The position numbers and the translations under genes are program-made. A DNA stretch of 64,000 bases from Trigonopsis variabilis (taxonomy: Eukaryota; Ascomycota; Trigonopsidomycetes; Trigonopsidales; Trigonopsidaceae), in contig PPXM03000005.1 of NCBI GenBank assembly GCA_003707065.3, positions 124,001 through 188,000 on the forward strand, given 5' to 3'. Shown here piece after piece: positions 1-64,000 of this stretch (position 1 is its first letter; each line of letters opens with the position of its first letter). The notes beneath the pieces are model-generated. The model saw nothing but the letters and a program-made list of their open reading frames with translations, ran no database searches and was not told where the DNA came from.

Positions 1-441
1 TGGGGGTGAAGAAGGGTTACAGGGTCTCTCGCTGGCGAAATCGATCTGTCGCGACCGCTTCCCGTTCATTTCGACATCGATTCCAAAAGTTCTTGACTAT
101 CCTCTAAACACTGGTGTTGCTGGTCAGTTTACTATGATTTTCAACCGGGCGGCCTACTCTGGAATGCGCGACGCCTTTTCCTCATTGGTGAACTTGGCGA
201 AATATCCGCGCTGATAAAGTGGTGCCAGTCCGGCGGGCGAGAATGACATCGACCGTTCTGGAATGTACGGCTGAAGGGGCTGCCAGGAAGGGTGGGGACG
301 ATGGGGTCAAGGGACGAAACTTGATGGGGTGAGTGATTGACGCAGCCGCACGGTCAGGAGAAAAGTTTGCATCACCAGAGGGAAACGCGGGAAAAATACG
401 GAAAAAAGGAGACAAGATTGACGGATCTGTAATATTAAAAA
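1..441. other. Window edge, no supported gene
   Basis: Downstream of the DPP3 stop codon. Short open frames occur on both strands, but none has a recognisable product. I see nothing I can support here. Confidence 0.5.
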
Positions 442-2629
442 TTAAACATCACGTTCAGCAAAGGATTGGATCATGCCTTGAGGAGTCAAGGAGTAGGCCT
501 TCACAGAGACATCATTTTCAGAGGCAAAAGTATTGACCTGGAGGAGCTGCCTCCTGGGAAGTTTGCGCTTAAGCACGATGTCCCGGAAAGCAGCCAATTC
601 GGGAGTGACAGTTGTCATTTCCGTGTAAAATTCAGAGCCGTTCTTAAAGTCAGCTGTGGATTTGAAAATATGGAGCTTTTCTAGATAGCGGCCCACCGCA
701 CGCCGACCGTGGGACAAAATTTTTGATCGATCGAGGCGGATCTCTAAATCGGAGAAGTCAGGTTCGGAGTAATGTAGATCGACGAAGTCATCTCCAGCTT
801 GGAGGAAACACTTGAGAATAGAAAAGCGGGCTTGCATGTGTGGTTGGCCCCACTTCTTAGTGGCAGGATCCCAAAATTCGAGGGCAGATAAGCCAGCGTG
901 AGCCATCTGGAGATAAGAAATGTAGATGACATCAGGCACAGTTTGGTCACTAGATTTTTGGGGCACGTTGAAGATCTCGAGCACACGAGGATCGGGACAG
1001 AGATACATAGCTACTGTCTCTGCTCGGCACTCTTCATAGGATCCAGCCATAGAACCAAAGACACTTCCCCATGTCTCTCCAGGGCGATAATATGTGCTCA
1101 CCGGCTTGTTGGTGATAGGAGAGATTGGAGGATTGGACAAATCGAAATTGAATTTGCCGGGAGCTGTTTCTTGGAGGAGTTTACCGCTGCCATGACCAAG
1201 AAGTTCATGAAGCCCAACTTGGATCTCAAACGCCTCGGTCTTTAGAGACAGATAGAGGGCCATGTCCTTATCGCAAATGAAGGGGATCTTGCGATCAGGG
1301 GTTTTGGCTGATAGGACATTACCTAATGAGACATTCTTGAAACCTAGAGTTTGCCGGATATCATCATAATTTGGGATATTTATACCTGCAGGCACACCAG
1401 AGCCGGCAAAAGTCAAGACTTCTAAAGAGGTGAAATCAGGAGGGGTAAAGACATCCTTTTCAAAGTCTTTTGACCACGGAAGTTGCTGGATGAATTGCCG
1501 CGCAGATTCGACTAAATTGCCAAAGGCTTTCGTACGGTCCTTATTGACAACAGCGACTAGGCCTTCCCATTCGCCTCTAATCCCGGCTGGATCTCTGTAT
1601 GTTTCGATGAATCCGATGTTGGTCTCAACTGCAGGACCTATATCTCTGATCCATTGACGCTGGGACTCCTTGTGGCTTTCTAACGAGCCTGTGAAAAATG
1701 AGTCATAATAAGCATCGAGCATTTTTTCCTGAATCTCATTGGCAGAGTATTGTTTGGCAAGCTGGATTTCTTTCGATATAAGTCCCATCTCTCGGTGGTG
1801 GTCGCCGTATTTAAGTTCGATCTTTCCACCATCAGGCAGAGTATATGTAGGGCCATCTTTGACTTCTGCAGATGAAATCCAGAGCTCGTAGGATGATGCT
1901 GAAGTTTTGAACAATCTTGTATTTTCAGGATATATGTTCTTCGACGATAAGAAGGATTGTATTGCTTCATTCTCGGCCTTCGTCACAGTTCCTTTATAGT
2001 ATCCAGTAATATGGCCTTTTTCTGGCCATCCTAGAAGCGTTATGGCTTGTGGGGATACCGAATATATGGGCTGTCCCACAGATTTGAATAGTTCTAAGGC
2101 TTTGGGTGATACTGAACTGATTTTCTCAAAGTCGGCATAATCCACACGAGGGATGAATTTAATATCGCCAAAGCTCTGATGTGTTAGAATCTATGTATGT
2201 ATAGGTCAAAGAGATTTCACAGGTAATGCCAGAGATAGAAGGCCTCAGAGGATATATTATGAATAGAAATTCATAATTAGGCAACAGCTAGCAGATTCCA
2301 CTAAGACAAACTTCATCACGTACCTTGTAATTGCCCAAATTTGATAGCACCTGGCTAGCATATTCGAGATATGACTTGATGGCCTTCTCAGAGACTCGTG
2401 CTTCCAATTTCCCATAGTCTCCTTCTAACTGTTTGTGGATCGCAAGAATTAGATCAAAAATCGACTCAGATTCTGGAGAAACTTGACGGAGGACTATTCT
2501 TGTTCCGTAGTGAGCAGCCTTCGAGAAATGATGCGCATAAAGCTTCTGTTTGGACGTCAATTGTTTGAATTGACTTTCAATTTCAAGTAAAGCAATGGGA
2601 GCGTCGGAGTCAGCGTAGTAATCAGTCAT
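442..2629 (-). CDS. DPP3: Dipeptidyl peptidase III (zinc peptidase M49)
   Basis: Cytosolic metallopeptidase that removes dipeptides from the N terminus of short peptides. There are two exons, 2629-2324 and 2175-442, joined in phase 0 over a 148-nt intron with GTACGT at its 5' end and CAG at its 3' end, giving 679 aa. The family zinc motif HELLGH is at about residues 425-430, and EECRAE, carrying the third zinc ligand, at about 483-488. The text around both motifs follows yeast Dpp3 closely over the whole length, so the enzyme looks intact. I chose the ATG at 2629 because the sequence after it matches the yeast N terminus. An in-frame ATG at 2743 would add 38 residues rich in Arg and Ser, which could be a mitochondrial leader. 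Confidence 0.95.
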
Positions 2630-3192
2630 GGCGTTTGTGGAGAGATTCTGATGCGATGGGCAGAAATACAAAGGGCAACGGTATCGAAGCCACTCGTATC
2701 GATGTACCGAGAAAAGACTGCTTCGAACAGACCGAAGCATCAAAAAAAGAGCTTAGATAAAGAGTAAGATTAATACTATAAAAGCGCCAGTCCTTCTGTA
2801 AGCATCAAAGGGTAGTCCAAATGACAAAAGGGTTCCTTCAGTGTTGTATAGAAGGAAAGCAAGACAGGAAGGGTACGGGTTAAGAGTAGTTAGAAAGGGC
2901 GCTACACCATCCTAGTGAGGGAATGTCATAGGAAGAACATATGGCACAGATAGAATATTTTACTTCAAATGCACTTTGATTTTGTGCATTCAGCGGAATA
3001 ATAGAAGGCCTACAAAGCCCATGTGAATAATTATCAACAACATTACTCCACTGCCTTCTCTCTGTTAACTGCAGCTGCCAGCTGGGCGCTGCTGGCGACG
3101 TGCACGTGACGACGCGGCACCACTTGGATACCGTTCTGTAAAGCGTATCGATAGCTTATATTTACTCGACTATTATATACGTTACTTTTATC
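2630..3192. promoter_or_regulatory. Divergent promoter region DPP3 / PH-like gene
   Basis: This gap of about 560 nt lies between two divergently read genes. It holds a perfect CACGTG (E-box/CPF1-type site) at 3103-3108, about 85 nt upstream of the proposed start of the plus-strand gene. No RNA gene or repeat was seen. Confidence 0.45.
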
Positions 3193-5917
3193 ATGTCGCA
3201 ATCTGATGGCATTAACCACATTTCTTATATAGACGAATCTATAACTTCGCATTCTTTCCCGTGAGTACTTGCCCTTGCACCAATCTGATTCTAGGTTTCT
3301 CACCAAGCATAAGTCTCGCAAACCGAATAGTACAAGTGATAAGCAAGGCTGCGAATATGATAGTACATTTAAAAAGCCAGTCAAACCGCCATTTGATGAT
3401 GGAGAACGCAAAGGTCGTCTCCCGGTTATAATCAAGAAGAAGCTGAGTCTATCAAACTTGGGATCGTTGAAGTCAAATTCTTTGCTCAGACGGAAATCAA
3501 ATATAGTGGACACTAGATCATATGGTTATCGACGTCTTTCTGGCTCTAAACGTCGACCTTTTCAGTCGGCGTCGCCTGCAACTGACTCAAATTCGAATAT
3601 CTCGGATCGCCCCTCGTTGCCTCAACCTAATAGGTTTAAGAGAACTAATATGTTTCAGGCAGGCCGCGCACTTGACTATCCATGTCCAAGTCAAGTTATA
3701 TCAGGCACCCCCGGTGACCTTCGACCAAACTGTCTCACTGAACCTAGTTTACTACATTCCTTATCTACATTCCTTATACCCAGTAGATTTTCTTCCAACT
3801 CCTGTCACTCCTTGGATGTGGCATATGGTGACAGTTTGTTAATAAGGCTGGCCCCAACCAAGCCTCGTGCTTCTGATATCAAACCTCCTAATACCAAATT
3901 CGGCTCTCCTGCAAGGAAAAGATCGCTCTTTGCTTCTTACACAGCTTCCGGCAGAAATAATAACCAAAATAGCAGATCGCAAAAGCAACGATTTGCAGTT
4001 GGTGCCGCTGACAGAATGAATAATCAAGCTTACCCCGTCGATGCCCGGTCTGGACAGGCTATTCCATGCCATTATACCACTGATTTGTCTAGCTTTGAAC
4101 CTTTGACCGATGAACTACACCCAGACGTTGAATCATACCCTAATGGGCTCGTCGATGTCTTGACTGGGACTACCGCTCCCGAAAGTGTGCCGATATTGAC
4201 CAATCATAGTCCGTGTAAGCCACCTAAAAAAGAAACCAAGGCAGCTAGAAGAAGAGTATCCATTGTAATGGTCAAAGGCCCCGGTAAAAATGACTTTCAG
4301 ACTGCCATTGATACAAGATTTCCTTGCATTGCATACTTACCTTCCCAAGGGCCTGGCAGACGTGCACAGATACCACCTCACTTTTCTTCACAGCTGATAA
4401 AAGCCCACAGCACATCAATGAGACAAGATGAGGATACTGATGAGTTAATCATGGCTGTGTGGAAAGAGAATTTGCGCCAATTTACCAGATCAGAGAATGA
4501 ATATTGTCAGTGGCTTAACACCAAGGTTCAAAGTTATGCCAAACGAAACTCAAGTGTATCAGAAATACCCATGCTTGAAGTAATTGACGGCCTCAAGTCA
4601 TTCTCGAAAGGGGAAAGTGAATTTATTAATTTGCTGACATGCGCATTCCCGTGGTTAAGTGCAGAAGTGAATCCCCCCGATTTATTGCCATTCCAAGATC
4701 CCGCGATTTCAGATAGTTTTGCTTCGGACGCCTTTGTCTCACTCGGTCTGAGGAGCTCCAACACATCAGAGATCAGTTCTGTGGATGAAGAAGAAAACTT
4801 TATCGACCCTCTTTGCGACTTATGGCTCAAAAAAATGAACTTCTTTGAAAACTCGATGAAAGGAGGATACGACTATGATCTGTTAATTGACATTCTCAAG
4901 AGAGCCCTCTCTAACGACAAAGGAACGACTAATGACATGAAGTATCAAAGCTGCCATGAACGAGCCACACGATTCGTTGCATTTATCAGGAATCTATGCC
5001 AAGTTGTTGCACATATGACTGGTGTGGTTAAAAACGACCGCTATTCGAATCTGTTGAGCTGTCTCGAGAGCCTGAAAGTTACGCTCGAGCAGAAAACGAC
5101 CAAAGGACAGGTCGAGAAAGAAATTGACCGAGTGACTGGAATAATTTATGAACAACTGAAGTCAGCTGAAGTAGAAATTAAGCCATGGCTTCTTGGACGA
5201 TGCTTTGGTATGGAAGAGACCACTGTTATATGGAATGAGGGCGCAAGACAAGTGATCATATCACAGCACATGGGGGTATTACTATTTCAGTCTTATATAC
5301 TATTGGTGAGCCTTGAGACGAAGAAGCAACTCAAGGTCCGCTGTATCATCCCTTTGGCAGCATGTTCGCTAGATCAAAGCGAGCCCCAGGCTGGAATGAG
5401 AGTTACCGGACAACCATCCCTCAAAATTGCCTTTACAAAAGATTCTCGTCTATATGAAATCGCGCTGGTTACTGAAACCAGTCAGCGACGGGATGAATGG
5501 ATCCAAAAACTAGAGTTATGCAGCAAAGTATGTCGTCACGCCAATTTTCAAAGTGATGCGACCTCATGCGGCCGTGTTGGTTTCCTTTGCCAGCTCATTG
5601 AGGGACAAGGGCCATCCTCCAAATTGCGGCCCTCGATACAGGATGTAACACCTCACGTGTCATGGATAGTCGTTGAACGGTTTAGCCAGCCATTGACTCG
5701 TCGCCAATTGAAGGACCTGAGAAGACTCGCTGGTACCAAGAATGGGGCCCGGTGTCAACTTTTTCTGGTTAAGATCAAAGCCAGAGACCATGCACGAGCC
5801 TTACAGGCTATACGAGACGTTGAATTGATACTGGCACCAGATCAATTGCGTCAATTGATGGAATACGAGGCAAAGGAAGAAATTGGAGATACAACTCAAT
5901 GTATATTTAGATGCTAA
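3193..5917 (+). CDS. Large protein with a C-terminal PH-like domain, possibly RhoGEF-like
   Basis: Two exons, 3193-3260 and 3295-5917, are proposed, joined over a 34-nt intron (GTGAGT...CTAG, CTGAT branch-like motif) to give 896 aa. The main frame has no early ATG of its own, whereas the ATG at 3193 joins in frame, so I chose it. The first 430 residues are basic, Ser/Pro-rich and low in structure. The middle part is helical. Residues of roughly 670-770 alternate beta-strand-like segments and end in a helix with a conserved-looking Trp (RRDEWIQKLELC), which is how PH domains end. The helical part before it could be a degenerate DH domain, which would make this a Rho guanine-nucleotide exchange factor. 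That is inference, and I do not recognise the family. Confidence 0.6.
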
Positions 5918-5933
5918 GGATACATGAATGCAA

Positions 5934-6284
5934 TTAATGCCCATTGGCGTCATTAGTGGAGGTCCACTCCTTTTTATCCAAATTATGGCGTTCTTTTCGA
6001 TCAGTAGACACTTCGCCTTCGGCGTGACCCTCTTTCAGGATAACTGCTGCAGCAGTATTGATATCTGACGAACCAAATTCATTCTCAAGTTCTTGGTGGG
6101 AAGCGGCCTCTAAAACACCTTGGGCGCCCTGTTTGTGCGAGACAAAGATCTTGTCGAGGGCAAGAACGTCTCTAGCTTTGAGACCACCGTGGCCAGCACG
6201 GAACTTGTGTAGAGGAGCATCAGGGGTGACAAAGACGATGTAGTCGTCCTCCTTTCCTTTGTAAAAAATTTTGATATCCGACAT
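5934..6284 (-). CDS. RTC3: Rtc3-like protein with SBDS N-terminal (FYSH) fold
   Basis: This 116-aa single-exon protein resembles yeast Rtc3/Yhr087w, a stress-responsive one-domain relative of the ribosome maturation factor SBDS. The start (FYKGKEDDYIVFV), the middle (GAQGVLEAASHQELENEFGS) and the INTAAAVILKEG helix follow the yeast protein in order. The last 25 residues are charged and divergent. Family members bind RNA or act in RNA metabolism; the exact job is uncertain. The gene ends only 16 nt from the stop of the convergent PH-like gene. A perfect TGACGTCA site lies 48-55 nt upstream of its ATG. Confidence 0.88.
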   Translation of the reverse strand: MSDIKIFYKGKEDDYIVFVTPDAPLHKFRAGHGGLKARDVLALDKIFVSHKQGAQGVLEAASHQELENEFGSSDINTAAAVILKEGHAEGEVSTDRKERHNLDKKEWTSTNDANGH

Positions 6285-6331
6285 TATTGGTGATCGTGAG
6301 GGGCCAAGGTGGATTATATAGTCTCAGACGG

Positions 6332-6339
6332 TGACGTCA
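6332..6339. promoter_or_regulatory. CRE/ATF palindrome upstream of RTC3
   Basis: A perfect TGACGTCA palindrome about 50 nt upstream of the RTC3 start, next to a TATATA stretch near 6316. In fungi such sites are bound by bZIP factors of the Atf1/Sko1 type under stress. Occupancy here is inference. Confidence 0.45.
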
Positions 6340-6706
6340 TTCATGGTCTGATGGCAATGACTCGGTGTAGATAATTGTCAGAAGAATTCGGAAGAAAAAC
6401 GAAGCCGAATAGGATGGATAGTTGAAATACAGATAATTGTGGACCTCTTTCGAAGAGGAGTATGGAATGTACAGTGTGGTGGCTTGTAAGGCTACGAGAG
6501 GATGGTCGAGACGTCAATTGAGGGAGATGATGTGGAGGATCCGACATTGAGTCAAGCGTATCTAGAAAGGGAAGTCTCAAAAGTAGAAAGGGCGGCCAGT
6601 AAGGACTGTCAAACTAGAAAGGGATCTTGTAGTGAGGGGCCCCACCTGGGGAGTTTGTAGCAACCGTACCCATACAGAACGGCGCAGAGAGCGAGGTCCA
6701 GGACAC

Positions 6707-7438
6707 ATGGGCTTGCGAGAGAAATGGCAGAATCTGAAGCGACAAGAAGACGAGGACGAGGACGGGGAAAGAAAGGAGACAGAGGAGGAAATAAAGACGA
6801 CGTCTCAGGAAGTTACCAATCCTCCTCTTATCCCGTTGACGTTATCAGGGTATAATCCCAAAACCAAGAGCCGGCTGATGAGCGATGAGCTGGCGAGCCA
6901 AATCCGGGATTTGATTCCGGTTAGAATGCAAGTCTATGACGAATGGAAGTTGATCTATAGTTTGGAACAACATGGAGCGTCGCTGCATACCTTGTATGGA
7001 CAAGCGTCGCTAGCAGTGTCAGGGGGACAGTCGAGTAGTTGGGACTCGTATCCCACTAATAATCCCAAAGGCTGGATTCTTGTTGTAAGTGATACTAGTG
7101 GGAATGTGTTTGGAGCATATTTGAATGAAGTCCCACGGCCGAATCCTGATCGGCGGTATCATGGGAATGGTGAATGTTTTCTATGGAGAACGGAACCGAT
7201 AAAGGACGACTTTAGATTCTACGCCTATGGATACACTGGAGAAAACGATTATATGATCCTATGTATGCCCGATTTCTTATCTCTGGGAGGAGGAGATGGG
7301 CGATATGGACTATGGCTGGATCACGATCTTAACAAAGGAGTCTCACAACGGTGTCTAACATTTGGCAATGACCCTCTAAGTGGGCAAGGAGAAGGGTTTG
7401 GTATTTATAATGTCGAGTTATGGCTTGTGTCTAGGTAA
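6707..7438 (+). CDS. OXR1: TLDc domain protein (OXR1-like)
   Basis: A 243-aa protein with a TLDc domain covering about residues 60-242. The opening LMSDELASQIRDLIP, then W..IYS.EQHG.S..TLY, the central VFGAYLNEVPRP and FLWRT segments, and the closing GFGIYNVELW are typical of OXR1/TLD proteins. Family members protect against oxidative damage, and several bind and regulate the V-ATPase. The N-terminal 50 residues are acidic and lysine-rich and probably unstructured. I start at the ATG at 6707; the frame is open further upstream but has no other ATG. The gene is read away from RTC3. Confidence 0.9.
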   Translation: MGLREKWQNLKRQEDEDEDGERKETEEEIKTTSQEVTNPPLIPLTLSGYNPKTKSRLMSDELASQIRDLIPVRMQVYDEWKLIYSLEQHGASLHTLYGQASLAVSGGQSSSWDSYPTNNPKGWILVVSDTSGNVFGAYLNEVPRPNPDRRYHGNGECFLWRTEPIKDDFRFYAYGYTGENDYMILCMPDFLSLGGGDGRYGLWLDHDLNKGVSQRCLTFGNDPLSGQGEGFGIYNVELWLVSR

Positions 7439-7828
7439 GGGTATTGGCTGATAACTATTGTGTACGAGTGTCGTAAGATTAATCGTTGTGTCTTGCCCAA
7501 TAGATCATGTATGGCCATCTCAAGTCTCGCGCCACGTCTAGACAATGGTTTGCCTCTGGTAAACGTAATATCACTTTCCTATCTTAATGTCTCCAAGATG
7601 TCTCGACGATTTCGGCATTCTTGGTCAATTGCAACATATTGCTCAGGCTCATTCATTCAGAGTTCCTATATATGGTCGTAGCAGCTCTAATTTGGTTCCA
7701 GCAAGAGCAAGCTGGCAAAGATGGAACACCATAGTCGGTGCGTGGCAGTGTCGCGCTCCGCGTTGGGTCGGTTTCGCGACTCCAGGTCGAAGACAACTCC
7801 AGTTGCCACGCAAACTTTGCAACAAAGA
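7439..7828. other. Intergenic region between OXR1-like and exportin genes
   Basis: Tandem-gene spacer of about 390 nt. Only short overlapping open frames without recognisable content were seen. It presumably holds the OXR1 terminator and the exportin promoter. Confidence 0.4.
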
Positions 7829-10800
7829 ATGAACGATGCCGACGTTGGGCAAATCAGGCAGGCGTTGGATAAGGTCTATGATCCCAAGACGGATAATACC
7901 AGTCGGTTAGAAGCCCAGGAGGTAAATGATCAATTGAGGGCGAGGCGACTGACAACAGTTTCTGGAGACCATCAAGCAACAAGATCAGGCTCCGTACTAT
8001 GGCTATCTGCTAGCAAATAGCAACCAAGGCCAAGATTACCAGGTTCGACATTACGGATTAATGTTGATAGAAGATTCGATTCGGATGCGGTATCTGTCTT
8101 TGGCGGAGAACGATCGGGCGATGGTGCAAAAGTGGGTAGTTGAGTTATGTCGAGGAGTTAATTACGACTATCCACGATATTATGTTGAGAAATTAGCCGA
8201 GGTATGGGTAGCATTAATAAAAGGGGGGTGGAATAAAAACGACTGGGTGGACATGGATCAAGAATTAAATCAACTGTGGTCAATGAACCCTTATACGATG
8301 GGCCTGTCGCTGGACGTGATGAGGACCTTGCTGGAGGATTTGTTCATGATCGATGATCCGTCAATAAGCCTTCGATCCAAATTTCTTATCAGTCAATGTA
8401 TTGAGATTATAACCCCCAACCAGGTCTTGGATGAAATCTATCAATCCCGAGATGTTTCACTGACTGGGTTGAAAGCTAACGCATCTGGCTGGTTAACCAA
8501 GTGGTGCGAATTACTGTCGTCGTGTCTACCAATGGTCGATAAAAATCAAGATTCATATCTCTTTGCATTGAAATGTCTAATGGTACTCAAGATGTCTTTG
8601 ACATGGCTCGCTCCTTTGGCAATTAGGCAAATGAATTTGATGGACCTGGTCATTCTCGCCTTGGAGTGTTCAATGGTGAAAATCAAGACACTAGCCACCG
8701 ATTGTTTACACATATTGTTCACAAGGAACTTCAACTCAGACGAGGACTTCAATTCAATCATTGGTCCTATCTTCCTCCCTAACGGTATCCAAACGCTTCG
8801 CACCGTCTATACAACGTCACGATTAGACTTGAACGACTTTGATGATGACTGGTACATCTTCATGAAAAAACTGGTGGAAATGGTTGTCGGCCTGGGAGAA
8901 TATCTCAGTATCATCAAAAACAGGCTTCCACAACAAGCTGACTTAGAAGGATATCTGAACCTTGTATTTGAAACTACTCAACACCCTAGCTTGATTCTCT
9001 CTGGCCTTTCTCTTTCGTTTTGGTGTTCAATTCTTAGAATCGAGTCACTGGCTCAAAAAGAACCGATCCAGAAATTGCTTCCGGCGATGATCGAGTTAGC
9101 TCTTAGTAGGTTAATCAGGTACGAAGATCTAGATGAAGATAGCCCAAGTAAAGAGTTCCTGGCCCTGGATTTTGATGCGAAACCTGAGGAATTATCATTT
9201 CTGGGTAACTATCGGCATTTTATTGAAGATCTGGCTCGTTTAGCGGTCTGTCAGATTCCTCTTCAAGCGGCGACCTGGGCAAGAGGCCATATGAGAGATT
9301 TCTTCTCATACTGGTCAGGCTGGCAGGCCAAATCTCCCGCGGACTTTCTGGAAAAGAACGATAAGGGATATATATACGCCACAGCCGAGTTGCTTCTAGT
9401 TACGTGCACCCTCAATGGAATCAATCGGTGGAAAGCATGGTATGACGGTCCCGATAAGACTGAGAAGATGAATGCATTGAATGAATTTATGTCCTCGTGG
9501 TGTGATGCCTTAATTGAGATGAATATTACTGAACCCCAGCTTCTCCGGCAGCAGATCCAGATCATTGTCCAGTTTGCTCCCATTTTGGGTGATGGATCTA
9601 TTCCAAGGACTCCTGAATCTTCACAGCAGATGTTTCGAGTCCTGGAAAAAGTCTTCTGTGCTTGCACGTACGAGATACCTACCACTGACGAATTGACAGA
9701 TCGTCAGCGTGATCTCATTCGCGACGTACGTTCATCATCGGCCACCGAGTTGAATCGACTGGCTTATCTTATGCCTGCGGCATTAATGGAGATTTATGGT
9801 GACCTAGAACGAGTAATTGGAACAATGATTGAATCAGGCAAGCTCTTAGAAAATGAAATCGTTTCATTTAAATCTTTTCTCTTGGTTATTTCCCAAATGT
9901 CAGACTGTCCCAATAAGGCAGAATGTTTCTCTTCTGTTGTAGATCCCGTGCTGGGTTCATGGACTGACCAAGAAACGGTTAAAGGGTTAAGCGATTTGGC
10001 TTGGTTCATGGAGCGTGTTGGAATAGTGAAGATTGCTGATTATTTCCGGCAGCGAGGAGTAACCGTTGATACGGACTTGCTGGGCACTCTGATGGATGAC
10101 CAAGGTCGGGCTTTACGAGCCGAACTGAAACATGACTGGTCGGCGGCATTTCCTGTACGAGCGACCAGGATCTTCATTCAGTACAGCATAGCTAAGGTTC
10201 CCAGGAATAGTAAGACTTTCCAGGATTTATTGGCCTTATGGAAACCAAGAGTCCAGTCTATCCTTCCCCACATATTGCAGCTGATCAGTCAAATTCAAGC
10301 ATATCATGACCCTGCAAATTGGCAAGGGTTACCTCTTGAGGTTCAAGCCTTTGTTAAATACAGCTGTGCTGAGCGCTTCTGGCACATGGGTATTAGTTCG
10401 AAGAGTCGAGATGAGTTTGTGGACGATACCATGAAGGCCTCCAAGACTCTCCGAGATTTCGCTGATTCGCTGGCTCACAATCTTCGCTATACTAGAGAAT
10501 ATGCTTTTCTGGCATTGGGGAGCATTGCTCAATTGGATGATACCTTGTACGAGATCCCGGATATTGGCACCAATCTGTTTATGGCGTTAGCAGGAGACTC
10601 AGTGGGAATCACGCTCCATGCGTGGAGACACATGATCAATCTCGTTGTTCGTCCTGTTATCAAGTGGTGTCCAGAGCAGTACATGGTTACGTTTATGCAT
10701 CAATTTCTGCCGCCTTTACTGAATGAACTGGACAGACTGCTGACATCCAAGTGGAATGACATGATCCAAAAGGGATTACAGTTAACGGGACGAGAAGATG

Positions 10801-11540
10801 ATGAGACGTTGAGTGAGGAAATGATGGAAGAGCATCTACTGCGACAGCTGAGCACGGTCGTAGGGAAGCTATTATGTGATTTGGTGTCTCCGTTGACGAT
10901 GTCGACGGATCTGACCAAGCGACCCAAGGATGAACGAGAACAACGATCGCCGGCTCTGCGACAAGTTCTGCTAAATGATGAAATGATTCTTGCACCTTAT
11001 CTTAAACTGGTCCTGCATTTCCTCAACCTCAGCTATACCTTTACTGCCGTTTCAAGTTTCCATATCATGAGAATTATGGCACCTTTAGTGATTGGCAAAA
11101 AAGACGAGATTGATAATTTTATGTGCGACCAAGTGATGAAGAGCTGCGTCGTGATGTTAAGCGACAGAGGCTACAATGAGGTTCGATCAGAAGCGCTGGC
11201 TGTTGTTACCATGATCTATACCCGTCTCATGAAAACCAATCCCGGTCAAGTATACGATGTTCTGCTGCATTCTATTCCTGGTAATAATCACGACTTTATG
11301 ATGGATTTCCAGAAAATGTTGGAGGAGGGGGATTCTTTCAACTCTCAGCGGGGAGCTGTAATGGAGCTATTACTGCGATCAAAAGCAGCCGCGGCTCCCC
11401 AGAGCGAAGAAACCCAGCGGGCTCTAGAAAAAGCTCGACAGAAGCGAGCTGAGCGAGAAAAATGGGTGGTGAAGGTAAAGCGGGAAAAAGTGGAGGATCT
11501 GGATCCGGATGCAATGAATAACCTATTTAATGACAACTAG
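7829..11540 (+). CDS. MSN5: Exportin-5 / Msn5-type karyopherin
   Basis: Nuclear transport receptor of the importin-beta superfamily. It is encoded by exons 7829-7921 and 7959-11540 around a 37-nt intron (GTAAAT...CAACAG, phase 0), giving 1224 aa, the usual length for Msn5/exportin-5. The splice restores the N-terminal importin-beta repeat: RLEAQE joins FLETIKQQ, followed by YGYLLANS and QVRHYGLMLIEDSIRMR, as in exportin-5. The rest is all helical HEAT-like repeats, with a Lys/Arg/Glu-rich tail. Fungal Msn5 exports phosphorylated transcription factors and tRNA with RanGTP; animal exportin-5 exports pre-miRNA. Which cargo applies here cannot be read from sequence. Confidence 0.9.
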
Positions 11541-11904
11541 TGTATATTAGGAATGGTTAGCTAGAGTAATTTATGTGTAGCTTTAGGCTGTTAGCGAGCA
11601 AGAGAGAACATAAATCCACAGGTAATTACAGATTGCTGGGACTTCCAACCGTCTATCACAGTTATTTTATTGTTTCTAGTCACTGTTCATCTCGAAGCTC
11701 ATGTTTCCACAACTGTCCTAGCCAGAAAGCCTGGCTTTTGGGTCTTCCTTGCAGAAAGTGCGAGTTATTATTGAAGATGCACAAAGCTCTCTTTGCTGTG
11801 CTTGAATAGATCCAACAAAGGTCGCAGATACAAAAGAGATAGTGATCTTGGATCCTTGTCTCCAAAAAAGAACGTCTCCAAAAAAGAACCGTCATGTGCC
11901 ACTA
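11541..11904. other. Convergent 3' intergenic region
   Basis: It separates the convergent exportin and membrane-protein genes. Small open frames here have no recognisable content and no other feature was seen. Confidence 0.4.
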
Positions 11905-13023
11905 CTAGAGATAGAGCTCAGGTACAGAGAGTCCAGAAGGCTGACGCCGAGGCGATATCAGAGGAGAAGACGATACAGAGGATACAGAAGACCGGGAAAA
12001 GCCTCGGATGAAATCAGGCGGCTGGTAGCCGGGGTAATATGTTCCAGCCAAAAGCCAATGGAACCAGTGAATCAAGTCTGATGAGTTTACACTCATCACC
12101 GAAGCATGGATGGTGCTTATGGTATCATACACAGGATCTAGTACCATTTCAAAGGTCTCAATCGCTGCTTTAGTAGGTGAAGACGTCCTGAGAGCTTTCA
12201 AAAAGGTCAATAGAGCCTCAGTCAACATCTTTTGGATACTAGAGATAAACGAGGTTTTCCAGTCATCATCAACTGTGACAAAAGATGAAAGGATGGAGAG
12301 CTGACTGAACCACCACGCCGATCCAGACAAATGTTTGGACACTAAAACGTGACGGAGGACACCCAACGCGGAGAGAACCTGGGCGCAGGGCATGAACAGA
12401 GTACCTATCCAAAGTAACGATTGTGGTTCCTGACAGGACGATGCGTTATCATCTCGGAGTTGAGAAATAAAGTCAACCTTAGGCTTGAATAGATCCAAGT
12501 GGGTATCTGACCAGCGCCGTGAGAGCAATTCAGGTCGAGCAGCTCCATCTTGAAAGTCCGCCGCTGGGTAGTCAAACTCTTGGTCGATGGTATCATTGAG
12601 ACCCAAGTTTAGCCCCTCAATGCCACGACGAAGCATGCAAAGGCTAAATTTCAATGACTGCTCAAGTTCTTGTTTGCATACTTTTACCTTATAGTCTTGC
12701 AACGGTCGCTTAGACGTGTGTTTGGGAAGATCACTAGCAGACTGTTCGAGATCGGTCAGCGAATCGATGACTCGCGCCAGGGTATCAGGGTCTGCGTTCC
12801 CTTTGAACAACAACGGATGCAGCCGGTATAATAGAAATTCGATCCTCTTTAAAACATTATCAGTCTCGGTATTATTCACATAAATCCATTCTCGGTCTTG
12901 CACCGGGGCCGGTTTAACAAAAATGACATAAAGCAGGTATCCAATGATGAAAACTTTCAGGTTGAAGGTGAATCCGGTCAAAGACCATAGAACGCTAAGA
13001 GCAACCAGCCCAAGGAGGTTCAT
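11905..13023 (-). CDS. Unrecognised protein with N-terminal membrane segments
   Basis: A 372-aa protein from the ATG at 13023; an in-frame stop lies upstream, so the start is not much further out. Residues about 1-40 form two adjacent hydrophobic stretches (LLGLVALSVLW and VFIIGYLLYVIFV) that could make a hairpin or two transmembrane helices. A Trp/Tyr-rich junction and a mostly helical region follow. The last 40 residues are Ser/Pro/Arg-rich. The layout resembles fungal ER or peroxisome membrane proteins, but I do not recognise the family. It is divergent to the acid phosphatase gene with 279 nt between them. Confidence 0.65.
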   Translation of the reverse strand: MNLLGLVALSVLWSLTGFTFNLKVFIIGYLLYVIFVKPAPVQDREWIYVNNTETDNVLKRIEFLLYRLHPLLFKGNADPDTLARVIDSLTDLEQSASDLPKHTSKRPLQDYKVKVCKQELEQSLKFSLCMLRRGIEGLNLGLNDTIDQEFDYPAADFQDGAARPELLSRRWSDTHLDLFKPKVDFISQLRDDNASSCQEPQSLLWIGTLFMPCAQVLSALGVLRHVLVSKHLSGSAWWFSQLSILSSFVTVDDDWKTSFISSIQKMLTEALLTFLKALRTSSPTKAAIETFEMVLDPVYDTISTIHASVMSVNSSDLIHWFHWLLAGTYYPGYQPPDFIRGFSRSSVSSVSSSPLISPRRQPSGLSVPELYL

Positions 13024-13302
13024 CAAAGAGCGCTGGAACAAGCTGGTACAGCTCACGCGAGAATGGCTGGACGGGATGACTGGTGGCTATATCTCAGCAA
13101 GAACAAAGATCGCTCGTCAGGTCTTGCCTGCACCTTCCTTGAGTAAACAAAAAAAGCCGTAGAAAGTTGGAACAGAGCCAAAGGATATATGCTGGAACGT
13201 AGCGAGAGTGTTTACCCTACCGCCAGGCCCACGTTGGCGTTGCCAGGCTATCTCGGGTGATGCTCTTAGGCACTGCTCTGTTTGCTAGGCTGGCCGGTGA
13301 TA

Positions 13303-15075
13303 ATGTCGAATCCTTGGACCAAAATCCGCAGCTATTTCACCTCCTATAAGCCTCTTCGTGATGACGATGAAGAGCAACAACAACACGAAGAGATCCCTTT
13401 ACCAGCGCTACCGCGAGCTGAACAGCGCTTCCTCGATGGCCTTGCCGCGAAAGTAGAGGTACATGAACGATCAAAACGGCGGCAGATGTCGGCCGCTCTA
13501 GCATTGATTTCACTTATGAGTGTATTTTTCATCTACGCAGTTCTTCGGGGAAGGTTGTTCCCTCGCTTGTTTCGATCCACGCCTGACTTTGAGATTTGGC
13601 GACAATGGGGTTCTTTGTCACCGTATGACGATAAGGACTTCCAGTGGCCTGGAATTGATCCAAATCAAGATGGTAGCCCTCCTCCAGGGTGTTCTTATTC
13701 GCAGGTCCATGTTCTCCACCGCCATGCGGAACGCTATCCGACGGAAAAGCACAGCTACGAGCGGCTGCAAAAGAAATTGCAACGCATGGACATAATTCCT
13801 GAGGGTGATTTCGGGTTTCTCGCTACTTGGCGACATACCTTGGGTATAGATCTTTTACTATCTGCCGGCGTTGGCACTGAGTTTGCTAGCGGGAGCGAGT
13901 TTTGGTCTTCTCATGGGCAGCTGTTGTTCGACACAAAGGAATCTCATCCCATGTTTTATCATCCTGACTTCAACATATATCCAAATGGAACTAACAGACC
14001 CCGTCCCGTGTTACGAGCAACGTCCCAGGAACGCATCCGAGCCAGTGCCAAAGCATGGGCTGCTGGCTTCTTTGGAGAACATTCGGGAGAAGATGATCAA
14101 CCCCAGACGGTGGATGATTATTACGATTTGGTACTGCTGGAAGAAGCTAAAGGGGTCAACAATACTTTGGCCTCTTATTTTTCTTGTCCTAATGCGAACC
14201 GACACGACCTGGGAGTGGGCAAATCCCGTCAACGAGAGTGGATTTTGAACTATCTCAGCGAGGCCACTGTTAGGCTGAATAAACTGCTCCCTGGAGCAGA
14301 TTTGAACCAATTTGACTGTTACGCTATGCAAAGTCTTTGTGCTTATGAGAACGCGGCCTATGGCTCTTCGGGCTTTTGCAAGATGTTTACTGCTCAAGAA
14401 TGGCAAGGATATGAATATGCTGCTGACCTAGGGTTTTGGGGTGATTACATGTGGGGTTCCTTGGTCGGAAAAGCTCAAGGAGTGGGCTGGCTGGTGGAGC
14501 TCGCTGCCCGATTGGAAGGTCGATTGATTGACTATTCAGACACGAGTGTAAATTCCACTTTAACCTCGGACTCTAGAACGTTTCCGGTTGATCAACTATT
14601 TTACATGGATATGACTCATGATTCCATCATTGCCTCAGTTCTCACTGCCATGGGTTTGAAACTGTTTGAGCAAGATTTAGATACTGATTCGATGGATCCA
14701 GATCGTAATTTTGTTCTCCAAAGGGTCACTCCGTTTGGTGCTCGGTTATACCTTGAAGTTCTCGACTGTGAGTCGAGCTATATTCGCATAAAGCTCAATA
14801 ATCGCATCCTTCCCCTCGACTCCATTGAGGGTTGCCCGCAATCAAGCCTTGGTCTCTGCCCCCTTGATACTTTCCTCGAATCGATCAATAATTCCATCTT
14901 TTCAATTGACTACCAGAATGATTGTTTCGGCAACCCGGAGAATTCAGAACCTCCGGCCACATTCAAGGACGAGCCTGAGGAGGATTCTGGACAGGGTGAA
15001 GAAGAGCAGGATGTGGAAGACAACGGAGACGATGAAGATAGCGAGGATAAGGAGGAAGACGAAGATGAAGACTAG
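13303..15075 (+). CDS. Membrane-anchored histidine acid phosphatase (phytase/MINPP-like)
   Basis: A 590-aa protein of the branch-2 histidine phosphatase superfamily. The catalytic RHAERYP motif is at about residues 140-146 and the second catalytic motif, MTHDS (usual HD), at 437-441. The cysteines scattered between them suit a secreted fold. An uncleaved hydrophobic segment at about 62-81, after a basic cytosolic stretch, suggests a type II membrane protein with its catalytic domain in the secretory lumen or outside. Likely substrates are phosphate esters such as inositol polyphosphates, but specificity is not readable. The last 55 residues are almost all Glu/Asp/Ser. I chose the ATG at 13303; a non-ATG extension upstream is unlikely. 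Confidence 0.88.
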   Translation: MSNPWTKIRSYFTSYKPLRDDDEEQQQHEEIPLPALPRAEQRFLDGLAAKVEVHERSKRRQMSAALALISLMSVFFIYAVLRGRLFPRLFRSTPDFEIWRQWGSLSPYDDKDFQWPGIDPNQDGSPPPGCSYSQVHVLHRHAERYPTEKHSYERLQKKLQRMDIIPEGDFGFLATWRHTLGIDLLLSAGVGTEFASGSEFWSSHGQLLFDTKESHPMFYHPDFNIYPNGTNRPRPVLRATSQERIRASAKAWAAGFFGEHSGEDDQPQTVDDYYDLVLLEEAKGVNNTLASYFSCPNANRHDLGVGKSRQREWILNYLSEATVRLNKLLPGADLNQFDCYAMQSLCAYENAAYGSSGFCKMFTAQEWQGYEYAADLGFWGDYMWGSLVGKAQGVGWLVELAARLEGRLIDYSDTSVNSTLTSDSRTFPVDQLFYMDMTHDSIIASVLTAMGLKLFEQDLDTDSMDPDRNFVLQRVTPFGARLYLEVLDCESSYIRIKLNNRILPLDSIEGCPQSSLGLCPLDTFLESINNSIFSIDYQNDCFGNPENSEPPATFKDEPEEDSGQGEEEQDVEDNGDDEDSEDKEEDEDED

Positions 15076-15328
15076 GCATGATCAGTCTGTGGTGTGAGGA
15101 ATGCAGTAATGGAACGGAGCAATGCTTGATTGGATCAAAGAAGGCTACATGAGTACGATGGAAAATAAGTCAAGTCGACATGGTTTAATACATAATAGTG
15201 GATCATACAATGCCCGATTCCTTAGGCACAAGCTCCAGAACTGAACACTAGAGTAGACACCACACAACATAAGCACAAGTCTGATGAGCAATCCGTCTCA
15301 TTTTACTAGACGGGTGAAACCCTGCGCC

Positions 15329-16105
15329 TTAGGCAGTAGCTCTCCATTGCGCTCGCAAGCCAATAAGAGAAGAAATGACACCGGCAATGCCAACGATACC
15401 ATCATCGAGACCAAGGATTCCGGGGGACAAGTTGTTGGCGGGGATGGTGATATCGCAGAGATCTTGAATGGTCTGCCACGATAACGCATTCAAATCCGAA
15501 GCCACCTTTTTCAGAGCAGCGTCGTCAAACTCCTTGTCAGAAATGACAGTTGAGGATGACACGTCTTTAACTTTCTCTTCCTGGCGTTCCAGTTCCTTCT
15601 TCTCAGCGATAAGGGCAGCTCGGCGAGTCACCAAGTGGTAGCCTTTGTAAGATCCATTGGCGAGGCTGAAGATCAACCCGGCGAGCCAGAACTTAGCTGC
15701 AGCTTTGGCGATATCCTTACCTCGAGACAAGGGACGGATCTTGGAGATATCGAGGAATTGGAGTGTATCCAGGGAAAGATAGCCAGCATAACACAATTGT
15801 CGGCCGACAGTGGTGGCTCGCAAAAAAGGGTCAGAGGTCTTGTTATCAAACGCCTTTGCCGCTTGACCAAGATGGCTCAAAGGTTTTCCTATCCGGAAAA
15901 GCTTTCTGGCCTGGGAGAAGTAAGAGGTAATAAGTTTGGCGGTCGCGACGGCTGACTTTGAATATCCTCGACGGTACAAGGTCCAAGACAAGAATCGCGC
16001 GAGATATTGAATCAGCCTGATAAGCTTGTCCCTACCGACGGTTGTCTCTAGCAAAGCTACCGTATGGACATAAGCAGGGTGGTAAACGACAAGATTGGCA
16101 ACCAT
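15329..16105 (-). CDS. PEX11: Peroxisomal membrane protein Pex11
   Basis: A 258-aa protein of the PEX11 family, which elongates and divides peroxisomes. It starts with the family opening in which an amphipathic region precedes GRDKLIRLIQYLARFLSW, and then shows SQARKLFRIGKPLSHL, the GRQLCYAGYLSLDTLQFL segment and KFWLAGLIFSLANG. A hydrophobic C-terminal stretch (GILGLDDGIVGIAGVISSLIGL) precedes the short polar end, as in fungal Pex11. There is no intron. The gene is convergent with the phosphatase gene, with 253 nt between stops. Confidence 0.95.
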   Translation of the reverse strand: MVANLVVYHPAYVHTVALLETTVGRDKLIRLIQYLARFLSWTLYRRGYSKSAVATAKLITSYFSQARKLFRIGKPLSHLGQAAKAFDNKTSDPFLRATTVGRQLCYAGYLSLDTLQFLDISKIRPLSRGKDIAKAAAKFWLAGLIFSLANGSYKGYHLVTRRAALIAEKKELERQEEKVKDVSSSTVISDKEFDDAALKKVASDLNALSWQTIQDLCDITIPANNLSPGILGLDDGIVGIAGVISSLIGLRAQWRATA

Positions 16106-16797
16106 TGTTCTGTAAATAATTTATGAGCCAACTGAGAATCAGGTCCGATTGAAGGTTTCCTGGCTCTAGGTAGGGCGGGCGAACGGTTGACGTTTATTTA
16201 TGGCCACGGAGCAAATGGGGAAATGATACAAGACCGGGGTGAGATTGGCAAGGCTCGGGGCCGAGGAAAAAGACATAAATACATAATCTCGGGAGTAAGA
16301 AATGTTTATTCTGGATCTGCGTTGTGTTGTATTATTATTGGGCCTCAACACTCCGGGCATTCTGGTATAAGCCAGCTTACGCGATCATCGGGTAATCAGT
16401 TTACAGAATGAGCTGCTCGCTCAAATCGTGGCATCTGACGCGGTGTTCTTTGCAATCGTATGAAGGCTCCTTAGGCTGACGACTGGCGGGAATGATCGTC
16501 TATCTGTCAAGTTCCAGTCACGTATGCTCTAGAGACATCCTTGAACCATGGCACAACTTCACTCAAAAATTGTATAAAACCATTAACGACCGAGATTATG
16601 ATTGTGACAGTAATCAGGTGGTTTCCAAGAGCAAGAAATATTAGTTCTCAAACATGTTCAAGGATTTAGAACTCATTGCTCGTGCTGACCAACGTCAGAT
16701 GTAACAGTACCAAGGTTTGTCGAGCAAGACCAAAAAAATACAGTAGCGCAAATCTTACAGTATTACAAAAAGTAGATACATAGAACGAACCCATCAC
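16106..16797. other. Intergenic region upstream of PEX11
   Basis: A spacer of about 690 nt between the PEX11 start and the ABD1 stop, two genes on the same strand. Small open frames are present but none looks real. It presumably contains the PEX11 promoter. No repeats or RNA genes were recognised. Confidence 0.4.
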
Positions 16798-18291
16798 TTA
16801 ATCAACACCCAATTTTTCAAATGCAAAGGCAGCGTAAAACCCAGCGGCATCGGCTTGCTCGCCTTCTATGCCTGGCTCACCATTGGATTTGTAGACTTTA
16901 AGGATCTTGCATAAGCGTTCGCCGTTGGAATTGGGACGAACCTCCTTTCTAAAAACATCATGGAACCCTTCGTGATAAACTAGAGAGAGATCATAATCCT
17001 CGGCCAAGGCTCTCAGAGCCTCGAATGGAACGACATATTCTGGAACGTCCTCGACAGCACCTTCAAGAAAGAAGCTATATTTGTGACCAAACGGAGGCCT
17101 ATAATTTCCATTTCTAGGAGGAGGCTTAGCGAATTTCAGTCTATAAACAGAATTTCCCCATTCTGTGCCGTCTGGAGGAAGGGCATCAATATGGCTTGTG
17201 ATCACATCAGACGATGGTATTGTTCCAATAAATAGACCACCTCGCCCTAGAGATTTCGATACGTTTTCCAGCAAGCCCCGGCAGGTCTCTTCCGACTCGA
17301 AGGCGTAGTGGAGACAAAACTGCATGGAGACAACATCTACAGGAATAAAAGAGGGATCAATGATTTGACCAATGGGCTGCCTAAACGCATCTCCTGCATA
17401 AAAATCTGCCGCAAATGGCTTGTTTCTCATGGAGCGGTAGCGGTCTCTGGCTTGGGTCACTGAGACGTCTGCAAGATCCACTCCAATATAATGCCGAATA
17501 TCTGCCTTTTGCCATTTTAACAGATCACCACCTTTTCCACAGCCTAGATCAAGAACTTGTTCCTTGCCGCGTCCAAACTTGTGAATCAAGATTGACTTGA
17601 TGAGATTGTTGAAGTTCCGGAGCTGAATAATGGGACTAAGTTGCCTCATCTGAAGACCCAGCTCTGGAAGTGTATTGTAATGAGATTTGATAATCATCTT
17701 AGCTTCCATTTGTGCACGATTCTCTGCCGCCAGCTGAGCTCGTTCTATTCTCAGCTGCTCTCTTCTAGCCATCGCCTCACGTTCACGCTGTCTGTCTTCA
17801 GCAGTCATTCTTGATGAAGGACGCTTCCGCCTCTGCTGAGGATTTGGACCAGTCGCCTGAGCTGGTGGAGCTTCTGCAGGTCGGGCGAGACCTCTGGACT
17901 CCTGGGTTGGAACTGGTTCCCTAGATTCACCCTCACTTCTACCCACAGATTTTGCCATTTTTGGAACACCACGAACGACTTTTCGTTTCTTCTCTGTAGC
18001 TTGAACTTTTTCCACATCTTCAGATGATGTCTCTGAGCCGCGGCGTTTCTTGAACCGAGGCAGAGATGTTAAAGACTCTGTCTTTGAACTTCCAGCATCC
18101 TGTGTATTATCATACTCTGTAGAACCGTGGGGCAAGTTTTCTTTAGTATCAACGAGGGCGTCAGCCTTGCTTCCGTCGGGATTGCCAACCACCGTCGATG
18201 TTCCTTCTTGCCTAGTTGTTCCAGCTTCCGTATCTGCCGTGGAGCTTATTTCTAGAAGATGATCTACTGACTTTGGATCATTTTCTGCCAT
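16798..18291 (-). CDS. ABD1: mRNA cap guanine-N7 methyltransferase
   Basis: It methylates the guanosine cap of nuclear pre-mRNA using S-adenosylmethionine. The 497-aa protein has a charged, disordered N-terminal part (about 1-160) and a Glu/Arg-rich helix (about 165-200), followed by the catalytic domain. The SAM-binding motif DLGCGKGGDL is at about 248-257. IGVDLADVSV, the cap-pocket FCLHYAF and the FIGTIPSSDVI strand follow in the order seen in Abd1/RNMT. The C-terminal part holds YSFFLEGAVEDVPEYVVPFEAL, another family hallmark. There are no introns. I start at the ATG at 18291. Confidence 0.96.
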   Translation of the reverse strand: MAENDPKSVDHLLEISSTADTEAGTTRQEGTSTVVGNPDGSKADALVDTKENLPHGSTEYDNTQDAGSSKTESLTSLPRFKKRRGSETSSEDVEKVQATEKKRKVVRGVPKMAKSVGRSEGESREPVPTQESRGLARPAEAPPAQATGPNPQQRRKRPSSRMTAEDRQREREAMARREQLRIERAQLAAENRAQMEAKMIIKSHYNTLPELGLQMRQLSPIIQLRNFNNLIKSILIHKFGRGKEQVLDLGCGKGGDLLKWQKADIRHYIGVDLADVSVTQARDRYRSMRNKPFAADFYAGDAFRQPIGQIIDPSFIPVDVVSMQFCLHYAFESEETCRGLLENVSKSLGRGGLFIGTIPSSDVITSHIDALPPDGTEWGNSVYRLKFAKPPPRNGNYRPPFGHKYSFFLEGAVEDVPEYVVPFEALRALAEDYDLSLVYHEGFHDVFRKEVRPNSNGERLCKILKVYKSNGEPGIEGEQADAAGFYAAFAFEKLGVD

Positions 18292-18478
18292 GGCCAACCT
18301 GAGGCTTCAAGTCGATCTGCCTGACAACGCTGTCAGCTCCCAGCTGTAGCGGCATGCACTGGAATATGTGGGGATAGATGGATTTTCATATGTGAAGGCG
18401 CCTGCTATACGTAGTCTATAATTTGGATCCTGTTCTACATATTACCCAACATTACCTTGCTCCCGAATGAACGGAAGT

Positions 18479-19990
<1,512 letters not shown>

Positions 19991-20379
19991 GCTTGACAAG
20001 TTGACTCATCTTTTCGCCGGATACAGGTGACAGCATTGATTCGGTCACGTGAGCAGAATTTCGTCGTTATTGATCTTTTGGTATCGGCTGACTAACGGGG
20101 TAATCTTCTCTCGAGCCCCACAGTAGCGCTTGAGTTCAGCCTCGCATGGAAAGTCTTGGTAGGCAGAGCTTTCAAGGTCCTCTTGATACAGGTGCCTTCG
20201 AGACAGTTCGAGGGGGAGTTAGGCAACGATCAAGCTGAACACGGCTTTACTATCTGTCGAGTCAACCACGAACATGAGACGAAAGAGGTTTTGTGCATCA
20301 CGTGATTACAATACTGATCAGTTGCCAGGCAACCAAGTGTTACAATCTGTCACATTTGTTTACGCGCTCGTAAACAGAT
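19991..20379. promoter_or_regulatory. Divergent promoter ALT1 / NUF2
   Basis: A bidirectional spacer of 389 nt. It contains two perfect CACGTG sites (20046-20051 and 20299-20304) and a perfect inverted repeat GTTGCCAGGCAAC at 20321-20333 that fits the RFX X-box consensus. All three are candidate binding sites only. Confidence 0.5.
20321..20333. promoter_or_regulatory. RFX-type X-box in the NUF2 promoter
   Basis: GTTGCC-A-GGCAAC is an exact inverted repeat with a one-base centre, matching the X-box bound by RFX-family factors (Crt1/Rfx1 in yeast, Sak1 in fission yeast). It lies 46 nt upstream of the NUF2 ATG. Confidence 0.5.
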
Positions 20380-21806
20380 ATGGATTATAACCCGCGAATG
20401 AGCTCTGTATACCGGTCAGGAGCGTCGACTGGACGAAAAGGTAGGCAGTTGAGGAGATGTCATAGCTTACGCTAGCGCCTGCACATGATGATATATTTCC
20501 CCTACTGGATTTCCGAGAGATAGTGGTGTGTTTGAAAGGATGCGACTTTATAGCGTCGGACGAAATGGTGATGAAACCAACTCCTCAATACGTTCAGACA
20601 CTGTTTGAACAAATTGCAGATAGTTTTCTTGGAATTAGCCGAGAGAATCTGAGACCAGCGCTCTTGGCTTGTTCGTCCGAGGTCGACTATCCAGAGACCC
20701 AAGCTGATGCCCGATCAATTCTGAGCCTCCAACGACCTTTATACCGATTCATGGTTGATTGCGGAGTGGATAATTTCTCACTAATGGATCTTGTCAAGCC
20801 TGAAGCCCAACGGCTACGTCGACTGTTATCGGCGGTGGTGAACTTTGCTAGGTTTAGAGAAGAGCACTTGAGTGCTTGTGAGGTGCTTATGCAGAAAAGC
20901 GAAGAATATTCGACTAGATATCAGGAGCTGATCCAGGAAAATCAACAATTTGAAGCACGAATCGAGGAATTGAGCCTGAGGGTGCAAAATGAGCAAGAAC
21001 AAAGCCAGGCAGCCGAGGAGCGGAATATGAATCTCGAAAGTGAATTGAGAAAGTTGAAGAGAATACAAGAACAACTGACTGGAGAACATGAATCTTACAA
21101 GGAGGAGAAGCAACGGCTGATTAGCCGCCTAGAGGATCAAAGCTTCATTCTGTTGGAAACAAGGAAAAACTGCGACAAACTTCGTCCTTACATCGCTGAA
21201 TCAGTCGACGTCCTTCAACAGGTCAATGGCGACCTGAATGGTAAAGTCAACGACCTCAAAGCACAACTGGAGCAGGTTGATCGCAAAGGACGCGAGTATC
21301 GAGCCATCCAAGACATCTTAATCCAGTTAGAGCAAGACCTCAAGGCGTGCATTAAGGTCATGGAGGAATGTGAGTCCGAGCTCGATCGTGAACAAGAAAC
21401 AAACAAGAAGCTGAATCGACTCAAAGATCGAGTTGAGCAGCGCCAACTGGAAATTGCAGAGTTGGACCGAAAGATTCAGCAATTGGAACGGCAGGTTACA
21501 AATTCGGATGAGCGAATAAGTCGGGTACGGGCACAAGCTGTCGATAAGCAGGAGGCCACTCAAGAGAAAATGGCAGAGCTACGACAGACTTACGCTGCTT
21601 TGGTGGCTGAACGAAGCGTCCGCCAAAAGGAAAAGACGAAAAAGTCGCAATACATTGAAAATGCAAAAAAGAAGATGCAAGAAATGAAAGAGGAGTTTGA
21701 TCTAGAGGTGCGGACGTCCTCGGCTGAATATGATAAACTCCAAGCTCATATAAAACTCTATTTATCGGAAATGGGTCAACGGTTAGCTGCAGCCCAGCAC
21801 CGGTAG
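20380..21806 (+). CDS. NUF2: Kinetochore protein Nuf2 (Ndc80 complex)
   Basis: A subunit of the outer-kinetochore Ndc80 complex that binds microtubules and pairs with Ndc80. Exons 20380-20440 and 20476-21806 join over a 35-nt intron (GTAGGC...GCTAG, phase 1) to give 463 aa, the family length. The splice rebuilds the N-terminal calponin-homology fold: FPLLDFREIVVCLKGCDF, then PTPQYVQTLFEQI and the FMVDCGVDNFSLMDLVKPE segment. From about residue 165 to the end it is a long heptad-rich coiled coil. Without the first exon the CH domain would lack its first helix, which supports the splice. Confidence 0.95.
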
Positions 21807-22007
21807 GTCTAGGATGGTTGTCCAGAAATAAGATAAACCTCTCCCTACAGAGAAGATAATTCTCTAGAGGCCAAATCGCTTTCGTCGAGAGCAGGATCCA
21901 CCATCATTCCGACAAGACGCATCACCCTTCCCTCGGTGCTAATGTACATTATTGGTCAGTTTGTGAGTTAATAGGTTAATTATGGCGTTGTCAAAGTCCA
22001 TCACGCA

Positions 22008-22643
22008 TCAATCTCCACAAGACAAACTAGTCTTTATGTAACGATTTAGAAGTCGCTGGACCGGGATTGGTCCTTGATTATCCTCGACGGCAGGGATGAG
22101 ATCAAGGTCGACCAATTCGGGATTTAAAATTGGCATTGAGTTGAGAAGCACGTCTGACCGCTCCCCAAGAACCAGTCTGATGGGACATTGCCCGTTATGA
22201 TTACAGCCGCAAGGTAGATCAAGAGGTCTAACACCGATGGCGCGGGCTAGAAGAGCCAAAGTCTTCGAGACACCTTGGAAACTCCACTCAGAGCTAGCCG
22301 AGAAATGGCAGTCCAACAAATTGTAAATGAAAACAGATTTGTACTTGTCCCATTCTGTCAACGTCACATAGGCTCGAAACCGCGGTAGGGAATCAAGCCA
22401 GATGACCTGTAACTTCCCAACAGCACCAAAATTTCTCAAAGTTAACAATCGCTCCGTGGCCTTTGACCCGGACACTTCAAATAGCTCCTCGATGGACTCA
22501 TCACGCCCTCGCAAGACTATAAGAATTGCATGCGACAGTTCCTGGCTACCAATAATGCAGTCAACAAAATCGCAGAAGCTTTTTGAGCTGACAAAGGCAG
22601 GATAGTCCGAGTCATCAAGCAATTTCAAAGTACCAAGAGCCAT
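22008..22643 (-). CDS. Unrecognised 211-aa protein, possibly RecA-fold
   Basis: A single-exon protein of 211 aa starting at the ATG at 22643. It alternates short hydrophobic strands and helices (HAILIVLRG, KLQVIWLDSL, KSVFIYNLLD). The segment SEWSFQGVSKTLALLARAIG followed by RPLDLP looks like the late part of a RecA/Rad51-type core, as in Rad51 paralogues or Elongator Elp6. No Walker A motif is present. The resemblance is weak and I do not assign a function. It is convergent with NUF2, 201 nt apart. Confidence 0.5.
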   Translation of the reverse strand: MALGTLKLLDDSDYPAFVSSKSFCDFVDCIIGSQELSHAILIVLRGRDESIEELFEVSGSKATERLLTLRNFGAVGKLQVIWLDSLPRFRAYVTLTEWDKYKSVFIYNLLDCHFSASSEWSFQGVSKTLALLARAIGVRPLDLPCGCNHNGQCPIRLVLGERSDVLLNSMPILNPELVDLDLIPAVEDNQGPIPVQRLLNRYIKTSLSCGD

Positions 22644-22946
22644 GGTATGACAAGCAATGACCGAGACACTTGTTGTCCCCGCCGACTGTCGAGATCTTGC
22701 TCCATCTATCCATGGACATTGAAGCGCTACATTAGAGTATCAATCACTTGAATCTGTTCCACTAATCATACTCAAGGATTATATCATAAACATAGCATAT
22801 ATATCTTTACTCTTCTACACAGTTTATAAACCAGACATATATGTTACCCTTCTGTACTCAGAAATCCTGACAACTCTCCTAGTGCACTCTCTATTACCCC
22901 CGCTATGCCCTCCTCGCCGATAGTCGCCTTAGAATTGAGCTGGCTC
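22644..22946. other. AT-rich intergenic stretch
   Basis: About 300 nt with a TATA-rich portion near 22780-22850. No gene was seen. It lies upstream of the 22643 gene and downstream of the doubtful small frame at 22947-23285. Confidence 0.35.
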
Positions 22947-23285
22947 TCACAAGTTCCATATCGATGATAGAGGCGGACGAGGACAAGACGTGATTGCTCG
23001 ATACTGCGCCAATGACGATAAGATTAATTCACGCTGCTGGTCGCTGAACATGTTGGTTGGGATCTTGGAATAGTCTAGATACTCCTCAGGAAGAACCGGG
23101 TGCGCATTAAGTACCATAGAGAGATCAAAACCCTGAAATGGATCATAGTCCAGATACCCTGCATCTCTAAACGATGGCTCATTATCTTCGCAGCTTCCAA
23201 GCAGCCATTCTCGAAATCGGTTATTGCCCTTTTTTCCGCCCAGACGCATCAACCAGTGCATAACCGTTCTTAAATGACGAAACAT
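22947..23285 (-). CDS. Doubtful small protein
   Basis: An open frame of 112 codons from the ATG at 23285; a few residues upstream are also open before a stop. It has a basic start with several Arg, then a Gly-Lys-Lys stretch and an acidic, Tyr/Pro-containing second half. No family is recognised. It borders the secreted-protein cluster and might be a real small gene, the last exon of a longer one, or chance. Confidence 0.3.
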   Translation of the reverse strand: MFRHLRTVMHWLMRLGGKKGNNRFREWLLGSCEDNEPSFRDAGYLDYDPFQGFDLSMVLNAHPVLPEEYLDYSKIPTNMFSDQQRELILSSLAQYRAITSCPRPPLSSIWNL

Positions 23286-23516
23286 AAATGGCAACCAAGT
23301 AATTCTTAAGAAGAATCTAGCATGTGTGCGTCGCTGCCTTGGGTACAACGCTGCTGATAAGGCGCTTCACATCCTTAGCCAAGTCCCACTTCTCTTATGA
23401 TCGTAACATAACAATCAAAAACTAAGCATGCGCTAATGTATACAAGATGTAGCAGGAGTCGCCATGTGATTTTGATTAGCTACAGGCAATAGACAACAGA
23501 GCTATATTAAACAAAA

Positions 23517-26460
23517 TTAAAAGAGGAACATAAAGGCGGTAAGACCTGACAATCCAGCGGCAGTTACAGATGCAGCCATCTTGACAGATGCACCCTCAAA
23601 TGTGCTTGGGCTTGACGGGGTTGATTTCAAAGCGGCCTGGCTAGGAGCGGTGATCTTTCCAGTAGGAGTCGGGGAAGTTTTGAGGGACACTTGGCTAGGG
23701 CTGGTCACAGTGCCAGTAGGCGTAGGAGACCGTAAGGCTTGTTGAACGGGAGCAGTAATTGATCCTGTGGGGGTGGGAGATGATTTAAGAGCTTGCTGTG
23801 CAGCAACAGAAGAGGAGCCAGTCGAAGGTAGTTGATTAAGTTGCGAGCCAGCAGGGACCGAGGGACTGGCAGGAGAGCCATCAACAGGACTCACACCGCG
23901 AGCAGGAGAACCGGGACTAGACAATAGGTTTTGAGGACTGGAAGGACTGGAACCAGAGCCAGAAGCTGGTAAAGAGTCATCAGCAGCAATGTTTCCAGCA
24001 GGAGCGGCCTGAGTGTCAAGAGATGCGAGTTGACCAGGAATAGAAGAGCCAGGAACTCGTGTAGAAAGAGCAGATGCTGGTGACTGTGCTTCGGCCGGTG
24101 ACTGTGATTGCGCTTGTGATTGCGCTTGTGTCTGTGCTTGAGCATAAACAATCTTGAGCGCAGCCTCTTGTTGTGGAGTGCAAATGACGGTGGGGACGGG
24201 TTGGCAATCAGAGCACACAGCCTGGGCAGATGCACTAGCAGAAGCAACAGCTTGACTAAGCGATGCGCTTGACGGAACGCAGACGAGCTTGCTCATAAGA
24301 CAGCCTCCAAAGGCGCAGTTACCGGGAGTAGATTGAGACTTATCCATGTTGTTGACATTGTTGACATTGTTGACAGTAATGTTACCGGTGAAGTTACCGC
24401 TCACATAGTTGGTGAAGTACTGGTTGTAGATATCACCAGAGGATTGAGGCACAGAGAAATAGATAACTTGGCAGTTGTCACTCGGTTGAGCCGAAGCAGT
24501 GGCAACAGCAGAGGCAGAGGCAGCAGCATGGGCAGCAAACGAAGCATTCATGGCCTGAACAAGAGGGACACAGTTGAGACTAGTAAGGAGGCTCTTAGAA
24601 TTGGCACCTGCGGAAGCCAAAGAGTTCGATGCCGCATCTGCTTGCGAGATAGCACTAGAAACTGCATTAGCCTCAGACTGGGAAAGAGAACCTGCTGCGA
24701 CAGCATTTGCAACAGCATTGGCAGAAGAGCCAGATCCGTTAGCAAAAGCACTGGCAGCAGCATTAGCGGAAGCAGAACCAGACCCATTAGCTTGAGCAGT
24801 GGCAGCAGCATTAGCGGAAGCAGAACCAGACCCATTAGCTTGAGCAGTGGCAGCAGCATTAGCGGAAGCAGAACCCGACCCATTAGCTTGAGCACTGGCA
24901 GCAGCACTTGCGCTGGAAGAACCACTATTAGAGGTAGCTCCTGCACTAGCTCCGGCGCTGGAAGAACCACCATTAGAGGTAGCTCCTGCACTAGCTCCGG
25001 CGCTGGAAGAACCGCCATTAGAGGTAGCTCCCGCACTAGCTCCGGCGCTTGCTCCAGCAGACCCGCTCTGAGCACTCGCCGAAGCGCTGGCACTGGCAGA
25101 AGCGCCGGCACCGCTCACAGACGAAGTGCTTGTAGGCACAACACTGGACGTGCTAGTGGTCGTGGGGCTTGTTATGGGAGTAGGTCCTTGAGTAAAAGAC
25201 TGAGCCAAGGGCGTGGGGCCTTGAGTAAAAGATTGAGGGCCCGGAGGAGTAGGTCCTTGACTGAACTGTGGCTGATTAAAATAATAAGAGCTGATGACAT
25301 CGGTGCCAGACGTATCAGAAGAAGGAAAGACAGGATAGGGACGATACGCTCCTTGATTAGTGTCAGGTTCTTGATCACCGCCACTATAAAATGAGCTAAT
25401 GACGTCCTGGTTAGACGTATGAGCAAAAGGAAAGACAGGAGGATACGCTCCTTGATTAGCGTCAGGTTCTTGATCACCGCCACTATAAAATGAGCTAATG
25501 ACGTCCTTGTTAGACGTATGAGCAAAAGGAAAGACAGGATAGGGCGGAACTCCTTCAGTAGAATCCAAACCACCAACGCCCGGAGAGGCAGTAGATTCAG
25601 CAGAGAGCGAAGGAGTAGGAGCAAAAGCAGAAGAGTCAAAAGAGGAAAGTCGTGCAGTTAGTGCCTTGGGCTGGACAGTCGGCGTAGGAGCCTCGCTGGA
25701 GCCAACATCTGAAGAGCTAGCATCTTGAGAATCGGAAAAACGGGAAGCATAAGATTTCCCGTACCAGTCGGCGTCCTTGTCGTTGTAATTCAGAGACTTT
25801 GCATACTGATAGCCTCTTTGGTAGGCTTGGTCATAGGTGAGAGCAGAAGACAAAGAGGGAAGTTGCTTGGGCTGGACAGTCGGTGTAGGAGCCTCGCTGG
25901 AGCCAGCATCTGCAGAGCTAGCATCTTGAGAATTGGAAAAATGGGAAGCATAAGATTTCCCGTACCAGTCAGCGTCCTTGTCGTTGTAATTCAGACCCTT
26001 TGCATACTGATAGCCTCTTTGGTAGGCTTGGTCATAGGTGAGAAGACCACTGGTTTGGCCTTGTGTTCCAGTAGGTGCAGAGGAAGGCGCAGTGGTAGAA
26101 GAGCAAGATCCAGTGACACAAGGGTCGAAAGCCAGACCAGCATTATAGGCGAGAATACAATCATCAGAATCGGCCTCCTCATCCGTGCAGATGGGGATAT
26201 TCGCGTCAGCACGAGCCTTCAACATTAGACAACGAAATGTTAGCTTTTTACACTTACTGCAATAGCCGAAGGGGCAGAAGCGGCATTGGAAGAACACGAG
26301 TACTCATTACCAGATGCGTCGAGGCACATAGCATTACTACCAGGCTTCAAAAATTAGACCCAGAAACAAGAAATTATGCACTTACTGCAGAGGAAGCAGC
26401 ACGCGTCAGCGTAGCCGAGGCAGTTATCGCTGCCAGAACAAAAGAAGAGGAGAACTTCAT
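23517..26460 (-). CDS. Secreted GPI-type repeat protein (cluster member 1)
   Basis: Three exons, 26460-26386, 26344-26258 and 26216-23517, joined in phase 0 over two 41-nt introns, give 953 aa. Exon 1 is exactly a 25-residue signal peptide (MKFSSSFVLAAITASA...). After it come a short Cys-containing part, two copies of a 60-66-residue Tyr-rich repeat, three copies of a YPVFPFAHTS repeat, QGPTP repeats, a long Ala/Ser/Gly tract with ANGSGSASANAAATAQ units, and a Cys/Asn-rich module at about 602-733. A Gln/Ala/Ser tract, four SPTPTG-type repeats and a hydrophobic C terminus (about 20 residues, GPI-type) close it. It is probably anchored at the wall or membrane. No family is recognised. Confidence 0.8.
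23590..23820 (-). repeat. SPTPTG C-terminal repeats in cluster member 1
   Basis: Three clear units carry (S)SPTPTGxITAP or close variants, spaced by ALKS/ALR stretches, just before the GPI-type tail. A diverged fourth unit follows. One such unit also occurs in cluster member 4, before its own tail. Boundaries are approximate. Confidence 0.6.
24180..24575 (-). other. Cys/Asn-rich VSGNFTGN module in cluster member 1
   Basis: About 130 residues. A CVP start is followed by CQVIYFSVP, IYNQYF, VSGNFTGN, a run of NN pairs, a C..GGC element, SKLVC and a CxPVPTVIC end. The same order appears in cluster member 6 (32356-32712). NFT and NIT are N-glycosylation sequons. Confidence 0.7.
24708..25106 (-). 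repeat. Ala/Ser/Gly low-complexity repeat tract
   Basis: Three near-identical GASAGATSNGG-type units are followed by four AQANGSGSASANAAAT-type units of about 16 residues. The DNA repeats are near-identical, which points to recent expansion. They also make long open frames on the other strand. Confidence 0.7.
25341..25541 (-). repeat. YPVFPFAHTS tandem repeats
   Basis: Two near-identical units of about 32 residues (VFPFAHTSN.DVISSFYSGG then DQEPD.NQGAY) are followed by a third, diverged one that continues into the QGPTP region. It is part of cluster member 1. Confidence 0.7.
25662..26042 (-). repeat. Tyr-rich direct repeat pair
   Basis: Two tandem copies, about 180-200 nt each, encode LTYDQAYQRGYQYAK followed by NYNDKDADWYGKSYAS and an APTPTVQPK linker. 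They differ at only a few residues, so the duplication is probably recent. Confidence 0.75.
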
Positions 26461-26980
26461 CGGGGCTGTAATGAAATGATGGCTATCTGCATCCTTTTTA
26501 TATCGTGTACAGCACACGAATATTTCGACTCTGGAATCTATTACCCAAGGCTGGAACAGTCGTGACCCTCACCCCAAAAATTGAAGATATTGCGTTCCTC
26601 CTTTGATATGTCACATTGTGATATTAGACGATTAATAAATATTGATTAATACTTCCAATTCCGGAGATGGGCAAGTCGAGCTAAGCCCCCCTGCACCCCA
26701 AACTGTGACCGTAAAGGACAACCGTTGGTCGACCAAAGCACGCTAGCCGTTCATGTGAAAGTCGGCCAGTGTCCGCTTCCGCAATAAGCTCGAAATGGCA
26801 TAGTTATGGTATCAAGAAAGGTCGTGTAATTGTTCCACTGAATCAGTCCATGACCATTGAGATCTCTAGATCCTCAGTGGTTGTCTCAGGGCAGCATTCC
26901 CGAGTGAAGCGACATGGACCCGGACCCTTTCCAGAACGTTACAGTCTGCATAAGTTCCATGTATCGAGTAACATGCCTGC
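26461..26980 (-). repeat. Duplicated promoter region, copy A
   Basis: The sequence upstream of cluster member 1 aligns along about 500 nt with that upstream of member 2 (28067-28580). Landmarks such as ATTGCGTTCCTC, ATTAATAAATATT and GGACCCTTTCCAGA fall in the same order. Identity is highest near the gene and decays away from it. Confidence 0.7.
26493..26502 (-). promoter_or_regulatory. TATA box of cluster member 1
   Basis: TATAAAAAGG on the minus strand, 33-42 nt upstream of the ATG. The same layout is seen in members 2, 3, 4 and 6. Confidence 0.55.
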
Positions 26981-27662
26981 AACGGCTGGATGGGAGCCCT
27001 AGTCCAGGTAGTACTCCTGCGCGGGTACGGTATAGACACCCTTTCCCGCGGTAACTCTCGCTCTATACGTCCTATAGAAAGTAAGTTGTAGTGCGGACTC
27101 TAACGCAGCTCTCCAATTGCTCTAATTTTCTCTTATTTTAACAAAAGAACAATTTCTGCCTGATTGCGTGCCTCGCGAAGCATTCTACGCTTCTTGCAAA
27201 GCTCTTTTTAAGTCTGTTAATGATTGTGCCTTTATTTGGGGGGCTAGAATTTTAAATCTACGAGCTTAACAACTGAAAATCTGAAATGCTGACAGAGAGG
27301 TTCTTGTGAAACCGCCGTGAGCATCATCACTGTCCGCTCTTTTCGTAAATGACAGCACACACTACTTTATTTACTATTGATGTGACATTCCCAAACAAAC
27401 TCTGGGTTCTAACTTGTTGGATATAGTGTTACGATGCGGATTTCATGATCAACCCTCATAAATTGAGCCGTCTCTCTGTATTATCAGTCATTCTATGCAC
27501 TAAACACCAGAACGTTAGCTCCGAGGTGATGCAGACTAGTCTTTCCTTTAGCCTTGAACCTTATCGTGTTCCTCGTTATCGTTCCGCTTTGGCGAATCGT
27601 AATCTTAGGACCAGATAAATAAACCAGGATTGATCATATTAATCGCTCTAGTTAGAGAGCTC
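26981..27662. other. Intergenic region inside secreted-protein cluster
   Basis: No supported gene. It contains the 3' flank of cluster member 2 and AT-rich sequence. Nothing else is recognisable. Confidence 0.4.
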
Positions 27663-28066
27663 CTATTCAAAGTCAAAAACATCGGAGATATGAGGACTTC
27701 CGGAAAAGTCATCCTCTTGCGGTAAAGTAATATAATACCCAGAAAAGTCATCCTCTTGCGGTAAGGTGGTATAATCCCCAGAAAAGTCATCCTCTTGAGG
27801 TAAGGTTTTATAGTTGATTGTGGGTGGATAGTCCATGGGAGGAGGAGGAGGAAGTGGCTCCCTTTCAGGGGGCAAAGGAGCATCGGGATAGCAGGGATAT
27901 TCCATACCGGTATCGTGATCGACGCATGTAGACATCGGTGCGCCAGGCTTCAAATATTAGACTCAAAAAAACAACGATGTAGTGCACTCACTCCATAGGA
28001 AGTGGCAGAAGCTAAGGTAGCCGAGGCAGTGACAGTAGCCAAAACAAAAGAAGAGGAGAACTTCAT
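27663..28066 (-). CDS. Small secreted Pro-rich repeat protein (cluster member 2)
   Basis: Two exons, 28066-27992 and 27947-27663, joined in phase 0 over a 44-nt intron, give 119 aa. Exon 1 is a 25-residue signal peptide, nearly identical to exon 1 of member 1 (MKFSSSFVLA.. then TASATLA). The second exon starts with the same Pro-Gly as exon 2 of member 1, then becomes a different protein: two Cys, a PLPPEREPLPPPPP tract and three tandem 12-residue units of the type TLPQEDDFSG(D/Y/S). There is no GPI-type tail. It looks like a secreted, acidic, repetitive small protein. Function unknown. Confidence 0.72.
27690..27815 (-). repeat. TLPQEDDFSG tandem repeats
   Basis: Three consecutive units of about 36 nt encode LPQEDDFSG with Tyr-containing spacers. 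The units are almost identical at DNA level. Confidence 0.75.
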
Positions 28067-28580
28067 GGTGAATGAGATAAAATGATGACTATTTCACATC
28101 CCTTTTATATCAAGTCCAGCACTAGAGTATACGGACACGGGAATCTATAACCTGAGGCTCGAGAAGTCGTGACCTTACCATCGCGAGACTATTGCGTTCC
28201 TCTATTAGCATATCATATTGTGACATTAGACTATTAATAAATATTAATTAATATTTCCAATTCTGGAAATGAGAAAATCGAGCTAGGCCCTTGCAAGCAA
28301 AATTAGGCCTAGAAAGTTCAATAGATGACTGATTTGGGTACTCTAAACACTTGAAAGCTGATCGGGTCGCATACAATATCGAGATGTTACTAATATGGGT
28401 ATCAAGGAAACTCGTGCAATTGCATTAGGGAATCGAGTTCATAGCTTTTTGCCAGTTCTGAGCCGTTCGTCTCAGAGCAGCATTCTCTGCCTCGAGCCTA
28501 GTCAAGAGACGACGGACCCTTTCCAGAGCGCTACGCTCTATTCATGATTCCATGTATCAGTCATGCCAACGACGCTCGCA
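28067..28580 (-). repeat. Duplicated promoter region, copy B
   Basis: The counterpart of 26461-26980. The shared block ends near the segment with ATTCCATGTATC, about 510 nt from the start codon. Confidence 0.7.
28101..28110 (-). promoter_or_regulatory. TATA box of cluster member 2
   Basis: ATATAAAAGG on the minus strand, 35-44 nt upstream of the ATG, at the same place as in the duplicated promoter of member 1. Confidence 0.55.
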
Positions 28581-28930
28581 GATAGTGTAGAGGACTGCAC
28601 TGAAGTTAATATTTCCGAACCTATGCCCAATTTCGCTTTGCTTCTAGGTCGGACTATCATGATCGTGGGCTGCTATGTATGTTTTCTCATAGCTTCAAAG
28701 GTCTTATGTTATGGGTACTCTTGTAATTATATCTAGGAAAGTAAACTCTACCATAAAGCTAGTTATATTCTTCTACTTCAGGCAAACCATCTTAGTGTAG
28801 ATGCTGGTTCAGTTTACGTACAAAGATTGTACATGTTTCGCTTCTATTAGGCTCCTCCTCTGATGCATCTATGTGCAACGAACTTATCTTAGGTTGAGTT
28901 CTATATAATGTCCATATTCTCACACACCAA
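28581..28930. other. Intergenic region inside secreted-protein cluster
   Basis: About 350 nt, AT-rich, between the duplicated promoter block and the stop of cluster member 3. No gene seen. Confidence 0.4.
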
Positions 28931-29422
28931 CTAGTTGACGTACCCAATGCTGTTCATAAAAGTTATCCCGTGGTTGTTGCTCGATGTCGTCGATAGTTCA
29001 CCTTCCGCAAATGTGTTGATAACAAGTGGTCTATTGCCGACATCAAAGCTTTGCGCCGTATTATGGTCGCCATCTAAGAAGCTATTGATGATGAGCGGCA
29101 TATTTCCCGACCCTTCGACATTCCCAGGTGTACTTGACTGGGAAATGGAGTTGGCAGGCTGCTGAGACCCAGACACAAAATGCTGAGAAACCTGAATATT
29201 TCCAGACGGCCTAGAAGATCCATCGCCCATCTGCAAGAGTTGGAAGTTTCCCTGATCTCCAAAGCTGTTTGAAGCCTGCTGAATAGAACCGGGTTGGGTA
29301 CCATCCAGGCTTTGAGCCACAATGCTCTGTAAATGAGTATCGAAACTCTGAGGATCAAAACCCAAGGCGCAGATAGCAGATGAAAGAAAGATGCCGAGAT
29401 ATGGTGCAAAAGAGGGTATCAT
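28931..29422 (-). CDS. Secreted Ser/Gln/Asn-rich protein (cluster member 3)
   Basis: A single-exon protein of 163 aa with an N-terminal signal peptide (about 20 residues, ending ICALG). The mature part is rich in Ser, Gln, Asn and Gly. It contains two related segments, NMPLIINSFLDGDHNT and NRPLVINTFAEGELST, about 30 residues apart, an internal duplication. There is no Cys in the mature part and no GPI-type tail. It is unrelated in sequence to members 1 and 2 except for composition and context. Function unknown. Confidence 0.65.
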   Translation of the reverse strand: MIPSFAPYLGIFLSSAICALGFDPQSFDTHLQSIVAQSLDGTQPGSIQQASNSFGDQGNFQLLQMGDGSSRPSGNIQVSQHFVSGSQQPANSISQSSTPGNVEGSGNMPLIINSFLDGDHNTAQSFDVGNRPLVINTFAEGELSTTSSNNHGITFMNSIGYVN

Positions 29423-29958
29423 TATTACAAGAAGAAAGTCTCCTGCGCTGATATTTAAATCATCTCAAATATGTACCTGCATCAGATCAGAATTGATCTG
29501 TCTGAGGAACAATGATCCCATTAAAGATATCATGCCGTCTAGAATTCGCAGATGCTTTATGTAAAGCATAGCTTGACGGGCTATATCGCATCACTTTATA
29601 TTCCAGGTTTTATCTAGAGAACGCACATAAGCGATCTGATTTTTCTGATGGTCCTCTTTGACTAAGTCAATTAATTTGGTGTTCTAATTAATTATCGTGT
29701 CGTTTCTTACGTAGCTGAATGGACACTCATTGTGCACGCTTGGTAGGAAACGTTACAAAAAAGGAATGTCTTGCTGCTGCACAATCGCCGTGAAATCTGA
29801 GACACTCTTAGCAGAGTAGGTGAAAATTTCATAATAAACAATTCCACGATAGCTGCAAAGGGGCTTTTAGCATTCACCGGCAGGAGCGGTCCGTGTAGAT
29901 AATGAATTCTTTAGAGGTTGTTCAGTGCTACATTTATTCGAGGTCAACAACGATTAAT
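29423..29958. other. Intergenic region with a small palindrome
   Basis: About 536 nt, AT-rich. It holds a hairpin ATGCTTTA-TG-TAAAGCAT at 29552-29569 and the TATA-like stretch of member 3 at 29451-29460. No gene seen. Confidence 0.4.
29451..29460 (-). promoter_or_regulatory. TATA-like box of cluster member 3
   Basis: ATTTAAATAT, 29-38 nt upstream of the ATG. The sequence is weaker than in members 1 and 2, but the spacing is the same. Confidence 0.4.
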
Positions 29959-31089
29959 TTAAAGGAAAAAAATCAAAGCAATGATAGCAGTGACGGCACC
30001 AAGTATGCTGGGGGTTCCCTTAGAACCTGATCCTTGTAGAGGAGCAGTCGAGGGTATGGTAGTATTTTTTGAGCTAGCTTTTACTTGAGAAGGTGCTGTA
30101 ATCGTTCCAGTGGGAGTAGGAGATCGGGTGACAAAGGTGTTGAAGCTAGTAACTGTCGCAATTTCGGTCGTAGTGGTCACCGAATCAGGAGTACTGTAGC
30201 CTGAAGGTACTGCCGCGAGGTTCTTAGGTTGAGCAGCAAGAGCTGGATAAGAAGCAAGAGTTGAAGGTGCAGCAAAATTGGGAGACAAATTAAGAGTTGA
30301 AGAAGCGGAAAAAGTTGGAAGAACAGCAATATTTGGAGAGGCAGAAAGAGTTGGAGCAGAAACTGCACTAGTTGAAGCTGGAAAGGGAACTGCGGAAGAG
30401 CTAGAACTGATGGAGTCCAATTGAGAGTTCATTCCAGAGCTGGCGCTTTGTGGGGAAGCACAAGTGCATTCACAGTTTTCAGCGGCGGCTTGAGCAACCT
30501 TGGCTGCTTGAACGAGAGCTTGAGCTTGGATCATAGATAAAAAGCCAGCAGCGGCCAAAGCTTGAGTAAGCTCATCTATAGATGCAGCATCAACATCACC
30601 ATTGGCCTGCGCAATACTGTTAGCGCTGGCGCTGGCACCGGCACCGGCAAAAGCGCCATTATTAGCACCAGCTCCGCTTTGGGCAGAAGCAAGAGCTCCA
30701 GCTTGAGCAAAGGAACCCATGCCAGGGGACCTGCTTGGCTGGAATCGTGGGCCCTTAGGAGGGCCAGGGGGGCCTGGCGGCCCTTGTCCTCTATTACCAG
30801 AGGCGCCAGTCAAAAGATCATCGTTTTCCTCATCATCGCTATCCTCGGTATCGCTATCATCATCATCACCATCCTGATCGGCTGCATAACCTGATCCATA
30901 AGAAGATCCTTGGGCGACTGCGGAACCAGAAGAAGAGCCACCGAATCCACCTAGATCCCTAGAGGTGAGTCCAGTGTTGAAACTACCTGGTGCTGAAATC
31001 TCAGCCCCGACGGAACCATGAGTCAAGTCCTGAGCGAGAGAGAAGGCTACTTGATTTGCTGCCAAGATGATGGGTAGGGAAAACTTCAT
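29959..31089 (-). CDS. Secreted GPI-type protein with collagen-like stretch (cluster member 4)
   Basis: A single-exon protein of 376 aa. A signal peptide of about 19 residues (MKFSLPIILA...) precedes a Gly/Ser region, a dense acidic run (DGDDDDSDTEDSDDEENDD) and a short collagen-like GPPGPPGPP element. An Ala/Ser/Gly tract like that of members 1 and 6, a helical Ala/Gln-rich segment with a CECTC cluster and a Ser/Ala/Thr-rich stalk come next. One SPTPTGTITAPS unit, as in member 1, leads to a hydrophobic tail (LGAVTAIIALIFFL) that fits a GPI signal. It is probably an outer-surface or wall protein. I recognise no named family. Confidence 0.78.
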   Translation of the reverse strand: MKFSLPIILAANQVAFSLAQDLTHGSVGAEISAPGSFNTGLTSRDLGGFGGSSSGSAVAQGSSYGSGYAADQDGDDDDSDTEDSDDEENDDLLTGASGNRGQGPPGPPGPPKGPRFQPSRSPGMGSFAQAGALASAQSGAGANNGAFAGAGASASANSIAQANGDVDAASIDELTQALAAAGFLSMIQAQALVQAAKVAQAAAENCECTCASPQSASSGMNSQLDSISSSSSAVPFPASTSAVSAPTLSASPNIAVLPTFSASSTLNLSPNFAAPSTLASYPALAAQPKNLAAVPSGYSTPDSVTTTTEIATVTSFNTFVTRSPTPTGTITAPSQVKASSKNTTIPSTAPLQGSGSKGTPSILGAVTAIIALIFFL

Positions 31090-31120
31090 TTGGGTTCAAC
31101 AGGTTTAGATGATCAAGGCC

Positions 31121-31134
31121 GATATTTATTTATG
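31121..31134 (-). promoter_or_regulatory. TATA-like box of cluster member 4
   Basis: CATAAATAAATATC on the minus strand, 32-45 nt upstream of the ATG. It overlaps the last few bases of the doubtful gene at 31130-31509. Confidence 0.4.
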
Positions 31135-31509
31135 CTCCTTGAATTAGACCATTCGTAGTGGAATTAATATTTGTCAGGAACGAGTTTCGTGGGCTTTCAG
31201 TCTCATTCATGCCCGGGCACAAATGTATGTCGCCATGCCGAACTTCACAATGAAAGCTACTGACGATCCTTCTTTGCGCACCTTTAATGGATCTCAGTAT
31301 CAAGGATACAAGTGCTAGTTTCATGAAAAGGAGGTATATATTCTACCTGGCATTGGAATCACATATATTCCGGCAGTTACAGTGACAGCACCGGGGATGA
31401 TTAAGCCCAAATAGGCAGTTATGACACACGGAACAAATGCCAGAAAGGGGCGCGTAGTAACGAAAACGATACTCTGGTGGTTCCATGAATGAAGTTGTCT
31501 GAATTTCAT
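31130..31509 (-). CDS. Doubtful small protein (cluster member 5)
   Basis: Two open frames, 31509-31347 and 31314-31130, join in frame over a 32-nt GTAGAA...ACTAG intron (phase 1), giving 115 aa. The first 50 residues contain a hydrophobic segment (PCVITAYLGLIIPGAVTVTAGIYVI). The rest is basic with a few Cys. The splice signals are poor and no family is recognised, so it could be chance or a decayed gene. Its end lies only 40 nt upstream of the start of member 4. Confidence 0.3.
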
Positions 31510-32184
31510 TGTACATTATTTTATATGACCGTTTGTAGGTTGGACCTAGGTATGGGAGACATGACCAGGATGAGGATCCAGCGCGAGGGCTTACACGTTT
31601 CTGTTATCTAGCTCGATACCGTGGACGTCTTTGTAGTTATTATATTTACGAAGTTGGCATGTTGCGTATTTTCAGTATTTTCGGAATTATCGTTTTGGGT
31701 TATAGTAATACGCAAAGAAGTTTCTCTTCCAAAATACAGCAGGTCCTGGTCGTCCAGTTTCCAGCTGAACAGGTCTCTCTTTTTGATCACTTGGATCTCC
31801 AGTAAAGTAGTGTTCTCAGTCCACATTGGAAACGAGAATTAAACTAGAAGAAGACATCGATGAGAAAGGACATCCTGAACTAGCAAGTGCAGTAGTAATA
31901 ATAGGCTTTCTAAGACCAACAATACCAAGACTTCTTCTCTCTAGTAAAGTACAGTCATTTGTAGGTGAAAAATTATTCCTTTCGCAGGCGAAAAGTCTAT
32001 TCGACAGATCTCTTAGAGGGGCAGGATGATCTTATATCATGACTCTAATAATCAAGTAAGAAAGGCAGGAATAATTTATTAGCTACTGTGAGTCAAAAGG
32101 GACGACCTATTTGGGAACGCGAAATCATGTCAGACATGTTGAACTACATTTTTGCTGAGTCGGAGATTAAACTAACTTATACAC
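31510..32184. other. Intergenic region with possible gene remnant
   Basis: About 675 nt. A 72-codon minus-strand frame at 31608-31826 carries LLEIQVIKKRDLFSWKLDDQ, which faintly resembles the start of a C2 domain. It could be a remnant or chance. Nothing else was recognised. Confidence 0.3.
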
Positions 32185-33339
32185 CTAAAGAAAAGCAGCG
32201 ATCGCGACAGTACCAAGCCCACAGGCAAAGACAGACAAAGACGACGGCGATAAAGAGATAGCTGCACCGACAAACGCCTTTGGAGCCATAAGAGTGCTAT
32301 TGTTTGTAGCAAGATTCTCTCTAGTAGCAGCAGTGGACGAGGGAGAAGCTTCAGAGCAGATCACTGAAGGAATAGGCTTGCAATCAGGAATCTCGGTAGT
32401 AGCAGCGGCTTGGGCGGAAGAAATAGCCGTCGAGAGGCCGTCAGAGTGAGAGGCGCAAATGAGCTTGCTGAGAACGCACTTTCCATTAGCACAAGAAGTA
32501 GCGGCACCGATATTAATGTTGTTGATATTGTTAGTGTTGTTAATTGTAGCGTTACCCGTGAAGTTTCCAGACACGCTATTGCTAACAAATTGGTTGTATA
32601 CGTGCTCGTGGTGGGACTCTGGGATGAAAAAGTGCACGTATTGGCATACATGATCGGCATTGTCCGCACCTTCAAACTTGGGTAATTTGTCCGCTTGATC
32701 GGCAGGAATGCAATCTCGAGAAAGGTCTATCGAAGGGATGTCGCTGATGGCAGCACCATTGAATGCTTGTGCATTCGAGGCAACATTAATGCTTTGTGTT
32801 GCTGGATGGAAACCAGCAGCCCCCGCAGAAGCAGCAGCGGAAGCGTTAGCAGAAGACGAGAAGCCTTTAGCAGAAGCATGAGCCTGGGCGTTTGCTTCAG
32901 CGTTGGCCCCATTACCAGAAGCACTAGCAGAAGCGTCAGCGTGCGCGTCGGCAGAGCCGTTTCCAGAAGCACTAGCAGAGGCTCCGGCGGAAGCATTAGC
33001 ATTGACATCACCATGGCCAGAAGCATGAGCAGAGGCTCCAACGGAAGCTTCAGCGTTAGAATCACCATTTCCAGAAGCATGAGCAGAAGCCCCAGCAGAA
33101 GCAGAGGCAGAAGCTCCACCAGCTAGGCTGGTCGTCGCTGGAGTGGAGGAAGTAGACGGGCCAAGAACAGAGCTTGAAACAGTTGAAGAGGACAACGAAG
33201 TAGGAGCGCTGGGAGTTTCTGAGACAGAAGAATGGACCGCATAGGGCTCGTAGTAACCGCCATCAGAATAACCTGAAATGACATCGGCTTGGACAGCCAA
33301 GGTACAATAAGCAGCAACAAAAGCAAGCGAGAGTCTCAT
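32185..33339 (-). CDS. Secreted GPI-type Ala/Ser-rich protein (cluster member 6)
   Basis: A single-exon protein of 384 aa from the ATG at 33339. A signal peptide (MRLSLAFVAAYCTLAVQA) is followed by a Ser/Thr-rich stretch and an Ala/Ser/Gly repeat tract at about 75-177 with GASAHASGxGDxNA-type units. The Cys/Asn-rich module shared with member 1 occupies about 209-328. A Ser/Thr-rich stalk with NNST and a hydrophobic C terminus (VFACGLGTVAIAAFL, GPI-type) follow. The combination of repeat tract, module, stalk and tail mirrors member 1 and makes the two clear paralogues. Probably a cell-surface protein. Function unknown. Confidence 0.8.
   Translation of the reverse strand: MRLSLAFVAAYCTLAVQADVISGYSDGGYYEPYAVHSSVSETPSAPTSLSSSTVSSSVLGPSTSSTPATTSLAGGASASASAGASAHASGNGDSNAEASVGASAHASGHGDVNANASAGASASASGNGSADAHADASASASGNGANAEANAQAHASAKGFSSSANASAAASAGAAGFHPATQSINVASNAQAFNGAAISDIPSIDLSRDCIPADQADKLPKFEGADNADHVCQYVHFFIPESHHEHVYNQFVSNSVSGNFTGNATINNTNNINNINIGAATSCANGKCVLSKLICASHSDGLSTAISSAQAAATTEIPDCKPIPSVICSEASPSSTAATRENLATNNSTLMAPKAFVGAAISLSPSSLSVFACGLGTVAIAAFL
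32356..32712 (-). other. Cys/Asn-rich VSGNFTGN module in cluster member 6
   Basis: CIPADQ start, CQYVHFFIP, VYNQFV, VSGNFTGN, NN pairs, C..GKC, SKLIC, then CKPIPSVIC. It matches the module of member 1 in order, spacing and Cys positions, while the flanking repeats differ. Confidence 0.72.
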
Positions 33340-33380
33340 GACGAACACCTGGTACAGTAAATGGAGCCATCTGTGCTCGT

Positions 33381-33390
33381 GCTTTATATA
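33381..33390 (-). promoter_or_regulatory. TATA box of cluster member 6
   Basis: TATATAAAGC on the minus strand, 42-51 nt upstream of the ATG. Confidence 0.5.
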
Positions 33391-34022
33391 TTGCGAGCTG
33401 CGATCCAGAAAATTCCAGTTCAGATACTTCGCTCATGTTTCCTAGTTCGTGCTCGCTGTCCTCCGTTCATAGGTATGCCCCATTGGTCACAGGTTTCAAT
33501 CTCGCCTAGTTTTGCCGCTTTCATTATAGAAGAGGCCCGCCATAAGCAGACAAGTGCGTGGTAAATTAAGGAGGTATTACTTGAAATGGAAGGGAATCAA
33601 TTAATTTTCGAGAGATCAGCTCCAACTCATCCTGAAACTGGTCCCACATGGAATATGCTATCCTAGTATGTCCAGGGGTATCTTTGAGCCTAAGGCAATG
33701 AACCTATGGCTTCACGACTTATCCGTGGCTTCAACTGCAGGAGGAAGACGTTCTAAAACGATCAACGTTTTCAAAGGTCATGGTTATAAATGTGGGACAG
33801 TATTGAATATCGGTATACTAGCGCTAGATAAGCAAGAGAAAATAAGATTTCTACTTTCGTTGTGAGATCAACTCGTTGGTACCAAAACAGAAGGATGTTA
33901 CAAAGACCAACATATTTCTCACAACACCGTTACAGGAAATCATCCATCATCCTCATCGATCAAAGGCCTTTACTTGCTGGTCGCAAGTTGCATCTTTTTA
34001 AACGTATCCCACGCCTATCTCA
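33391..34022. promoter_or_regulatory. Divergent region between secreted cluster and REX1
   Basis: About 630 nt between oppositely read genes. Only short frames without recognisable content are seen. It marks the boundary between the cluster and housekeeping genes. Confidence 0.35.
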
Positions 34023-36010
34023 ATGGCGGATATTACCAAGCGCCAACGCATAGATGATGGTGATCCACCTTTAAGCGTGGCGACCTCTTATGCTCAAGAT
34101 GAGGACGATGACCCCGACGGTAAGACCAGCCGAGCAGCAAAAAAACGATCAAAGGCCAAGAAAAGAGATCGGGTGATTCCTAAATTTTCAGTCGGAGACT
34201 TTGAGCGAAGACAAAAGATCAATTTGGTGGTAAGTTTATCATTCTTGTGCTCGACTGAAGCTGACGCCGTCTATAGGATCTCCGCGAGCTAGTGTTATAT
34301 ATTCTTGGCGATGGAGTGGCTCCAAAGTGGGTGGCTATAACTAATAAGCCTGGCATCCGCCACGTAGTCGTTCTCCTTGTGCCTGGGTTATGCGACCGCC
34401 AACTTGGTGTCTTACTTGATTCCGACCACTTAGATCCAGTTCCGTTATCCACTCTAAGTATCCGACCGGAATTAGCGATGTTGAACGACTTGTTTACCCA
34501 TGTTTGGCCCACAAGAGGCCCTGGAGAGAAGTCCAGGATCCACTCGCCTATGAGCACTTTAACCACGGTTCCTCTGACAAAAGCCGCAAAGAAGCAGCGG
34601 GATAAATCTATTAATAACGCTCCCCATGTTCCTTGCTCTCCAGACCAACTATTGGTTCCTTATTCGGAAATGGTCGCTCAAAAGTATCCTATCCATCCTC
34701 AGACGTTGGATGGGCCTCCTGAACCGAGTCCATTTCCAGACAATACTTGGGAGGACATCCACCTGGTGGCCTCGGCAGGGAAGCTTTACGGTTTAGACTG
34801 CGAAATGGTCCGAGCAGGGAAAGAGTATATCTTGGCTCGAGTGACTTTAGTTGATTTTGAGAATGAGAAGACCGTGTTTGATGAGCTGGTCCGTCCTGAG
34901 AAACCAGTGACGGATTATGTCACAATGTTTTCTGGTATAACTGCCGAAATACTGGCAGACGCCACCTATACTCATTCTGATGTCCAAAAATGGTTCTTGG
35001 AGAACATCTGTGCTAATGACATTCTGATTGGACACTCTCTTGATAGTGACTTGAACGTCCTTCGCCTACGACACCCAAGGATTATTGATACAGCCATTTG
35101 CTTCCAGCATCCTCGAGGTATACCCTTCAAGCCGTCTCTCAAGTGGCTAACCAAGAAATATCTCAAACGGGAAATTCAAACGGGGTTAGATGGCCACGAT
35201 TCGTGTGAAGACGCCCTGGCTTGTATTCATCTTGTCAAAATGAAATTAGAACGGGGACTGGACTTTGGAATCTGTGATATCTCAAATGAGAACCTCATGG
35301 CTCGACTGGGGAGATGTAGAGTGAGTTCAGGATTACAAGATCCTGGCGCTGGTGGGAGTGGTTTCCGTGAAAGTGCGGTGATTGACTACGGACGACCAGC
35401 CCAATGGTTTGGCCATGCTGCACGGACATGTGTTACGGTATCCAACGATGACGAAGTAGTCAACAATGTTATTGAAACAGCCCAGACGAGTGATTTTGTC
35501 TTTGCCAGAATGCGCGAGCTAGAGTTTGCAGCAGGCTGGACAGATCGCCCCGAAGAACGAGAGGAAGCAGTGAAAGAGACCGAAAATAATGAAGATGGCG
35601 ATGATTCGAAGCTCTGGCAGCTGGGAGGTTTTGTCGAAGTTGACCGTGGTCCTGATGGATCCAAGGTGTACCAGCATGTCGAAGATTCTCCCGAATTTGG
35701 CAAGGTGCTGGCCTCTACGATGGACCGGATCCAAGACATCTACAATGGGCTTCCTCGCAACACTGCGCTGATTGTCACATCGGGGACGGGCGATCCGCGC
35801 AAGATGAGGGTCAAGATCCAGCAGCGACGAGACGGTGAGATTCTCCGGAACGGGGTGGCCGAGTTGAGACAGTGGCAGCCGAGCGACCAAGCAGAGCTCG
35901 AAGAGGCCGTCAATCTGGCACGATGCGCGATTTCATTTATGACGATCAAGGGTGGAGTTGAGGAAGCAGACGATACAAGTGAGCATGAGGAAGATGACGA
36001 GGGAGCATGA
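34023..36010 (+). CDS. REX1: RNA 3'-5' exonuclease Rex1 (DEDDh family)
   Basis: It trims 3' ends of nuclear structured RNAs such as 5S rRNA, 5.8S rRNA and tRNA precursors. Exons 34023-34229 and 34277-36010 join over a 47-nt intron (GTAAGT...TATAG, phase 0) to give 646 aa. A basic N terminus (AAKKRSKAKKRDR) suits nuclear import. The exonuclease domain starts at about residue 240 with GLDCEMV (Exo I). It continues with FSGIT, GHSLDSDL (Exo II) and GHDSCEDALACI (Exo III, His and Asp), so all five catalytic residues appear present. The C-terminal 250 residues are divergent and end in an acidic tail. Confidence 0.93.
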
Positions 36011-36083
36011 GCATGTCGAGAGCATCGTTAGACTGTTAGTGTACAATATAGAGAAGACATTATTAGCCCATCCTAAGAAATGG

Positions 36084-36663
36084 TCACCGGCCGTCGCGGT
36101 CATCGAGCCGTTTAGTAAGTTCGTCAATCCTGTCATTGAGCTGGATGATCACCGTTTCCATCTATTTGTTAGTTATCTGCTGTCCACAGGAGCATAGCAC
36201 GTACAATGGCCAGCCGTCGGCTTGAGTTTGACGGTGTAGGACGGACAACGGCAAGATCCTCGCCAGAAAGCAAGGGGATTGTCTTGCCAGGCTGCGAGCC
36301 GTCGTTTGCATCGGCCTTGCCGAGCTCGTAGGATTGGATAGACTTGACAGAAAACGAGTAGTAGTCTCGAAGCTCGTCGAGATCGCGAGGGGTTGATCTG
36401 TACATTCGTCCAAGCGACGCACCACATCGGTGGCACGATAACGAAAGGTAGGTCGATCCTTGGGCCGGGCCTTCAGTCTCCATGACGAGTTTATCTCCAA
36501 CATCGACCGAGTCAGGCGCAGCTTCTAAACAGATTAGACAAATAGCAGGGCTGTACCGACCTTGGACGGTGAACGTGTCCATTTCACGGCTCGACTGAAC
36601 CCAGGACGACGAATCAGCCACGATTGCCAGGCATCCTGCGCACTGGAAGACGATGCTGGCCAT
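36084..36663 (-). CDS. MIS18: Mis18-type centromere protein
   Basis: Mis18 licenses centromeres for loading of CENP-A. Exon 1 (36663-36205) and exon 2 (36161-36084) join over a 43-nt intron with GTACGT, a CTAAC branch motif and ATAG, phase 0, giving 178 aa. The Yippee/Mis18 zinc fold is clear: FQCAGC near residue 7, the paired CHRCGASLGRMYRSTPRDLDEL, and the SVKSIQSYELG strand as in human and fission-yeast Mis18. The second exon adds a 25-residue amphipathic helix, matching the C-terminal coiled coil by which Mis18 oligomerises. Without splicing the frame runs on and ends early. The gene is convergent with REX1, with 73 nt between stops. Confidence 0.85.
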
Positions 36664-38490
36664 TAACGTCGCAAAGCTGTTTGTCGTTACAAGCGTGTAT
36701 CGGTGGTACTGTGCGAGCGGTTACTGCAGAAGAGGCTGGCTAACGAGACCAAGGACAAAGAATGATTCACTAGTTTGGACGCCAGTTCCATGAATGTAGA
36801 CTGAATAAACCCAGTGTGTGTAGTGCCATTTTGCAGGAGACGAGATGAGCTTTGCGTGCCCGCTCGCTAGCGACTCAAGGCTACCTTAGGTAAGCTGGTA
36901 ATAAAAACATTTTTTATTTACACAGTGGCTGGTCTCTGGAACAGTCCAATTGCGCCGGCTTATCAATAGCTAAATCGAGTAGGAAGAACATGGCTCTTCT
37001 TGGCACGTTCTTGCGGCTAGGGCATTCAGAGCGTGGATCTTCGCTAAAGAAGGAAGGAGACAAGTCGGCTACATTCTTTGCATTGAGTCAGGAAAGGCAC
37101 GAATCAGAAAAGAACTGGCTATTCTAATGCGTCCCCCGTGCATCCAATTCCTAACGATGCCCACAGTCTACGGAAGAGACCCTAGACTAGAGTTCTCAGC
37201 GAGGTTCAAGGATACGAGTAATTGCCGACCACTTCGGTCAGCACGACTCCGCGCTATCTAAGTCGTATGATAAAGAGATTTAGACCGCCTATTTTCGGGC
37301 GCAAATTAGAGACATCATTCCCGAATCTAGATCACCGTATGTCCAAGGGGCTCTTTTCTCGATCTCTTGGCAACCCTCAACGGAAACAATGGTCCCGATT
37401 TAGCGACGACGGAGAAAACTTGCTTAAAAAGGAAGGTATATAGGCAAATTGTGCGAAAAAAAAGGGAGAGCAAAGGCCTCAAGCGCATGAGTGAAAGTTA
37501 GCTTCTATAGAATCGAACCATATCAGCAGTAAGGTGAACATTCAAGTGCTTAGCACCATTTCAGACCAACAATGCCTCGCTGAAAAATTTTCGCTAGGCA
37601 GGCGCTAGGCCGAAACAGGCAAGAAGAGGAAGGACTTTCCCACACATTGTCGCTTTATGGCTGGCTAGTAAAGTTGGAGATTATAACCGACAGACGTTGC
37701 ACAATTAACGACTGCGAGGGGACTTAATCTTACATCGTAGGGTGAATTGATCGCAGATATTAGGTCCAGACAGCGGCAGTTGACATGGGGTCAAGATGAT
37801 CGGTCATCAGTATGGAAGCAAAGACGGTGCTCAATGACGATATCGTGTGTTTGAGTTACTGTCCGTTGTTTCCGGGGTGCAGAGGCGGTCTATACTTAGA
37901 TTCTTTGGCGAGCTAATTTCGAAGGCGAGTCGCTCAGCCGTGTATAAAGGTGCGCATGCATTTTCGATCTCCTGATCAGCTAGAGCAATGGTGGTTGGTG
38001 GTGATACCGTCATGTGGGGACCCTCTCGGGAAATGCCTCGTTGCATTCCTAGCATCTCGGCTAGTGAAAACAAGCGTGGACCTGCTGTCAAGCCAGCAAG
38101 ACAGGTCTCGGCACGATCGGAAACGAGCGAGATTAATAAATGTAGAAACAGATCCGTCTACTTGGTTGGAATCCGGTTCGAATGACGTCTGGCGGAAGGG
38201 CTGGGGATGCTAAGGGGCGCCTGAATATTGGATCAAGCACCTCTCCATATACGTAAGAGCCGCCAGAGACTGTCCCCAAGATCACACCAAGATTAGATGA
38301 GGTGATAAGGGTGATAACCCGGCTGAAAAACGACATGAGCGGTAGTCATTGAGCTTTGACGTACTCGCAGTAGAGTCATTGTCTCTCAGCGTTTGTTGTC
38401 AGGTTTACTAAATCTGCTGATGAGGGAAATCAGCATGTTGAGCGGCTGACGGGTAGCTAGAACGCATCTCTGCCATTGGGTCATTGGTCG

Positions 38491-38503
38491 GTTGCTAGGC
38501 AAC
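38491..38503. promoter_or_regulatory. X-box-like palindrome
   Basis: GTTGC-TAG-GCAAC, a perfect inverted repeat close to the RFX consensus and to the site at 20321. It has no annotated gene close by (about 880 nt from the next ATG). Confidence 0.35.
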
Positions 38504-39249
38504 GAGCGGTTCCTAATCAAGGCATCAATACGACTTAGGAGACAGATTGAGAAATGGTCCGGAGATAAGAGGAGGAAGCGCGTTTCAGGGTTTACCAAGC
38601 CATCAACGGTGGCCAGGAGACAATGTTAAGAGCGAAGGGCTGCAGAACAATGGGTGCGAGATCTTCACAAGGAGAAGGATTGAAAATGACGGAAAAGACA
38701 TGGATCTGTCGATCGGGGGTGAGAAGAGTTTTCATAGGTTGGGAGGGGAGGATTTGCGTTAGCCTTTACGTTTCAGTCAGACGCATGAATCCACAGCTGT
38801 GGTAAAGTCTAATGCTCGAGGGTGACTTGCCCACGATGTCCCAAATGGGAAGGACTCCTCAAGGCCTTAGATAGAATTGGCGGAGTAGATTGCTTGCGAA
38901 AAAGAGCAAAACGAACAACAAAAGTGCGACTCGAAAGACAGAAAAAAGGCTCGGGAAACGGAGCTTTGTTTGCTCAAGACCTCTTTGTCTTCTGCATGCC
39001 CAAAGCGGCTATAGCCTAATTGGGACAGGAACAATGGGTTGGAGAAAACAATGGTTCGAGCTTGATTACGTCCAGACCACCCCGAAAAGCTCGAAAGGAC
39101 CAAAAGCAATAGTACGGAAAGAAAAAGAACAAGTAATACGACTATATGGTATCAGTAATTGTACGTCTGATCGCTAGTAGATTGTCTAATTGATCTTCCC
39201 AGTGCTCGTTTAGGAAGGACTAGAGAGCAGCGTGAGCGCGTAATAATGA

Positions 39250-39383
39250 CCCCCCGTCTTGCTGTCTCGCCCTCGACTCTTTCCCTCTGCCTGGCTCTCA
39301 CCCGTTTGATTCTATTACCCAAGCTCGTGTCCACCTCTCTCCTTCTCCTTCATCCTTCTTCCTTCATCCTCTAGCCTTCTCCC
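39250..39383 (+). promoter_or_regulatory. Pyrimidine-rich leader of the pseudokinase gene
   Basis: Long CT tracts (CTCTCTCC, CTTCTCCTTC and similar) immediately precede the ATG. Such tracts are common just upstream of starts in strongly expressed fungal genes. The HAP2 gene has a similar, shorter tract. Confidence 0.4.
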
Positions 39384-40637
39384 ATGTCTTGCGAGGTGGC
39401 TAGAAGCAGGGAAGAGACCCCAAAAGAAAAACGAAAGCGGAATGACGGCGACAGTGATGCTGAGATTCAGCGCCAAAGGTCGTTTCCTATCTGGCTCAAA
39501 GACATCGTTCCTCAGAAGCTTGTTTTCCCCTTGTCAGGCCGCAACACGGTCTATCAATACTGTCATGTGTTTGAAGACAGGCAGACCCAGCGACAATATA
39601 TCTTTGCGTCTGGGTCGCCGCGGAACTCTCACTACATGACGCAGGTCTACAACAGATATCGGGCTATGGTGGACCAATACGCAAAGCGGACCAAGCTCAA
39701 TGAGGGCGAAGATGACGAAGAGGATGTTGAAGAAGACGAACCGGCGACAGAAAAGGATGACAGCTGGTCAGCAGCGCGGAATTCGGTCTATCAGGCTCTT
39801 TTAGATGAGTCGAGAATCAAGGCTCTGACGCTAGCGGCAAAGTCAAACCCTTGTGTGGCACCAGATGAGGGCGATGTCACTGAATGGCGAGGAACCAAAG
39901 GAGGAAGCTTTGACGAATACTGGTTTGCTTCTCAACCGGTCTTAGGAATCAAGATCCCTGGGGCTGCGCTAGGCTTTGTCGGAGAGCTTCGGGATCTAGG
40001 CAAGAACGCTCCCTACCCTGTGGTGCGACTAACTCAGAGTCCTAACCAGGACGCTTCTCTCATTGCCACTGAATACAAGATCCTATCCTATCTCTTGTAC
40101 TCCCCCTCAGCAGTTAACATCAGCCCTGAAGGTCCTATTGTAGATGGCGACGGGCGTATTGTGGGCTACCTTATGGAGCGGCTCTACGACATGCCTGTTC
40201 TTTTGAACTCAAAACAGCCTATTCCTGCCTACATTGCTGGTCAATTATGGGAAGCATTGGAAGACGTCCATCGGCGGGGAATCACGTTCAATGGACTGAC
40301 TGCCGATTCCTTCCGAGTCGACGAGACCGGCAAGATCAAGATCTGGAGGTTCCATCATGCCTCTCTTGTCGGCCACCGGGTCTCCCCGGAAGCTATGCGG
40401 TTCATGAAGATGGTTTCGTTGGGCGCTGAGAAGACAGGCATAGGCATGTACCCCGGCAAGATCACGGAAGTGGCTTCACCCGCCTTTGACAGATACTGCT
40501 TAGAGGGAATTCTGCGAGGGCGAGTGGAAAAGGACGATGACTTTTCGGATGATGAAGACGCTGATCATACGGACGAGGCTATTGTTGCTGACGAGGACGA
40601 CGAGGTTGACGAGGACGATGAGGACGTTGAGTTTTAG
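39384..40637 (+). CDS. Likely protein pseudokinase
   Basis: A single-exon protein of 417 aa. Residues about 205-345 have the shape of a protein-kinase core: VVRLTQ and an alpha-C-like IATEYKILSYL, then a hinge-like GRIVGYLMERL and QLWEALEDVHRRGITFNGLTADSFRVD in the position of the catalytic loop. KIKIWRFHHASL sits where DFG would be. The HRD and DFG residues are replaced (F-N-G and W-R-F), so catalysis is unlikely. The N terminus is basic with an acidic run near 110-125, and the last 40 residues are almost all Asp/Glu. I recognise no named family; the kinase-fold reading is inference from pattern. Confidence 0.6.
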   Translation: MSCEVARSREETPKEKRKRNDGDSDAEIQRQRSFPIWLKDIVPQKLVFPLSGRNTVYQYCHVFEDRQTQRQYIFASGSPRNSHYMTQVYNRYRAMVDQYAKRTKLNEGEDDEEDVEEDEPATEKDDSWSAARNSVYQALLDESRIKALTLAAKSNPCVAPDEGDVTEWRGTKGGSFDEYWFASQPVLGIKIPGAALGFVGELRDLGKNAPYPVVRLTQSPNQDASLIATEYKILSYLLYSPSAVNISPEGPIVDGDGRIVGYLMERLYDMPVLLNSKQPIPAYIAGQLWEALEDVHRRGITFNGLTADSFRVDETGKIKIWRFHHASLVGHRVSPEAMRFMKMVSLGAEKTGIGMYPGKITEVASPAFDRYCLEGILRGRVEKDDDFSDDEDADHTDEAIVADEDDEVDEDDEDVEF

Positions 40638-41134
40638 TTTAGTGCGGTTTCGTTTCTTGGGATTTTTAAGTTTGTGGATGTCTGCAAGTAAAAGATTCAT
40701 GTAAGCTTTGTCATTAGAGATCTATCAAGCGCTTCGTCTCGGGCCGGTCTGGGTTGAGCTGTGCGCCTCGTCCACTCGCGTCATAGAACTCAACTATGTC
40801 ACTCTCACCTGTTAGCTTGTGACACAAGGTGACCCTGAATGTGTGAATATCGTTCCAAGTTCCGACTTTCGAGCACCAAGTTTTGATACATACGCTCGAC
40901 TCAAGCACGTTCTAGCAGCACCAATCAGTACGTGGACGTATTTTACTTATAAAATTTTCTATTTTAAGCGCCATCGAGCTATAAGTCACACTTTTCTTCT
41001 GTGATAAGCCTTTTTACACTCTCGCTCCTCTTCGTCTCGGTAACCACCACCCCAGGTCCAACTTACCCTCCTTTCGCCTTGTCCCACCAACTTTTCTACT
41101 CAACACCTGGCCCCGATAGCAGCCTCCGGACCTA
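40638..41134. promoter_or_regulatory. Intergenic region upstream of HAP2
   Basis: About 500 nt. It contains a CCAATCA box at 40921-40927 and a CT-rich stretch from about 41010 to the ATG. No gene seen. Confidence 0.4.
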
Positions 41135-41989
41135 ATGACTACTCCTCAGTCTAATCCGTCTCCCGATCATGGTCATCGTCTGCACCATTTACCCTCTTCA
41201 GCCTCTCCTCAGTCGTCCTTTCCTTCCTTGTCCCATCAGTCATCCTTGCCTTACAGTCAGTCCTACTCTACCCGGCCCTCTTTGCCCGACATGTATGCAG
41301 CAACAGGTGATGCTCCTCCGTCTCAAGCGGGCCCAGTCTCAATGTCGGATCCGGCAGCTAATCAGGGCCAGTCGGCGCTTTCGTTCGAGGGCTCCGGCGC
41401 GTTATCGTCTCAGGGCGAGCATGCTCAACCCGATCAACAGTCATCCGAACAGCCTCTCTATGTCAATGCCAAGCAATACCACCGGATATTGATGCGAAGA
41501 ATGGCACGGGCTCGCTTAGAGGAGGCCCTCAAGTCCTCGAATGCCCGCAATGGGGGAAGAAAGCCTTACCTCCACGAATCTCGCCACAAGCACGCCATGC
41601 GTCGTCCTCGAGGTCAAGGAGGCCGATTTCTTACTGCTCAAGAGATTGCAGAGCGGGAACGACAAGAACGAGAAGCAGAATCGTCGGGCTCGGTCGGCCA
41701 GCTTGCGTCACATGACCCCTCCGACTCGCACCGCGTCGCTTCAGACCGGGCCCCAGTCAAGACCGAGATGATCGATGAGCGGATGCCGCCGACAGAGTCC
41801 AGGGATCCTTCGGAGGACTTGTTGAATTTTGATCCCGTCGGTTCATCCGAAGCGCCCGCTGACCTTGCATCCAAGCCTAGTGCACATGGCGACGACGAGC
41901 GCGAAGGACGGGGCCAGCCAGCATCGTTGGAACGTCAAGATGCCTTGCTTTCCGACATGATCCGGGACCCGTCGTCTGTGGCCGTATAG
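41135..41989 (+). CDS. HAP2: CCAAT-binding factor subunit HAP2 / NF-YA
   Basis: The sequence-specific subunit of the heterotrimeric CCAAT-binding complex. The 284-aa protein has a Ser/Pro/Gln-rich N terminus. The subunit-association helix is at about 107-130 ([19 protein letters not shown]...) and the DNA-binding part at about 143-166, including the [14 protein letters not shown] core; both are intact. The C-terminal 115 residues are charged and Ser/Pro-rich and resemble a regulatory tail. There is no intron. In fungi the complex controls respiration, iron and nitrogen genes. Confidence 0.97.
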
Positions 41990-42131
41990 CTCCCGCGCAG
42001 ACAAGCCTAGGCATGTATTCTAGAATGGACTTTAACGACGAAACGACTTGACGAGCCTTTGCTCTGGGTGTTGATGGTCTTTGGTGACATGAAATGATTG
42101 ACGGTTCTGTATTCTATGTATTACTACTCTT

Positions 42132-43587
42132 TTAAACGTGTTGCTGCTGATGACCCTGTTCCTTCTCACGCGTAACAAGCTCGGCCCCGTAGACATCCCT
42201 CAAGGTCTGGCTAAAAGTCTCGAGATACTGGCCGTCCTGGATCGAATGGAGATGGTACCAGCTGCTGGGATTTGTGACGCCTTGTTTCTCAAGTTTAGCC
42301 TTCACTTGTTCCCATAATCGGTAGCCTCCAATGAGCAGTGCTCGAGGACTAGGCTTTGTAGAAATGGATCTTGTCCAGCCTTGAGCAACAGGACATAGCA
42401 TTCCTTCCACTTGAAGAAGACGCTTGGTACCTTTCTGCTCCTTGACATGGATTTGACTTAAGGAAATTGGTCGGTTTACGGAGCAGGCTCGCAAGGCCAG
42501 GGTGGGCTCGATCATGGGATAGTGCCGTCTAAGATGGCCCTTGCAGTGTAAATATAACAACGACACCGAACTCTTTTGGCAGTGAGGTTTTCTATGGAGA
42601 AAGAATATAAAAGCAACGTCATACTCAAGGGATAGAAGAATGCTTTTTACTGACAGCTCGATCAGTTCGAGTTCTCCTGGAGAAATGCTCCATTTCTTGG
42701 TGAGATTGTGTCCAACTACACTAGAGGGGACGTCGAGATGGGGAGAAAACTCGAGAAACTCGTCGAGATGGGGATAAGTAGCAGAATGGGTATTCGAAGG
42801 AGTCTGTGGGGATAGAGGATGTGAGCGATCAGCCGAAGTAAGATCGAGTAAGATGCAGCTTTTGAAATAGGTATTGAAAAGGCTATTCAAAGGCGAAGCA
42901 AATGTGTCGAAACAAATATTTTGCATATCCAGACTCGCACTAGAGAAGCTGAAAAAGCCAAGTATCTTGAGATCCTAACGTGAGATAGAATAAAGCGATA
43001 TAGCCACCTCTGAATGTAATAGAAAGGGAAATATCTTCACTTTGGTACAACCATTTCTCGGGTGAATCGAAGAGATAAATGAGGTAAATGAGTCAAAGCT
43101 AGTCAGCTTGTCATCAGGTTTTTCTGGGATCAATGTGAACGAGCTATATGATAAGATTCTCCTTTCATCATTTTTAGAGATGGATAGAGTATTAAAATGC
43201 TGAGTATCTTTTAGGGTATCACTGCTTTCTTGCTTGCCTGCCGACTGGACCTGTGGAGCGATGGAATGATTCCGTTTATTGGTTAAATCAACACTAGAAG
43301 AGCTCACGATGATCACTTGTCCATTTATGACTAGAGAGATGGTATAATCGGCATCTGGATAGAGAGCAGATAGAGAAAACGACCAATCCTGGAAGATAGT
43401 GTGCCGGTTCTTATGTTAGTTGCCATCAGGTCTGACATACCTCCGCGGAAGAAAAAATACCACTCATGTCACATGCAGTAGAATGTATAGATGCAGAGAT
43501 GGACATGGCATTGAAGCTCTTATCGTGAGGATATGCGCTGGGCGTGGTATTGGCTGGCCTCGCGATCTTTTGTTCCGAAGAGGCCAT
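42132..43587 (-). CDS. Unrecognised three-exon protein
   Basis: Three exons, 43587-43441, 43388-43008 and 42974-42132, join in phase 0 over a 52-nt intron (GTATGT...TTCCAG) and a 33-nt intron (GTGGCT...GTTAG), giving 456 aa. The frame is open through all joins. The start at 43587 has a Ser/Ala-rich opening. The protein has alternating beta-like and helical stretches, several Cys, and a Ser/Pro-rich insert near the middle (HPLSPQTPSN). I thought of the 9-1-1 clamp subunit Rad9 because of SVSLLYLHCKGHL-like text, but the match is too weak. The second splice is the least certain. Function unknown. Confidence 0.5.
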
Positions 43588-43802
43588 GGAAGATTTCAGC
43601 AAGGCGAGCTAGAGCTTGTCAGATAAAATGTAGAGCTAAGTCGACCAGTAAAGAGCGAGGATAGAGTTACAGTGGTTGAGCGTTAAATTGGTTGCTACAG
43701 GACAGTGATGGATCCTGATGTGACTCTGCGATTTGGGCGGGATTAGAGGACTTCAGGACAGCGTTACATAGTGAAATAACTGTAAATAGAAAGTAAGATG
43801 AA
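43588..43802. other. Short intergenic region between same-strand genes
   Basis: About 215 nt between the start of the 43587 gene and the RPN10 stop. Nothing else is recognised. Confidence 0.4.
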
Positions 43803-44764
43803 TTAGCTTAGATCCATTTTATCATCCTTGTTGTCGTTAGATTCTTCCTGGATAGGGGCGGGTTGAGAAGATTCTTGATCTCTTCGCTGCCGTTCCCGCT
43901 CCTGGCGTGCGCGTTCTTCTTCTAGTGACATTCGAAGAGCCAGAGCCAACTCAGGATCGAGATTTGGATCGACTCCAAATTCAAAGTCTTGTGACTGGGA
44001 AGCGCCTGGGGCACCCGAGCTATCCCCACCACCCAAGATAGGCGACGAAACGAGGACGTCACTTAGAAGATGAGGACCAGGAGGGACGTTGACGAGATGA
44101 CTAGGCTGTTAGATGAAACGCGGGCAAAAGCGAGAAAGGACATACCTATTATCCGACGAGTTGACGGCTTCAATGAGTTTCTCTAGTTTCTCGGTATTTT
44201 CTGACTCTTGTCCAAAGTTAACCACATCAATAGCAATATTGTTCTTCTTCATCTTCTTTGCTAATCGCACCAGCTCAGAAGTGCTCTCTTTGATGGGGCT
44301 GGCAAGAAACACAATGATCCGCTGACGCTGGTTCCGATTCTGGCGATGTTTAAGAGCCAACTAGAACGACGATTAATCCAGTTCCCAAGCTATTCTTCAA
44401 CACTTACACTCGCAATTTGAATCGCGGTCGTCAGATGACTTGTTCCCTCCACCTTGGTCTCATGTAGGCCAGCCAACATTTTCGAGAAATCCTGAGTCAA
44501 CGTCACTAATACCTGGGGCCTATTGATGTTAATTCTCCAATCTGGTCATATATTTACTCTTTGCCTGCCATCGTCATCAATCCCACCGCATTCTCCGGGT
44601 TACTCTGAACTTTGGATGAAAAGATGATGTTGACCGCATCATTTTGGGCATCAAATCGGGTCGGCGTATAATCGCCGTTCCTCATATATTCGGAATTATC
44701 AATCCTATCATAAGCATATTTCCATAGGTGCGTCTTACACAATCATCGTGGCCTCTAACACCAT
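43803..44764 (-). CDS. RPN10: 26S proteasome ubiquitin receptor Rpn10
   Basis: A subunit at the base-lid interface of the 26S proteasome that binds ubiquitin chains. Five exons (44764-44739, 44704-44558, 44519-44408, 44360-44146, 44100-43803) join in frame over introns of 34, 38, 47 and 45 nt to give 265 aa, close to yeast Rpn10. The N-terminal VWA domain opens with [20 protein letters not shown] and includes [22 protein letters not shown] and [23 protein letters not shown] single ubiquitin-interacting motif ([15 protein letters not shown]) lies at about 215-230. The tail is acidic and ends MDLS. The 26-nt first exon is set by the exact match to the family N terminus. Confidence 0.95.
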
Positions 44765-45576
44765 GGTGGCCAAGTCAAGTAGTAACGGTAAGCGGTGCAG
44801 CGCACACGATGACTACCATTCAGACGCGACTACGACCAAGACGACCGCAGTCGCTGAGAGCCAGGCTGGGAGTCATATGTGGATCTATACTTTCTAATTG
44901 GACTTAACTGAGATATGCATTAGCGCAATGAGGAGATCTTGCTCTCCATATCAGCTGGGAGCTAGCTCATTGCTGACTATGACAAGATATCTTTCAATAC
45001 CAATTTGCGACCGGTGAACATGATTCTCGACTATCCTGATATTTTATAGTCAAGATCTTCTGCAACTGCCCAGAGATCTCAAGTATATTGTAGACTAGAC
45101 TATCATGGATCAAGAGACATTAGGCTCCACGGTACCAGCGAGCCTTGACCTTGGGCAGCAAAGGCCTAATAAGTCATTCATAAAAAACATATCTATATGG
45201 ACGATCTAACTTGTGATACTTGGATGCATGCGATCTGTGTCAGTCCTGGGTGACCGAGATTAGTACGTAACACTTATGAGACATGGAATTAGTGACGTGG
45301 AGTTAGTGACCCTTTCTGTATTCCCTCTCATTCCTTCAGTTATAGCTTACTGAGACGACAGTACTCTTCCATTACCCTTAGACATCCCGCATGGCAAGCA
45401 GCCATCAACTGAGTCGTGGAACCTGCCACCACTAGAGATTGTTTAGACAGTGTGGAACTAAACACCTTAATCTCTCATCCAGAACTGATCAAGCCTTGTG
45501 CTCTTCACTGTGGGGACGTAGCGCTGACGCTCGCCTGTCACCAGGTCAACCTTCGACAACAAACAAAACTCCCATC
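44765..45576. promoter_or_regulatory. Divergent promoter RPN10 / borealin-like gene
   Basis: About 810 nt. No gene or RNA recognised. Confidence 0.35.
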
Positions 45577-46106
45577 ATGAGTTCAACGACCGGCCCAAAT
45601 ATGTTGACAATGAAAGAAAAAGAGCTGCTTCTAAGCAATCTAGATATCGAGAGTAAGTAAAAAAATATCACTAGTCAGCGTTCAGTTGGAATAACAGGCG
45701 ATTTTCATCACCTTTGCACACCACTTTGGTCAGGCCGGTCTGCCTTACAGCTCTTAAAGACTGTTTGGAGAAGACTCAAAACTCATATAATACTCATTTA
45801 GACAGCTCGGTTCTAACTATAGTTGAAAATCGTGTTAAACGGCTGCGATCACAAAGTCACATGATGGCTGGATCTGTTCGGAGACGGATTGAACTCCGAT
45901 TGAATCGAGTCCCTAAACGACTTTGGCACAAAACGCTACGGGAAATAATGGTGAAATCAAAGTCCAAGGGAGATACTGCATCCAATGACAGCGAACACAC
46001 TGAAAGCCGATCTTCCAAGGCTTCTCAGACCACGCTTGTCAGACGAGGAGCTGTAACTAAAGCTAGACGGCAAAACGAAGCCAAAGGAGTTAAAAGTCAA
46101 AGCTGA
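45577..46106 (+). CDS. NBL1: Borealin / Nbl1-like chromosomal passenger protein
   Basis: Borealin/Nbl1 joins survivin and INCENP to place Aurora kinase at centromeres. Exons 45577-45652 and 45823-46106 join in phase 1 over a 170-nt intron (GTAAGT...CTATAG) to give 119 aa. The joined text reads KELLLSNLDIE then ENRVKRLRSQ, and RRRIELRLNRVPKRLWHKTLREIM follows. That is the borealin N-terminal pattern: a leucine-rich start, a basic helix, then the arginine-rich LxRIPxxL(R) segment. The C-terminal 50 residues are basic and Ser-rich. The intron is long for this genome; an extra small exon inside it is possible. Confidence 0.7.
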
Positions 46107-46283
46107 TACCAATAAACTGTCTTTAGTGCCAATCATCCCTTGGTGTGCTTGGTTGTCCCAGTCTGCATATATTTGGCTGACCCTCTATGCACTCATCTCC
46201 TGGTTTCAGCCCCCGCTTATTACCTTCCTCAAGCCCTTGCCTGTATTTATCTTACCTTTGTCCCTTTAGGATATATATATTTT

Positions 46284-48260
46284 ATGTATTTTCGAGGCCT
46301 GAAATATCGTTTACCAGAGCAGCCTCGTCGTCTTAAGGATTGGGTGGATAATTTACAAACGAACGGACACGAACGTCGGCAGCGACACAAACCCCTCACG
46401 ATAAAATCACCAAATCATACAGGGAGATTAGTACATGTTTCCTGGAAACTCTCGAAAAAGAAGGGCAGAGACGGAGGAGCTGCGGGGAAACACATTCGAC
46501 ATAAACCTAAAAAAGTCCCAAATAACGGCAAGCCTGGTGCAAAAGCAAATAAAAAAGGGCCAAAATGTTTTGAGAAGTCTTCACAGAGTCCGCAAAAATG
46601 GTCCCGGCGGAATCAGACGAAGAACATTTCCACCAGGAAGAAAGTCATCTTTTCTGAAAATCACGATGCTCAATCGAAAGACCTGTGGGACCATGGGAAA
46701 ATTGAAAATGAAGCGGTAAAATATAGCTTATCTTGCAATTCTGCTTCTACATGTTCTGATCCTGGTTCTCCCACCTGGGACCGCCCAGTATCCTTTACTG
46801 TTGAAAAGTCTGGTCTTCTCTCTTTGATGGGAATATGCTACACGCCATTCATAGATACGCTCCCTTATTCGATCTGTAATGCACGCACTTGCCGGAAAGC
46901 TGAACGGCGCCGAGGTCGGGTGGCCAATGACATTGCATTTCTACTCAACACGCAGTCCCTTAAATCAGTCACGTCTGTCTTTGTCGAAACAAGTGGGCGT
47001 GGTACAGATATATATGTGAGCTATGAGTCTCTCGCTAAAGATGAAGATGCCTGCCGTCGCTCGTTGGGAGATATTGTCTGTTTGTATAAAGCTGCCGAGA
47101 TAGATGATTTTGAATTTGAGTCTCAAATCACCCATCACCTTCTGCATTATAATTCTGCGCCTATTGCTGAGTGTGTTGCCTACATGCAAGGCAGAAACTT
47201 GTGTGCCATCGGGGTGGACCCGGCCTTGGCTTGCTCTTCAGGTTTCTTAAATGATATGCGTGCTCAGCTGGAAAAGGGCTTGAATCAATCATCGGCGTCA
47301 GAGCCAGAGTTACTGGCCGTGAATGACCCCTATCTGGTGGACGGCGATCGGTGGATTCTGGCCCATGCCGTCCAAAAATATCAAGCCACCACGAAAGGAC
47401 AGGAAAATAAAGCTGAAAAAGCCCTCAATGGCGATCAATTGGTGTTATATTTTCGTCAAATTGTCCTCAGGTTTCTTAAAGTCTTGACAAGAGCGCTCAC
47501 TCCTGGACGAGATGGACAGCTAGGAGGATCGCGCTTCTTTCTTGCTTCGGTCATTAGTTACAACTTGTCTCACTCCGTTTATTTTGAGTATCTGGTGGCG
47601 GAGTCGGGATTAGTCTCAGGCTTCCCTCAGACATCTCTGAAAATGTTCTGGCGAGGTCTTGCTAATCTGGGGAGGTATTATATAGCCGTGACCAGAATAC
47701 GTGGAGTTATTATCCAAGGACTCGTACCCGGCGCGCTGAGGATCCATAACGTACATGAGATCGCTGCCGAGGCAGACAAGACGGGAATGCTTTCACCTCT
47801 GGTCAGGACAGAAGATTATGCCCCTGCTTCTGTGGGCACAGTACTTGCATCAATGTCATTCCTTGTTTCTGAACTCAAGCTCAATCCTGAAGAATTGCAG
47901 CAGAACGTCGGATCGCATAGTTTCATGCTTAGAGATCGGCTCCGACAGGCTGTTGACTCATACGAGGCAAGCTTCAAGGAGCACTATCGCGTGCATCCGA
48001 CCATCGTACTGGTTGATGTTCTTAATGCCCTCGGGCGTACTCCTGGTCCCCTTGGGTCGTCTTCGTGTACTGCGGCGACGGTTTACCTTTACGTTGCAAG
48101 TCAAGACATACGGCGGCACCGACGATGGCTTATTTCTGATCTTAGCGAGCAGTACGAGTGGTTCCACGCCGGTAAGAACGCCCATGCCAATGAAGTGGTG
48201 GAGATGTGGGTAGAACGGGCATTTGAAGATACAATGAGGCAGATGTTACAAAGTAGTTAA
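46284..48260 (+). CDS. Large unrecognised protein
   Basis: An open frame with 658 codons from the ATG at 46284. The frame is also open back to 46116, and that stretch is strongly hydrophobic, so the gene may start earlier with a membrane anchor or join an upstream exon. Residues about 15-150 are very basic and disordered (KKKGRDGG, KANKKGPK). From about residue 190 to the end the protein looks globular, with mixed helix and strand and evenly spread hydrophobic residues. It carries no family signature I know. It follows the borealin-like gene by 177 nt and ends 35 nt before the stop of the convergent eIF3d gene. Confidence 0.6.
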   Translation: MYFRGLKYRLPEQPRRLKDWVDNLQTNGHERRQRHKPLTIKSPNHTGRLVHVSWKLSKKKGRDGGAAGKHIRHKPKKVPNNGKPGAKANKKGPKCFEKSSQSPQKWSRRNQTKNISTRKKVIFSENHDAQSKDLWDHGKIENEAVKYSLSCNSASTCSDPGSPTWDRPVSFTVEKSGLLSLMGICYTPFIDTLPYSICNARTCRKAERRRGRVANDIAFLLNTQSLKSVTSVFVETSGRGTDIYVSYESLAKDEDACRRSLGDIVCLYKAAEIDDFEFESQITHHLLHYNSAPIAECVAYMQGRNLCAIGVDPALACSSGFLNDMRAQLEKGLNQSSASEPELLAVNDPYLVDGDRWILAHAVQKYQATTKGQENKAEKALNGDQLVLYFRQIVLRFLKVLTRALTPGRDGQLGGSRFFLASVISYNLSHSVYFEYLVAESGLVSGFPQTSLKMFWRGLANLGRYYIAVTRIRGVIIQGLVPGALRIHNVHEIAAEADKTGMLSPLVRTEDYAPASVGTVLASMSFLVSELKLNPEELQQNVGSHSFMLRDRLRQAVDSYEASFKEHYRVHPTIVLVDVLNALGRTPGPLGSSSCTAATVYLYVASQDIRRHRRWLISDLSEQYEWFHAGKNAHANEVVEMWVERAFEDTMRQMLQSS

Positions 48261-48295
48261 TAGGATACAGCGGGAATAGAGAAACGTGGTCACAT

Positions 48296-50027
48296 TTATT
48301 CCTTGGCCTCGTCGTCCTTGTCGAAGGTGTCGGGAGGAACAGCGTAGATGCGAAGGATGGGGTTGTTTGGGTCCTTGAGGAGGACATACTTGCCAGGACG
48401 AAGCTGAGTGCAGCGGTCGATGATGGAGCGCACGATGCCCCAGCCATTCTGAAGACTCACATTCATCTGGTTGGCAAAGTCGGATGGCTTGTAGCCGGCA
48501 ACGCCAAGGATAACATGTCGAGTCTTGTCTGTAGGAGCAACGCGAGACACAAAGCCCAACTTGAGGAGATCCGTGTCAGCGAGAATAGCCTGGACGGACC
48601 AGCGGGCGAGCTTACAGCTGTTATTCTTCATCTCAGTGGCCACGACGGCGCCCTGCTGACTGTCGAGCTTAGATCTCCAGTCTAGAGACGAGCCGGTGCC
48701 TGCAGCTCTGGAATCAAACTCATTGAGCGCCTTGACAGACAAGAAAGATGTCTTACCGTTGGTCGGGTTAGTCGACACAGCATCGATTTCCGTGCGGACG
48801 ACGAGGTGGACGGGTTCTTCTTCGGATGCAGTAGCGAGGTTGAACCGTCGATAGACGTAGCCTCTGGAAGCCAAGGCTTCGCCAGAATCATCATCAGGAT
48901 TATAGAATGGATTGGGGTGTTTGAAATCGTATCGTTTTCCGTCACTTTCAATGACTGCCTGGATGGCAAAGTTGTGGTTAATGAACGTAGCTTCAAGGGC
49001 GAGAGACGAGGGGGAGTTGATGGAGTCTTTGCCATCCGTTGGTTCGACTGGAGCTTCATAAGCGTTTTCGTTCACAGTGACAAGGTCCAAGGGGCCACCG
49101 TAACGCTTATCAAAGAAGAGCTTATCGCCTTCCCTGACCACGATGATATCCCAAGGGTAAACGGATCTGGGACAACACATGAGCATACTGAGAATATTGT
49201 CAGTGATGAAGACTTTGCCCACACCTTGGTCTGCTAAAGATGCAATCACAGGATCATCGGTAGTGGTGGGAATATAGTACGTCCGATCCATGACTTGAAG
49301 GCGTCTAGGCTGCTTGGCGCTAATTTTATCCAGTGTTCGATCATAGTAGTAGTTGAAACCATAACTGTCAATCTCAGTACCTTTGGACACCTCCAGGCTG
49401 AGTTTGGAAAGACGGGAGAACTCGATTTCATCCAGTTTTCGCCAATCAGGACCAACCTCAACACTGGCTTCTCGCAATCGTTGTGGCTTATCGAAATCTT
49501 TCCAGCCAAAACGGCGGTTGCCTCCATTTCGAGGACCTCCCCGATTTCGATCCATTCCAGGCCGGTTTGGACCAGCATTCGTTCGGTTATAAGTCCGTTG
49601 GTTGTTTCGTGGAGGATTGGCAACCCGATTCTTTCGCAAAACAAGGTTTCTAGGACCAAACGAGGCTCCAGGTTGGTTGGCGGATCGCACTTTGGTCTTG
49701 GAATCAACCAGTTCAAAGTTTCCTTCTTCATTCTGGATATCAACTGTGAATACAGAACTTGTATTTGTTCCGTAGGATTGATATTGATCTACTAGATTAG
49801 CATCATTACCGGCTTTGGTCCCTACCTTTTCGTGAGTGGCCTCCTCGTCTCACTTCGCGACCATCTCGGCCAGTCTCACCAGCAAAGTCGGCCACTTTGC
49901 CCAACTTGTCGCTCTTGCTGAAGGGAGCATAGGGAATTCCATCAAACGCTTCAGATAAAAGCTTGGAAGGTGTCTTAGGAGGGCCCCATCGGTTCGTAGT
50001 GGGAATTTCTTTGGGGAGGGAAAACAT
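48296..50027 (-). CDS. EIF3D: Translation initiation factor eIF3 subunit d
   Basis: A subunit of eIF3 that can itself bind the mRNA cap in animals. Exons 50027-49826 and 49791-48296 join over a 34-nt intron (GTAGGG...ATCTAG, phase 1) to give 565 aa. The first exon starts with the WGPP motif and YAPFSKSDKLGKVADF. A Gly/Arg/Asn-rich stretch (RNNQRTYNRTN...) follows, then WKDFDKP, VMDRTYYIPTTTDDP, SVYPWDIIV and the C-terminal NQMNVSLQNGWGIVRSIIDRC, in the usual order of eIF3d/Moe1. The last 20 residues are acidic. Confidence 0.96.
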
Positions 50028-50372
50028 GAAGAATTTTCGTAGCGCTGGGACGGAGATGAGCAGGTAGCGTAGAAAGGGCGCAACGGTAGCAAGGGCGACA
50101 GTAAGGCATTGAGTAGGCACTCCTAGGCACGCACGATACGTGTAACGAGATTCTATGTAGGCATGCCGATGTGACCAAAGGAGAGGAAATTATGAAAATC
50201 CCGAGTGGAGAGTGATCTGTGCAGTTTGGTACAGCGCTGAAGAGTAAGGCTTACTGGGCTTGTCGCGGATACTACTTGTCTTCATTCTCCATCCAAAGCT
50301 CCAGCTTGAAATATTATATCTTGCCTACGGTGCCACAAATGATAATCTTAAACTGCAATAACTCCTACCTTG
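50028..50372. other. Spacer between eIF3d and RIM15
   Basis: About 345 nt between the eIF3d start and the RIM15 stop. It presumably holds the eIF3d promoter. No other feature was seen. Confidence 0.4.
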
Positions 50373-53300
50373 CTACTTTGCCCTTGGCTTCCAATCACAC
50401 AACCTGACTAGGATTTCCCTCAATCCCTTCATATTAAACGGTTTCTCAACAAGCCCATTGAATAGATCGTCGTCGTAACTATCATCCTTGACGTAGGATG
50501 AGGCAAGAACAATAGGGGTATTTCTGTTGACATTCTCTGTCCTGCGGATCATCCGAGCAACATCATCCCCTCCACTAAGGGGTAAGTTCAACTCGGTGAA
50601 AATAATATCAAATCTTACATCCCCGGTGGCCATTCGAATTGCCTCCGGACCGTTAGCAACAGTCACGGTCAAACAACCCAACTTTTGCAGCATGGCCTCC
50701 AGCGAGTACCTCCAGACCGGGTTGCCATCACAAATTAGTACATCCAGTGGCCGAGCAACGGACACGTCTCGACGGGGACCAATAGAGGACATTCGCCTTT
50801 TGCTTTCCCGCCGTCTGCGCACTCGAATTAGGGCCGAGTTCCGACTCTCTTCACTGTCGCTGCTAAACGGCGATCCTTCAAAGTGGGAACTTTGCCTTCC
50901 TCTCCCAAGCTCTTGACTATCCAGCCATGATTCTGATGCCAGAGAGCGATGCAGCCTCGGAGGAGGCATCGAGGTGGCACTCGACGCGGTCACTGATGAA
51001 ATCGACGAACCACCTGTGCCTGCCCGGGACAATGAGGGGCCTCTTTTTGGTCCTTTCTTCATATCAGCGCATCCAAAATATGTGGGTGACATCCCTTTCG
51101 ATCCAGGACTCGGTTGGAAATCTTGATGAATGGCTTGGGGAGAGTTGGGAGTACTGGTCGTACTAGAAGATATAATGCTTTGGGGTCTGGAGGAATACGA
51201 AAAACTTCCCGAGCTCCGATGCGTTCCTCGACGCGATAAAGATACTGACTGTCGTCGAACGGGAGAAGGAGGAGGATGATGAGGAGGAGAAGCAGCAGGG
51301 AGACCAGCATCTGAGCTGGATGAGAACTTTCGGTATTCAATGTGCTCACTTTTCAGTCGCTGGATGGTGTCTTTGTTCGCCTTATCCAACAACGGCAGGT
51401 TCTTGAAAGAGAACGAACCGAAATCATCCGACTGTGACGAAGGCTCGGATAACCTCCTAGACCGTGACTCTCTGACATGGGGAGGAATATGTAATGGCAA
51501 TGGACGACTGCTGGTAGCTTTATTTTTGTTATCTGACGATTCTTCTGACAAATCGTCGTCATCCAAGGGGTTGGGAAATGCATCTAAAGAAGCTCCTCGC
51601 AGATCAAAATAGTCTGTATCTTCAGGATGTTCGGTATTCGGTACAAATGCCGCTTCTTCATGTTCCAAATTTGTCCAATTGATGGACTCGAAGAAAGGAT
51701 GCACCTTAACTTCATCAGCTCCGTTATGTCCCAGTCGCTGTTCAGGATCAGTACAAATCAATTTATCAATCAGATCTTTTGCTTCGGGAGACGCAGTAAT
51801 CTCATCGGGCCACGCTATATTTCGATCCAGGATATTATGAAATATCTTTTCCGGTGTATCGGCATGGAAAGGCGGATAGCCAAATAAAAACTCAAACATT
51901 ACACACCCCAGAGACCACCAATCACTTGTACTATCGCCGCCTGTTCCTTTAATAATCTCGGGAGCCAAATAATCAGGAGTCCCCACAAACGGCCGAAGGG
52001 ACCCAGAATCTTCGGGGTTGAACAACGCCAATTCCTTGACTTTGGAATGCGGAGAATTGGTTGTCCCTATCTGATGGTCACTTGAAAACGAAGAGTCACT
52101 TTGACTATCATCTTCGACCACCGCTGATGAATTCTTCCTAGCCCAATTGAAATATCCCAGCGAGCTTGTGATGGCCTCTGGTAGCTGAAAGACTACTCCT
52201 TCACTAGCCATCGAATCAGCCCTGATGACTGCTCCAGTCAAAGAATTCCTCTTGTTAGTACTTCTCCCTAAATAAAAATAGCCTGGATTAGATGATAAAT
52301 CGGTACTAAGTAGCTGAGGACTTAAAGAGGGAGACAAAGTTATTGTGGAAGAAGGAGATTGCTCTGGCACCCGAGAGCTGAGCGACAAGGATCGCGTGGG
52401 ATTGTTATAAAAGGTATCAAAAGGATTATCTGGGATTATCTGTTCATCTGCACGCCGCTGCCGCCCAACCAATCCGAAGTTCGATAGTCCAAAGTCTGTC
52501 AACTTCAAATGCCCCCGTTGATCAATCAATAAGTTATCTGGTTTAAGATCTCGATGGATGATTCCTCGAGCATGTAAACTCTGCAATGCTAAGACAACCT
52601 CTGCGATATACTTTCTCGTCCAATCTTCTGATAAGCCCCCTAGAGCCTTAACCAACGCGGCACAGTCGCCGCCGTTTAAATATTCCATCACCAAGAATAG
52701 GTAGTCTTTGTTCTGGAACGTTGCTAGCAGTTTGGCGACATAAGGACTTTCGGCTTGCGACATCATAATAGCTCGTTCGGCCTTGACATTCATCACTTGA
52801 TTCTTGGCAATCATGTCAGACTTCTTCAAGACTTTGATGGCAAAATATTCCCCGGTCAAACGCTTTTTGGATAAATAAACACTTCCAAACGCTCCCTTGC
52901 TGAGCGGTTTGATGATTTCATAATCCCGAATACTGGGTCCACTTGGCCTTTGGTTGCTCGATGAGCCCAAAATGGGGGACAAAGGCATTTTGATCAAATC
53001 GGATGACGCTCCAGATAACCGCCGCTTGGTATCACTTTCATTGTTTAGATGAAACTCGGAGGAAAATAAGGTTGGAGAGACAGGAGGACCAATATCTGAA
53101 GATAAGCGAGGCCGGTGATTTTGAAAATGAGCAGGAGACCGAAGTAGGCTGATGGACGAGCGAGCAGGAGAGGATCGTCTTGGAGAGCCGTATGCTAGAT
53201 TCCCGATAGATGATCGGTCATTACTTCGAATTCTACTCCATGATTCAGGAACCTCTCCAACGGGAGTTTCCGTTCGTGAGTCTCGAGGCGTACTAATAGT

Positions 53301-54972
53301 TGAAGAACTCCCAGTTCTATATTCAGGACCTCCTTCATCAGATATGCTTAATAAACTCTGGTTGTTACTAATTGCCATGGAATAGTTTTTCAATTCAAGA
53401 GAAACAGACGCTAGCGGATCGGATGCGTCATCGTCCGATTGACCTCCGGTTCCAGTCCCAGCGTCACCAGACCGGCCTCCTCTAGTGGTTGGACATTCCA
53501 CATTATCAGTTGAAGATGATGGACTTAGATCCACGGTGCTTGATTGTCCGAATTGGCTATATGACAAAGCCACCGTATTATCGATTGCCTCTTGAGCATA
53601 GGTGAAGATTTCCGACTGGATCCTTTCGGCATAAACAAGGGTATTACCTAGTCGCAGCACTGTTTCGACCTTAGCCTTAGCTACTTGTTCGCTTTTCTGA
53701 CATAGCTCGAGTAGGTTCTCGTCCTCAATCGAAGGACAAACCCAGCTCAAGACGCGCTGCATATCCCTTTCGCTTTGAGGGTCAAAAATAATCCTTTGAC
53801 CGTCATTAGATAGTTCTGGAGTTGATATTGCAAGCGCAGAATCGCAGAGATCTAATAACAATTCAGCCACTTTGAGAGGAGTCCATCCAGTCCCACTCGG
53901 TTTACGAAATGGACTTGGCGATCGGCCTCTAGCTCGGGAAACTAGCTCAAGAGACCGACCGGGATGTTCCAAATATCCTGAAGACGAGACAGAAGAAGAT
54001 TCAATAATATTCATCAGTGATGCCCGATTTTCCTGCAAGACATCCTGACACAGATCAACATCGCTCCTTGCCTTATGTTCGACCATGCACAATTCAGAAT
54101 GGCGCTCAAACCACCAATTGGGAATTCTGTTCTCACATATCCTACATAATTCTTCTTTAGGAGCAGGGATTCGATTGCTACTTGAAGAGTCGGCAATTTC
54201 CTGGAGATACGAAGCAAAAACATCAGCGCCGAAGCCAAGAGATTCAATTAAAACTTCGGGGATATCTATCTCGAGTCGTTCGATAGTCATTTGAGGCTTT
54301 AGAACCCACATCGTCTAATCGTCAGTAAAATTGGCTAATATGTCACACTCACATGCGGTTCAGGACCACTAATAAATATACCTTGGCCTTGAAGACGGAT
54401 CGTAGGCTCTTCAGGCTCAAATAGTAAACTTGGGTGATCTTTGAGTTCTTGGGGTGACGGACTGGATTCATCTTCACGACTCACCCGCAAGTCCAAGGGT
54501 TTGATTAGCCTTTCGCTCACATCAGCATTCCCTTCTTGGGTCTCTGACTGGCCTGTCGTAGTCTTTGGCCGTTCACTTAATGACAAGGCCGACAGTTTGT
54601 GGATCAAATCGTCATCATGAGCTCCACCAGCTATAGTAAATGACACATTCACTGAGCCAGATTTATTGTGGAGCGACTCGGTGGCATTTTTAAATACATC
54701 CTTATCATCTAATATGATATCAGCAAAAGGTTTATGTATAAGAGACTCGACAGATGACCTATAGAGTTAGTACGGCCGTCAAACAGTCATATTTACCCTA
54801 CAACGGATTCCCATGAATTGCTCAAAAATAATATTCGACCATTCAAGTCGAGTTCAAGAACGATATTCACATTGCTCTCACTAGCCTGGCGTAGATCCTC
54901 ATTTTCCGCCCGCTGAGACGACGATACCGAGATAGAGGATTCTATAGAGCCATCAGAATGGGGGCTAGACAT
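50373..54972 (-). CDS. RIM15: Rim15-type protein kinase (PAS, kinase, receiver)
   Basis: Nutrient-regulated kinase of the Greatwall-related Rim15/Cek1 group that controls entry into quiescence. Exons 54972-54797, 54758-54353 and 54314-50373 join over two 38-nt introns to give 1507 aa. A PAS domain (NVNIVLELDLNGRILFLSNSWESVVG...) is at about 30-95. A CRICENR zinc-binding motif is at about 251-270 with His and Cys later. The kinase begins at about 659 with GAFGSVYL and has HRDLKPDN, DFG and GTPDYLAPE, with a long insert between DFG and the activation segment as in Rim15. A receiver domain closes the protein from about 1382. Its phospho-acceptor Asp is Glu (position about 1435, codon 50592-50594) in the segment FTELNLP. 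Confidence 0.95.
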
Positions 54973-55556
54973 CCTTAAATATCGTATAAGGCGCACTAAG
55001 GCCCTTCAGAAAGGTGTCCCTACACCGCTCTTGTCTCAAGGGGAGAGAGGGGGAGAGATGATCGACTTGACAACGCCTGTCACAATCTTTAAAATCGACG
55101 ATCAAAGGTGGGCTTACACTACCGGTATGATCTGTTTAATCCCTAAAATGATCCTGAATAGACCAGGCGTGGATTTGCGCTGATTTTCGTGGACACGGAA
55201 CCGGTTTTGTCGTGACAGACTCCCCCGGTCGTGCTCACTTGGGGTTGATGTGCTAAGCAACACAGCTACAGTCAACGTTGTCCGTCCTCTCTCATAATAA
55301 CCGCGCTGCAGTAGCAGCTTATTACACACCGTAATCTATTTACAAAGCACATCAGCATTATGGAAGACTGTCTGGAGGAGGCACACAATCCTTAGGTGCT
55401 AATTGCAATTGCATCGAGCGTTGTGCAGATATCACCAGAAGCTACTTCTGGCGACTGCCACGGATGACTTCCTTTCATGCCATCTAGTACCATTATTTTT
55501 TTTCAATCCATGTCACAGTGAATCCAGACTCTGCAAAATCCTTTCTGGATCCAACG
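54973..55556. promoter_or_regulatory. RIM15 upstream region
   Basis: About 580 nt between the RIM15 start and the TRM5 stop. Short frames only. It presumably holds the RIM15 promoter. Confidence 0.35.
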
Positions 55557-57092
55557 TTAACTCTTAAATGCGACTTCACGAGGTAATCTAAACGTAATGC
55601 AGTACATCCACTTCGTAGGAGCGACCTTGCGTACCATATGAAGCTCCCATTCTGGTAAATCTTGGTCGTATGCCAGCTTTTCCCTAACAATATCACCAAA
55701 ATATTTAGAAACGACGGACTCGGGTGGATCAAAGTGGCTCTCACTATCCTTATAGAACGAATAACAATGTATTAAGGGCATCTGAAGATCTCCAAAATAA
55801 GACTGCTGTCCTTTGTACACACCCACAAAAGCATCTGCTAGTTAGAATGACAGATATACGAAGTCTCTTACCTAAAAACTCGATTGCCGACGCGGGAAGG
55901 TTAAGAATATAATGACTATATACTTTAGGACTTGTCATTGTCTGGACAGCGATCTTTTCACTCTTTCGCCGCTTTGAAAGTTTGTATAGTGATGACCGTG
56001 ACATGTCAAAAGGAATCTCGGGCAAAAATGAATTGTGCTTTTGCAGATAGCTTAGACTGTCAGCAATGAACTTCCTCCCATCTTCATTGAAAGCTTTGCA
56101 AAAATTGGGAGTATTGTTCAGCTTTATATTGTTTTCTAGAGCTTTGAAGCTCTCAGGGTTCAAGTCATTGGCAAAAGCCAGCACTTGTTTTTTAGCGCAT
56201 GGTATAGCAAAAGGTCCAACACCAGCCATAACATCGCAGATAGCCTCACCTGGATGACAGAGATCTATGATTCGTCGATGCTCGGTAGACAGACGAGAGT
56301 TCCAATACACTTTTCGAAAGTCCAACTGGAACTTACAGTTGGATTCAGAGGTTTCCACGAAGAAGTCCGAATCTTTTCCCTGGCCTCCTGCTAAGATCTC
56401 CATCTCAAACGTACGGAATCGCGTATCGATGGAGTCCAGTTTATTCACAACCATGGTGATGTTCTTATGCTTGTCAAGAATGACCTGCCCAATTATCTTT
56501 TTATAAGGCAGAAACTGCTCTCGGAGATTCATATGAGCAATATGACCCACTAACGTATACCCAGAAGGAATCTCGTCATACAAGTCTTGCGGCAGAATGG
56601 CTCTTAGAATCTCGTCTAATGTTAAATGCTGACTTATATGCTCGGTTTCATACCTGCGTTCCAAAAATCATATGTTAGCTTCAGCGTATATGGCTCAAAT
56701 GACACAGCATTTGGTACAGTTTTTAGGAATTCTTTAGATTCATTAGAAAGTGATGCCTCGTCTGGTCAAATTAGCCAAACTGAGCCGAGTCTTAACTTAC
56801 CTTGGATCGAAGGTTTTAACAAGACGCCCTTTTGCCCTTCAGATAGACTTATCAGACGAGCAAGCCCAGGCAAGTATAGTATATCTTTATTGATTCCATT
56901 CAATACTTTAGGAGTCTCCTTGAGATCCTTGATCCTTGCAAGTAATAGCTGTTCTGATCTTTGGAAGAAGCCCCGATCTAAGGTCGTAGCCCCTTGACAA
57001 ATAGGTGGACCATAAATAGTTCGAGGAATAGTCAGGTACTTCTTTGATTCCATAGCTGCTGTACTCATATATCGACTCAGTCGCTTGAGCAT
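55557..57092 (-). CDS. TRM5: tRNA (guanine37-N1)-methyltransferase Trm5
   Basis: It methylates G37 next to the anticodon, keeping the reading frame during translation. Four exons (57092-56801, 56761-56654, 56615-55872, 55837-55557) join in frame over introns of 39, 38 and 34 nt, giving 474 aa. Alignment to yeast Trm5 fixed the middle splices: TLKLTYDFWNA joins DEILRAILPQDL. HIAHMNLREQFLPYK, IGQVILDKHKN, CKFQLDFRKVYWNSRL, the SAM-binding DVMAGVGPFAIPCAKK, and NDLNPESFKALENNI follow. The last exon adds ADAFVGVYKG. The first 25 residues are basic and could direct part of the protein to mitochondria, as in yeast. Confidence 0.93.
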
Positions 57093-57278
57093 GAGCTTGC
57101 TTTTACTAGAATGCAAGACTGGAAAACTGTAGATGTAACAGCGGAACGATACTTCTTTAGATCGTTACATATCCGGTAAAGTATACAGGCAGCGATGTCG
57201 TCGCTGTGGAGTAACCACAACATTTGGGCGGACTGCTCTCATAGCCTGCTCCACCAACCGCATAGGCTCCTTTTTAGC

Positions 57279-58833
57279 ATGAGCAAAGTCAAAGTGGCTG
57301 TAAGGATCCGACCGCTTAGTGAGAATGGTGAGCCTAAGCGAGTCAGTCTAAGGTTTAATCCCAGAACGCTTGTCAGGATGTCGAAAAGCAGTGTGGGCTG
57401 AGAATGAAAATATCGTCTTATCCCAAAACCTGCAAGATGGCCGGACCCTTCTTAAAAAGTTCCGCTTTGATCATCATTATGATTCCCTCGAGTCAAACAC
57501 TCAACGGCAAAAGCAAGAACTTTCGGAGAAAATCTACCATGACCTGGGCGAGAGTACAGTCAAACTGGCTTTTGAAGGCCAAGATGCCTGCGTTCTATGC
57601 TATGGACAATCTGGATCTGGTAAGACGTTCTCTATGTTTGGAACACGCACTGTCGATGGCCTGATACCTCGAATCTGTAGGGGATTACTATCTTTAATCG
57701 GCCAAAGTCGTGAAAACTCGGATTTGTTTCAATACCAGGTGCATGCATGTCTATATGAGATATATAACGAGCGGGTGAGAGACCTCTTAGACCATGGAAG
57801 CCCTCGCCGTGTTCGCGAACATCCTATCGATGGCCCTTTTGTTGAAAATCTGACTTCTTTCCAGTTATCATGTGCTGAAGATATCAATTCTATTTTGACT
57901 CGAGCGCTGTTTGCTCGAAAGAGCGCAGACACCGATATCAATGCAGGTTCTTCCCGGTCTCATGCCATCGTTATTTTAACAATAAAGAACGCTCGAGCTC
58001 CTACTAATAGTGCTCCTGTTTCCATAATTACCCTGGTTGATCTAGCAGGATCAGAAAGGGCTAAGGTGGCCAATACGTCTGGAATTAGACTGACCGAGGG
58101 TGGGAACATCAATCGATCTCTTTTAGCTCTCAGACGAGTGATATGTTGCCGAGCCGATGCGTCACCTAAAAAAGGTCGAGTCGTTCCTTATAGAGACTCT
58201 GTTCTCACCTGGCTGCTCAAGAGACATTTTGATACAAGTTCGTCAATCACATTATTTGCAACCTTAAATCCTACAGAATATGCTTACGACGAGACCTTAT
58301 CGACATTGTTTTACATCGATTATGCATCCAGGATTCAGAATCAAGTGATACCCTCCCCAAGTGCTTCCCCTAACTTGGTTGAACAGCTACAAAATCAAGT
58401 TGAAGAGCTCAAGATTCAGCTGGCTAATGAAATCAATCACCATAATGAACTGCAACTAATGTGCCGGAATATGTCTGCTCAACCTCGCTTTTTCCATGAT
58501 ATCTCAAAGTCGGTCGAAGTCTTGATCGACTCTTGCAAAGATTTGATGGACGTGAACCAGCTAAGCTCACGTTGGAGCGATCAAGTTACCTTTATAAATG
58601 ATTCTATTATTGACAATTACGGTAATCTACGTCAAGTTCTAAGGCGACACGTTACCTGTCTCGGTCCCCTTAACCATGCCAAAATTTCTGGTGCGGAAAA
58701 TCTGAATGAAAATGACCCAGACCTTAAATGTGATCTCGACCATGATACCTCCCTTAACATATCTCCCTCTTCTCCTATGCGACAGGATGAATCATATCCT
58801 CTATTCGGGCGCAGACGTGATACTTACAGCTAG
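57279..58833 (+). CDS. Kinesin motor protein
   Basis: A microtubule motor of 505 aa. Exons 57279-57327 and 57365-58833 join over a 37-nt intron (GTGAGC...CCCAG, phase 1). The motor starts with VKVAVRIRPL, and the P-loop GQSGSGKT is at about 97. Switch I is NAGSSRSHAIV and switch II DLAGSER, followed by NRSLLALRRVI and the YRDSVLTWLL segment, so the motor looks active. A short coiled coil (about 345-395) and a tail of about 110 residues follow. The small size and lack of other domains prevent assignment to a subfamily. It is divergent to TRM5, with 186 nt between starts. Confidence 0.92.
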
Positions 58834-59210
58834 TTGTGTCTCTCTTGCCTTTTATACATCGTTGAATTTAATCGATATCTCTCACCACGTTGTTTCGTTT
58901 ATAATCCACCACGAACGTTCATACCTTTACGCGCTCGTGCGAGCTGTGATCTCCTGTAGTAGATAGTTGCGTGATTTCCGATGTCTCGAGTCTGTAGCAA
59001 TTATACCTAATTTATCTAAATCTCACTGACGAGACTGGCCTGGAAAAGGGCTAGACTTACCCCAGGTCTCAGGTTCAGCCTAGGTTGGCCATGTAAGACG
59101 CCTTGGACTCGCAGCGTTACAGAAGCGGCTCTACCTAGTGGGCCGGCTCATGTCATAGAGCAACAAGGCCACGCGAGACTAAACAAGACGCATTTTGGTC
59201 TTGAAAAGTG
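58834..59210. other. Intergenic region kinesin / kinase
   Basis: About 375 nt. It carries a GC-rich part around 59040-59170. No RNA gene was confirmed. Confidence 0.35.
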
Positions 59211-60574
59211 ATGGAAGTGACTCTTCTTGGACTGGGCCGAACAGGATGTCGCTTTCGGGACGCTTCACTGGAAGGACGTTACGAATTGGTACAGAAGTTA
59301 GGCAGTGGGAGTTTTGGTAGCGTTTATCGAGCAAACGTGCTTAGAACGGCCTTCCTATCTGTGACTGGCGAGGCTGCAATCAAAGGAGTAAGTTGCGTGC
59401 AGAAGAAGGCAATTCTGACTGAATTCAAGGTGGCCGTCAAGACGATCAAGAAGACTTACAGTGATCCGCGGAAATACGCTGATCTACGAGAAGTTATACT
59501 TCTACAAGAGCTGCCATATCATTTCAATATTGTGAAATGGTACGAAATGTTGATAGATCCAAGCAGTCGGCAATTATTCATAGTAATGGAGCTGATGGAA
59601 GAGAATCTGTATCATTTTATCAGGCGCGGGGCGACTAATAATATGACTGATTATCAGATGAAGATGATTATGTATGTTTCTGGATTGTACGAGCAAGTTC
59701 TAACCTGCAGCCATCAGCTGTTATCGGGAGTGAATCATCTCCATCAGAATGGTTTTTTCCACGGCGATATCAAACCAGAAAATCTCTTGATAAGCACAAC
59801 GGAGAGAGGTAATACAACTATTTATACATTAAAGCTAGGGGACTTTGGACTCACACGACGAAGTGATGCTAGTCCTCCCTATACCTTATATATTGCTACT
59901 CGCTGGTACAGGGCACCAGAAATGCTACTGGGAGGAACAGATTATACGAATAAGATCGATATCTGGGCTGTAGGAGCCGTATGCTGCGAGATATTGATTA
60001 AGCGACCGCTTTTCCCAGGTAACGGCTATTTAGACCAACTTGCCAAGATTATTCGTGTAATGGGTAATCCGAGTCCAAAATATCGATCTCCGTCATCAGG
60101 CAAACAGTGTATGGGAGGCTCATGGAGCTTGGGTACTGTCTTTGCTCTTCGACTTGGCTTTAAATTTCCAGATGTGAGTATCTGACGTGTTTTTTAAACT
60201 CTTGCTTACTATTATAGACTCCTGGATGTTCACTAGCCCTTATTTTAAGTAGTGTCTCTAACCAGCAAGTTGTTTCGCTGATCAAGGCAATGCTCAAGTG
60301 GGATCCAGCCAAACGTTGGGCGTGCGACGAGCTCTTGCGACATCGGTATTTTAAGGTTATGGGAACTCAATTGGCCGAACGACGATATAGAAATGATCTT
60401 CATGTGCTAGAGTCGAGTCCCAATGAAAAGCTATATAGCGAGAGACGAAAGAGTGACCTGCAGCTCTCCGAAAACAGACCCGCGACCAGGGAAGGGATAC
60501 CCATGTGTCTACAACGAACGCCCATCATAATCCGTTTAGACATTTTCTGTCGAAAATCAATTACTAATTGCTAA
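59211..60574 (+). CDS. Ime2/MAK-type (RCK family) protein kinase
   Basis: Four exons (59211-59387, 59430-59671, 59711-60173, 60218-60574) give 412 aa. The introns are 42, 39 and 44 nt. The kinase domain opens with YELVQKLGSGSFGSVY. It has VAVKTIKK (catalytic Lys), HGDIKPENLL in place of the usual HRD (Arg is Gly), LGDFG, and TRWYRAPEMLL with a TLY triplet where MAK kinases have TDY or TEY. It ends with MLKWDPAKRW and ELLRHRYF. The features place it in the CMGC group near Ime2, MAK and LF4. These kinases act in meiosis or in cilium length and cell-cycle control. The C-terminal 60 residues are Arg/Ser-rich. Confidence 0.82.
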
Positions 60575-61227
60575 TATTCTTGGATAAAGTCCAAAGAGAG
60601 TATCTCTGCTGGGAATAGCAAGCGCATAATGCTGAGCCAGGGGAGACAGACCGCGACGGGTAGAGACGGGCGGTTGCTATGTAGCTAGACAAAAAATATC
60701 AGTCGATGAGCCGCCGTGGGCTCGGTGACGAAGAATTATGTTATGTCGTCACACACAAACTGAATGCCTTGGTCACAAAGCCGTCAAAAGTTCAGAATGA
60801 AGAGCATGAGATGTGAAACGTCAAAAAAATTGAGGCGTGAGGAGTCGCGAGCGAGTTAACATAAAGGAGTACATTAGACGTAGACTTTTATATTCAAGTT
60901 CAACGAAGACCTTTGTGAGCTAATTGAACTGATCTAATGATAGCTTGTATAAGATCAAGCGTAAATTACAAAGATCTGGAGTAGCAGATCTTGAAAAAAC
61001 TGCAATAGAAAAGTAGGGTGTTTAATTAATTCTCAGGGGTCCAAGAAGGGAATATGGACTGGACAAATCAAAAGGGGTTGTCGCTAAACCTGGGTTGAGG
61101 CGGCCTTAGACAAAAAACACTTTAGGCGCTGGGTCATTCTCCTTCCATCATCCCCTTTTGATTTTCTCCTTTTCGAGATCGCCAGGAACATACAAGAAGC
61201 AACTGATCCGACTGAGACTACGAGAAC
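60575..61227. other. Intergenic region
   Basis: About 650 nt, tandem-gene spacer. No gene seen. Confidence 0.35.
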
Positions 61228-62062
61228 ATGTCTACTGAGGTGAGTCGAGAGAACGCATATATCCCCTTTATGAGAAGGAAGAGCTGAAGGAAGAGCACGG
61301 ACGGGTCATCGAGGCGCCTGAGAAGAGTGAAAGAAGAAGCGTGTTGACGTTTGTGCAAGAGTCGTCAGATATAAAGGCTTGAAGGGGATATATTGAAACG
61401 AAATTATACTAACGACAACTATCAAAGGGCGACTCTTTGTTCCTGTCTCTGCCCGAAGGAAGCCAAGTTGTGCATGCTCTTTGGAGTCATGTTTAGAAAT
61501 TTTTGCCGTGCATAGGCGCTACACTCGAGCCCGGTTAGGAAGGTATGAATAGTCCCAACTTGGCAACCAGGGCATGAGACAAGAAAAAAGACTAGTCTTT
61601 GGTACAAAAATAGAATATTGAGGTTACCAAGATCGAAGCTGATGCTGCTCAGACTCAAGACCAAGTAATTGCTGATAAGACTGAGGTTGAAGACGCGGTT
61701 AAGCAAGAAACTTCTCCTGTTGTCGAAGATAAGAAAGAGGATCAAGTAAAAGAATCTGCTCCCTCGACAAAGGCCGAAGATACCAAGGAGAACAAACTGT
61801 TGAGTTTGAAATCTAAGCTCGTCGATGACGCCTCTCGATTTCATAAGCGACTGCAAGTGTCTAGAACAGTTTCAAGTGCTAACCATCCAGAATTGCCGGC
61901 GTCAAACGATTCTATCGCAAAATTGTTCCCAAGACTGTGCCTAAGGCCAGTAACCAGACCGAGGCCGAGGGTGAACAAACCGTCCAGGATAAAAGCGCCG
62001 AAGAGGCAGCCCCCAAAGCGACTGAGGAAAGTTCTCCTGTGGAGGAGCAAAATAAATCTTAG
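61228..62062 (+). CDS. Small highly charged protein
   Basis: Three exons, 61228-61239 (MSTE only), 61614-61858 and 61891-62062, join in frame to give 142 aa. The first intron is 374 nt, long for this genome; its borders are GTGAGT and AATAG. The second is 32 nt with a CTAAC branch motif; its GTCTAG donor is weak and was chosen because it keeps a single frame. The product is almost all Lys, Glu, Ala, Asp, Gln and Ser, with one less-charged patch of Leu/Lys and an aromatic FYRKIV. It has no signal or membrane segment. Such hydrophilic proteins occur among stress or chaperone-like factors, but no family is recognised. Confidence 0.55.
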
Positions 62063-62954
62063 TCAATAATAATAACCTGAGGTTTATTTTGCTGCTCGCC
62101 AAATAAGGCACCACTTTGAGTTAACCTTTGAGCATTACCTCTTATAGTTAATAATTGTACCGTTACTACGTCGTTTAATCTTGCATTGTTATATGGTCTA
62201 ATCTAATATTGTTGTTCCAAGTTGTGCTCGCTATAAATAAGAAAATTTGCTGTGTAAGCTGTGAGTCTGCGTTCACCCCTACCACTTGAGGGCACGAGAC
62301 TGTGTCCGCTGTAGCTAATTATGGGCGAAAAGGCTACACCTGTGCCCTGGTCCACATTTTTAGAACACAGTTTAGCAAGCAGTAGTTACACTAGTGTCGT
62401 CGTGCGCTTATAATGCATTCTGATCCGCATCACGTAGATTACAAAGGCTCCGGAACGGCATGGAAGACATCTCGATCAGGAGACCTGAGACACGGCAACG
62501 CGGAATGATGCATACCGATAATACCAAGGGGAATGCAAGGTACAGGCTAAATGGATCGAGAAGGAGCGCGAATGTAAAAGCAGCCACAGTGAAACGTTGT
62601 CAAGACCCTCAAGGGACGACGAGGGCGGGCAGGACCTCAGCCGCAAAAGCCGCAAGAGAGTAGAAAAAGAGCTGGCTGATTCACCTAGCAACGCGGCCGA
62701 CACGACAACCAACCAAGACTCTTACACCATTTTCTCAGCTTAAGTCTGCAGGAGAAATCCGCCTAAACCCTGCTCCATTACCTTTGCTCTTATCCAAGGG
62801 TTTTATCTGCTGGTTTGTCCCTTTCTCCTTTGTTGTTCTTTCTCTAGCGCTCCCTGTTCGACTCGTGTTTGATCGGGACCCCTCTTTAGCCTAGCTGTGT
62901 TTTTTTGTTGGTCTATCGTCCTTTATCGAGTGGTTTCTTGATTTTATTTGAATC
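62063..62954. promoter_or_regulatory. HRR25-like upstream region
   Basis: About 890 nt. Short frames without recognisable content. A pyrimidine-rich stretch (about 62810-62860) lies shortly before the casein kinase 1 start. Confidence 0.35.
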
Positions 62955-64000
62955 ATGTCTATGTAAGTAATTCATTTTACTGAGGAAAAGCGACAGAGCT
63001 CTTTATTTTACGCACATTCTCGCTTTTTTCCTTCAAACACCAGGCCTGACAGTTCTAGGGACCTTCGTGTGGGCAATAAATACCGAATCGGTCGAAAGAT
63101 CGGTAGTGGTAGCTTTGGTGATATCTATCTAGGTATGTTGGAATTGTTTGCTTGTTTTTATCGTGCCATGTGACTTCATCCTACCCCTTGACCTCATAGT
63201 CATCTACTGTTAAACTGGACTTATGCCCGTTAATTTTCTGTCTTTTTCCGTTCTTTGACATTATTTTCAACTTTGAAACTGGTTTCGTGCTTGACTTCAT
63301 CATAATAAATGGTGATTTTGATCACTGGTGGCGGGTGCAGTTGATGATGTTGGGTTGCTTTTAAAGTTCTCGCGTTCTCTTTGAGGGGGAAGCCTACGTC
63401 CTTTCTTGATTCGTCACAATTTTTTTCATGACTGTTATAAGGTTGATTGAATTGGAATTCGTTTTTTGGGTGGTTGCTGTTTCTAACGGCACTCGCCTAT
63501 GCGCTCCCAAAGAGGGGAACGGGCAAAAGGGATGGATCAGACATGCCGAAGACAGAACCGAGCATTGGCATCAACTAACATATTTAGGCACAAATATTAT
63601 TTCAGGAGAAGAAGTAGCTATTAAATTGGAATCGATACATGCTCGTCATCCTCAATTAGAATATGAGGCCCGAGTGTACAAGGCCATGGCTGGAGGAGTC
63701 GGAATTCCGTTTGTGCGCTGGTTTGGAACCGAATGCGATTACAATGCAATGGTAATTGATCTGTTGGGACCCAGCTTGGAGGACCTGTTCAATTTTTGTA
63801 ATCGAAAGTTCTCACTCAAGACGGTTCTTCTTCTCGCTGATCAGCTGTTATCCCGGATTGAATTTATTCATGCTAAATCCTTTATCCATCGTGATATAAA
63901 GCCAGATAATTTCCTTATGGGGATCGGAAAGCGAGGTAACCAGGTCAACGTTATCGATTTCGGTCTGGCCAAGCGGTATCGGGATTCCAAGTCCCATCTT
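62955..64000 (+). CDS. HRR25: Casein kinase 1, delta/epsilon type (partial at window end)
   Basis: A Ser/Thr kinase of the CK1 family that works in DNA repair, vesicle transport, ribosome biogenesis and meiosis in yeast. Exon 1 is only 8 nt (62955-62962, ATGTCTAT). Exon 2 is 63044-63132, and exon 3 starts at 63588 and runs out of the window. The introns are 81 and 455 nt, the second the longest seen here. The joined text reads [22 protein letters not shown], then [52 protein letters not shown] and [12 protein letters not shown] follow, all diagnostic for CK1 delta/epsilon. About 170 residues are visible and all motifs are intact. Confidence 0.93.
63133..63587 (+). other. Long second intron of the casein kinase 1 gene
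   Basis: 455 nt from GTATGT to TTTAG, T-rich. No internal gene was recognised. Such long introns near the 5' end of a gene whose other introns are short may carry regulatory sequence; that is inference. Confidence 0.6.

Follow-up and report, generated by a model that had tools for sequence, protein, structure and literature searches.

In this work we asked what kind of proteins a row of repeat-rich genes in Trigonopsis variabilis encodes, and how these genes are related to each other. The row occupies positions 23517-33339 on the minus strand of the window, the 64,000-nucleotide stretch of contig PPXM03000005.1 that was analysed. Repeat-rich GPI proteins are a well-known class in fungi. Our results show that the tandem cluster is real, and we consider it reasonably probable that it encodes modular GPI-anchored wall glycoproteins with a structural role, an adhesive role or both, together with small secreted relatives, and that the set has diversified through duplication and the exchange of modules.

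Gene models and flanking genes

A first-pass annotation had proposed five clear genes and one doubtful gene at this locus. After correction of the models four of them are well supported, namely g1 (23517..26460), g2 (27663..28066), g4 (29959..31089) and g6 (32185..33339), all on the minus strand. Splicing matters for two of these models. From its start at 26460, g1 (exons 26460-26386, 26344-26258 and 26216-23517) gains a predicted signal peptide only once two short introns of 41 nt each (26385-26345 and 26257-26217) are spliced out, and the spliced frame is then open for 953 amino acids. The 119-residue g2 protein (start 28066, exons 28066-27992 and 27947-27663) gains its signal peptide only when the single intron at 27991-27948 is spliced. 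Codon usage was measured with an index derived from two reference genes and compared with 12 neighbouring ORFs, which have a mean of 0.345 and an sd of 0.056. For g1 (0.419), g2 (0.443), g4 (0.399) and g6 (0.454) alike, ten or more of these 12 ORFs have an index no higher than that of the gene, and in each gene the coding frame scores highest among the six frames.

The remaining clear gene of the first-pass annotation, g3 (28931..29422, minus strand), is a 163-aa ORF with a hydrophobic N-terminus and uncertain coding status. We treat it as the weaker gene because codon usage fails to back its frame: the index is 0.282, and two of the five other frames score higher (0.305 and 0.292). It has no BLASTP link to the other members at E 0.05, and a genome search with it found nothing beyond itself. 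The idea, formed by eye, that g3 is a curli-like beta repeat found no support and was dropped. The doubtful gene is unproven, as no ORF contained entirely in the stretch from g4 to g6 exceeds 72 aa; a 62-aa ORF at 31321..31509 on the minus strand is an unsupported candidate for it. The flanks had been described as ordinary housekeeping genes. Pfam assigned a family to four of the eight flank ORFs submitted (Nuf2, histidine phosphatase, RNase_T exonuclease and Yippee-Mis18) and none to the other four, including two small ORFs at 22008-23285.

Modules in common between the genes

Judged by sequence comparison, g1 is a mosaic hub, with modules in common with g2, g6, g4 and two unlinked genes on contigs C11 and C1. 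Its promoter, signal-peptide exon and intron 1 (26340..26688, minus strand) are homologous to the 5' block of g2 (27943..28290, minus strand), with 76% identity over 355 columns in a self-BLASTN (E 1.6e-61). The rest of g2 includes three acidic LPQEDDFSG units and ends without a GPI-like tail. A genome search with g2 returned, besides g2, the signal exon of g1 (E 0.0075) and, at chance level, a match on contig C3 (E 0.345).

The second connection is with g6, a 384-aa protein composed of an Ala/Ser/Gly stalk with 54-bp tandem units (32963..33103, minus strand; TRF, 81% match), a cysteine domain and a hydrophobic GPI-like tail. Both the stalk and the cysteine domain are also present in g1. The g1 stalk (24726..25049, minus strand) is built from 48-bp and 45-bp units detected by TRF, and has sequons at residues 499, 515, 531 and 547, that is every 16 aa. 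The cysteine domains lie, by hand-computed coordinates on the minus strand, at 24174..24590 in g1 (residues 597-735) and 32350..32736 in g6 (residues 202-330). They are 44% identical, with seven conserved cysteines and two sequon positions in common, and score 106 bits; none of 2000 shuffles, 1045 of which could be aligned, scored above 32. The genome search showed no third copy of the domain among the matches listed, which also included an Ala-rich match on contig C2 (E 0.168) outside the domain. A proposed homology of the g6 N-terminus (DVISGYSDGG) with the DVIS repeats of g1 was dropped, as it scored 23.9 bits against 28.1 for the best shuffle. Single-sequence AlphaFold models of the g6 domain (residues 204-344, mean pLDDT 44.5) and of g3 (from residue 22 on, mean pLDDT 34.0) were both unusable, so no fold backs any function.

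The other two connections involve the tail of g1 and its Tyr-rich unit. The SPTPTG-x-ITAP tail repeats of g1 (approximately 23640..23790, minus strand) resemble the tail of g4, a 376-aa protein with an acidic run, a PPGPPGPP run, an Ala/Ser-rich middle, a SPTPTGTITAPSQ motif (approximately 30084..30123, minus strand) and a hydrophobic GPI-like end. This short Pro/Thr similarity scores 39.7 bits against 34.3 for the best shuffle, and a genome search with g4 found nothing beyond itself. In addition, g1 carries 99-bp tandem units (DVISSFYSGGDQEP..., 25339..25539, minus strand; TRF, 97% match) and a Tyr-rich unit in two 201-bp tandem copies (TYDQAYQRGYQYAK..NYNDKDADWYGKSYA, 25665..26043, minus strand; TRF, 95% match). 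The Tyr-rich unit recurs in the secreted proteins encoded on C11 and C1, four times in each when counted by eye, and the signal-exon and intron layout of both genes matches that of g1. The C11 and C1 genes have diverged from each other by a dN of 0.30 and a dS of 1.18.

Because g1 has modules in common with g2, with g6, with g4 and with the C11 and C1 genes, growth by tandem duplication and shuffling, as the first-pass annotation had suggested, is supported. Tandem duplication would account for the 5' end of g1 and g2, and the stalk with its cysteine domain, the tail and the Tyr-rich unit may have been exchanged. The similarity of the members could instead reflect a common Ala/Ser/Gly bias in unrelated wall proteins that are neighbours by chance, and the absence of any detectable common module in g3 fits this, as does the failed DVIS comparison. 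However, the score of the g1 and g6 cysteine domains is three times that of the best shuffle, and g1 and g2 are homologous at the DNA level in a block that spans promoter and intron. An explanation from composition alone thus seems largely refuted for these two pairs, though not for g3 and not fully for g4; as an account of the whole cluster we find it very unlikely.

Surface features and possible functions

Signal peptides and GPI tails were assessed by simple hydrophobicity tests only, with a best 9-residue mean above 1.9 within the first 26 aa for the N-terminus and a best 12-residue mean above 1.5 for the C-terminal tail. The background for both was 27 mechanical ORFs of at least 130 aa from the rest of the window, with mutual overlap in a few cases. 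Signal peptides had been claimed for all five cluster proteins. Four of them pass the N-terminal test and g2 is borderline, at 1.82, but 5/27 background ORFs pass it as well, which counts against reading the signal peptides as more than putative. The candidate GPI-type tails attributed to g1, g4 and g6 agree with the second test, which on hydrophobicity picks out exactly these three of the five and 1/27 of the background. This protein anatomy, with hydrophobic ends on both sides, makes it likely that g1, g4 and g6 are GPI-type surface proteins.

Their composition is consistent with this class. Ser and Thr together make up 27.1% of g1, 23.9% of g4 and 23.2% of g6, Ala accounts for 17-21% of each, and there are seven, two and eight N-glycosylation sequons, respectively. 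Internal repeats, noted in four members by the first-pass annotation, form strong arrays in g1 (201-, 99-, 48- and 45-bp units, 93-97% match), in g2 (39-bp unit, 92%) and in g6 (the 54-bp array described above), and weak ones in g4 (15- and 18-bp arrays, 72% and 67%; all TRF). Tandem repeats with a Ser/Thr-rich, glycosylatable stalk are found here as in fungal GPI wall and adhesin-like proteins, which form a class by type and not by homology.

If these proteins are indeed wall glycoproteins, g1, g4 and g6 would enter the ER by their signal peptides, be N- and O-glycosylated on the Ser/Ala/Gly- and Pro/Thr-rich stalks and receive a GPI anchor before they come to lie within the cell wall or at its surface. 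The repeats would act as a spacer, with the cysteine domain of g1 and g6 between stalk and anchor, and the outer end of g1 would display a Cys-containing start and the Tyr-rich units. The g2 protein and the dispersed proteins from C11 and C1 would be secreted relatives without an anchor.

It is tempting to go further and regard the proteins as true adhesins, in which g1 would attach to a ligand or to another cell through its outer Tyr-rich units and its Cys-containing start, much as Flo, Als or GLEYA proteins do, with g6 and g4 as shorter variants. The layout of g1, which combines a signal and outer modules with repeats and a GPI-like tail, suits this idea, and its 953 aa fall within the 600-2500 range given for typical adhesins in the review PMC6023273. 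Against it, Pfam placed none of the five cluster proteins above any family cut-off and recognised no N-terminal adhesin domain (GLEYA/PA14, Flo, Als or Hyr) in them; the sole hit listed was FapA_N in g4, at 15.2 bits with a cut-off of 27. Moreover, g6 and g4 lack an evident folded outer domain, and GLEYA adhesin-type genes are encoded separately in this genome, on contigs C1, C7 and C14. We therefore regard dedicated adhesins as possible but rather doubtful.

Another explanation is a coat of the ascospore or of another special stage, whose genes are switched together by a common regulator. The hexamer ATTAAT lies within 360 bp upstream of 6/6 family genes (g1, g3, g4, g6 and the C11 and C1 genes; g2 was left out, its promoter being homologous to that of g1) compared with 0/18 neighbouring genes, a contrast reached by 4 of 5000 label permutations, and it is absent from the three assessable GLEYA loci, a fourth (L037) having been left out. 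But the hexamer was picked after inspection, the family promoters are higher in A+T, and it also occurs in 19% of 105 noncoding windows that overlap each other and are matched in composition. Single-gene dinucleotide-shuffle values range from 0.01 to 0.33. As a common family element ATTAAT is only suggestive, because of the correction for ~2000 hexamers. Together with the g1/g2 promoter block it offers the only hints of co-expression, and a stage-specific coat appears to us decidedly improbable.

A more far-reaching idea is an undescribed coat in two parts, in which the Tyr-rich, probably helical units of anchored g1 would bind their counterparts in the proteins secreted from the C11 and C1 genes and hook the soluble components onto the anchored one. 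The glycodomain with seven cysteines in g1 and g6 would then be a new wall domain. We give this arrangement very little credence.

Comparison with known surface proteins

Searches outside the genome gave no relative for the parts submitted to them. Pfam has no family for the C11 or C1 proteins, and PDB sequences gave chance-level matches only, with best E values of 0.21 for a profile of the cysteine domain, 0.45 for g3 and 1.1 for a C11/C1 profile. Neither the cysteine domain nor the C11 and C1 proteins had a relative among viral contigs, and the latter had none among bacterial and archaeal genomes; for g2 and g4 Pfam was the sole outside library searched. A literature search returned general work on adhesins, which is no proof that nothing is in print. 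If confirmed, the cluster would be a compact example of fungal surface proteins built by module exchange between neighbours and unlinked genes, outside the intensively studied models Candida and Saccharomyces. It would also supply two modules without a Pfam match, namely the Tyr-rich unit and the glycodomain with its seven cysteines. Conserved proteins point to a genome that is probably that of an early-branching budding yeast: the L3 protein has its best scores with chains of 7pzy (Candida albicans) and 6uz7 (Kluyveromyces lactis), and the 51-kDa subunit of complex I with 6gcs (NUBM, Yarrowia lipolytica; 824 bits), ahead of 7zm7 (Chaetomium; 740 bits).

In the review PMC6023273, fungal adhesins and those GPI proteins in which no N-terminal domain is recognised are characterised by a signal, repeats, a glycosylated stalk and a GPI tail, and dibasic motifs are a common though not universal adhesin feature; the five cluster proteins have no dibasic motif, which speaks against the placing. 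Hwp1, Hwp2, Pga22 and Fig2 of Candida albicans and Saccharomyces cerevisiae resemble the cluster in their signal peptide, low-complexity Ser/Thr-rich sequence and GPI tail, as described there. Compared by description only, the cluster differs in its Ala/Gly-rich stalk with regular sequons and in the cysteine domain before the anchor. GLEYA- and Flo-type adhesins likewise combine a modular outer part with repeats and a GPI tail, but the cluster is without GLEYA or any other Pfam adhesin domain, and none of the contigs with GLEYA genes is that of the cluster. The expansion of a surface-type gene family also recalls, to judge by the title of PMC6277891, the expanding FLO/ALS-like telomeric adhesin families of Saccharomycopsis fermentans. 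In contrast to these, the cluster sits in a 1.06-Mb contig at a distance of ~147 kb from one end, and its members are mosaics, not near copies. Taken together, the cluster is of a kind that is largely ordinary for fungal surface proteins, with parts undescribed in Pfam.

Coding status of the clustered genes

The genome that contains the window (C5:124001-188000; 11.35 Mb in 15 contigs) is probably that of an early-branching budding yeast, as its ribosomal protein L3 and complex I 51-kDa subunit have their highest-scoring matches among solved chains of Candida albicans and Yarrowia. Five clear genes had been claimed for the minus-strand cluster at 23517-33339, and this count holds well for g1, g2, g4 and g6. 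Against a codon-usage reference of two genes only, L3 plus EF1A, each of these four matches or outscores no fewer than 10 of the 12 neighbouring ORFs used for comparison, and its own frame is the best of six. The claim is less secure for g3, whose codon index of 0.282 lies below the neighbour mean of 0.345 and two of whose five other frames score higher. A further, doubtful gene is not supported: between g4 and g6 we find nothing convincing, the longest ORF being 72 aa. The encoded proteins have 953 (g1), 119 (g2), 163 (g3), 376 (g4) and 384 (g6) aa. The signal-peptide exons of g1 and g2 were recovered once short introns, which have the form GT[A/G]AGTG...TCTAAT...TTGAAG in common, had been spliced out.

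Opposite the g1 repeats there is a 288-aa open frame (24528-25394, plus strand), which is better read as a side effect of the repeated codons than as a gene. Two small minus-strand ORFs without a Pfam match (22008-22643 and 22947-23285) adjoin the cluster.

Shared modules and dispersed relatives

The suggestion of the first-pass annotation that the cluster grew by duplication and shuffling is supported by several similarities. DNA self-comparison reveals a 355-column block (76%) common to g1 and g2, spanning promoter, first exon and first intron. g1 and g6 have a domain in common that is 44% identical between them and in which seven cysteines and two sequon positions are conserved; it scores 106 bits, the highest score among 2000 shuffles (1045 produced an alignment) being 32. 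The tails of g4 and g1 align with 39.7 bits, the best shuffle reaching 34.3 (1986 of 2000 aligned). At least two copies of the cysteine domain exist in the genome, those of g1 and g6 being the only ones among the matches listed; the third listed match, on contig C2 (E 0.168), is to an Ala-rich part. A genome search with g4 recovered g4 alone and is too insensitive for the short g1/g4 tail similarity, so further copies of the tail may exist. Neither the genome search nor comparison with the other family proteins gave any match for g3. The g6 N-terminus was considered as a relative of the DVIS repeats of g1 and rejected, the match being no better than shuffles. We conclude that the cluster is real and partly homologous, and that it encodes putative surface-type proteins with modules unmatched by Pfam.

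A 53-bp copy of positions 26241-26293, 98% identical, is found on another contig (C4:949406-949458; L004:4407-4459). It comprises the end of exon 2 and the start of intron 2 of g1, stands alone between ORFs and looks as if it had been captured during break repair.

A secreted-type protein encoded on C11 (335689-336237) also carries the Tyr-rich unit of g1, and a partner on C1 (1786947-1787477) is 64% identical to it. The match to g1 is weak but reciprocal, with E values of 0.07 and 0.27 for g1 as query, 0.007 and 0.011 for the reverse search, and between about 1e-5 and 0.01 when the proteins are compared directly by BLASTP. In both genes the signal exon spans 26-27 codons and a short intron follows directly, as in g1 and g2; by eye, each protein contains four units of roughly 32 residues. 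The dN of 0.30 against a dS of 1.18 between them points to purifying selection. The two Tyr-rich units within g1 (94% DNA identity, dN 0.059, dS 0.053) are, judged from these values, recent copies of each other. Near the C11 gene lies a tRNA-Leu (anticodon TAA; L014:1765-1861, minus strand), which perhaps contains an intron because it is 97 bases long.

An upstream hexamer

ATTAAT is present in the 360 bp upstream of 6/6 family genes (g1, g3, g4, g6 and the C11 and C1 genes) and of 0/18 neighbours, a split equalled by 4 of 5000 permutations; this count leaves out g2, since its promoter and the g1 promoter are homologous. With g2 included and 400 bp taken (360 for C11 and C1), the numbers are 7/7 and 1/18. 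Family promoters are higher in A+T than those of the neighbours, single-gene shuffle values range from 0.01 to 0.33, and the hexamer is present in 19% of 105 overlapping composition-matched windows. Upstream of adhesin-type GLEYA genes it is absent at all three assessable loci of the four taken, one of the three (L036) being covered only in part. As a common regulatory hint in these sequences, ATTAAT is suggestive only.

Surface features and comparison with fungal adhesins

A signal peptide had been assigned to all five proteins; four of them pass the N-terminal hydrophobicity cut-off, compared with 5 of 27 mechanical ORFs from elsewhere in the window. The C-terminal cut-off is passed by 3/5 and 1/27 respectively. 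The proteins g1, g4 and g6 are rich in Ala and in Ser/Thr, and along the g1 stalk sequons recur every 16 residues, matching the period of its 48-bp DNA repeat. None of the seven proteins (five from the cluster plus C11 and C1) matches a Pfam family above its cut-off.

The genome has seven GLEYA matches, all on contigs other than that of the cluster, in separate adhesin-type genes (C1:858243-861108, C7:335010-336089 and C14:102269-108844; L036-L039). Thus the canonical kind of adhesin exists apart from the cluster. The product of one C14 gene (L039:727-3651) has a hydrophobic tail as well as a long Ser/Ala/Val stalk.

A review (PMC6023273) describes Ser/Thr richness, tandem repeats, glycosylation and GPI anchors as often found, though not universal, in fungal adhesion molecules, with dibasic motifs and amyloid-prone segments as further features of this frequent, non-universal kind. 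The cluster proteins resemble these molecules in repeats and composition, and probably in GPI anchoring. Dibasic motifs of this kind are not found in them, and a crude six-residue count, made by eye, gives a few short amyloid-prone segments. The cluster probably encodes surface-type proteins of a kind already known in fungi, with modules that match no Pfam family.
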